Positions 1-39,095 of a stretch of DNA of 39,095 bases are shown in pieces (within the stretch, counting starts at the first letter, position 1; each line of letters opens with the position of its first letter). The DNA comes from Gammaproteobacteria bacterium (GTDB lineage: Bacteria; Pseudomonadota; Gammaproteobacteria; JACCYU01). The stretch lies in NCBI GenBank assembly GCA_013696315.1, contig JACCYU010000226.1:1-39095 (forward strand). The letters run 5' to 3'. The notes beneath the pieces were generated by a model. It ran no database searches. It was given only the letters and a program-made list of their open reading frames with translations, and was not told where the DNA came from. The position numbers and the translations under genes were made by a program.

Positions 1-309
1 GACTCCGCTGTATCGCGCGACGGGTTGCCGCAGTCGTGCGGGCGCTGCCGTGTAAAACCTGACCCATTGCTCATCTCTCCAGATATGACGATCCAATGTA
101 CCACTACACTGCGGGACTAAACAACTAACCTGCCCGTGGAAGTCGCACATGGCGGCGGCACAAGTACCAGGCTCGGCACATGGAAATGCGATAGCGCGAT
201 AGCGCCGCGTGAGCGATGGCGTGTGCGCGTGTGGCGAGCGGCTGCCGGAGCCTGCGCCGTATTGGTGAAATGGGGAACGAAGTCTCGCACCCGCACGTCC
301 GCGGGCGGC
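1..309. other. Left edge without a supported gene
   Basis: I see no convincing gene here. Frame 1 on the plus strand is open from the window edge to a stop near 118-120, so the tail of a gene starting outside the window cannot be excluded, but its roughly 39 residues resemble no family I know. The 8-base unit GCGATAGC is repeated twice in tandem at 188-203. Plus-strand open frames that continue to the right are antisense shadows of the TPR gene. Confidence 0.4.
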
Positions 310-1968
310 TCATATCCCCGCGAGTCTGAAGCCCTCGCTGTACAAATTACCAAGTTCCTTTGTGAAACCGATCGTGGTGGCGTCGCTGTGCTTGCGGTAT
401 TCGGGGAACAGGCGATTCATCTCCGCACCCGTGCGGCGCGCTTCATCGATCCGGTCGGCCAACGCCAGGCTCGCGGTGATGACATTGTATCCTCCTATGA
501 AGGTGGGCGCCTTATGCAGCACCTGCGTCGCCGCATCGATCGCCTGCTGATAGCGCCGCATGAACATATAGTTCTGCGCGCGTGCCCAGAGATAATAGAC
601 GGGGCAATGCGGATTAAAGGTGATCGCCCGCGCCAGCTCTCGTTCCGCCTCGTCCGTGCTGCCGCTGCACGAGAGACCCACGCCCAGCCAGTAATGCGTC
701 TCGGCGCCGCCCGGATCGAGCGTGACCGCCAGACGCGCCGCCCGCAGCGCTTCGTTGTGCATGCCGCTCCAGTTGCAGACCCAGCTCAGAACACCTTGCG
801 CGAGTGGCAGCTCTTTATGCAGCTTCACGGCGCGGCACGCGAGCTTGAGCGCCACGTCCAGCGATTCCCCGCGTGACCGCACGCCCAGCAGCCAGCGATA
901 GGTGTGCACGCGCGCGAGCCAGGCATACGGCTCCGCGTAGCTGGGATCGATGGCAATGGAACGCTCGTAAAACGCCTGCGCCCAGTCCAGCGCATCCAGA
1001 GTCCACAGCACATAGGCCGCATTCCCACGTCGGCAGAGCTCGTAGGCCTCCACATTATCGGTGCCCACATGAGCAAGGCGCTGATGATCATCCGCGGTCA
1101 GGCGCAATTCCAGCGCGGCGACGATGCTGTGCGTCACCTCGTCCTGCAACGCGAAGATTTCGCTTAGCTCCCGGTCGTAGCGCTCGGCCCACAGGTGGTC
1201 GCCCGAGTGCGCGTCGATAAGCTGCACGTTAATCCGCACGCAGGCGGCCGCGCGTCGCACGCTGCCTTCCAGCAGGTAACGCACGCCCAGCTCCCGGCCG
1301 ATGTCCTGCACTCGCCTGGCGACGCCCTTGTAGACGAATGCGGAATGCCGCGCGATGACAAACAGACCCGACAGCTTGGAAAGATCGGTAATCAGGTCTT
1401 CGGTGATGCCGTCGGCGAAATACTCCTGCTCGGGATCCGCGCTCATGTTGGTGAACGGCAGCACGGCGATCGAGGGTTTGTCCTCGCTCGTACGAATGAC
1501 GGACTGTGTTTCTGAAGCGGCGACGTTTGGCGGCGCAGTGTGGTGCTGATTATTCTCGACTGGATTACCGTCAGCGGGACGCGGATCGGTATGTCCGCCT
1601 TGCGTGTACCCGTCTTTAGCGCAACCGATGGCGACGGCGTAAGCGCCTTTAGGCAGGTCGATGCGTACGGGGTCATCGCGCCCCTCCGCCTCGTAGTATT
1701 CGCGCAGCTTGCCCCGCAGCCGTGCCGCTTCCACGCGCACAATGGCGTCTATCGCCGGATCGAAATCCGGCGCGCGGTCGAATACCTCCACGCCGATGGT
1801 GTAGCCCTTGAGTCGGGCGGTGTTGCCGGCCACGGTCTCGCTGACGATGAACTTGAGAAAACGGCGCTGACGCGCCGACTGCGCGAACACCGGGCTTGCG
1901 AACATTTTATTCAGCGATTGATTGATCGCCGCGATCTTCTGCCCCGAAAGCTCGCCGGATGTAGTCAT
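310..1968 (-). CDS. TolB-like / TPR protein with N-terminal winged-helix-like domain
   Basis: The 552-residue protein has three parts. Residues 1 to about 120 form the domain typical of adenylate-cyclase-associated and TPR regulators, with an ASPVFAQSARQRRFLKFIV stretch, a VFDR motif and DAIVRVEAARLR. A low-complexity linker follows. Then comes a TolB/FlgO-like domain beginning KPSIAVLPFTNMS and containing YFADGITEDLI, GVRYLLEGSVRR and HLWAERYDR. The C-terminal part is made of tetratricopeptide repeats (for example AIAIDPSYAEPYAWLARVH and ALDPGGAETHYWLG-like units). Such proteins are thought to be cytoplasmic regulators or scaffolds. No cyclase catalytic domain is present. I chose the ATG at 1968, because 29 extra upstream residues look like non-coding sequence and an AGG lies 8 bases before this ATG. 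It is the last gene of a same-strand run with the SnoaL and aldehyde dehydrogenase genes. Its ligand and targets are unknown. Confidence 0.8.
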   Translation of the reverse strand: MTTSGELSGQKIAAINQSLNKMFASPVFAQSARQRRFLKFIVSETVAGNTARLKGYTIGVEVFDRAPDFDPAIDAIVRVEAARLRGKLREYYEAEGRDDPVRIDLPKGAYAVAIGCAKDGYTQGGHTDPRPADGNPVENNQHHTAPPNVAASETQSVIRTSEDKPSIAVLPFTNMSADPEQEYFADGITEDLITDLSKLSGLFVIARHSAFVYKGVARRVQDIGRELGVRYLLEGSVRRAAACVRINVQLIDAHSGDHLWAERYDRELSEIFALQDEVTHSIVAALELRLTADDHQRLAHVGTDNVEAYELCRRGNAAYVLWTLDALDWAQAFYERSIAIDPSYAEPYAWLARVHTYRWLLGVRSRGESLDVALKLACRAVKLHKELPLAQGVLSWVCNWSGMHNEALRAARLAVTLDPGGAETHYWLGVGLSCSGSTDEAERELARAITFNPHCPVYYLWARAQNYMFMRRYQQAIDAATQVLHKAPTFIGGYNVITASLALADRIDEARRTGAEMNRLFPEYRKHSDATTIGFTKELGNLYSEGFRLAGI

Positions 1969-2017
1969 GGGCTTGACCTTGGCCAGCAAGCGATTCGTGT
2001 ACGTCTCCGCTCGCGCG

Positions 2018-2863
2018 CTACACAAAAGACGTAGCGTGAGCGCTGGTGTCAGCATTATTCATCTTTAGGCAGGCGTTACATCTCACCCACAACGTGTTGA
2101 TACGGGCCGGCGCCCAGACGCTGGTGTAGGCGCTGCTGGCGCTGGCGCCGGCGAAGAATCTTTGCATCGCGGCGCCGTGGGCTTCGCTTCTCATCAACTG
2201 CCTGGAATCATCGGGGCGCTCCCAGGCGGAGATGGTGATGGCCCGCTCGCCGATGCGCGCGGTCACCAGACCGATGAACCCCTTCATCTTCATCATTTCT
2301 CCGGCCGTCTCGCGGGACATTTGCCTGATTTCCTGCATTGATTCATCGGACAGACTCATCAGCTGCGTGACGCTGAACGCGCCGGGCTTCGCCTTGCTGC
2401 CCGACTGCACCGAGGTGCTGACACCGAACGAGAACGGTCCCAGCGCGTAAGGTTGCACCACCACTTGCAACCCAAGTTGCTCGGGAATCGCACGCGTATC
2501 GAAGTAACCGGTGACCGCGCGGACCCTGTCGTTCTCGACAGTGATGAAGTCTGCGCCCGGCAGCGTGACGGTTTTGCGGGTGGCGGGCAGGCCGAGAAAC
2601 TCGCCCGCATTCGTGCCTCTCATGATCCATTCGGCCGCGATAACGCCGGGGCGCGCCTCGGCGGCGCTGATAATCTCGAACGACAGGTCTGGAAACGCGG
2701 CCCACAGCGACGTTGCGTTCGCGGTGATCGCGGCGCCGGTCAGCTCGCCTGCCGTCGTCGGGTCACGGTAGGTGCCACTTGGCGCGAATACATCCGCCAA
2801 GGCATCGGGATCATGCCGGTTCCAGGCGTCGAAGTATTGGTTTGCGACATCGATGGCATTCAT
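2018..2863 (-). CDS. SnoaL-like protein with C-terminal ABM-like domain
   Basis: The N-terminal 130 residues are a SnoaL/NTF2-like fold: ANQYFDAWNRHDPDAL, GTYRDPTTAGELTG, a WAAFPDLSFEI segment and VTLPGADFITVENDRV are the usual strands and helix of the polyketide-cyclase-like superfamily. Residues from about 155 on (FSVTQLMSLSDESM, GFIGLVTARIGERAITISAWERPDD) look like a ferredoxin-like antibiotic-biosynthesis-monooxygenase (ABM) half. The tail carries WAPARINTLWVRCNAC, with two cysteines that could bind metal. I use the internal ATG at 2863, because AGGAGG lies just upstream; a start at 2926 would add 21 basic residues. No signal peptide is seen, so it is cytoplasmic. The substrate is unknown. 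A second SnoaL-like protein, secreted, lies two genes upstream, which suggests related small-molecule chemistry with the aldehyde dehydrogenase between them. Confidence 0.75.
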   Translation of the reverse strand: MNAIDVANQYFDAWNRHDPDALADVFAPSGTYRDPTTAGELTGAAITANATSLWAAFPDLSFEIISAAEARPGVIAAEWIMRGTNAGEFLGLPATRKTVTLPGADFITVENDRVRAVTGYFDTRAIPEQLGLQVVVQPYALGPFSFGVSTSVQSGSKAKPGAFSVTQLMSLSDESMQEIRQMSRETAGEMMKMKGFIGLVTARIGERAITISAWERPDDSRQLMRSEAHGAAMQRFFAGASASSAYTSVWAPARINTLWVRCNACLKMNNADTSAHATSFV

Positions 2864-3081
2864 AACGGCCCTCCTGCGCTTTGCGTACCGATCATACGTA
2901 GGTCGCCAATCCTTTGGCGACATCATGTCTGCTAAGGATACCGGCCCACCAGTACTAATAAGGTATGGTTAGCCATCCATGGCCCGGCCGCGGCGTTGCT
3001 GGAAGCCCCTTCGCGACCCTCCCTGGCCGGGCGTTCTGTCCTCAGGAAACGACACATTAAGTATCGTTTTCTTTATCCGGC

Positions 3082-4839
3082 TCACCCCCGTATCGCCGCC
3101 ATCACGATGCCGGGTAAGGGCTTCCAGTCGGCATGCTCCTCCAGCTTGACCAGCTTCGGCAGCAGCTTGTGCGTGGTGCGATGGCTAGGAAAATAGCCAG
3201 GCTTCGGGAACGTCGTCAACGGCGCGCGCATCACCACTTTTTCGATGCCGTCCAGCATGGCCGTGTTGTGCACGAAACCGCGGCCACTCTGGATATTCTG
3301 CGGTGTCGAACCGGGATACGCGCCCCACGGCGGCGCGGCGAAGACGAACGACAGCCCGGAGAAACCATTGACCGCCACCGTGCCGTAACGCAGCTTCGCA
3401 ATGGCTTCTTCCACGGCTTTGCCGATCACCGGATCCTTCAGAGACCTGGGATGCACGACCAGGGTTACGGACAGCGTACCCCACAACGTGTTATTGGCGA
3501 AGTCCACGGCACGATCCAGAAACTCGACCGGATCGGCGCTGCCCAGCCGCGTTTCAGCGAGGATGGCGCAGAATGGCTCCTGCGAAAACAGCGGCTCGTC
3601 GCACGCGCCAGCGTCCAGACCGCCGATGAAAGTCCACGGCAGCGCGCCGGCCTGTTGCCTGCCGATCTGTGCGGGCTGCACGCGGCCGTGCGTGAACGCC
3701 GCCCAGCGGTCTTCCGCGCCGGGATAATACGCCTTACGTGGCGGCACCTTCTCGCACACGTCTTTGATCCAGCGCATAAACGCTTCGCTGCCGGCCCAGC
3801 CATGCGGCGTCACCAGCATCTTGGCGGCGTTGCACAGGAACGAGGCGTTCATCACGAAGTAGCTGGCCACATCCTGCGCCTGGAAGCGCAGTTCTTTGTC
3901 CGTGTAAGGGCCGGGCACCACAATGACGGGCGAAATGTTACCGAGCTCCGAGGTAATCGGTTTTTTCAGCAGCGGCTGATGCAGGCGCTTGCGCTCGTCC
4001 TGTTGCGGCCCCGGCGGCCCCCACACGATCTGATCGTGCGTGTGGTCGGAACCGGTGATATGCACCTCGTCGATGTCGCGATCATTGACGAGGTAACGGC
4101 CCTCGCCCGCGCCGCCATAACACACGCACAGGAAATTTTGTCCAATCGCCTTGGCAAACGCCTCTTCCAGCAGCGGACCCAGATACGCGTTCACCGGGTT
4201 CATCTTGAGCAGGCACACTTTGCCCTCGTTGAACAGTTTGGTGATGACGTCCATCGCGCCAATGGCGGCGATGTTACCCGCGCCCAGCACCAGTACCACG
4301 CAGCCGTCGTGATCGGGCTGTTTGTAAAAGCGCGCGCGGGTCTCGTGCAGCGCGCCCTCGTCGATGCCGGTTTGCATGTGCACGTCGACCGTCATGTTTT
4401 TGAACAACAGGCCGTCGATGGCATTGCCCGGAAATACGCGCACCGCCAGGCGCCCGTCGGGCAGATGTGCGACCGGACCGATGGCGGTGTTGCCGGTCTT
4501 ATCCAGCGCCGCGAGCTGTTCGCGGATCAGGCGCAGCTGTCGCACCACGCCCCACGGACCGGTGGACCATTCTTCCGCTTCCAGCGGCGTTCCGGGCGCG
4601 ATGCCTTTGGCCTCGCAGCCGGCGTGAACCATCCGTTCCGCTACGCGCAGGTAGCCTTGCTGCATGGCCCGCGCAAGCGCGATGCGCTGTTGCAGCGGCA
4701 AGTGGACGAACGCCGTCGCGCCGTCGCGCAGCCTTGCCACGGCCGCGTCCATCTCGGACTCGCTGGACGGCGGCGGCGCGGGCACCGATGATTGGGCAGG
4801 ATAACTCGCAAAATCCGGCAGCTCTGGAACTGCGCTCAT
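3082..4839 (-). CDS. Atypical aldehyde dehydrogenase-fold protein
   Basis: The protein is 585 residues, longer than usual aldehyde dehydrogenases (about 480-500). The family core is visible. A nucleotide-binding segment holds VVLVLGAGNIAAIGAMDV and KVCLLKMNPVNA. EVHITGSDHTHD is the strand that normally reads FTGS. SELGNISPVIV carries the general-base glutamate (Glu298), and ASFLCNAAKMLVT holds the expected catalytic cysteine (Cys336) in place of the usual GQxC context. Near the end, PPWGAYPGSTPQNIQSGRG replaces the normal C-terminal substrate region. It would oxidise an aldehyde, or reduce an acyl group, with NAD(P); the substrate is unknown. The start at 4839 is supported by GGAGG 8 bases upstream; the reading frame extends 26 further residues without support. 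It lies between two SnoaL-like genes on the same strand, with gaps of 85 and 218 bases. Confidence 0.8.
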   Translation of the reverse strand: MSAVPELPDFASYPAQSSVPAPPPSSESEMDAAVARLRDGATAFVHLPLQQRIALARAMQQGYLRVAERMVHAGCEAKGIAPGTPLEAEEWSTGPWGVVRQLRLIREQLAALDKTGNTAIGPVAHLPDGRLAVRVFPGNAIDGLLFKNMTVDVHMQTGIDEGALHETRARFYKQPDHDGCVVLVLGAGNIAAIGAMDVITKLFNEGKVCLLKMNPVNAYLGPLLEEAFAKAIGQNFLCVCYGGAGEGRYLVNDRDIDEVHITGSDHTHDQIVWGPPGPQQDERKRLHQPLLKKPITSELGNISPVIVVPGPYTDKELRFQAQDVASYFVMNASFLCNAAKMLVTPHGWAGSEAFMRWIKDVCEKVPPRKAYYPGAEDRWAAFTHGRVQPAQIGRQQAGALPWTFIGGLDAGACDEPLFSQEPFCAILAETRLGSADPVEFLDRAVDFANNTLWGTLSVTLVVHPRSLKDPVIGKAVEEAIAKLRYGTVAVNGFSGLSFVFAAPPWGAYPGSTPQNIQSGRGFVHNTAMLDGIEKVVMRAPLTTFPKPGYFPSHRTTHKLLPKLVKLEEHADWKPLPGIVMAAIRG

Positions 4840-4924
4840 GACTTTCGCCTCCGCCTGACTCAGTAGAATGATTGCGACGCCAACGCGCGAGGACAGCCGA
4901 CGCCGCCCTCGCCGCAAGCGGATT

Positions 4925-5467
4925 TTACTCCGCGCGCGCCTGCGGATTCTCGTCCGGAGGCGGAATCACACCGATCTGTGTGAGCAACGCCATCTGATCG
5001 TAGTACGCGCTGGTCGACACGATCCTGCCGTCTTTCCACTCCTGAAAATCCGCGCCCGGCACGGTGAATGACTTGCCTGAGGGCTTCTTGCCCGCCAGCT
5101 GACCGCCGGGGAAGGGTTTGGTCCATGTGCCAGTGATCACCCACTGCTCCGCCAGCGTGTCCTCGTCTACCGGATCCGCGCTCACGACTGTGACCTTGAA
5201 GTCCGGAATGGCGGTAAACAGGCCGCCGACCCACTGCGCCAACGCTTCGCCGGACAATTTTCCTGTGCCCGGATTCGAGTAGGTGCCGTTCTCGCCATAG
5301 AAAGCGACCAGCGCCGGCACGTCATGGCTATTCCACGTCGCCTTGTAATCATTGAAAGCCTGCATCAGATCATCGTCGGCAACGCCAGGCGTTGTCGAAG
5401 CCATCCAGACCAGCATGGCGCATAATCCCGAGGTCAGCACGTTTCGTTTAAATATCGTAGTTTTCAT
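4925..5467 (-). CDS. Secreted SnoaL-like protein
   Basis: This is a 180-residue protein with a clear signal peptide: a basic start (MKTTIFKR), a hydrophobic core around LCAMLVWMAS and a likely cleavage after TPGVA. The mature part is a single SnoaL/NTF2-like domain: AFNDYKATWNSHDVPALVAF, GTYSNPGTGKLSGEAL, TAIPDFKVTVVSA and FTVPGADFQEW. These elements line up one by one with the first domain of the cytoplasmic SnoaL protein at 2018-2863, so the two look like paralogues. GGAG lies upstream of the ATG. It may be the first gene of a minus-strand unit running through the aldehyde dehydrogenase to the second SnoaL gene. Its ligand is unknown; the periplasm is the expected location. Confidence 0.78.
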   Translation of the reverse strand: MKTTIFKRNVLTSGLCAMLVWMASTTPGVADDDLMQAFNDYKATWNSHDVPALVAFYGENGTYSNPGTGKLSGEALAQWVGGLFTAIPDFKVTVVSADPVDEDTLAEQWVITGTWTKPFPGGQLAGKKPSGKSFTVPGADFQEWKDGRIVSTSAYYDQMALLTQIGVIPPPDENPQARAE

Positions 5468-5660
5468 AGCACTTATTCTCCGTAAATCCTTAAGCCCCGC
5501 CGCATCTTCGGCGTTCTCGAAGTATGTGCGCCGACCCTGTGGCGGAGTAGTTTCTAACCGTTACTAACCTCCGCACGAGGCCACGGGCTGAATTCCGGCG
5601 TAAAGACGCTACAATCTGTGTAAGAAAAGTTTTCGAGCGAGAGGTGCGAAGCCGCCCGCG

Positions 5661-5762
5661 GACGACGTTATTTCCACCGTCACCACCCACGTCCGCCGGA
5701 TCTACGACAAGCTCGGCGTGCACAACAAAATCGAGCTGATGAACAGGCTGTTGAGCGCCTGA
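5661..5762 (+). pseudogene. Remnant: C-terminal tail of a LuxR-type regulator
   Basis: In this frame the sequence reads ISTVTTHVRRIYDKLGVHN and then KIELMNRLLSA before a TGA stop. This is the recognition helix and last helix of a LuxR/GerE DNA-binding domain, which usually reads TVKTHxRRIYxKLxV. The first half of the helix-turn-helix (the KEIA part) and any receiver or sensor domain are missing. The preceding codons, about 5643-5660, no longer look like the family, and no start or ribosome binding site is present. I read this as the surviving end of a deleted regulator gene. It is the only coding trace in the 339-base gap between the secreted SnoaL gene and the glycosidase remnant. Confidence 0.65.
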
Positions 5763-5806
5763 GCGTTCAACGGATCGCATCAAGGCGCGGCGCCTGCCCA
5801 TTGCTG

Positions 5807-6993
5807 TCAACGACCCGGTACGATTGCCGAACGATTGTCGGATCCTTGGCTCCGGCTCGATGAGGAACAGGTTTCTTGTGTCGCCGCCAACCGCGCGATG
5901 CGATCGAAGAACGCCTTTTTCCGTGCGGTGTTGATGTGCCAGTTAACGGGCAGATACTGAAAGCCGTCGTGGTAATTGCGCAGGCCGCCGTCGTGATAGC
6001 CCCACGATGCCCCGTTGCTGACCGCGGCATTCAAGTTCTCGATATTTTCGGAATCCTCGTTGAAGACAATCGGTTTGGGTTCCGCGCGGTACGCGGCGGT
6101 GGCCTTGATCGCTTCGATCATGGCTGCAATCTGGCGGGCGGTCTGATCGTTGCCGTGCACGGTAATGTAGTCGCCTTGACGGATGACGGCATCGGGCGGG
6201 ATGACGCCGCCGCGAAAGCTGGTGGAAACCTTGAGACGACCTCCGGCACGCGCCTGCACCCGCGCGATCAGCGTGTGTATGTTGTCCATTTTCAGAACCG
6301 ACTTGTCGTAGCCGTTGGTGGCCTCGTTGTTGATCTCGATCAGGACGTTGCGGTAGCCCTGCTCCAGCACCCAGTCGGTCATGTTATCGGCGGCGCGTAG
6401 CACCGCGTCATCGCTGACGAACCGGTCTTCCTGGTGCTGATAGAAATATTGCAGAATCACCACCATGCCGTGCCGGTCGGCGGCGCGAATGACCTTGCCG
6501 GCACGGTGCAGCCACGCCGGCTTCAACGAACCATCCGGCTTGAATGCGGATACATTCCACGGGTGCCCGGGCGTACCGTGCTAGAACGGATTGCCGCCCT
6601 GCATGCCAAGCGTGAAAGCGTTGAGACCTTTGTCGGCGTAGGTATTCAACGCCGCGATGAATTCGCGGGTATTGCGCTCGGCGTCCCACTCACCCGTATC
6701 GGGATACTTCCAGATATCGTGTCCGGATTTTCGTCATCGAAGATGGCGATGGCCATGCGGCTGTTCATCAGCCGTCCCTCAATACGCGTACCGGGATAAG
6801 TCGCGGCGCCATTGATCGTGAAGTCCACGCCCGAGATGCCAACCACCGTGTCCGCGCGAACAGCCTCCGCTGCATGGCCGCTGACCGCCAGCGCCAGCAG
6901 CAGAACTAGCCAATGCGAAACGTAGTGCCCGGGACGTGCAAGCGACAATGCGGCTTCCATCGAAACCTTCCCAGTCATTGGCGAGCGGCGCAC
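5807..6993 (-). pseudogene. Broken clan GH-A-like glycoside hydrolase
   Basis: One secreted glycosidase gene is split by two lesions. The first part, from about 6960 or 6993, encodes a signal peptide (HWLVLLLALAVSGHAAEAVRA) and a start-of-domain segment FTINGAATYPGTRIEGR. The frame is then lost near the T4 run at 6728-6731 (A4 on the coding strand). Adding one base restores GHDIWKYPDTGEWDAERN and FTLGMQGGNPF. An in-frame TAG at 6581-6583 follows, after which HGTPGHPWN leads into the last part, intact to 5807. That part has IEINNEA and PIVFNEDSEN, placed as the acid/base and nucleophile glutamates of a clan-A barrel. The closest description is cellulase-like or GH5-like, and the substrate cannot be told. 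The premature stop is a substitution, so sequencing slippage alone does not explain the damage. Confidence 0.72.
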
Positions 6994-7012
6994 GCCAGCG
7001 CCGCCGAGCGCA

Positions 7013-7225
7013 CTAATTCTTTTCCAGCTGGATCTTGCCGTCGATCCTGAAATTCAGGTTCAGCGACGGGATCTCCAGGGTCATGACCGCCGGCAGTTTT
7101 TCATCGCCCTTCAGTTTGCCGGACGCCAGCGCCGCATCGACTTCTTTTTCGATTTCCCGCTGCGAAGTGACGCCGACCTTTTTCAGGAACTTGCGGATCT
7201 GCATATTCAGGGTGTCTTCGTTCAT
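7013..7225 (-). CDS. DUF6494 family small protein
   Basis: This is a 70-residue protein starting MNEDTLNMQIRKFLKKVGV, followed by a helical SQREIEKEVDAALASGKL segment and a C-terminal beta segment (MTLEIPSLNLNFRIDGKI) ending in QLEKN. I recognise this as the DUF6494 family, whose members have the same size and the same opening. The function is unknown. The ATG at 7225 is preceded by GAGGA with a 7-base spacer; a longer reading frame from 7378 would overlap the end of the cyclopropane synthase and is not supported. It lies 38 bases downstream of the restored stop of that gene on the same strand, so the two are probably co-transcribed. Confidence 0.8.
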   Translation of the reverse strand: MNEDTLNMQIRKFLKKVGVTSQREIEKEVDAALASGKLKGDEKLPAVMTLEIPSLNLNFRIDGKIQLEKN

Positions 7226-7235
7226 GATCGTGTCC

Positions 7236-8339
7236 TCATCTGTAAAATCGCCCGCTTGATCGGTCAGCATACACGGGTATAGGCGCCGGCCCGACCTCCG
7301 GGCGCCAGCACCACCTGCCATAGCTGAATGTGCCGCGCCCGGAACGCGCCCGCGCATGACAGCAGATAAAACTTCCACATGCGGTAGAAACGTTCACCGT
7401 AGCGCACCTCGAGATGATGCGGTCAAAATTGGCGAACCACGCCATCAGAGTCTTATCGTAATACGCGCCGAAATTATGGACGTCCTCGACGATAAACAGT
7501 TTCTCGGCCGCGCGCGCGATCTGCGCCATCGACGGCAGATCGCCGTTGGGGAAAATGTATCTGGCGATCCACGGATCGACGCGCGTGGTGGTGGCGTTAT
7601 CGCCAATGCTTTGTAACAGAAATAAACCGTTGTCGCGCAGGCAGCGGAGTGCGACGCGCATGTAGCGGCGATGATTACGGTGGCCGACGTGCTCGAACAT
7701 GCCAAGCGATATCACGCGGTCAAACGGCTCGTCGATTTCGCGATAGTCCAGCACGCGGATCTCGACCGGCAGCCCGGCGCATACCTGCCGCGCGTACTCC
7801 GCCTGGGGCTTTGAAGTGTTGATACCGACCACTTCGGCACCATATTCCTGCGCGGCGAATTTGGCGACGCTGCCCCAGCCGCAGCCGATGTCCAGCACGG
7901 GCATGCCGGGTGTGAGGCCGATCTTGCGGCACACCAGCTCGAGCTTGGCCTGCTGCGCATCGTCGAGGTTCGTTGCGTCACGCCAGTAGCCGCAGGTGCA
8001 TACCATGCGGCGGTCGAGCATCTGCCGGAAAAAATCGTTGCCGAGATCATAATGCGTCGGCGCGGCTTCGCTGCGTCGCGGCCTGGTGCGGAGATTTTGC
8101 ACCCTGGCATGCACCACCGGCAGCAGCAGCTTTAACGGATTGAGCTTTTCGTGCAGACGCGCGCCCAGCAGCAGGCACACGAGTTCATCGAGGCGCTCGA
8201 CGTCCCACCAGCCGTCCATGTACGATTCACCAAGCCCCAGCGAACCCTCGGCGATGGCCCGCCGGTAGACGCCATCGTTGGGGATATGCATATCCCAGCC
8301 GCGGCTGCCGTCGATCTCGATGTCCGCGAGCGCGAGCAC
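7236..8339 (-). CDS. cfa: Cyclopropane fatty acid synthase, frameshifted near the end
   Basis: The enzyme adds a methylene bridge from S-adenosylmethionine to unsaturated acyl chains of membrane phospholipids. EGSLGLGESYMDGWW, HYDLGNDFF, VLDIGCGWGS (S-adenosylmethionine site), GMFEHVG, and WIARYIFPNGDLPS are diagnostic. After FANFDR (near 7419-7422) the frame changes. The +1 frame continues EVRYGERFYRMWKFYLLSC, then AGAFRARHIQLWQVVLAPGG, and stops at 7264, exactly the expected C-terminus. One added C on the coding strand would give FDRHHLEVRYGERF and a protein of about 358 residues. As encoded, the last 60 or so residues are out of frame, including the AGAFRAR region, so activity is doubtful. 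The start is uncertain: GTG at 8339 is the first usable codon, without a clear ribosome site, and it omits some 10 usual N-terminal residues. Assembly error is possible. Confidence 0.8.
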   Translation of the reverse strand: MLALADIEIDGSRGWDMHIPNDGVYRRAIAEGSLGLGESYMDGWWDVERLDELVCLLLGARLHEKLNPLKLLLPVVHARVQNLRTRPRRSEAAPTHYDLGNDFFRQMLDRRMVCTCGYWRDATNLDDAQQAKLELVCRKIGLTPGMPVLDIGCGWGSVAKFAAQEYGAEVVGINTSKPQAEYARQVCAGLPVEIRVLDYREIDEPFDRVISLGMFEHVGHRNHRRYMRVALRCLRDNGLFLLQSIGDNATTTRVDPWIARYIFPNGDLPSMAQIARAAEKLFIVEDVHNFGAYYDKTLMAWFANFDRIISRCATVNVSTACGSFICCHARARSGRGTFSYGRWCWRPEVGPAPIPVYADRSSGRFYR

Positions 8340-8483
8340 TTCTGCGGCTTTTGAGATTACTCATCGGTGTTTATGTAAAAATAATCAGCGGGATGCGTTG
8401 CTGAAACGAAAGCCCGGAGCGGCGGTCAACTACCCTGGAACACACGTGCCAACCACCGTTTTCCCAAGTTTATTGAAGAGCGG

Positions 8484-8526
8484 CCAAAAATAAAAAGGCG
8501 CGGCGTAACGAAGCATCGGCCGCGCC
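8484..8526 (-). terminator. Minus-strand intrinsic terminator-like hairpin
   Basis: GGCGCGGC at 8497-8504 pairs perfectly with GCCGCGCC at 8519-8526 (14-base loop). Read on the minus strand, the stem is followed at once by TTTTTATTTTT. That is the form of a factor-independent terminator for leftward transcription. No annotated minus-strand gene ends just to its right, so it would stop antisense transcripts coming out of xseB-ispA before cfa. Confidence 0.55.
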
Positions 8527-8579
8527 AGCGCGGGACGACCATGTTATCTTGACGCCATCACAATGCACCGGAATTTCTT

Positions 8580-8849
8580 GTGGCGCGCAAAAAGACATCC
8601 ATCGACTTCGAAAAGTCCCTGACGGAGCTGGAATCTCTGGTGGAGCGTCTCGAGCAGGGCGATTTGACGCTGGAAGAGTCGCTAAAGACCTTCGAACGTG
8701 GGGTGGCGCTTACGCGCGCATGCCAGGCCGCGCTCAAGCAAGCCGAACAGAAAGTCGAAATCCTGACCACCCGGGGGGGCCATGCCGTCGTCGAACCGTT
8801 TGAGACCCATAACAACGCCGATAATAACAACGCCGATAATGGACACTGA
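8580..8849 (+). CDS. xseB: Exodeoxyribonuclease VII small subunit
   Basis: This 89-residue protein is the small subunit of exonuclease VII, which works with XseA to degrade single-stranded DNA in the cytoplasm. [20 protein letters not shown] and [17 protein letters not shown] are the family's helical hairpin, followed by [15 protein letters not shown]. It begins with GTG at 8580, with GGA about 7 bases upstream. The tail after EPFETH is unusual: [12 protein letters not shown] comes from a perfect 15-base duplication. The stop overlaps the ispA start by 11 bases, the usual xseB-ispA arrangement, which implies translational coupling. Confidence 0.92.
8811..8840 (+). repeat. Perfect 15-base tandem duplication at the xseB-ispA junction
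   Basis: AACAACGCCGATAAT occurs at 8811-8825 and again at 8826-8840. It encodes the NNADN repeat in the XseB tail, and the second copy supplies the AT of the ispA start codon. Being a multiple of three, it keeps both frames. Confidence 0.95.
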
Positions 8850-9729
8850 GGCGCGGCTGCACGCGCTGTCCGCGAGAGTCGAGCGTGCGCTCGACGAATG
8901 GCTGCCAGCGGAGCAGGTACAGCCCGGCATTCTGCACAAGGCCATGCGCTATTCCGCTCTGGGTGGTGGCAAACGTGTGCGCCCGGCGCTGGTGTACGCG
9001 ACCGGGACCGCGCTCGGTAGCGCGCTGGACAGTCTGGACGGCATCGCCTGCGCTGTAGAGTTGATTCACGCCTATTCACTGATCCATGACGATCTGCCTG
9101 CGATGGACGACGACGACCTGCGGCGCGGCAAACCTTCGTGCCACAAGGCCTTCGACGAAGCCACGGCGATCCTGGCGGGCGACGCCATGCAGGCGCTGGC
9201 GTTCTACATACTGGCGCACGATCGCCGAATCGCTAGCGATCCGGCCGTGCGCATCGAGATGGTGGCATCGCTGGCGCTGGCGTCTGGCTCACGGGGCATG
9301 GCCGGAGGTCAGGCCATCGATCTGGCGTCGGTGGGCGCGCAGCTGGATATCGCGCAGCTGGAGGCCATGCACATTCACAAGACCGGCGCGCTGATTCGCG
9401 CCAGTGTGATGATGTCGGCCGCGGGCTGTAGCGGTCTGGATGCTTCGCGCCGCGACGACCTGGACCATTTCGCGAAATGTATCGGCCTCGCATTCCAGAT
9501 CCGCGACGATATCCTGGACGTCGAGGGGGATACCGCCACGCTCGGCAAGACGCAGGGCGCGGACCATGCACGCGACAAACCGACCTATCCCGCGCTAATG
9601 GGTCTGGAGCAGGCCAAATCGCGCGCGCGCGATCTGCACGACGACGCACTGGCGAGCCTCTCCGGTTTCGACGGGCGCGCCGACCTGCTGCGCGACATCG
9701 CGCGCTATATCGTCATGCGGATCAAATAA
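8839..9729 (+). CDS. ispA: Farnesyl diphosphate synthase (short-chain polyprenyl synthase)
   Basis: This 296-residue enzyme condenses isopentenyl diphosphate with dimethylallyl and then geranyl diphosphate to make farnesyl diphosphate for quinones and undecaprenyl carriers. [10 protein letters not shown], the first aspartate-rich motif [14 protein letters not shown] (residues 84-97), GGQAIDL, the KTGALI lysine motif, and the second aspartate motif [13 protein letters not shown] (223-227) are all intact. The length is close to E. coli IspA (299). I use the ATG at 8839, which overlaps xseB; an in-frame start at 8782 would lie inside xseB and add residues not seen in the family. In many gammaproteobacteria dxs follows directly, but here it lies 4.4 kb further on. 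Confidence 0.95.
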
Positions 9730-10004
9730 TCTGGCTTCCGTTTGCAGGGCAGGTTGTAACCTACGGTGATCCGCCACTATGTTGACCCGCCCGCCAGGGA
9801 AGTACAGAAACGTTTCTGCTTGCGAACGGATTACGCACTAAAGGCGCTTAAACGAGTGCACAACACCGGGGCGCGAGTCCTGCGCAAGCCGGACAAAGAT
9901 TGTCTGGAACGATTTCGCCTTGCTGGTCCGTTTGGACGCGAGCCGAGACGTGAGACGAACGTAATGCACATGCTGACGACAGGAAAATCCTGAAACCTCA
10001 CCCT

Positions 10005-10976
10005 TCAGCGCGACGCGCGTTCATGTTCGGCCAATAACGCCTGTATCTTTTCGATATCCGTTCTCGACAGGGGCTTGTCGCCGGCCTTGACCGTTTCCTC
10101 GATTTGTTGCGGACGACGGGCGCCGACGATTGCAGCGGTGACTTCCGGCCGTCGCAGCACCCAGGCGATCGCGAGTTGGCCCATGCTCAGGTCGTTGCGC
10201 TCCGCGATGGGCTTGAGTTGCTCGATCAATTTCAGGTTGGCGGTTAACAGCGGCTCTTTGAACTGATCGCTGCCGCGTCGCCAGTCTTCTTTGGGCAGCG
10301 CGTCGATTTTTTGCCGCGTGTATTTACCCGTCAGCAGGCCGGCCTTCATCGGGCTGTAAGCGATCACGCCGATATTATGGGCCGCGCAATACTCCAGTAA
10401 ATCGTCCTCCACGCCGCGTTCCAGCATGCTGTAAGGCGGCTGCAGCGAAGTCACCGGGTGGATTTTCTGGATGCGCTCAAGCTGCGCCACCGTGAAATTC
10501 GATACGCCCGCGTAGCGAACCTTGCCTTCTTCGATCAGCTTGGCGATAGTGCTCCACGCCTCCTCGACGTCCTCATCGGGATTGGGCCAGTGGACCTGGT
10601 ATAAATCGATCACGTCCACGTCGAGGCGTCTGAGGCTTGCTTCCGCCTCTTCGCGCACGCTGGCAGAATCGAGCTGGCCGAACGGCGTGGTACCGCCCTC
10701 TTTCCAGCGCAGCCCGCATTTGGTCGCGACGATAACCTGATCGCGCCGCCCGGCAATGGCCTTTGCGACCACCTCTTCCGCGTGGCCCAGGCCGTAAATC
10801 GCGGCCGTATCGATCCAGTTGACGCCTAGACCTAGTGCGCGCTGGATGGCGGCGACGGATTCCTTGTCGTCCTGCGGGCCCCAGCCGAAATCCCAGTCGC
10901 CGCCGCCAATCGCCCAGGTGCCCAGGCCCACTGTGGTGAATTCGAGTTCGCTGTCTCCAAGTTGACGTGTCTGCAT
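10005..10976 (-). CDS. Aldo/keto reductase
   Basis: This 323-residue cytosolic NAD(P)H-dependent oxidoreductase has the (beta/alpha)8 barrel of the aldo/keto reductase superfamily. The catalytic tetrad is visible as Asp56 (WIDTAAIYG), Tyr61, Lys86 (VATKCGL) and His129 (YQVHWPNP). The cofactor end is GVSNFTVAQLERI, with AIVGARRPQQIEETV near the C-terminus. The opening MQTRQLGDSELEFTTVGLGTW is typical. GGAG lies about 10 bases before the ATG. It probably reduces aldehydes or sugars; the substrate is unknown. It is one of three genes inserted between ispA and dxs, on the opposite strand to both, and converges with ispA across a 275-base gap in which I see no gene. Confidence 0.9.
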   Translation of the reverse strand: MQTRQLGDSELEFTTVGLGTWAIGGGDWDFGWGPQDDKESVAAIQRALGLGVNWIDTAAIYGLGHAEEVVAKAIAGRRDQVIVATKCGLRWKEGGTTPFGQLDSASVREEAEASLRRLDVDVIDLYQVHWPNPDEDVEEAWSTIAKLIEEGKVRYAGVSNFTVAQLERIQKIHPVTSLQPPYSMLERGVEDDLLEYCAAHNIGVIAYSPMKAGLLTGKYTRQKIDALPKEDWRRGSDQFKEPLLTANLKLIEQLKPIAERNDLSMGQLAIAWVLRRPEVTAAIVGARRPQQIEETVKAGDKPLSRTDIEKIQALLAEHERASR

Positions 10977-11119
10977 TATGTGCTCACTCCAGAGTCAAAA
11001 ATTAAACGGGCCGCTTATCGGTTCTTCAATCAACACACTGAGCAACCCACGTGCCACGCTTTGCCCGTGAAATTGTGCGGCTCGTTGTTCAAATCTTTGC
11101 AGTTGCCGAATACAGCGCG

Positions 11120-11893
11120 TTATGGTTTGCCAAAGACCTTCTTCAGAATATCGGTCGTGCGCTTGGCCGGGTCCTGGCGAATCGCGGCTTCCTCACGGGC
11201 GAGATAGTAAAAAATACCTGCCATGCCCTCGCTCACCACGTAGTCTGAGAGATCCGCCTTGACGTCGGGTACGAACGGCACGTTCTGGTAGCGCGACATG
11301 ACCTTGTCGTAGGCGGCAATGGCGCCGACCTGCGACAGGCTCTTGGACACCACGGGCGACATTTCAGCGGCCAGCGGCGCCGACATTTTGTCCTGGAAGT
11401 AGCGGGTCGCAGCATCGTCGGGCCCGCTGTAGACGGCTCGCGCGTCTTCCAGGGTCATTTGCTGGATGGACTGCCAGAAGAGCACCTTGGCCTTGGGCGT
11501 GGCGGCCTCGGCTGCGCGATTGAGCTTCAATTCCAGATCGTCGAGCGTCGATCCCATACCAACGGTATCCAGAGTTGCCTTGACCGTATCCAGACTCTGC
11601 GGCAATGGAATGTGAATGGCCGGATCGCTGTTGAAGCCGCCGGTCTGCCCGAGCTGACTGACCACCGTCTCGGTGCCAACGCGCAAGGCCTCCTTCAGGC
11701 CCGCCCGTAGCTCGTCCGCCCCCAGTTGCGCGCCGCCGGAGTCGTCTCCCGCCGGTCCGCCAATTAAGTCCTTGCCCTCTTCCAGCCAGCCGGCGCGCAG
11801 ATGGCTATCGACAACGGCGCACATGACTACAGACGCCATCAACAAGGTCATCGCTGCCCGTCGGCACGGTTTTACATTTTCATACTGACTCAT
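11120..11893 (-). CDS. DUF4197 domain protein
   Basis: This 257-residue protein has an N-terminal hydrophobic segment (RRAAMTLLMASVVMCAVVD) that probably serves as a signal peptide, then the DUF4197 domain: AGLKEALRVGTETVVSQLGQ, NSDPAIHIPLPQSLDTVKATL, a Glu-Leu-rich helix DLELKLNRAAEAATPKAK, and near the end PVVSKSLSQVGAIAAYDKVM with a final GIFYYLAREEAAIRQDPAKR. The family is periplasmic or lipoprotein-like and of unknown function. GGAGG lies close to the ATG at 11893 (4-base spacer), so a downstream ATG at 11851 is also possible. It is transcribed away from the outer-membrane-like gene at 12249, with a 355-base divergent region between them. Confidence 0.85.
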   Translation of the reverse strand: MSQYENVKPCRRAAMTLLMASVVMCAVVDSHLRAGWLEEGKDLIGGPAGDDSGGAQLGADELRAGLKEALRVGTETVVSQLGQTGGFNSDPAIHIPLPQSLDTVKATLDTVGMGSTLDDLELKLNRAAEAATPKAKVLFWQSIQQMTLEDARAVYSGPDDAATRYFQDKMSAPLAAEMSPVVSKSLSQVGAIAAYDKVMSRYQNVPFVPDVKADLSDYVVSEGMAGIFYYLAREEAAIRQDPAKRTTDILKKVFGKP

Positions 11894-12248
11894 CCATCCT
11901 CCTTATCTGGCGGCGTCCGATCCTGAAGTTTTACACTTGGCCTGCGACCGGCCGAGTTTGCGCGTTCAACTTCTATAGTCCTTAAGTGCGGTCGTTTGCA
12001 CGTTCGCCTGTGGTAACACCACCACACGACTCGCGCTGACGCGCGAAGCGCCGCACCCGATATTCCCGCTTCTGGTTCCATGACGCGGTGCTCAGTTCAG
12101 CATCGGCATGTTCCCGCAGGTCGCCTCTTGTGGAACGTTCGTCTGGCTTATCGGTTTTTGCCGGGGACCCATCCGGCCAGCGGTTATAGCGCCCCGGCCG
12201 GTCCACTAATCTCTCCTAACGAATTAAACCGCTTAGGGATTAGTGATG
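11894..12248. other. Divergent intergenic region
   Basis: This 355-base gap separates the leftward DUF4197 gene from the rightward outer-membrane-like gene. Open frames here lack ribosome sites and resemble nothing. The one clear element is the inverted repeat at 12205-12244. A TTATAG box at 12184-12189 might be a -10 element, but I see no matching -35. Confidence 0.5.
12205..12244 (+). promoter_or_regulatory. Inverted repeat masking a ribosome binding site
   Basis: ACTAATC (12205-12211) and CCTAA (12215-12219) pair with GATTAGT (12238-12244) and TTAGG (12233-12237), leaving a 3-base bulge and a 13-base loop. The right arm contains the ribosome site TTAGGGA of the gene starting at 12246/12249. 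In mRNA the hairpin would hide that site. It could instead be a DNA operator. Confidence 0.5.
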
Positions 12249-13931
12249 ATGACGAGCATAACAAGGACGCCGGCGCTACGGTGCGCTGTTGCCGACTCAA
12301 CCCGTGCGCAGAAACTGATTCTTGCAGGTTCGAAGGCAACACGCGCATGCACGCTGATTGCATTGACCGCACTTGGGGGTGTCCGCGGCGACACCGGCTA
12401 ACACACAGGCCGCGACGACGGCAAAATCGGCCGGCGCGGACAAGGCGTTCTCTACGCCTGCCTTCTTGAGCGGTCCGCGGCGTATACAGCGCTTGCCAAC
12501 CTTCGCGACCCGCTTCACGACGAAGGCCGACAGCATCGACACCGATGATCGGAACCCCGACGCGCCTTTGTTCCGGCAGGAGCGGATTTCAAACTATGAC
12601 GCGTTGCAGTTTGAAGGCATGCGTATTTCGCTAATCCGTTGCCGACCAACGACGGCAAGCCCATCGATCATTTCCCCATAAATCAGGAAGGTCTGGTGTT
12701 CAATGATACATGGCGGATGGACAACGCGATTGGCGAGCAACGCACGCGCACGCTGCCCCTTGTCGGCTCGGGCTATCGCTATTCTTTGCCAGAAACGCCG
12801 TTGCTGGGCATAGCAACGCGTGGTTACGACAAGGACACCGAGTTCAACTGGACGGTGGGCCAGGCCGGAACCGTTGAAGGCAGGACGATCAAGTCGTTCG
12901 AAACGACCTCCGAACAGGTATCCGGTTTAAGCGGCCGCCACAACCTTAACGCCAACTGGAACGTAGGCGGACAAGCCTGGATGGTGCAGGGCGACGCGAA
13001 GGATGCGACGCAACGCAACCTAGGCGGCGCCCTCGAATACCTAAGCCCTAACAGAAATCACCGGCACACTATGCATGTCGCCCAGGACAGCCAGAACCAC
13101 ATGGGTTCGTGGCTGGACAGCGATCACCATCTTGGCGCATGGCGTCAACGGTTCGGCGTCTATCGTTTCGATCCCAAGTTAAAGTGGGTTAACAAGAAAA
13201 TGGTGGATGATCGCGAAGGCGTGTACTGGCGGACCGATCATCAGCGCCACCACACCAGCTGGTTTTCCGGGGTGGAAGCGGAAAAAACGAATGTGTACGC
13301 CAATCCGAAAACAGCGGGCCTGCTCAAGACTTTCGGCTTCGTCGGCATCGCGCAACAGCTTGACGCGGCGACCCGCATCGGCGGCAGCTTTCGCTACGGG
13401 CTCGAGCGCCCGGGCGTTGGCAAAGCGGCGTCCGAAGCGCGCATTAGCAAACTCGGAACGTTTCTGGAACGCCAATCCCCTATCGGCATAAGCCGCTTTG
13501 GCGCGAACCTGGTCGAGCGACGTTCGCTTCAGCGCCCCGAGCAGCAGCTTGACGTGTTCTGGGATCAGGCGTGGCTGCAAAATGACGCCGACCGTTTCAA
13601 GACCTCGATGGGAGTGGCGCATATCATCCGCGCGAATGAGACTTTTCTGGTTCCATCGACTGGCTTCAAGCTGAAATATGCGATGACTCGCCATTTCGCA
13701 CTCGAAGGCTCAATGCGCTATTTATGGCAGGTGAGCGGAGACCGCGAGGAAGACGCCTCCAGTTACATGTCGATGGGCGCGAGCTGGGCGGCCGCCGCCG
13801 ACTGGCGAGTCAGCTTGAACGGCCGCTTGGACGGCGAACTGGTCAAGGCCGATGAGGCGAACCGTGATCTGCTCAACCGCGTTTACATGACGATCGCCTA
13901 TCAGCCCGGCAGCGGCGCATACGCCGAGTAG
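12249..13931 (+). pseudogene. Outer-membrane beta-barrel-like protein with two frameshifts
   Basis: Two single-base frame changes interrupt one gene of about 560 residues. From the ATG at 12249 (tandem ATG at 12246) the frame gives a basic start and a signal-peptide core ACTLIALTALG. At the G5 run 12375-12379, losing one G continues VSAATPANTQAATTAK, a plausible cleavage region. At the T3 run 12626-12628, adding one T continues FEGMRIFANPLPTNDGKPID and then reads to 13931. The long C-terminal part alternates polar and hydrophobic residues with many aromatics (LNANWNVGGQAWMVQGD, FALEGSMRYLWQVSGD, ASWAAAADWRVSLNGRL), as in outer-membrane barrels. I do not recognise the family; a usher-like or cellulose/fimbria-export-like barrel is only a guess. 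It interrupts the usual ispA-dxs neighbourhood. Either decay or sequencing error in short runs could explain the lesions. Confidence 0.6.
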
Positions 13932-14068
13932 CTCCGTCCGGGTCGCGAGAGTGAATCCGCGCCCCGGCCCGGCAACGTGCTGCTCGCGCAGCCTGGTGCT
14001 CGCTCTAAGCGTCGAAGAATTCCGCCCGGCACTCGAACGTTGCGGGACCGCGCAACGTCAGACTTCGC

Positions 14069-14097
14069 TTGCATAGCGCGTGCATGGACCAGATAAT
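14069..14097 (+). promoter_or_regulatory. Candidate promoter of dxs
   Basis: TTGCAT (14069-14074) and GATAAT (14092-14097) are separated by exactly 17 bases, which would start transcription about 20 bases before the dxs ATG. The -10 box matches five of six consensus bases and the -35 three of six. A separate promoter makes sense because dxs is cut off from xseB-ispA here. Confidence 0.4.
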
Positions 14098-14123
14098 GAT
14101 CGCGAAATCACCAGCCTTTCGCG

Positions 14124-16031
14124 ATGACAAACACCGCTTATCCGTTCCTGGACCGTATCCAGCACCCGCAGGATTTGCGCGAGCTGCCCAAAGCCGACCT
14201 CGGCGCAGTCGCCAAGGAGTTGCGGGGTTGCCTGCTTGAATCCGTCAGCAATTCAGGCGGCCACTTTGCGGCCGGCCTCGGTACTATCGAGCTAACGGTT
14301 GCCCTGCATTATGTGTTCAACACGCCGCATGACCGCCTGGTATGGGACGTCGGGCATCAATGCTATCCGCACAAAATCCTGACCGCGCGGCGCGAACGCC
14401 TGCATACCATTCGCAAGCAAGGTGGTCTGGCGCCATTTCCCAAGCGCGCGGAGAGTGAATATGACACTTTCGGCGTTGGTCATTCCAGCACGTCCATCAG
14501 TGCCGCCTTAGGCATGGCGCTGGCGTTTGCTGCTAGTCACGAGAACCGCAAGGCGGTCGCCATCATCGGTGATGGGGCGCTGACCGCCGGGATGGCTTTT
14601 GAGGCGCTCAACCACATGGGCGACCTGCAGGCCGATCTGCTGGTAATCCTCAACGATAACGAGATGTCGATATCGCCCAACGTAGGCGCGATGAACAATT
14701 ATCTGACCCGCATGCTGTCAGGCCGCGTGTACTCCACCATGCGCGAGGGCGGCAAGCGCCTGCTCAAGCAGATGCCGCCGATGTGGGAGTTCGCGCGCCG
14801 CGCGGAAGAGCACGTGAAGGGCATGATCGTACCCGGCACCTTATTTGAAGAGATGGGGCTCAGGTATTTCGGGCCGGTCGATGGGCACGACCTGCCAGGT
14901 CTACTTCGCACGCTGGAAAGCCTCATGGACAACAAAGGTCCGCAGTTGCTGCATATCGTCACGCGCAAGGGCAAAGGTTACGCGGCGGCCGAAGCGGATC
15001 CGGTCAAGTATCACGCGGTGACGAAGTTCGATCCCAAGGTCGGCATGGTGGCGTCCAAGGGCGTATCAAAGCCCACGTACACGCAGGTGTTCGGTGACTG
15101 GCTGTGCGACATGGCCGCCGAGGATCCACGACTGATGGCAATTACACCCGCGATGCGCGAGGGGTCGGGACTGGTGCGGTTCTCGCAGGAGTACCCGAAA
15201 CGTTATTTCGATGTCGGCATTGCCGAACAGCACGCTGTGACAGTGGCTGCCGGCATGGCTTGCGAGGGCCGCAAACCGGTAGTAGCGATTTATTCTACTT
15301 TTTTACAACGCGCCTACGACCAGCTGATTCACGATGTAGCGATTCAGAATCTGCCGGTGCTGTTCGCCATCGATCGCGCCGGCGTGGTCGGGCCCGACGG
15401 CCCAACACATTCCGGCAGCTTCGATCTCAGTTATTTACGCTGTATCCCGAACATGACCATCATGGCGCCGGCGGACGAAAACGAATGCCGCCAGATGTTA
15501 TATACCGGCTATCAGCTAGACACGCCTGCCGCGGTCCGATACCCGCGCGGCACCGGTCCGGGCGCGGTTATCGAAGCGGATATGCGGCGGCTGGCGATCG
15601 GCAAGGCGGAGAAATTACGCCAGGGGCGCAAAATTGCGATCCTGGCTTTCGGCAGTGCGGTCAGCGATGCCTGGCAGGCCGGCGAAGCGTTGAACGCGAG
15701 CGTGGTGAACATGCGCTTCGTCAAACCGCTGGATGAAGCGATGGTCACGCAGCTTGCGCGGGAACACGATGTGCTGGTCACAGTCGAAGACAACGTAATC
15801 GCAGGCGGCGCTGGCAGCGCGGTCAACGAATGTCTTGCGCGGCTGGATAAACAGGTGACCGTGCTAAACCTGGGGTTGCCGGATCGCTTTCTGGAGCACG
15901 GCAGCCGTGAACAACTGCTCGCCGAGGCCGGTATCGACGCACCCGGCATAGTCGCTTCCATCGAGTCATCGCTAGGCTCCAAACGGCCCAGGGCCGCGGC
16001 CAGGTCGGTATCCAAAGTATCGACTTCGTAA
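14124..16031 (+). CDS. dxs: 1-deoxy-D-xylulose-5-phosphate synthase
   Basis: This 635-residue thiamine-diphosphate enzyme condenses pyruvate and glyceraldehyde 3-phosphate, the first step of the methylerythritol phosphate route that feeds IspA. Visible landmarks are [10 protein letters not shown] (catalytic-region His47), [16 protein letters not shown], the thiamine site [19 protein letters not shown] (149 on) with [12 protein letters not shown], then [19 protein letters not shown] with the glutamate that activates the cofactor, and the C-terminal transketolase-like domain ending ITVEDN-like [11 protein letters not shown]. Its length is near E. coli Dxs (620). The ATG at 14124 has no strong ribosome site. 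folE2 follows 153 bases downstream on the same strand. Confidence 0.96.
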
Positions 16032-16117
16032 CCCTCATCTGATCGGTCAGTTCCGCTTCCGCGGTGCCTTGGGCATGTACAGACAGACGGTTGCTCAACG
16101 CCAGCGCTCCTTCCGAC

Positions 16118-16147
16118 CGTCGTCCTCCTTAACGTCGTCCTCCTTAA
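16118..16147 (+). repeat. Perfect 15-base tandem duplication upstream of folE2
   Basis: CGTCGTCCTCCTTAA occurs at 16118-16132 and 16133-16147, 38 bases before the folE2 start. The complement contains AAGGAGG, so on the minus strand each copy resembles a ribosome site, but no minus-strand gene starts there. Confidence 0.95.
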
Positions 16148-16184
16148 CATGAGGCTTTTCTATTCTAGGACTTGATATTCGATT

Positions 16185-17018
16185 ATGAGCACCGCCGCCT
16201 CCGCCCCCACGGCCTTCAGATCCATCGAGGACACACAAAATGCACCGGACGCCCGGCAATCGCCCATCAACAAGGTCGGCGTCAAGGGTCTGATGCATCC
16301 GATGCGTATCGCGGGCCGCGAGGGTGCGCAACATACGATCGCGCGCTTCAACATGTACGTGAATCTGCGGCACAACGTCAAGGGCGCCCACATGTCACGG
16401 TTTGTGGGGTTATTGATGCGCCTCCAGAATCAGGCTGACCGGGAGCCGATTGACCTGGCTTCATTCGGATCGATGCTGTCGGAAATGACCCGTCGCCTGG
16501 AAGCGGACACGGGACATATCGAGATGTCGTTCCCTTTCTTCGTCGGCAAATCCGCACCGGTCTCCGGGGCGCGCAGTGTCATGAATTACGAGGTCACATT
16601 CCTGGGCGGACTAACCGATGACACGGCCAGCGTGCGCGCAAGAGTCGTTGTGCCGGTCACCAGTCTGTGCCCGTGCTCAAAGAACATCGCCGCTTACGGG
16701 GCGCACAACCAGCGTTCACACGTGACATTGACGGTGCGCGCCGAGCGTCCGATCTTTATTGAGGACTTGATCGAACGGGTCGAGGCGCAGGCCTCCAGCG
16801 AGCTATACGGGCTGCTAAAACGCGCCGACGAAAAATACGTGACCGAGCGCGCCTACGAAAATCCCAAATTTGTCGAGGATGTGGTGCGTGACATAGCGCT
16901 TGATCTCAACGATGATCCTCGCATACTCGCTTACCGGATCGAAGCGGAGAACTTCGAGTCCATTCATAATCATTCCGCGTACGCCATGATCGAAAAGGGC
17001 GAGCTCGATTTAGAGTGA
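16185..17018 (+). CDS. folE2: GTP cyclohydrolase FolE2 (type IB)
   Basis: This 277-residue enzyme converts GTP to dihydroneopterin triphosphate, the entry step to folate and queuosine. It is the metal-flexible type that can replace zinc-dependent FolE. Family signatures are [20 protein letters not shown], the active-site and metal motif [20 protein letters not shown] (Cys162/Cys164 and the histidines after it), and the C-terminal [14 protein letters not shown]. The first 30 residues are a poorly conserved extension. The ATG at 16185 has only a distant AGGA, so the start is less certain. In some bacteria folE2 is zinc-repressed through Zur; I see no obvious Zur box, but I cannot exclude one. 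Confidence 0.95.
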
Positions 17019-17062
17019 GCTTAAGAGATCGGCATTTGCGAGCACGAGGGGCCGCTAAACCC

Positions 17063-18259
17063 TCACGCTCCGTCCGGCAGCATGCTTACCGCGGCGCTGG
17101 CGTCATAACCGCCCTGCATGGATGTGATCAGACGTTCGAGGATTTCTTCCGCCGCTCCCGGCGGTAACGCTTCACGCGCGGCGGTGTGCGCGGTTATCAA
17201 GGTCTGCCCCGGCTGATCGAGCAGGTGCACCTGGTACCGCTGGTTTCCATCCAGCCGCGCCTCGACCCCACTGTCGTCCGGCAATCCGGTCAACACGCCG
17301 GCCGTCCTGGCCGCCGCGGGCCGGTACCGAATGTAATACGCGCCGTTGACCATATCCTCGTCCTCAACGGGCAAACCGGCCCGGTCCAGCGCCAGCCCCG
17401 TCTTCTGCCAGACACTGCGGAACTGATCTTCGACCACGAGCACGGGAATGCCGGCCACCTTATCCAGGTGCATCGCGGTCGCATCGCCTCTCGCCATGGC
17501 GAGCTGACGCTCAGCCTGCTGCCGCGGCTCGCCCAAATAAACCATTAGCCGGGTCAGATACTCAGCTTCCAGGCCCAGATCGGAGGGGCGCGGCTCCCAA
17601 TCGTCCGGCGAGCCCGCCTGTTCCGCGCCCTGATGCGTCAGATAAACATTGGTGACACCAGCACCCTGGCGCTCCAGGCGCAGCCGATACTTGTCGCGCA
17701 GAGCGACGCCAGGTAAATCATTGTCGTCAGGCTCAATCCAGCCGGTCTCCATAATCCCAAGCCGCGGCTCATGGCGCACGATTTCGATGCCGCTTTCGCG
17801 CCAGAATTCGCGCAGCCTGGGCCACAGAATCCCAGGGTCGGCCTGGATCTCAAGCCAGCGCGCACCGCCATCCTGTCGTACGCGCATCTCACCAAATTCG
17901 GTCAACACGCCGGCGACCGCGGTGCCATTAGACTCAGCGGGTCCGTCGTCGCCCAGGAGCTGCTCCTGCTGACGCGCAAGTGCTATGGCGCTGACGGTGT
18001 CGCCCTCCGGCGCCGGAATGGTCATGCGGCTGTCGGTCGGCGGCTCGCTCAGATCCGGCGGGACTTCCAGCGGCGGCGTCTCGCCGCTTTGTTCGTAGGC
18101 TGGCCGGTCATCGCCGCCGAAGACGCCGCAACTGCCAAGCAGGATCGACAGCGAAACCGTGGCAATGATGCGCGCGCACTCGCCAGTTACCGTAACCTGC
18201 GGCGTCAAGGACGCAACCCTGCGAGATCTAGCGACGGGTGCGGGGCTGAGTGCGCTCAT
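17063..18259 (-). CDS. bamC: Outer membrane assembly lipoprotein BamC
   Basis: This 398-residue lipoprotein belongs to the BAM complex, which inserts beta-barrel proteins into the outer membrane. The start at 18259 gives a signal peptide with the lipobox LLGSC (Cys44). It is followed by the unstructured PPLEVPPDLSEPP segment that in E. coli BamC contacts BamD, then two helix-grip domains (for example WLEIQADPGILWPRLREFW and LVVEDQFRSVWQKTGLALD). The signal sequence is longer than usual, with an arginine-rich stretch. The ATG overlaps the dapA stop as ATGA, and GGAG lies inside the end of dapA, so the two are translationally coupled. E. coli has the same dapA-bamC order. A longer frame up to 18487 only shadows dapA. 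Confidence 0.9.
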   Translation of the reverse strand: MSALSPAPVARSRRVASLTPQVTVTGECARIIATVSLSILLGSCGVFGGDDRPAYEQSGETPPLEVPPDLSEPPTDSRMTIPAPEGDTVSAIALARQQEQLLGDDGPAESNGTAVAGVLTEFGEMRVRQDGGARWLEIQADPGILWPRLREFWRESGIEIVRHEPRLGIMETGWIEPDDNDLPGVALRDKYRLRLERQGAGVTNVYLTHQGAEQAGSPDDWEPRPSDLGLEAEYLTRLMVYLGEPRQQAERQLAMARGDATAMHLDKVAGIPVLVVEDQFRSVWQKTGLALDRAGLPVEDEDMVNGAYYIRYRPAAARTAGVLTGLPDDSGVEARLDGNQRYQVHLLDQPGQTLITAHTAAREALPPGAAEEILERLITSMQGGYDASAAVSMLPDGA

Positions 18260-19134
18260 GCTGCCCATACTCCGGCCAGCGTCATCGACTCGCGCAACTG
18301 AGCGTGCAAGTGCTCTGAAAACGGAGTCAGCGGCAATCGTATGCCCGCGGGGATCAGCCCCATCTCGTGCAGCGCCCACTTGACCGGAATCGGATTCGAC
18401 TCCAGAAACAGATCCCGATGTAGACCGGCGATGCTCGTGTCGATCGCGGCGGCCTTGTCGCGATCTCCTGCCAGCGCCGCGGCGCACATGTCGTGCATGG
18501 CCTTCGGCGCCACGTTGGCGGTGACCGAGATCACGCCCCGCCCCCCGCTCAAAATTATTTCCATAGCGTTCGCGTCCTCCCCGCTGTAAACCGCCAGCCC
18601 GTCTTCGCAGCGCGCCATGACTTCGCGTGCGCGATCGACGGTTGAGGCTTCCTTGTGACCCACGATGTTGTCGATTTCGGCCAGCCGCCCGATCGTCTCG
18701 GGCAGCATGTCGCAGGCCGTGCGACCCGGCACGTTGTACAGAATCTGCGGGATAGGAACGGCTTCGGCCACGGCTTTGTAATGCTGGAACAACCCTTCCT
18801 GCGTGGGTTTGTTGTAGTAAGGCGTGACCAGCAGCGCGCCGTCGGCGCCAGCATCAAGCGCGAACTGCGTAAGTTCGATCGCCTCACGGGTGGAATTCGC
18901 GCCGGTGCCCGCGATCACCGGCACCTGCCGGGCCACCCGTTTGATGACATAGAGGATGACTTCGCAGTGCTCCTCGGTATTGAGCGTCGCCGACTCGCCG
19001 GTGGTGCCGACGGCTATGATCGCGTCGGTGGCATTGTCCAGATGAAACTCGATCAGCGCGCCCAGCGCATCCCAAGCCAGCCGGCCATCCGATTGCATCG
19101 GCGTGACTAGAGCCACCATACTTCCTTCAAACAT
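18256..19134 (-). CDS. dapA: 4-hydroxy-tetrahydrodipicolinate synthase
   Basis: This 292-residue enzyme condenses pyruvate with aspartate semialdehyde on the path to diaminopimelate and lysine. The length is identical to E. coli DapA, and the active-site residues fall at the same numbers: Thr44-Thr45 (GTTGES), Tyr107 (TPYYNKP), Tyr133 and Arg138 (LYNVPGRT), and the Schiff-base Lys161 (IVGHKEAS). It is followed by bamC with an ATGA overlap and is divergent from gcvR, the order known from E. coli. The intergenic region to gcvR is 131 bases. Confidence 0.97.
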   Translation of the reverse strand: MFEGSMVALVTPMQSDGRLAWDALGALIEFHLDNATDAIIAVGTTGESATLNTEEHCEVILYVIKRVARQVPVIAGTGANSTREAIELTQFALDAGADGALLVTPYYNKPTQEGLFQHYKAVAEAVPIPQILYNVPGRTACDMLPETIGRLAEIDNIVGHKEASTVDRAREVMARCEDGLAVYSGEDANAMEIILSGGRGVISVTANVAPKAMHDMCAAALAGDRDKAAAIDTSIAGLHRDLFLESNPIPVKWALHEMGLIPAGIRLPLTPFSEHLHAQLRESMTLAGVWAA

Positions 19135-19182
19135 TCGTTTCTCCGCCGCAAACTGGCTTCATGGTACTGGCGCCACCGGGGC

Positions 19183-19210
19183 TTGACAAGGTAAGCGCCT
19201 GGCTTAAGGT
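19183..19210 (+). promoter_or_regulatory. Candidate promoter of gcvR
   Basis: A perfect TTGACA lies at 19183-19188 in the dapA-gcvR divergent region. Sixteen bases on, TAAGGT (19205-19210) is a weak -10 match. The predicted start leaves a leader of about 50 bases before the gcvR ATG at 19266. Confidence 0.35.
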
Positions 19211-19265
19211 TGCGCCGCGCGCGTTAACTGGTACTCTATCTTTTACAATTCTCGACCGTCCTGCC

Positions 19266-19796
19266 ATGACCAACTATCTCGTTACATCGGCGATCGGCGA
19301 AGATCGCGCCGGCACTATCGACCGGCTGGCTCGCGCCATTCAGGAACACAACTGCAGCATCGAAGACAGCCGCATGGCGGTGCTGGGCGGCAGCTTCGCG
19401 CAGATTCTGCTAGTCGCCGGCAAGTGGAACAACCTGGCCAAGCTGGAATCGACGCTCGCCAATCTTCAGGATCAGTTACACCTGACGATCACCACGCGGC
19501 ATACCGAGCTGCGTCAGCCGCCGGCGCGGGTGCTGTCGTATACCGTCGACGTGGTGTCGTTGAACCAGCCCGGTATCGTCGGCAAGCTGTCGTCGTTTTT
19601 CTCGACGCGCGGCATCAACATTCACGACATGGCCACCAGCGCCTATCGCGCCGCGCACACCGCCAGCCACATGTTTTCCGTACGCATGACCGTGGACGTG
19701 CCGTCGCACGTGCAGATCGCGCAGCTGCGCGAAGACTTTCTGGATCTTTGCGACGAGGAAAATCTGGATGGGGTGCTGGAACCACTGAAACTGTAA
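19266..19796 (+). CDS. gcvR: Glycine cleavage regulator GcvR, two ACT domains
   Basis: This 176-residue protein has two ACT domains. The first begins MTNYLVTSAIGEDRAGTIDRL and has SIEDSRMAVLGGSFAQILLV. The second has YTVDVVSLNQPGIVGKLSSF, then GINIHDMATSAYRAAHTAS. In E. coli GcvR binds and inactivates the activator GcvA when glycine is low, so it controls the glycine cleavage operon by protein contact rather than by binding DNA. The location next to divergent dapA matches E. coli. The start at 19266 fits the family; an open stretch to 19161 adds 35 unrelated residues. E. coli GcvR is 190 residues. Confidence 0.85.
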   Translation: MTNYLVTSAIGEDRAGTIDRLARAIQEHNCSIEDSRMAVLGGSFAQILLVAGKWNNLAKLESTLANLQDQLHLTITTRHTELRQPPARVLSYTVDVVSLNQPGIVGKLSSFFSTRGINIHDMATSAYRAAHTASHMFSVRMTVDVPSHVQIAQLREDFLDLCDEENLDGVLEPLKL

Positions 19797-19881
19797 CCGC
19801 CGAAGCTTGTAGAACGGTCTTGTCAACTCCGACAAAGATTTGCGCGCGGTTAGCGCCCGCGAGATCCAAATAAAAAAAACT

Positions 19882-21312
19882 ATGGCCGAAGCTCTCGCCA
19901 GTCGCAAGCACGCGGTCAGCCGCCTGTTTGTGCTCGACACTAACGTGCTGATGCACGATCCCGCCGCGCTGTTCCGCTTCAAGGAGCACGACATCTTCCT
20001 GCCCATGGTGGTGCTCGAAGAGCTGGATCGCGCCAAGAAAGGCCTGTCGGAGGTCGCGCGCAATGTCCGACAGGTGAGCCGCTTTCTGGATGAACTCATC
20101 ACCGGCAAGCGCGATGGCGAAATCGCGCTGGGCCTTGAACTTCCCATCCCCAAGACTGGCAAACACGGCAAGCCGGCCGCGATCAGCGGCAAGCTGTTTT
20201 TCCAGACACGGATTCTGCCCGTCGCCCTGCCCGACAGCCTGCCCGGCAACACGTCGGACAATACCATTCTGGGCACCGCGCTGGCCTTGCAGCTCGAGCT
20301 CCCGGCGAATTCCGTGACCCTGGTATCCAAGGATATCAATCTGCGCATCAAGGCCGCGATCGTCGGCATTCACGCCGAGGATTACTTCAGCGACCAGGTG
20401 CTGGAAGACGTCAATCTGCTGTACAGCGGCGTGGCGGAACTGCCCGCGGATTTCTGGGAAACACATGGCAAGGAGTTGCACGCCTGGCGCGAGGAGGGCC
20501 GCACCTTTTACAAGCTCACCGGGCCGCTGGTCGAACACTGGCACCCCAACGAATGTCTGGCGCTGCCGGACACCACTCCGTTGCCGGCGATCGTCCGTTC
20601 CCTGGAGAGCGATCATGCGGTGGTGGAGCTGGCGCACGATTACACCCAGCCGCGGCATACAGTTTGGGGCGTCAACGCACTCAATCGCGAACAGAATTTT
20701 GCGCTCAATCTATTGATGGACCCAGACGTGGATTTCGTGAGTCTGGTGGGTGTGGCGGGCAGCGGCAAAACCCTGCTGGCGCTCGCCGCGGGGCTCTCGC
20801 AAACCCTGGACGAACAGCGCTACCGCGAGATCATCATGACTCGGGCGACGGTACCGCTGGGCGAGGACATTGGCTTTCTGCCAGGCACCGAGGAAGAAAA
20901 GATGACGCCGTGGATGGGCGCCCTGATGGACAACCTGGAGGTGCTGACCCGTTCAGAGGAAGGCGGCGACTGGGGCCGCGCTGCCACGGCAGACCTGCTG
21001 CGCAATCGGATCAAATTGCGCTCGCTCAACTTCATGCGCGGGCGCACTTTTCTAAGCCGCTATCTGATCATCGACGAAGCTCAGAACCTCACGTCCAAGC
21101 AGATGAAGACGCTGATTACGCGCGCGGGTCCGGGCAGCAAGGTGATCTGTCTGGGCAATGTCGCGCAGATCGACACGCCGTATCTCACCGAGACGACGTC
21201 GGGCCTCACGTATGTGGTGGATCGCTTCAAGGACTGGCCGTACAGCGGGCACATTACCCTACTGCGCGGCGAGCGCTACCGGCTGGCTGATTTCGCCTCC
21301 GAGGCGCTTTAG
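19882..21312 (+). CDS. PhoH-family ATPase with N-terminal PIN domain
   Basis: This 476-residue protein joins a PIN ribonuclease domain (residues 1 to about 150: LFVLDTNVLMHDPAAL, VVLEELDRAKKG, the acidic residues of a nuclease centre) to a PhoH P-loop ATPase. The ATPase has Walker A GVAGSGKTLLAL near residue 292 and Walker B RYLIIDEAQNLT near 395, with motifs GFLPGTEEEKM and GNVAQIDTPYL between and after. This PIN-PhoH layout is the PhoH2/YlaK type, for which RNA unwinding and cleavage have been reported in related proteins. It is cytoplasmic. The ATG at 19882 follows an A-rich stretch without a clear ribosome site; a TTG at 19840 in frame is less likely. It lies 85 bases after gcvR. Confidence 0.9.
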   Translation: MAEALASRKHAVSRLFVLDTNVLMHDPAALFRFKEHDIFLPMVVLEELDRAKKGLSEVARNVRQVSRFLDELITGKRDGEIALGLELPIPKTGKHGKPAAISGKLFFQTRILPVALPDSLPGNTSDNTILGTALALQLELPANSVTLVSKDINLRIKAAIVGIHAEDYFSDQVLEDVNLLYSGVAELPADFWETHGKELHAWREEGRTFYKLTGPLVEHWHPNECLALPDTTPLPAIVRSLESDHAVVELAHDYTQPRHTVWGVNALNREQNFALNLLMDPDVDFVSLVGVAGSGKTLLALAAGLSQTLDEQRYREIIMTRATVPLGEDIGFLPGTEEEKMTPWMGALMDNLEVLTRSEEGGDWGRAATADLLRNRIKLRSLNFMRGRTFLSRYLIIDEAQNLTSKQMKTLITRAGPGSKVICLGNVAQIDTPYLTETTSGLTYVVDRFKDWPYSGHITLLRGERYRLADFASEAL

Positions 21313-21350
21313 CGCGACGCTCAGGCGATCTCGGGTCATCAAAAAATCTA

Positions 21351-22244
21351 CTAACCATTGTTCGCCGCGTACTGTTGCGCGAAGACCAGCAACTCGGCCA
21401 CGGTGCGTGCCTGAGTCTGCTGACAAACAAATGAAAAACTACGCGTGAGCGGTGGATCTAGTTCCACGCAGATCAGCGAACCCAGCTCTCTTTCGCGCGC
21501 CACACACATGCGCGGCACGATCGCCACCCCCATGCCTGCTTCTACCGCGCCCTTGATAGCCTCGACACTGCCAAGCTCCAGACTCCAGTCCAGTCCGTGC
21601 GCGTCCATCCCGGAAGAGGCAACGTATTCCGAAATGATCGTCCGCGCCCGCGACCCCGCCTCCCGACCGATTAGCGGATACCGCGCGAGCACCTGCGCGC
21701 CGACACGCTCGTGGCCCGCCAGCGGGTGTGCGGGCTGGACTATGATCACCATCTGATCCACGTGGCAGCGCTGGATCTTCAGCACGTCGTGCGCGATCAC
21801 GCCATCCACGACGCCCACGTCGATGGCGCTGCTCTTGACCATGTGCACGATCTCGTCGGCGGCGACGATCTTCAGCCGCAGGTTCACATCCGGCCGCTCG
21901 CGCTTGAAATCGCGCAGCAAGGTGGGCAACAGCGATTCGGCCACCGAGTCGCTTGTGCCCAGGGTTACCGCGCCGTTTATATTGCGGTTGAGTTCCTTCA
22001 GCGAGATTTCCATCTCCGCGTAAAGTCCCAGAATTCGCTCGGCGTACTCGTATACCCGGCGCCCGGGCTCGGTCAGGGTCACGCGGTTGTGGGCGCGATC
22101 GAACAGACGCACATCGAAATGACTTTCGATCTGGCGGACCTGAAACGTCACCGCCGGTTGCGTCATGTGCAGCGCCTCCGCCGCGCGCGTAAAGCTCAAC
22201 AGTCGGGCGACCGTGTAAAAAACGCGCAGCCTGCGATCGGCCAT
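21351..22244 (-). CDS. LysR-type regulator, CbbR-like
   Basis: This 297-residue LysR regulator has the winged helix-turn-helix in residues 1-65 (LSFTRAAEALHMTQPAVTF, IESHFDVRLFDRAHNRVTLT) and a periplasmic-binding-protein-like effector domain after residue 90 (GAVTLGTSDSVAESLLPTLL, VVDGVIAHDVL, GSVEAIKGAVEAGMGVAIVP). The overall pattern resembles CbbR and other regulators of carbon metabolism more than amino-acid LysR proteins. It is transcribed away from the class I aldolase gene, with a 172-base region holding a T-N11-A dyad, so regulation of that gene and of itself is the natural guess. It converges with the PhoH gene across 38 bases. The effector is unknown. Confidence 0.85.
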   Translation of the reverse strand: MADRRLRVFYTVARLLSFTRAAEALHMTQPAVTFQVRQIESHFDVRLFDRAHNRVTLTEPGRRVYEYAERILGLYAEMEISLKELNRNINGAVTLGTSDSVAESLLPTLLRDFKRERPDVNLRLKIVAADEIVHMVKSSAIDVGVVDGVIAHDVLKIQRCHVDQMVIIVQPAHPLAGHERVGAQVLARYPLIGREAGSRARTIISEYVASSGMDAHGLDWSLELGSVEAIKGAVEAGMGVAIVPRMCVARERELGSLICVELDPPLTRSFSFVCQQTQARTVAELLVFAQQYAANNG

Positions 22245-22255
22245 GGTCAGCCGGT

Positions 22256-22268
22256 TTGATTTGAATCA
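22256..22268 (+). promoter_or_regulatory. Candidate LysR operator
   Basis: TGATT-TG-AATCA (22257-22268) is a perfect inverted repeat, and with the preceding T it forms the T-N11-A pattern (22256-22268) typical of LysR-family sites. It lies 12 bases before the regulator's start codon and overlaps the proposed -35 box of the aldolase gene. Confidence 0.5.
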
Positions 22269-22289
22269 GACATTGACAAAAAGTATAGC
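22261..22289 (+). promoter_or_regulatory. Candidate promoter of the aldolase gene
   Basis: TTGAAT (22261-22266) and TATAGC (22284-22289) are 17 bases apart. A start near 22296 would give a leader of about 120 bases to the ATG at 22417. An alternative -35, TTGACA at 22273-22278, has no good -10 partner. Confidence 0.4.
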
Positions 22290-22416
22290 AAGCTCGGCCG
22301 GCTTCCACGCCAGATGGCGACAGCTCAATCACCGGATTTTTCGTCGATAGTGTTAATCGCGCACGGTCATGCTGGTAAACTTCCTTACAACGCCATCCAC
22401 AGAAGGACTCGTTTTA

Positions 22417-23463
22417 ATGATCAGCTACAAACCTAAGCACGCCGACGAACTGCGGCGCACCGCGGCCGCGATGGTCGCCAGAGGTAAAGGAATTCTCGCC
22501 ATCGACGAGAGCCACGGTTCCTGTGAGAAGCGTTTCAAGAGCGTAGGCGTCGAGTCCACCGAAGAAATCCGTCGCCAGTACCGGCAGATGCTGCTGACCA
22601 CGCCGAAACTGGAGGAATTCGTCAGCGGCCCCATCCTGTTCGACGAGACCATCCGCCAAAAGACTGACGACGGCACCCCGTTGATCAAGGTGATCCAGGA
22701 CAAGGGCCAGATCCCGGGCATCAAGGTCGACACTGGCGCGCATCCGCTGGCCGGTTCGCCCAGCGAGAAGGTCACGGAAGGGCTGGATGGTCTGCGTGAG
22801 CGCATTGCGGAGTACTACGCAATGGGCGCGCGCTTCGCGAAATGGCGCGCGGTAATCACCATCGGCGACGGCGCGCCTTCGCGCCAGTGCTATGAGGCCA
22901 ACGCGCACGGCATGGCGCGCTACGCGGCGCTGTGTCAGGAAGGCGGCCTGGTGCCTATCGTCGAACCCGAAGTGCTGATCGACGGCGATCATGATATAGA
23001 CCGCTGCGAAGCCGTGACCGAGGAGATCCACCGCGCGCTGTTCGCCGAACTATATCGGCATAACGTGATGCTGGGCGGCGCGGTGCTCAAGACCAGCATG
23101 GTCATCTCCGGCCTGGACAATAATCACCGGGCCGGCGTCGAAGAAGTCGCCGAGCGCACCGTGCAGACTTTGCTGCGCACGGTACCCGCAGCACTTGGCG
23201 GCGTGGTGTTTCTGTCCGGCGGGCAGGCACCCGAGGAGTCCACCGCGCACTTGAATGCGATGATCGGCAAATACCGCGGCAAGCTACCGTGGCCGCTGAC
23301 TTTCTCATACGCCCGCGCGATCCAGGCGCCGGCTCTGAGCGCCTGGCAAGGCAAACCCGAAAATGTGAAAAAGGCGCAGGAACTGGTCTACAGGCGTGCC
23401 CGCTTCAACGGCCTGGCGGCACTGGGCGAATACAGCGCGGACATGGAGCGGCAAGCGGCTTAA
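22417..23463 (+). CDS. fba: Class I fructose-bisphosphate aldolase
   Basis: This 348-residue enzyme splits fructose 1,6-bisphosphate, or makes it in gluconeogenesis and the Calvin cycle. It uses a Schiff-base lysine and no metal. The sequence is of the eukaryote-like class I type: ARGKGILAIDESHGSCEKRF, GIKVDTGAHPL, FAKWRAVITI, GLVPIVEPEVLIDGDHD, and MLGGAVLKTSMVISG with the reactive Lys225, then SGGQAPEES. The start at 22417 has AGAAGGA 8 bases upstream; an ATG at 22369 would add 16 residues without support. It is divergent from a CbbR-like LysR regulator. Confidence 0.93.
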   Translation: MISYKPKHADELRRTAAAMVARGKGILAIDESHGSCEKRFKSVGVESTEEIRRQYRQMLLTTPKLEEFVSGPILFDETIRQKTDDGTPLIKVIQDKGQIPGIKVDTGAHPLAGSPSEKVTEGLDGLRERIAEYYAMGARFAKWRAVITIGDGAPSRQCYEANAHGMARYAALCQEGGLVPIVEPEVLIDGDHDIDRCEAVTEEIHRALFAELYRHNVMLGGAVLKTSMVISGLDNNHRAGVEEVAERTVQTLLRTVPAALGGVVFLSGGQAPEESTAHLNAMIGKYRGKLPWPLTFSYARAIQAPALSAWQGKPENVKKAQELVYRRARFNGLAALGEYSADMERQAA

Positions 23464-23586
23464 GTCTCGATCTGCGCGCGGCACGGCACCCGCGCCCTGT
23501 CGTGCATGGCTGAGTATTCACCGGCCATCGGGCGCGCAAATATAAAGGTGGTATGATCCGCCGGCATTACGAATATGGGGGACGGG

Positions 23587-24048
23587 ATGATCAGACAATT
23601 CGCGGCTGCCGCGATGCTGTTGCTGCTTAATGCTGCCAGTGCACAGGCCGAAGTATATAAATGGACGGACGAGGATGGCAAGGTGCACTACGCTCAGACG
23701 CCGCCCGTCGGCGCCGATACGACTACGATAGAGCTGGCGCCGACGCCAGCCTCCGCCGGCCAACCCGATGAGCGATTAAAAAAGCAACTTGAAGATTTCG
23801 AGCAACACCGCCGGGCGCGCAACATGTCCAGGCTAACTCAGGCCGAAACGAAGAATACAAACAAGATCAGGGCGGAGAACTGCACGTGGGCGCGAGAAAA
23901 TCTTGCGGCCCTGGAAAGCCACGGACAGGTATCGTTAAAAGAAGGCGACACCTACCGCAAACTGTCCGCAGAAGAACGACAGGCGAAAATCTCCGAGGCG
24001 CAAGGGCAGATCAAGGAATTTTGCGGACAAATTGCGGGGGCAAAGTAA
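23587..24048 (+). CDS. DUF4124 domain periplasmic protein
   Basis: This 153-residue protein has a signal peptide ([20 protein letters not shown], cleavage after AQA) followed at once by the DUF4124 motif [19 protein letters not shown], which is normally right after the cleavage site. The rest is helical and charged ([33 protein letters not shown]) and contains two cysteines that could form a disulfide. The function of the family is unknown. The ATG at 23587 has GGGGA at a good distance; an in-frame ATG at 23575 is possible but overlaps that site. A TATGAT box at 23552-23557 could be its -10. proS starts 61 bases after its stop. Confidence 0.85.
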
Positions 24049-24109
24049 CACTACACCTGTCGTTGCGTATCACAGCCGGCCACCGGACACGCATTTCGCA
24101 CAACCGATC

Positions 24110-25828
24110 ATGCTTGCATCCCAATTCCATCTCGCAACCCTCAAGGAAACGCCGGCCGATGCGGAAGTCGTCAGCCATCGTTTGATGCTGCGCGCCGGGT
24201 TAATCCGCAGGCTTGCCGCCGGCTTGTACACGTGGATGCCGCTGGGCGTACGCGTGCTGCGCAAGGTGGAAGCCGTGGTGCGCGATGAAATGAACCGCGC
24301 TGGCGCCTTGGAATTGCTGATGCCCGCTGTACAGCCTGCCGAGTTGTGGCAGGAGTCCGCGCGCTGGGAGCAATACGGCCCGGAACTCCTGCGTTTTCAG
24401 GATCGTCACCAGCGCGACTTCTGCTTCGGGCCGACACACGAAGAGGTCATCACCGACATCGCGCGCAACGACTTGCGCAGTTACAAGCAACTGCCGGTCA
24501 ATTATTATCAGATTCAAACCAAGTTCCGCGACGAAATCCGCCCGCGCTTCGGCGTGATGCGGGCGCGCGAGTTCTTGATGAAGGACGCCTATTCGTTTCA
24601 TCTGGACCGTGACTCGCTGGAACAGACCTACGCCGCGATGTATGAGGCTTACACGCGCATCTTCACGCGGCTGGGGCTTAAGTTTCGTGCGGTGCTGGCC
24701 GATACGGGCGCGATTGGCGGCAGCCGTTCGCATGAATTTCACGTGCTGGCCGCCTCCGGCGAAGACGCCATCGCATTCTCGGATGCGAGCGATTACGCCG
24801 CCAATCTGGAGCTGGCCGAGGCGGTCGCACCTGCCGCGGCGCGACCGCCGCCCGGCATTGAAATGCGCATAGTCGATACGCCGGACACGCATACCATCGA
24901 TGATTTAAGCCGGCTGCTGAAAATCGAGCCGCGCCGTTGCCTAAAGACGCTCATGGTGAAAGGCGGCGACGGCGCGGTTATAGCGCTGATTCTGCGCGGC
25001 GATCATGCGCTCAACGCCATAAAGGCCGAGAAGATCCAAGGCGTTGCCCGGCCGCTAACCTTCGCCGACGAGACGGAGATCATCGAGGCCGCCGGATGCC
25101 GGCCCGGATCGCTGGGGCCTGGCGGACTCTCGATCCGCGTTATCACCGATCATGCGGCCGCGCAGCTTGCCGATTTCGTGTGCGGCGCGAACACAGACGG
25201 CAAACACCTGACCGGCGTCAACTGGGGCCGCGACCTGCCCGAGCCGGAGCGCGCCGACCTGCGCAACGTCGTAAACGGTGATCCCAGCCCCGACGGCCAC
25301 GGCACGCTTTCGATCGCGCGCGGCATCGAGGTAGGTCACATTTTCCAGCTCGGTGACAAGTACAGCCGCGCCATGAACGCCACTGTGCTGGACGAGCAGG
25401 GCCACGCGCGTTACATGATAATGGGTTGCTACGGCATCGGCGTCACGCGCGTGGTGGCCGCCGCAATCGAGCAGCATCACGACGAGCGCGGGATCATGTG
25501 GCCGGCGCCGATCGCGCCGTTCCAGATTGCGTTAATCCCTATTAACATGCACAAGTCTGAACGCCTGGCAGCGGCCGCGCGTGAGTTGTACGATGAATTG
25601 CGGGCGACCGGTTTCGACGTCTTGCTCGAGGACCGCAACTTGAGGCCCGGTGTGATGTTCGCAGAGCAGGAACTGATCGGCATTCCGCATCGCGTGGTGC
25701 TGAGCGAACGCGGTTTAGCCGCCGGTCACGCGGAATACAAGGGTCGCGGCGACGACAAGTCAACCGACATCGCATTAACCGATGTTTTCCGCCATCTCCG
25801 CAGCATCATGGCGTCGCTTGCGCCATGA
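24110..25828 (+). CDS. proS: Prolyl-tRNA synthetase
   Basis: This class II aminoacyl-tRNA synthetase charges tRNA(Pro). At 572 residues it has the same length as the E. coli enzyme. [46 protein letters not shown], the motif 2 region [20 protein letters not shown], and motif 3 [13 protein letters not shown] are all present. Residues about 220-400 form the inserted YbaK-like editing domain that removes mischarged alanine. The C-terminal anticodon-binding domain ends with [11 protein letters not shown] use the ATG at 24110, which matches the family N-terminus; the reading frame extends to 24032, inside the upstream gene, without homology. Confidence 0.97.
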
Positions 25829-25871
25829 ACCCATCAGCACGTTCAGGAACTCAAGTTTCGAGGTATCGACA

Positions 25872-26204
25872 TTGTTAAACTGGTTTATAAAACCCGCAGC
25901 TGCATACGTAGCGATTTCGTTTATCCTGGCTGGCTGCCAGTTCGTGCCACTGACGCCGGGCGGCGAAAAAGCGAGGGTGCTGAGCGCGGCTGAAGTGCAG
26001 CAATGCACGAAACTGGGCGATACCACCGCCTCAGTCAAGGGTGACATCCTCGGCCTCAAACGACAGGAAAGCGTGGTCTCCGCGGAGCTGGAACGGCTGG
26101 CGCGCAACAACGCGGCCGCCATGGGCGGTGACACGGTAGTGCCCGCCTCCGACATCATTCAAGGTACGCAGTTATACAATATCTACAAATGCGTGCCCGG
26201 TTGA
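25872..26204 (+). CDS. DUF4156 lipoprotein, TTG start
   Basis: This is a 110-residue lipoprotein. Read from TTG at 25872 it has a signal peptide (LLNWFIKPAAAYVAISFI) ending in the lipobox LAGC, with Cys22 as the lipidated residue. The mature part matches DUF4156: FVPLTPGGEKARVLSAAEV, TASVKGDILGLKRQESVV, LERLARNNAAAMGGDTVV and the final LYNIYKC. Two further cysteines may pair. GAGGT lies 7 bases before the TTG, so this rare start is well supported; an upstream ATG at 25782 would overlap proS and spoil the signal peptide. It follows proS by 43 bases on the same strand. The function is unknown. Confidence 0.85.
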   Translation: MLNWFIKPAAAYVAISFILAGCQFVPLTPGGEKARVLSAAEVQQCTKLGDTTASVKGDILGLKRQESVVSAELERLARNNAAAMGGDTVVPASDIIQGTQLYNIYKCVPG

Positions 26205-26308
26205 CGCATGCTCAGGCGCGAAATTGCAATGACCGTTTCGCTGTCACGAGGACGAATCAGAACCGCTGGAGTCATGACCGACCATAACGCATGCGCGAGG
26301 TGAGTGTA

Positions 26309-27004
26309 ATGTCTGATAAAAGCCCCTATACGATTCATGCCCTGGAACTGGGGCCGATGGAAAATTTCGTCTATCTCGTCGAAGATCGCGCGACACAAAC
26401 CGCAGCGGTGGTCGATCCAGCCTGGGACGTGGGCGCGATCACGACACTTAGCGAGAATCGCGGCCTGCGTATCACCGACGTGCTGCTGACCCACAGCCAT
26501 CACGACCATGTCAACGGCGTGGAAGCCGTGCTCGACCACTGCGATGCGCGACTGCACTTGCTTAAAACCGAAGCGGAGTTCTGGCGTCACGACCTGGCGC
26601 AGCCGACCTTGCACCACGGCGGCGATCGCTTTGCGCTGGGGGAAACGGAACTACAGATTCTGCACACCCCCGGCCACACACCGGGATCCGCGTGCTTTCA
26701 CATGGGCAACGATCTGATTGCAGGCGATACGCTGTTCGTATTCGGCTGCGGACGCTGCGACCTGAAAGGTGGCGACCCGGAACAAATGTTCACAACCTTG
26801 AAGCAACTTAAGGAGGAATTGCCGCCACAGACCGTGATTCGTCCGGGGCATAACTACGCCACGCGGAACACGGCCACTATGCGAGAACAGGCCGAGGGAA
26901 ATCCGTTTATGCAGTTCGATAATGCGCAGGACTTTGTCCGCTACCGGATGCATGAACACGATCGTACGCGCAGCACGCCGTACGATCCCATACAGCGTCG
27001 CTAA
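26309..27004 (+). CDS. Metallo-beta-lactamase-fold hydrolase, glyoxalase II-like
   Basis: This 231-residue hydrolase has the zinc motif THSHHDHVNG (His62-x-His64-x-Asp66-His67), then LHTPGHTPGSACF with the third histidine region, LIAGDTLFVFGCGRCDL, and IRPGHNYATRNTATM with the last histidine. This is the pattern of hydroxyacylglutathione hydrolases and related thioester hydrolases. It probably splits a glutathione or CoA thioester; the exact substrate cannot be told. AGGTGA lies upstream of the ATG at 26309; an in-frame ATG at 26291 precedes that site and is less likely. It converges with the small gene at 27099. Confidence 0.88.
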   Translation: MSDKSPYTIHALELGPMENFVYLVEDRATQTAAVVDPAWDVGAITTLSENRGLRITDVLLTHSHHDHVNGVEAVLDHCDARLHLLKTEAEFWRHDLAQPTLHHGGDRFALGETELQILHTPGHTPGSACFHMGNDLIAGDTLFVFGCGRCDLKGGDPEQMFTTLKQLKEELPPQTVIRPGHNYATRNTATMREQAEGNPFMQFDNAQDFVRYRMHEHDRTRSTPYDPIQRR

Positions 27005-27035
27005 TCACGCCGGCAGGACGCGGGCCGTATAGACG

Positions 27036-27062
27036 GGCCAAAAAACAAAGTAAACTTTGGCC
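27036..27062. terminator. Possible hairpin terminator between convergent genes
   Basis: GGCCAAA (27036-27042) pairs with TTTGGCC (27056-27062) across a 13-base A-rich loop, midway between the hydrolase stop and the stop of the convergent small gene. On the minus strand an inner CAAAG/CTTTG stem is followed by six Ts. The stems are weak, so the call is tentative. Confidence 0.35.
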
Positions 27063-27098
27063 GCGTTGCTTGCGCCGACGGCCGCGGAATTTACTCCA

Positions 27099-27293
27099 TT
27101 ACCGGAACAACCGCTTCAGCCATCCGAGAATTCCGCCGCCTGACGATGATGAACCCGATTCGCCAGACGATGCCGCGCCTTTGGAAGACGACGCGGTATG
27201 CGTGGATCGGGTGCCGGTTCCTCCCGTCATCTTCGCCTGCGAATCGTGATGTCGTTTGAGCACAGAATCTTCCGGGGTCTTGTCTGATTTCAT
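27099..27293 (-). CDS. Small Ser/Gly-rich protein of unknown function
   Basis: This is a 64-residue protein I do not recognise. It begins MKSDKTPEDSVLKRHHDSQA, continues with a Thr/Ser/Gly-rich linker (ASSSKGAASSGESGSSSSGG) and ends with GILGWLKRLFR, a short amphipathic basic helix that could dock on membranes or nucleic acid. A GAGGAGG site lies 7 bases before the ATG, as strong as any in the window, which is the main reason to accept it. No signal peptide is seen. A second frame over the same bases (27091-27312) is a shadow: it has an arginine-rich, unstructured sequence and no such site. It stands alone between the convergent hydrolase and the radical SAM gene. Confidence 0.65.
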   Translation of the reverse strand: MKSDKTPEDSVLKRHHDSQAKMTGGTGTRSTHTASSSKGAASSGESGSSSSGGGILGWLKRLFR

Positions 27294-27440
27294 TTCCGCG
27301 CCTCCTCGGCACTATAGTAAATCGTTTGCAACCACACCGACCTTACGCCGATTACCCATAATGATAAAGGGATACCCGCGGGCGTCGTCAAGTGTCGTTT
27401 GCGTCTTTTTCCGCACGGGCCCCGCGATTACCGGGCTGGA

Positions 27441-28535
27441 TCAGAACATGTCGATCTGATCGCCGCCGCGCGCCGGGGCCTTAAATAGGGTCGTATCCAG
27501 CGAGCGGCGATGGCGATCGAAGCCCAGCCTCCGGCAGGCCAGCGCAAAGCGTCTTGCGATGAGGTCGGCGAACGGACCGGTGCCGCACATACGGGTACCG
27601 AACGCGGAATCGTAATCCTTGCCACCGCGCAGGTTGCGGATGACGCTCATCACGTGGTCCGCCTTCAGCGGCGCATGATGATGTAACCACTCACGAAACA
27701 GATCCTTCACCTCGAGCGGCAGCCGCAGCATCACGTAGCCCGCCGATTCTGCGCCGGCCTCGCGACTGCGCTTGAGAATCGTCTCGAGCTCAGGATCGGT
27801 AAGCACCGGAATTACCGGCGCGGTCATCACCCCGACCGGCACACCGGCCTCGCTCAAACGCCGCATCGCCTCCAGCCGCCGACTAGGCGCGGTAGTGCGC
27901 GGTTCCAGCCGGCGGCTCAGGCCCGAATCGAGCGTGGTAATCGAAAACAGCACCTGCGCCAGATTGCGCTCCGCCATCCGCGCAAGGATATCCAGATCTC
28001 GCTCCACCAGCGCAGATTTGGTCTCGATCGTCACGGGATGGTGAAACGCTTCCAGCACCCGCAGAATGCCGCGCGAGATCGCGAGATCGCGCTCGACCGG
28101 CTGATAGGCGTCGGTGTTGATGCCGAGCGCGATCGGCGAGCAGCGATGTCCGGGCCGACGAAGTTCCTGCTCAAGCAAGGTCGCCGCGTCGGGCTTGTAA
28201 AACAGCCGCGTTTCGAAATCCAGGCCCGGCGAAAGCCCGAGATACGCGTGCGATGGGCGCGCGAAGCAATAAACGCAGCCGTGCTCGCAGCCGCGGTATG
28301 GATTGATCGACAGCGAAAAGCCCACGTCCGGCGAATCATTGCGGGACAACACCGTCCGGGACTTGTCCTGCGTAAGCGTAGTGCGCACTTTTGGGGTATT
28401 GAGGATATCGTCTTCCCCCCTACCCCAGCCGTCGTCAATCACCCGGTGCGTTTGCGATTCGAAGCGGCCGTCCGGATTGCTTACCGCGCCGCGGCCCTTG
28501 CGGGGGCGCGCCGGCAAGTCGTCGTAAGCATTCAT
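27441..28535 (-). CDS. PA0069-family radical SAM protein
   Basis: This is a 364-residue radical S-adenosylmethionine protein of the PA0069/SplB-like family. The cluster motif is CEHGCVYC (Cys83, Cys87, Cys90) in SINPYRGCEHGCVYCFARPS. RGAVSNPDGRFESQT near the start, ALGINTDAYQPVERDLAISR and GVMTAPVIPVLTD are further family marks. The protein should bind a 4Fe-4S cluster and cleave SAM to a radical. It resembles spore photoproduct lyase, but its substrate in non-sporing bacteria is unknown. The ATG overlaps the stop of the upstream hybrid histidine kinase as ATGA, so the two are translated together. Confidence 0.93.
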   Translation of the reverse strand: MNAYDDLPARPRKGRGAVSNPDGRFESQTHRVIDDGWGRGEDDILNTPKVRTTLTQDKSRTVLSRNDSPDVGFSLSINPYRGCEHGCVYCFARPSHAYLGLSPGLDFETRLFYKPDAATLLEQELRRPGHRCSPIALGINTDAYQPVERDLAISRGILRVLEAFHHPVTIETKSALVERDLDILARMAERNLAQVLFSITTLDSGLSRRLEPRTTAPSRRLEAMRRLSEAGVPVGVMTAPVIPVLTDPELETILKRSREAGAESAGYVMLRLPLEVKDLFREWLHHHAPLKADHVMSVIRNLRGGKDYDSAFGTRMCGTGPFADLIARRFALACRRLGFDRHRRSLDTTLFKAPARGGDQIDMF

Positions 28536-30793
28536 CGCCGCGGATGCGTGATTTCCGCCAGCGTCTTTTCCATTAGCGCCGGATCGACCGGCTTGACCCA
28601 GTGATGATCGAAACCGGCCGCGGCCGTGCGTCGCCGGTCCTCTTCCTGGCCGAAACCCGTCAAGGCGATCAGCACCACGGACTGCCCATCGGCCTGCGCG
28701 CGGAGCCGCTCTGCCGTGTCGAAACCGTCGAGCTTTGGCATCCGCAGGTCCAGCAACACTACCTCGGGCCGGAAGTCCGAGGCCTGCGCCAGCGCGTCTT
28801 CGCCGTCGAAGGCGCAGCGCGTCTCATAGCCCAGTACCGTCAAGATGGCGGTCAGGGCCGTGGCCGCGTCGCGGTTGTCGTCCACGACCAGAATGCGATG
28901 CCTGACAGCATCCGACGTTAAGGCGCCAGTAGTGGGGTCGGGCGCTTGGGGTTCAATGCCGGCGCAGAGCGGCAAGCGCACGGTGAACTCGCTGCCGGCG
29001 CCGGGCCCGGGGCTCCGCGCCTCCACAGTTCCGCCGTGCAGTTCCACCAGACGTTTGACCAATGTGAGACCGATACCCAGTCCGCTACGGGAATTCTGCG
29101 GCGCGCCGTCGGCTTGCGCGAACACGTCGAAAATCCTGCTCAGCCGGGCCGTGGGGATGCCGATGCCGGTGTCTTTAACCGTCAGCACCACCGAATTCTG
29201 TTGGCGGCTCGCATCCAGCCAGATTTGCCCGCCGTGGTCCGTATACTTGGCCGCGTTGTTGAGCAGATTCGAGAAGACTTGCGTCAGGCGGGTGGGATCG
29301 GCGTATAGAAACACCGGCTGCTCTGGCAGGGTCACGGTAATATTGTGCCCGGCGTCGCGCAACGATGGGTGCACGGTTTCCAGCGCACTCTGCATCACGG
29401 TCACCAGTTCCACCCAGCTTTTTTGCAGTTGTATGCGGTCGCGCGTGATACGTGAGACGTCCAACAGATCGTCGACCATGCGCACCATGTGATTCACCTG
29501 CCGCGACATGGTCGCCCGCGCCTCTTCCATCATCTCCGCGTTGTCCGGGGCGATCCGCATCAGCTCAAGACTGGTACTCAGCGGCGCGAGCGGATTTCTC
29601 AACTCGTGCGCGAGCGTCGCCAGAAACTCGTCCTTGCGCCGCGCACCTTCGCGCTGTTCGGTCACGTCGATGTTCGTGCCAAACCACAGAACTATTTGTC
29701 CCTGGTCGTCGTGGACCGGCAGCATACGGCTTAAGTGCCAGCGCATCTCGCCATCGTGACGACGCAGCGGAAAAGTGTCTTCCCACGGCTCGCCGGACGC
29801 GAAACAGCGCTGGATGTTGAACACCACTCTGGGCAGCTCGGCGGGATCATGCACGCGTTGCCAGCCCCAGCCCCGCACCTGTTCCAGGGTGGTGCCGGTG
29901 TAGTCGTACCAGCGCTGGTTGTACCAGAAAATATCGCCGTCGGGCCGCGCCATCCAGACCAGTTGCGGAATCGAATTCGCAAGGGCGCGAAACTGCGCCT
30001 CGCTTTGCCGCAACATGTCCGCTTGGCGCACCTGCGCGGTGATGTCCAGGGTGATGCCGTCGAAGCGCACGGGCGTGCCGTCACTGTCATAGCTGGGACG
30101 CCCGATAGCACGTATCCTGCGCTCCTGGCCGTCCAGCCCGAGTGTGCGATATTCGGTATCGTAATCGACGTGCTCGGCGATGGAACGCTCGATTGCGCGT
30201 TGGGTTTTCTCTCTATCTTCGGGGTGCAGCCGCTGGTAAAACACATCGATGGTCACGTCGCAATCGACGGGCAGGCCGAAATGCGCTTTTGCCTTGTCGT
30301 TCCAGACCAGCCCGGCAAATGGCAGATCGCAGTACCACAGGCCGATATCGCTGGAGTCCACCACCAGATCGAGGCGCTCTCGATAAAGGTGCAAATCCCG
30401 CTCGGCCCGTTGCTCGCCGCTGATGTCGCGAAAGACGATGACCGCGCCCGCCACCTCGCCACGTGAGAACCTGATCGGCGCGGCGCTGTCGTCAATCGCC
30501 TGCTCGGTACCGTCATTCGCGATCAGCAAGGTGTGAGCCGGCAGCTCCACGGGCGCGCCCGCACGCAAGGCCCGATCGGCCGGATTCTCAAGCGGCTTGC
30601 GCGCCTCACCCTTGACGAGCCTGAATACCGTCTCCAGAGGCTGGCCTGCGGCCTGCTTCTGACTCCAGCCAGTCAGACGTTCCGCCACCGGGTTCAGATA
30701 AGTGACACGGCTGTCGGTATCGGTCAGGATCACTCCGTCCGCTATACTGTTCAGCGTTGCGGACAGCAGGTTGTCTGAGCTGAAGTCGTTCAT
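28532..30793 (-). CDS. Hybrid sensor histidine kinase with three PAS domains and receiver
   Basis: This 753-residue cytoplasmic sensor has no membrane helix. Three PAS domains come first: about 8-125, 135-255 (with PAC-type RFDGITLDIT) and 265-382 (with WYNQRWYDYTG, VLWFGTNIDVTEQ). The HisKA domain carries the phosphoacceptor in LATLAHELRNPLAPL (His396). The ATPase domain has the N box NLLNNAAKYTD, DTGIGIP and GLGIGL. A C-terminal receiver starts at 632 (ILVVDDN) with phosphoacceptor Asp682 (VVLLDLRMPK). No output domain or phosphotransfer domain follows, so its phosphate must go to another protein. The signal is unknown; PAS domains often bind haem, flavin or small ligands. The stop overlaps the radical SAM gene, and the 5' side is divergent from a lipoprotein gene. 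Confidence 0.93.
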   Translation of the reverse strand: MNDFSSDNLLSATLNSIADGVILTDTDSRVTYLNPVAERLTGWSQKQAAGQPLETVFRLVKGEARKPLENPADRALRAGAPVELPAHTLLIANDGTEQAIDDSAAPIRFSRGEVAGAVIVFRDISGEQRAERDLHLYRERLDLVVDSSDIGLWYCDLPFAGLVWNDKAKAHFGLPVDCDVTIDVFYQRLHPEDREKTQRAIERSIAEHVDYDTEYRTLGLDGQERRIRAIGRPSYDSDGTPVRFDGITLDITAQVRQADMLRQSEAQFRALANSIPQLVWMARPDGDIFWYNQRWYDYTGTTLEQVRGWGWQRVHDPAELPRVVFNIQRCFASGEPWEDTFPLRRHDGEMRWHLSRMLPVHDDQGQIVLWFGTNIDVTEQREGARRKDEFLATLAHELRNPLAPLSTSLELMRIAPDNAEMMEEARATMSRQVNHMVRMVDDLLDVSRITRDRIQLQKSWVELVTVMQSALETVHPSLRDAGHNITVTLPEQPVFLYADPTRLTQVFSNLLNNAAKYTDHGGQIWLDASRQQNSVVLTVKDTGIGIPTARLSRIFDVFAQADGAPQNSRSGLGIGLTLVKRLVELHGGTVEARSPGPGAGSEFTVRLPLCAGIEPQAPDPTTGALTSDAVRHRILVVDDNRDAATALTAILTVLGYETRCAFDGEDALAQASDFRPEVVLLDLRMPKLDGFDTAERLRAQADGQSVVLIALTGFGQEEDRRRTAAAGFDHHWVKPVDPALMEKTLAEITHPRR

Positions 30794-31072
30794 GGCCTCA
30801 CACGCCGCCGGGCGACGCCTCCAATTGCCGGGTTGCGTCCGCCGGGCGCGGACCGCTTACCGATAACATCTTAAGCGCAGGCAGTCATCGGGGGAAGCTT
30901 TGCGCGCCCCCGCGCGGCCACCGGTGGAGCCTGCTCGTTCACGACACCGTTTTTCGCGCGCGGCAACTACTCTCAACATGCACTCTGACGGGTGTACACT
31001 GCAATTTACCGACCCTGCACGCGCGGTTACCACCGGCTAGTCGCGTACTCAACCGCAACAATCTGCCCGATC

Positions 31073-31603
31073 ATGTCCCGACGCACAATGTATCTTATCG
31101 TCGCGCTGTCTTTGCTCAGCGCCTGCGCAATCGCACCGGAGGCGGGCAACGCGCTGCCGGTGGTTGATGGAAAAGGTATCCGCGATCTCGGCGGTGGTCC
31201 TTTTCTGCTGGATTTCCTGGCGATCAAGGCCGACACCGAGGATAGAGTCGTGCTGGAATTCGAAACCGGTGCGCCCGCGCGGCGACTGTCGCGCGTGGTA
31301 CTGAAAATACCCGTCAAGAATCTCGATGAAGGCGGCGAGACCGGCGTTATCGATATTTATGCCTTTATCGGTGACGGCAAGGTGAACGCGGAGGATTTCG
31401 ACGCCGGCAAGCGAGTCGCGCAGGTTGAGGCGCCGGCAAGCAGCGCCGTGCGCGTGGATGTGACCGACGCGTTTCTGGCGGCGATGGACAGGAACGAAAA
31501 ATTCATCGGCTTGCGGCTTTCCACCGAGACGGATGATCGTTACTTTCTCGGCGCCATCGCCGACCTGCCGGACCCGACATTGTGCAAGCGCTACGGCGAC
31601 TGA
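31073..31603 (+). CDS. Hypothetical lipoprotein
   Basis: This 176-residue protein has a lipoprotein signal MSRRTMYLIVALSLLSAC with lipidated Cys18 (lipobox LSAC). The mature domain is rich in beta strands (VLEFETGAPARRLSRVVLKI, GVIDIYAFIGDGKVNAEDF, VRVDVTDAFLAA, FIGLRLSTETDDRYF). That pattern is reminiscent of DNRLRE-like or carbohydrate-binding beta-sandwich domains, a resemblance rather than an identification. The ATG at 31073 is chosen for the signal peptide; no ribosome site is obvious, and an ATG at 31088 would also work. Its stop lies 7 bases before the SMR transporter start, so the two may form an operon. Confidence 0.7.
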   Translation: MSRRTMYLIVALSLLSACAIAPEAGNALPVVDGKGIRDLGGGPFLLDFLAIKADTEDRVVLEFETGAPARRLSRVVLKIPVKNLDEGGETGVIDIYAFIGDGKVNAEDFDAGKRVAQVEAPASSAVRVDVTDAFLAAMDRNEKFIGLRLSTETDDRYFLGAIADLPDPTLCKRYGD

Positions 31604-31610
31604 TCCGCAC

Positions 31611-32084
31611 ATGATGCAAGCCTGGCTGCTGCTAGTCGCGGCGATCGTGCTCGAAGTCGCGGGCACCACGTCGATGAAGCTGTCGCAGGGCTTCGCTCGC
31701 ACCGGGCCCTCGATAATGATCTTCGTTTTCTACGCGCTGTCGTTTGTGGCGCTGACTCTGGCGCTCAAACGCCTGGACTTGAGCATCGCCTACGCGATCT
31801 GGGCCGGCGTCGGCACGGTGCTGATTACGTTCATCGGGTTCACGTACTTCGCCGAGCAGGCGACCTTGTTCAAGGCCGCGTGCATTGCGCTGATCGTGCT
31901 CGGCGTGGTCGGGCTAAGCTATGCCGCCGATGGATGGCCGCGCGGTGCCGCGGCTTTCGCGGCTTTGAGCGTATTCACCATCAGCATCGCCACGGTCATG
32001 GGGCCGACCCCGCCCGGCACCGGCGTGATCGCGGACGCTTTCTCGCTCACCGCGTCAAAATCCACGTCGCCGACCAGCCGGTAA
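31611..32084 (+). CDS. Small multidrug resistance (SMR) transporter with an antisense tail
   Basis: The first 108 residues are a complete SMR-family protein with four membrane helices. It has the essential glutamate Glu15 in LLLVAAIVLEVAGTTSMKLS, the second helix FYALSFVALTLAL, and AYAIWAGVGTVLITFIGF. The family exports cationic drugs, guanidinium or polyamines with proton exchange. Normal members end near residue 105-110, here around GLSYAADG, but no stop occurs there. The frame runs 48 residues further, ending ASKSTSPTSR, on the strand opposite the 3' end of folD. The overlap is 166 bases. Either the natural stop was lost or the tail is tolerated. The ATG at 31611 is followed by a second ATG in frame. 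Confidence 0.8.
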   Translation: MMQAWLLLVAAIVLEVAGTTSMKLSQGFARTGPSIMIFVFYALSFVALTLALKRLDLSIAYAIWAGVGTVLITFIGFTYFAEQATLFKAACIALIVLGVVGLSYAADGWPRGAAAFAALSVFTISIATVMGPTPPGTGVIADAFSLTASKSTSPTSR

Positions 32085-32821
32085 CCTTTGGGCCGGCTGT
32101 CGTCGTCCACCCGATTGATGCCAACGTCAATCACCACCGCGCCCTCTTTAACCATTTCCGCCGTAACGAAATGCGGGCGGCCGATGGCGGCGATCACGAT
32201 GTCCGCCCGGCGCGTGATGGTCGCAAGATCCTTGGTGCCGCTGTGGCAGACGGTTACCGTCGCATTGGCGCCTTTGGCTTTCTGCACCAGCATGTTCATC
32301 ATCGGCTTGCCGACGATGTTGCTGCGGCCGATGATGGCCACGTGCCTGCCTTCGATCTCGAGGCCGCTGCGCACGATCAGTTCCGGAATGCCAGCCGGCG
32401 TACACGGCCGCAATGTATCGAGACCGATCACCAGACGCCCCACGTTGGCCGGGTGAAAGCCGTCCACGTCCTTGGCCGGATCAATGCGCTCGATAACCTT
32501 CTGCTCGTCGATGTGCCTAGGCAGCGGCATCTGCACGAGAATGCCGTGTATGGCGCGATCCGCGTTCAACTCGTCGATCAGCGCCAGCAGCGCGTCTTCC
32601 GGAATATCGGCCGGCGGCGTCTTCATCACCGACTTGATGCCGACCTCTTTGCAAACCTTGCGCTTGGTTCCCACGTAAGTTCTGGAGGCGGGATTGTCGC
32701 CCACCAGCACCGCGGCGAGACACGGCGTCAACCCCGCCTTTACGACTTCCGCCACCTGTTGTTTGACTTCGTCTCGGATCTCGGCCGCCACCGCGTTGCC
32801 GTCGATGCGTTGTGCTTTCAT
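31919..32821 (-). CDS. folD: Methylenetetrahydrofolate dehydrogenase/cyclohydrolase
   Basis: This 300-residue bifunctional enzyme interconverts methylene-, methenyl- and formyl-tetrahydrofolate in one-carbon metabolism with NADP. The catalytic YxxxK motif is YVGTK (Tyr49, Lys53). GILVQMPLPRHIDEQKV, PAKDVDGFHPANVGRL, the nucleotide motif GRSNIVGKPM, and PVPGGVGPMTVAML are standard. It is slightly longer than E. coli FolD (288), with a tail AAAPRGHPSAA that lies over the SMR gene. AAGGAT 6-7 bases before the ATG supports the start. It is convergent with, and overlapped by, the SMR transporter frame. Confidence 0.96.
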   Translation of the reverse strand: MKAQRIDGNAVAAEIRDEVKQQVAEVVKAGLTPCLAAVLVGDNPASRTYVGTKRKVCKEVGIKSVMKTPPADIPEDALLALIDELNADRAIHGILVQMPLPRHIDEQKVIERIDPAKDVDGFHPANVGRLVIGLDTLRPCTPAGIPELIVRSGLEIEGRHVAIIGRSNIVGKPMMNMLVQKAKGANATVTVCHSGTKDLATITRRADIVIAAIGRPHFVTAEMVKEGAVVIDVGINRVDDDSRPKGYRLVGDVDFDAVSEKASAITPVPGGVGPMTVAMLMVNTLKAAKAAAPRGHPSAA

Positions 32822-32864
32822 GTTCGTATCCTTATCTTAGAAATAGACGCCGACCAGAATAATT

Positions 32865-32880
32865 GCCGATAATGGACACT
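32865..32880 (+). repeat. 16-base match to the xseB-ispA junction
   Basis: GCCGATAATGGACACT here is identical to 8832-8847. The match extends through AGGCG after a one-base gap and loosely to AATAA upstream. This copy is intergenic, upstream of folD. Confidence 0.6.
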
Positions 32881-32914
32881 AGGCGAAAACGCGACTCTAC
32901 ACAAATCGAGCGTG

Positions 32915-32987
32915 GCGCGAAGCGACGTAGCAATCCAATCAGTAACTGATCTACAGTTGTTCCAGATTGGCTGCGCTCGCTATGACG
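32915..32987. repeat. Imperfect inverted repeat, REP-like
   Basis: GCGCGAAGCGACGTAGCAATCCAATC-like sequence at 32915-32940 faces CCAGATTGGCTGCGCTCGCTATGACG-like sequence at 32962-32987 as an imperfect inverted repeat, with an inner ATCAG/CTGAT stem (32938-32950). This wording is like the dispersed intergenic GCGAAGC...GCAATCC repeats of many proteobacteria. The rest of the 337-base gap 32822-33158 holds no gene that I can see; ATGACTCGG is repeated at 33065-33073 and 33075-33083. Confidence 0.4.
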
Positions 32988-33060
32988 ATTACGGCGACCT
33001 GTTCAGAGCCTCCCTAAAACCCGGGTCTGCCAGGCATTCCACGCCCCATGGGCATGAGCG

Positions 33061-33089
33061 TTGTATGACTCGGGATGACTCGGTATATT
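33061..33089 (+). promoter_or_regulatory. Candidate promoter of the envelope gene cluster
   Basis: TTGTAT (33061-33066) and TATATT (33084-33089) are 17 bases apart. The -10 matches five of six consensus bases. A start near 33096 would leave about 60 bases before the GTG at 33159. The spacer is made of the two ATGACTCGG repeats. Confidence 0.45.
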
Positions 33090-33158
33090 ATTGCGAGCGA
33101 CTCGCGCGGCATCCGCGCTGGCGCTGTCCCGTTCGCTTACGCTTTCAACGGAGGTTCT

Positions 33159-33674
33159 GTGCCCGACTACGATACCCCGAAGCAACCTCAGAACCGTGAT
33201 TCCCATACGGATACGCCGGTTTCGCAAGGCGCGCGCCAGACTGCGGACCGTGTCAGGCAGCAAGCGCGCGATGCGGCGCAGAAGGCGAAGACGCAGGCTG
33301 AGTCCATGCTAGGCGAGCAGCAGCAGGCCGCGGCGGATCAGTTGGAAGGCGTGGCGATGGCCTTACGAAAAACCGCGGAGCAACTAGATTCGCAGGATCA
33401 AGGCCCCGTGGCACGCTACGCGGAACGCGCCGCGGATAGCCTGGATAACCTCGGTGGTAAATTGCGCGACCGCGACATCGACAGTCTCGCCGCACAGGTA
33501 CAGGACTTCGCACGCCAGCAACCGGGCGTGTTTCTGGGCGGTGCGGTGGCGGCGGGCTTTCTGGTCGCGCGTTTTCTGAAAAGTTCGGCGCGTGATGAAT
33601 CATCATCCAGCGCGCCCGACGCATCGTACGGACAGTTCGATTCCGCGCCTGGCCACGCAGGCACACCTTCGTAG
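33159..33674 (+). CDS. Coiled-coil protein with C-terminal membrane anchor
   Basis: This 171-residue protein is mostly a charged, Ala/Gln-rich helix (ARQTADRVRQQARDAAQKAK, EQQQAAADQLEGVAMALRK, ERAADSLDNLGGKLRDRD). A short hydrophobic segment PGVFLGGAVAAGFLVARFL near residue 135 follows, then a Ser-rich tail. This resembles DUF883/ElaB-like or nutrient-stress membrane proteins, but I cannot name a family. I choose GTG at 33159, preceded by GGAGG with a short 4-base spacer; an ATG at 33075 would add 28 residues that look non-coding. It is the first of three same-strand genes for small membrane proteins, followed 9 bases later by the DUF1469 gene. Confidence 0.75.
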   Translation: MPDYDTPKQPQNRDSHTDTPVSQGARQTADRVRQQARDAAQKAKTQAESMLGEQQQAAADQLEGVAMALRKTAEQLDSQDQGPVARYAERAADSLDNLGGKLRDRDIDSLAAQVQDFARQQPGVFLGGAVAAGFLVARFLKSSARDESSSSAPDASYGQFDSAPGHAGTPS

Positions 33675-33683
33675 GAGATTCCG

Positions 33684-34097
33684 ATGCAATCAGACAAGTC
33701 AGATAAAGGAGACCGTTCGATAGGCGGGCTCATCAGAGATCTCACTTATGAGTTGACGTCGCTGGTAAGCAAGGAAGCCGAACTCGCGAAGGCCGAAGCC
33801 TCCGAAAAGGTATCGCAAGTCGGTGCCGGTATCGCCGCGCTCGCGGTCGCTGTGGTCTTGCTGGTCGTGGGTCTGGAGGAATTGACGGACGCCGCGGCCG
33901 TGGGGGTCGGCTACTTGCTGCCGCAGGCCATGGTACCGTGGCTGGCGCCACTGATCGTGGGCGGCGTCATCGCCATTCTCGGATTGATCCTCTTGATGAA
34001 GGGCCGCAGCAATCTCCAGCCGCTAAACCTGGCGCCCAACCGCACCACGGAATCGCTTCGCAAAGACAAAGCCGTTGCGCAGGAGCAGTTTAGATGA
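33684..34097 (+). CDS. DUF1469 / phage holin-like membrane protein
   Basis: This 137-residue inner-membrane protein has an N-terminal helix with the family pattern GGLIRDLTYELTSLVSKEAEL AKAE, then two hydrophobic segments, GIAALAVAVVLLVVGL and PWLAPLIVGGVIAILGLILL, joined by a short loop. This is the DUF1469 (phage holin superfamily 3.6) type, which is chromosomal and not part of a prophage here. AGGAG lies 6 bases before the ATG. It ends in an ATGA overlap with the DUF3618 gene. The two families are often neighbours in proteobacteria and are thought to be envelope or stress proteins; the function is unknown. Confidence 0.85.
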   Translation: MQSDKSDKGDRSIGGLIRDLTYELTSLVSKEAELAKAEASEKVSQVGAGIAALAVAVVLLVVGLEELTDAAAVGVGYLLPQAMVPWLAPLIVGGVIAILGLILLMKGRSNLQPLNLAPNRTTESLRKDKAVAQEQFR

Positions 34098-34960
34098 GCA
34101 ATAAATCACAACCGCGCGATACCCCCCGCGACCCAAAAAGGATCGAGGTCGAGCTCGACCGTACTCGCGGCGAATTGAGCCAAACGCTGGATGCGCTCCA
34201 GGAAAAACTGTCGCCCGGCCCGATGTTCGACGAGGCGCTGAATTATTTCCGCAACAGCGGCGGTGGCGAATTCGCCTCGAATTTCAAGCATTCGATAACG
34301 CAAAATCCCGTGCCCGTCACCCTGGTCGGCGTCGGCCTGGCATGGCTGGCGCTGGCTGGGAGGGGCGGCGGCTCGTCGTCCGACCCGTTCGATGCAAGTG
34401 GCTACGACGATCCGTATCATCCTCACGCGGAATATCCGCAAGACCGGCCCGTGGCCGAGGCCGAAGGTCTGGAAGGAGTATCCGGCGGCACCGCGTTCGG
34501 CGATGATGTCGCACCGGGTATGGAGCCGATCGGCACGGACCCTGATCAACCGGGCCGCATGCGGCGGATGGCCAGTGGCGGGCGCGAGCGCATGCGTGGC
34601 GTCACTCGCGGCGCGCGTCAGGGTATATCCGGTGCAGGTGCGATGGGGCGACGTCAGGCAGCGCGCGCGAAGAGCGGATTCGAGCACATGCTGCACGAGC
34701 AGCCGCTAGTGCTGGGTGCTATTGGCGTGGCACTGGGGGCGGCGCTGGCCGCCGGTTTGCCGGGAACCCGGCGCGAAGACGAATTGATGGGCGGGACGCG
34801 CGATCAATTCATGGACAAGGCTCAGGAAAAGGGTAAGGAACAGCTGGGCAAGGCCAAACAGGCCGCGAAATCGGCCGGCGATGCCGCGAAGAAGGAAGCA
34901 AGGAAGGAACTGGACGACACGCACCGGACGGCCGCTCCGAACGAGGGTTCGGCCACATAG
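34094..34960 (+). CDS. DUF3618 domain protein
   Basis: This 288-residue protein starts with the DUF3618 motif KRIEVELDRTRGELSQTLDA LQEKLSP. A hydrophobic segment VPVTLVGVGLAWLALAG follows at about 73-89. A long Gly/Asp/Pro-rich middle and an Arg-rich stretch (RMRRMASGGRERMRGVTRGA) come next, then a second hydrophobic segment PLVLGAIGVALGAALAAGL at about 206-224, and a Lys/Ala-rich coiled tail (KAQEKGKEQLGKAKQAAKSA). It is therefore probably a two-pass inner-membrane protein. The ATG overlaps the DUF1469 stop, with AGGAG upstream. The function is unknown; it forms one unit with the two preceding genes. Confidence 0.87.
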   Translation: MSNKSQPRDTPRDPKRIEVELDRTRGELSQTLDALQEKLSPGPMFDEALNYFRNSGGGEFASNFKHSITQNPVPVTLVGVGLAWLALAGRGGGSSSDPFDASGYDDPYHPHAEYPQDRPVAEAEGLEGVSGGTAFGDDVAPGMEPIGTDPDQPGRMRRMASGGRERMRGVTRGARQGISGAGAMGRRQAARAKSGFEHMLHEQPLVLGAIGVALGAALAAGLPGTRREDELMGGTRDQFMDKAQEKGKEQLGKAKQAAKSAGDAAKKEARKELDDTHRTAAPNEGSAT

Positions 34961-35302
34961 CAGTGCGCAGATATGGCGTTGCCGGAACCGATGAGCTCGA
35001 TACCTCTCAGTCAATTCTTTCGAATTGAGGGCGCAGGTACGAAGGCAGCAATCGCCAGACGTTGATAGCATCCCGCGGCGCCGTTTCACCGCAAGTCAAT
35101 GACAATCTGTCAGATTTCGCCGCGACACGCCCCATGTCGTCTGCCGCAACCCGTCCACAGGCGGCAAAAAGATGAAAAGCTGTGTAAACTTCCCGGCCTT
35201 GTCGGCCGCGGCGGAGTTTTTGCATCATCCGCGCTGGCAGAGTTAATCCTCTCGGCCGTATTCAACGTGATTTATTCCCCGCCTAACCCTTAAGGATCGG
35301 AC
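34961..35302. other. Intergenic region with two hairpins
   Basis: I see no gene in this 342-base gap. TCAATTC (35011-35017) and GAATTGA (35022-35028) form a hairpin with a 4-base loop about 50 bases after the DUF3618 stop, without a T tract. CGGCC (35194-35198) and GGCCG (35204-35208) form a second one, followed after 8 bases by a T run near 35216-35221, a weak terminator candidate for the upstream cluster. The AAGGA at 35292-35296 is the likely ribosome site of the transporter. Confidence 0.4.
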
Positions 35303-36886
35303 ATCGACACGCAGTCCGCCACAGACCGGCAACCCGCGCTAGGCAGCGTCTTCTACGTTTCCGTAGCACTTTCCACGCTGTTTGTATTGTGGGGCGTAGT
35401 TTTCCCGCGCAACCTCGCCACCGTGGCGACGGCGGCGCTGGACTACGTGATGACCAGCTTTGGCTGGGTGTACATCATCTCGACTTTCGGCTTTCTGATA
35501 TTTGTGCTGTATCTGGCCTGCGGCCGTTACGGCGGCATCCGGCTGGGCAAGGATAGCGACCGCCCCGAATTTAGCACGCTTTCGTGGCTGGCCATGATGT
35601 TCAGCGCGGGCATGGGCATCGGCCTCATGTTCTTCGGTGTTTACGAGCCCCTCGCACACTTCGACAACCCGCCCTTCGGCCTGGCGCAGCCCGGCACCGA
35701 GGAAGCCGCCCAGCTCGCCATCCAGTATTCGTATTTTCATTGGGGCCTGCACGCCTGGGGTATCTTCGCGGTAGTCGGTCTCGCACTCGCCTATTCCGTG
35801 TTCCGCAGGGGCAGAAGCGGCCTGATCAGCCCCATTTTCTACCCAATACTGGGCAAGCGCGTGGAAGGCCCCATCGGCAAGGCGATCGATAGCCTGGCTG
35901 TGTTCGCCACCTTGTTCGGCTCGGCCACCTCGCTGGGCCTGGGCACCTTGCAGATCAGCGGCGGCCTGACCTCAGTGTTCGCCACGCCGAACGCGCTGAC
36001 GGTGCAGCTCGCGGTTATCGCGGCAATGACTTTCTGCTTTACGCTTTCAGCCGTCTCGGGCGTACATCGCGGCATCCAGTGGTTGAGCAACACCAATATG
36101 GTGCTCGCGACGTTGCTGTTGCTGTTCCTGCTGTTCTGCGGCCCGACCGTGTTTCTGCTCAACTTCTTCACGAACTCGATCGGCAATTATATCGGCCAGT
36201 TCTTCCAGATGAGTTTCAGGTCGGCGGTGTTCGGCGACGCGGCCTGGATGCAGGACTGGACGATCTTCTACTGGGCATGGTGGATCTCGTGGGCGCCATT
36301 CGTCGGCACTTTCATTGCCCGTATCTCGCGCGGCCGCACCATCCGCGAGTTCGTGTTGGGTGTGCTGTTCGTGCCCAGCCTGGTCAGCTTCCTGTGGTTT
36401 TCCGTGTTCGGCGGCGCGGCCATCGATCTCAACCTGGCCGGAGTAACGGATATCTCAGCCGCGACCAGCCAGTCTGCGGTATTGTTCGACACGTTGAACG
36501 CTTATCCATTAGGCACCATCACGTCGCTGCTGGCGGTCGTGCTGATCGCCCTGTTTTTCATCAGCGGCGCCGATGCCGGCTCGGTAGTGCTGGGCATGCT
36601 CACTTCGGGCGGGACGCTGAAACCAACGATGAAGGTTGTCGTAATCTGGGGCACACTGACGGGCCTTTGCGCGGCCGTGTTGCTGCTGGCGGGCGGACTC
36701 AACGCCCTGCAGACCGCTGCCATCCTGTCCGCCGTGCCGTTCGCGTTCGTCATGATGGGATTGTGCTACGCGCTCATCAAGGATCTCCGTAGCGATCGGC
36801 GCGCCAGCCTGCAAGCCGTGGCGGTCTCCGATACTCACGTTGACGCTGCCGGCGACCGCCGCGCAAGCTCACGCTCGCGGTCGTAA
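35303..36886 (+). CDS. BCCT-family betaine/carnitine/choline transporter, probable ATC start
   Basis: This secondary transporter has about 12 membrane helices and takes up betaine-like osmoprotectants. MMFSAGMGIGLMFFGVYEP carries the GMGIG motif linked to sodium-coupled members, and WTIFYWAWWISWAPFVGTFI with RISRGRTIREF is the family signature. The first helix, SVFYVSVALSTLFVLWGVVF, needs a start before 35330. Between the in-frame TAA at 35291 and that helix there is no ATG, GTG or TTG. ATC at 35303 stands 6 bases after AAGGA, and gives IDTQSATDRQPALG and a 527-residue protein. A TTG at 35387 would cut the first helix in half. The C-terminal tail is short, so osmosensing as in BetP is not assured. 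Confidence 0.85.
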   Translation: MDTQSATDRQPALGSVFYVSVALSTLFVLWGVVFPRNLATVATAALDYVMTSFGWVYIISTFGFLIFVLYLACGRYGGIRLGKDSDRPEFSTLSWLAMMFSAGMGIGLMFFGVYEPLAHFDNPPFGLAQPGTEEAAQLAIQYSYFHWGLHAWGIFAVVGLALAYSVFRRGRSGLISPIFYPILGKRVEGPIGKAIDSLAVFATLFGSATSLGLGTLQISGGLTSVFATPNALTVQLAVIAAMTFCFTLSAVSGVHRGIQWLSNTNMVLATLLLLFLLFCGPTVFLLNFFTNSIGNYIGQFFQMSFRSAVFGDAAWMQDWTIFYWAWWISWAPFVGTFIARISRGRTIREFVLGVLFVPSLVSFLWFSVFGGAAIDLNLAGVTDISAATSQSAVLFDTLNAYPLGTITSLLAVVLIALFFISGADAGSVVLGMLTSGGTLKPTMKVVVIWGTLTGLCAAVLLLAGGLNALQTAAILSAVPFAFVMMGLCYALIKDLRSDRRASLQAVAVSDTHVDAAGDRRASSRSRS

Positions 36887-36926
36887 CACCGCGATCTTCT
36901 GTCCGAACCTGAGCATCTCATCCGCG

Positions 36927-37643
36927 ATGCACCATTGCCTGATTGTCAAACTGGGATCGGCGCCGCCGCACCTGCGGGCGCGGCGCGGCGATTTCGAGCA
37001 TTACTTCTCTAAACGGTTGGGAATCGATCTCGATAAGTGTCTGATAGTCAATCCCGAGGCCGGCGACATGCTGCCGGACGCGCGACATTTCCTCGGTGTC
37101 GTGATCACCGGATCGGACGCGATGCTGACCGACAACCCGGACTGGAGTCTGCGCACGCAGGCCTGGCTGGAGCGAATATTGCCGAACGAAAAGATCCCGG
37201 TGCTGGGCGTGTGCTACGGGCATCAACTGCTGGCGCAGACCCTGGGCGGCAAAATTGGATGGTCGGAAAATGGCGAGGAACTGGGCACCATTTCGGTCAC
37301 GCTAACGGCCAACGGTGAGCGCGACCCATTGCTTGGCGCGGTTGGGAGGCAATTCGTGGTGCAGGCGGCGCATAGTCAGGCCGTGCTGGAACTGCCGCCC
37401 GGCGCGCGGCTGCTGGCGCGCAACGCGCACGAGCCCATTCAGTCGTTCGCGTGGGGAACGAATGCCTGGGGCGTGCAATTTCATCCGGAATTCGACGCGG
37501 ATATCAGCCGCACTTACATCGAAGACGACCGCGAGGCGCTGGAACACGAGGGCCGCGAGCTGGATGCGATGCTGCGCGCGACGCGCGACACGGATCATGG
37601 CGCAGTGCTGCTGCGCCGCTTCGCGGAGCGGTTACACCGCTAG
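36927..37643 (+). CDS. Class I glutamine amidotransferase
   Basis: This is a 238-residue single-domain amidotransferase. The catalytic triad is Cys96 (PVLGVCYGHQLL), His186 and Glu188 (WGVQFHPEFD). It releases ammonia from glutamine for an acceptor domain that is not part of this gene. The nearest relatives are GuaA-like and GMP-synthase-like free amidotransferases of unknown substrate. VVITGSDAMLTDNPDWSLRT shows the usual loop. The ATG at 36927 has no clear ribosome site; a TTG at 36840 would overlap the transporter and add unrelated residues. It lies 40 bases after the BCCT gene. Confidence 0.87.
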   Translation: MHHCLIVKLGSAPPHLRARRGDFEHYFSKRLGIDLDKCLIVNPEAGDMLPDARHFLGVVITGSDAMLTDNPDWSLRTQAWLERILPNEKIPVLGVCYGHQLLAQTLGGKIGWSENGEELGTISVTLTANGERDPLLGAVGRQFVVQAAHSQAVLELPPGARLLARNAHEPIQSFAWGTNAWGVQFHPEFDADISRTYIEDDREALEHEGRELDAMLRATRDTDHGAVLLRRFAERLHR

Positions 37644-37771
37644 CACCGGGGCAACCTCGAGCGCCATACGCCCGCCGCTGCCTGAGAACCGAAGCGGCGT
37701 CGTGCAATCAAGCGCGCCGGCAGACGCCTGCCTTACACGGGATCACGCGTTGCCGCCCCGCCCCCATATTC

Positions 37772-39095
37772 TCAACGGCAGCTTCGCAGCAAGGTGCTTT
37801 CGATGAGCGCATCGCGCCACGTTTGTGCCATCTGGCGATAACCCGCCGGGTTCGGATAAAGCACGCCATGAGAGTCCATCATGTCGATTAGCGCGTGATC
37901 AATCACCATAACCTTGTGGGGCCCACGCGCGGTGGTCTCACGCCCCGCCGCCATCGCCGCCAGTCCGTCGCTGAACTGTTTCCAGCCCGGTAAAGTCGCG
38001 AGGCTGCCGACCGGCGCGGTCACCACAACGGAAACGTGATTGCCGCCAGCACTGGCTTCCCAGCGAGCGATCTCGTCGAGAACTGCGAACACGCCCGCGA
38101 CGCCATCGGCGATATGGCCACGCTCGATCTGTAGCAGAACCACGTCCGCCGGATGCGTGGTCAACCATCCGTAGATACCGTCCGTACCGTCTCCGCGCCT
38201 GCCATAGGCGAGCTCGGTCAACGTCCAGCCGGGGTGGGCCTCGTGATCCGCGTCGATATCAGTCAGCCCGATGCCCGCGGACCGGGACCCGACGAAGTCG
38301 ACGCGGTAGTCGTCCGCCGCCAGCACCGCTTTCAGCGCTTGCCGGTACCCGACTCGGGGCGCAACCGATGGCAATTGCCGCGCAGCGTCAATCACGCCGG
38401 CGGTGGTCGCACCGCCCAGCGCCATTAGCCTTGACTCGAACATTAACCTTGCGCTCCAGCGCGCCGTCTGCCCGGCGCCGACGACTTCATACGTAAAGCG
38501 GTCACTAACGACGTGGGTGGCGGGATGCGGCATGTAGGCAAATTGCCCGGTAACCGCGTCGCGCAGGGATACACTGCCGCTGCGCCCGTCACTCATCAGT
38601 CGATAAAGCGTCGGCCCGGGTGATTGAGCGCCGCCCGCGGACAGGTTTCCGGCCGTGGTACCGACATGCGACACCACCCGGCAAATCTCGCCTGACGTGC
38701 CCGCGGCCAATACCGTCACCCTCGCGCGATTGGACGTGCGTCCACGGTCGTCTTTCACCGTGTAATAGAACGCGTCGCCGAGTTTAGTGCTCGCGTTGCT
38801 CCGCACATAGCTCACCGCGCCATTCGCATTCGCCCACGCGACGCCGTTACGCGGCTGCGTCACGATATCGACCGTAGCCGGATCGAGTCGCCCTCGAAAC
38901 GCTGTGTCGTTGCGGAGCACCTCGATCATTAATGGCGCGGTCCCGCTCGCGGGTTTGACGGCTGCGCTGCTAACCGTGCTCAAACTCACGGCGGCGACGG
39001 CGGGGCCGCCACCGCCAACATCGTCGCCGGCATTGGGTGACAATAGCTCTTCCGGCGGTGGCGGCGGTGGCGGCTCTTCCGGCGGTGGCGGCGGT
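37772..39095 (-). CDS. Partial surface/secreted protein: Pro-Glu repeat, two cadherin-like domains, SGNH-like domain
   Basis: The gene enters from the right edge, so its N-terminus is missing. The visible part starts with a Pro-Glu repeat (two PEE-type units). Two bacterial cadherin/Ig-like domains follow: about 35-112 with VLRNDTAFRGRLDPATVDIV and AFYYTVKDDRGRTSN, and 128-205 ending DRFTYEVVGA (numbered from the TTG at 39043). The last 215 residues follow an SGNH/GDSL hydrolase plan (VDFVGSRSAG, HEAHPGWTL, PADVVLLQI, YPNPAGYRQMAQTW). However, the usual GDSIT is LGGATTAG, the GxND block reads IERGHIADG, and the DxxH block has Tyr in place of His, so the catalytic residues appear to be lost. 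It is probably a cell-surface or secreted binding protein. Confidence 0.72.
   Translation of the reverse strand, partial: PPPPPEEPPPPPPPEELLSPNAGDDVGGGGPAVAAVSLSTVSSAAVKPASGTAPLMIEVLRNDTAFRGRLDPATVDIVTQPRNGVAWANANGAVSYVRSNASTKLGDAFYYTVKDDRGRTSNRARVTVLAAGTSGEICRVVSHVGTTAGNLSAGGAQSPGPTLYRLMSDGRSGSVSLRDAVTGQFAYMPHPATHVVSDRFTYEVVGAGQTARWSARLMFESRLMALGGATTAGVIDAARQLPSVAPRVGYRQALKAVLAADDYRVDFVGSRSAGIGLTDIDADHEAHPGWTLTELAYGRRGDGTDGIYGWLTTHPADVVLLQIERGHIADGVAGVFAVLDEIARWEASAGGNHVSVVVTAPVGSLATLPGWKQFSDGLAAMAAGRETTARGPHKVMVIDHALIDMMDSHGVLYPNPAGYRQMAQTWRDALIESTLLRSCR
39051..39094 (-). repeat. Pro-Glu coding repeat at the window edge
   Basis: On the minus strand a unit of proline codons (CCG/CCA) followed by GAA GAG occurs twice: seven prolines and Glu-Glu, after another Glu-Glu that follows at least five prolines. 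The unit is 27 bases long where complete. It encodes a stiff, acidic linker or wall-spanning stalk and may continue beyond the window. Confidence 0.8.

Follow-up and report, generated by a model that had tools for sequence, protein, structure and literature searches.

A putative gammaproteobacterial envelope lipoprotein whose CE3-type SGNH domain has lost its catalytic residues

What does a domain do that keeps the fold of an SGNH hydrolase but has its catalytic residues replaced? The question is raised by a gene at one end of the DNA analysed here (the window, 39,095 nucleotides), which is one entire contig (C226) of the 280-contig assembly of a gammaproteobacterium (G000). A minus-strand frame enters at the contig end, continues open to its stop codon and corresponds to the 3' part of a gene (Table 1). 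A previous description made from the letters alone (hereafter the sequence-only reading) took the product for an SGNH domain carried by cadherin-like domains and a Pro-Glu stalk, possibly a surface carbohydrate-binding protein made from an esterase.

The Pro-Glu repeat is real and was scored as a tandem repeat at 39053-39095. The domains described as cadherin-like stand as Ig-like domains, with Big_9 covering residues 52-128 of the 440 in the Pfam scan, and the cadherin-like Pfam models themselves stayed below cut-off in these 440 residues. Pfam gives the SGNH domain no name at all; a GDSL match was absent from its scan, and a paralog on contig C8 of the same genome does match.

Table 1. Features of the gene in the window
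Feature	Positions	Strand	Basis or remark
Gene, 3' part	37772..39094	-	440 codons + stop; N-terminal part outside the window
Pro-Glu repeat, hinge in mid-protein; contig break falls inside	39044..39095	-	ORF and repeat
Big_9 bacterial Ig domain	38711..38941	-	Pfam, E 1.3e-9
Second Ig-like beta domain, immediately before the SGNH domain	38438..38701 (approximate limits)	-	predicted model
CE3-type SGNH domain without catalytic residues, 224 aa	37775..38446	-	sequence and structure match
Ala codon at the catalytic Ser site (GGATTAG vs GDSITxG)	38408..38410	-	alignment to CE3 relatives
Block II oxyanion Gly (HPG), kept	38228..38230	-	alignment
Gly codon at the block III oxyanion Asn site (IERGHI vs IGTNDI)	38117..38119	-	alignment
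His common to all three orthologs, beside the old Asp site; rare in active relatives	37868..37870	-	
Gly codon at the catalytic Asp site	37865..37867	-	alignment
Tyr codon at the catalytic His site; Tyr in 3/3 orthologs	37856..37858	-	alignment

Solved structures were searched with the SGNH domain alone and then with the family profile. The best relative was the CE3 esterase CtCes3-1 (2VPT), with E 1.4e-6 for the domain alone and E 3.7e-30 for the profile, whose match spans the whole domain. The predicted model also had its best structural match in 2VPT (Z 19.6, rmsd 2.8, 191 residues), followed by the CE3 esterase TcAE206 (5B5S, Z 18.6), the best match outside CE3 being TesA (Z 16.1). The SGNH fold pattern that had been read from the letters is therefore kept, as an alpha/beta/alpha fold of the CE3 type. 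The model has a mean pLDDT of 66.5, and its SGNH domain lies mostly at 63-90 by block, with some weaker stretches and residues 254-259 below 50; confidence in the domain is thus only moderate, so that the fold is trustworthy and side-chain sites cannot be judged. By sequence, the domain keeps DFVG...DAD, the residues of the CE3 calcium loop, a motif given as DFVG-Xn-DxD in the part of the review PMC9487903 that deals with this loop.

The same alignments bear out that the Ser of GDSIT, the Asn of GxND and the last His are replaced, by Ala, Gly and Tyr respectively, and the catalytic Asp is also replaced, by Gly. Block III reads QIERGHI where CE3 relatives have HIGTND, and block V reads GVLYPN where they have DGLHPN. 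With these changes the oxyanion hole loses its Asn and GTN loop, and the oxyanion Gly of block II is the sole residue of the catalytic machinery left. Neither this Gly nor the retained calcium-loop residues were mentioned in the sequence-only reading. A scan of genome contigs returned one ortholog, judged to be that of a sister genus (G002), and 38 remote, mostly actinobacterial relatives. Comparisons were made on the domains of the fetched loci that matched a profile of A1 with at least 30 bits, which, after removal of near-identical copies, numbered 90. The block III Asn is absent in 13 of these. Among the other 77, Ser is present in all 76 that have a letter at the site, Asn and His in 77/77 each, and Asp in 68/77. 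Since these relatives keep Ser, Asn and His, the joint replacement of Ser, Asn, Asp and His goes beyond background variation.

Two orthologs share the losses. The SGNH domain of the ortholog in the same genus (G001) is 78% identical and its four sites read A/G/G/Y, as in the window; that of the sister-genus ortholog is 49% identical and reads G/K/S/Y. All three orthologs have the same Tyr in place of the catalytic His, the same new His at two positions close to the block V Asp, and the same Tyr, Arg and Asp in the loop preceding the central strand. The two His and the Tyr near the old active site, group-specific and conserved in all three orthologs, might belong to a catalytic set that has moved or changed, one in which a conserved His or the Tyr takes part, for example; the domain would then have stayed an enzyme. 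We consider this very improbable, given the loss of the oxyanion-hole Asn and GTN loop and the absence of any Ser, Thr or Cys among the positions that are conserved in all three orthologs but rare in active relatives. On the latter ground a relocated set was rejected, and the search for a conserved Ser-Asp-His set elsewhere in the domain, which the sequence-only reading had named as evidence against itself, did not overturn that reading.

The sister-genus gene is whole on one ORF and encodes a lipobox (LPAC), two PKD-type domains, a Pro-rich stretch, one Ig-like domain and the SGNH domain. A search with its N-terminal part found the matching half at the very end of another contig of the window's genome (C157, E 7.8e-58), and the same split was seen in the same-genus relative, where the N-terminal half lies at the very end of contig C94. 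Both halves end in runs of Pro codons, and the partner contigs start their half in a like repeat; the gene order beside the C-terminal half is the same in the two genomes. The C157 half carries a lipobox (LAAC) and two PKD-type domains. Lipoboxes were read by eye in the intact ortholog and on C157 and C94, the last two being the presumed other halves. The two contigs of the window's genome, C157 and C226, most likely carry one gene of at least 224 + 440 codons (at least 664 residues), broken by the assembler at the hinge, and the N-terminus that had been noted as missing would then be the one with lipobox and PKD-type domains at the end of C157. The joined gene would encode a lipoprotein starting MRKLPALIYKLISILPAIALAAC. 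The assembly of the same-genus relative has its break in this repeat too, flanked by the same genes, which makes a frameshifted or chimeric contig end unlikely. As the missing half precedes the Pro-Glu repeat, the supposed stalk is not at the base of the protein but forms a hinge in the middle of the lipoprotein. Of the proposed surface location, attachment to the cell envelope is supported by the lipobox on the intact ortholog and on C157, and exposure to the outside would be a further step.

The assemblies of both species break inside the same Pro-rich coding repeat (window, 39053-39095; same-genus relative, L033 11098-11182), which in the relative has a 24-base unit and 3.5 copies. In both genomes an RND efflux gene (ACR_tran) precedes the N-terminal half, lying 117 bases upstream on the same strand in the window's genome; the sister-genus gene has unrelated genes around it.

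Between the two same-genus genomes the SGNH domain showed a dN of 0.124, a dS of 0.348 and a dN/dS of 0.36 (bootstrap 0.23-0.54). The ratio was 0.18 for the N-terminal half, 0.09 for the RND gene, 0.14 for a BCCT transporter gene, 0.30 (0.19-0.44) for the adjoining amidotransferase gene and 0.16 for the domain of the B-type paralog. The constraint on the domain is therefore real, but weaker than on several neighbours. A pseudogene was rejected, the frames being open in three species with dN/dS at 0.36. A related reading is a domain on its way out, under weak constraint, whose residue losses are signs of decay; the ratio exceeds those of the RND, BCCT and B-type paralog sequences, and the same-genus ortholog has lost seven residues. 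We regard such decay as unlikely, because the whole interval is well under 1 and shares part of its range with the amidotransferase interval, the frame stays open in three species, and away from the active site the domain retains conserved positions to the same degree as active enzymes do.

This last comparison used positions conserved in at least 75% of the active set, catalytic sites left out, with those within four residues of a catalytic site counted as near. The domain in the window has lost 8 of the 16 near positions, against a mean of 1.9 in active gammaproteobacterial relatives (n=29), and 7 of the 39 positions elsewhere, against a mean of 6.2 in the same relatives. Lost in all three orthologs are 7/16 near and 3/39 elsewhere (p 0.004). 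With 2, 3, 4 and 6 residues counted on either side p was 0.047, 0.030, 0.004 and 0.075; because p varies with this distance, the clustering of losses around the catalytic sites, and with it a rebuilding centred on the old active site, is suggestive.

A tree was built from 55 of the 90 domains, with 35 mostly actinobacterial ones omitted and the four catalytic columns removed. In it a single branch separates from the rest the 13 domains lacking the block III Asn, among them those of the window and its orthologs. This group has a support of 84/63 and appears in 85% of 200 bootstrap trees, which we take as moderate support. Ten of the 13 also lack Ser and six lack His, so that the branch holds stages with loss of Asn only, of Asn and Ser, and of all. 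Loss of Asn needs one change on the tree and losses of Ser and His four each; on the simplest reading Asn therefore went first, and a single origin of the Ser loss is unsupported. The idea that the protein was made from an esterase is well supported by the CE3-type fold, by the active-looking C8 paralog and by membership of this branch of the family.

The branch also has a common start. The motif C-x-[FVW]-V-D after the lipobox was found in 9/9 Asn-less domains with a readable N-terminus on the same ORF and was absent from the remaining 77. The script used finds a lipobox-like stretch in 51 domains, these nine and 42 of the 77. On their other contigs, the N-termini of the window's gene and its same-genus ortholog read CGFVD, which brings the motif to 11/11; the remaining two are unreadable because one gene has its start at a contig end and the other borders a gap. 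Because one of these unreadable genes (G285) falls among them, the rows with the motif alone do not form one side of a branch (two changes).

A second Asn-less paralog of about 927 aa (GSEN; C57 of the window's genome, L025 2738-5518; C103 of the same-genus relative, L028 2659-5445) has lost the DxD of the CE3 calcium loop; at its Ser site one species has Ala and the other retains Ser, which makes this loss a recent one. Two adjoining lipoproteins in G197 (L102 546-3680 and 3790-8151) carry Glu in place of Ser and His in place of Asn, and keep Asp-His. Searches across the taxonomic order of G197 and that of G212 led to the genomes already retrieved at family level. Among 72,556 plasmid records only three distant matches were found, and spread by plasmids was rejected.

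Seven of the 13 Asn-less genes lie in polysaccharide loci. Five of them, at four loci of one genus (f89), stand upstream of a Wza-type exporter gene (called as Poly_export by Pfam at two loci and by eye at two), accompanied by chain-length and ABC-2 export genes; the other two, B-type paralogs, adjoin a gene that by eye resembles a UDP-glucose dehydrogenase gene. The remaining six, including the gene in the window and both orthologs, lie elsewhere, and no polysaccharide locus around this gene was found in the window or around its relatives. At the exporter loci the slot is occupied by lipoproteins of about 1,200-1,370 aa with an Asn-less SGNH tip and many Ig/cadherin-like repeats, the latter from Pfam on L106 and L107 only (L131 1952-6067, L132 7210-10908, L106 8957-12595, L107 6848-10552). 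A fifth genome (G370, L133 7-1380) has in the same slot an SGNH domain of the active type (GDSIT, GTND, His), which the tree places with the active branch. The active-looking C8 paralog (L026) carries Big_9, and in the loci of active paralogs of three genomes a hexapeptide-type acyltransferase gene is present (G000, L026 10510-11226; G002, L027 5794-6516; G206, L103 2267-2983), which is compatible with an acetylated polysaccharide as substrate.

With all catalytic groups lost and the rest of the fold kept, the SGNH tip probably grips a polysaccharide rather than cutting it, and of the functions considered glycan binding is the likeliest. Our best explanation, which we hold with about even confidence, is an envelope lipoprotein whose CE3-type tip lost all four catalytic residues and binds polysaccharide non-catalytically. 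The full protein would comprise the lipobox, two PKD-type domains, the Pro-rich hinge, two Ig-like domains and the tip. Its lipid would hold it in the outer membrane, and the tip, at the end of a lipid-anchored and hinged arm, would hold a polysaccharide. This ligand would probably be an acetylated exopolysaccharide, either the cell's own or one from its environment, and would be bound in the former substrate cleft, now relined with the conserved Tyr and His.

The best precedent for such use of a cleft is the CtCE2 esterase of Clostridium thermocellum. In the sections of PMC2661963 on this enzyme, its cleft also binds cellulose and cellohexaose, aromatic residues in the cleft are essential to binding, the S612A mutant binds cellohexaose about 8-fold tighter than the wild type, and H791A weakens binding about 20-fold. 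In the branch described here the change from Ser to Ala was made in evolution and a Tyr stands at the old His position. Carbohydrate binding is thus compatible with the family, with the CtCE2 precedent and with rebuilding confined to the old active site. Counting against it, the gene and its two orthologs lie outside polysaccharide loci, and the CtCE2 His aids binding, yet our domain has Tyr there.

Alternatively, the SGNH domain would serve as a folded cap for an adhesin or spacer of the cadherin/PKD type; function would reside in the Ig-like stalk, and the cap would bind some protein or have no ligand. The PKD and Ig-like domains make up most of the protein, the fold core is kept with the active site free to change, and SGNH folds have been reused without catalysis before, as in the SGNH-like OSK domain of Oskar described in part of PMC7250577. 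The replacements are, however, not random, the Tyr at the His site and two new His being identical in three orthologs, and the relatives are sugar esterases, often in polysaccharide loci; we therefore rate a cap as possible but clearly less probable than glycan binding.

For the branch as a whole a wider proposal can be made, more tentatively and with only slightly more confidence than we give to a cap. In the gammaproteobacterial lipoproteins that start with C-x-[FVW]-V-D and lost the Asn, which would form a distinct branch, stepwise loss of the Asn, then the Ser and then the His may have converted a polysaccharide O-acetyl esterase into a protein that tethers or reads acetylated exopolysaccharide made by the cell itself. 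It would work alongside the acyltransferases and still active esterase paralogs encoded in these loci. The literature searches turned up no account of proteins of this kind. Pseudoenzymes are common, but in this branch an active site was lost to different degrees on one scaffold, and some of these stages occupy a single conserved position next to a polysaccharide exporter, so that a switch from cutting a sugar to holding it can be put to a direct test. Should the tips prove to bind exopolysaccharide, the proteins would represent a type of matrix anchor, one that family-name annotation would overlook or mislabel.

Among known systems, the CE3 esterases CtCes3-1 and TcAE206 resemble the domain in fold, in sequence profile along its whole length, in the calcium-loop residues and in the block II Gly; they differ in that Ser, Asn, Asp and His are all replaced in the latter, and in that it sits on a lipoprotein with PKD and Ig-like domains, whereas the CE3 enzymes treated in the relevant part of PMC9487903 go with a dockerin or CBM1. 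Active SGNH lipoproteins of exopolysaccharide loci (the C8 paralog, L026; G206, L103; G102, L105) have a similar tip; a lipobox was recognised by eye in the G102 protein, in one of the G206 copies and in the C8 paralog, and Ig-like domains are shared as far as Pfam was run, with Big_9 in the C8 paralog. They keep GDSIT, GTN and His and lack the C-x-[FVW]-V-D start. CtCE2, like the tip proposed here, uses an SGNH cleft for non-catalytic binding, which a single change from Ser to Ala improves; as portrayed in the CtCE2 sections of its source, it differs in keeping a Ser-His dyad and activity, in belonging to CE2 and in being appended to a cellulase. The OSK domain is without catalytic residues and binds RNA. 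It is found in insect germ plasm and combines an SGNH-like fold with a non-esterase role, according to the portion of PMC7250577 concerned with Oskar; unlike our protein, it is eukaryotic and intracellular and has no Ig or PKD stalk.
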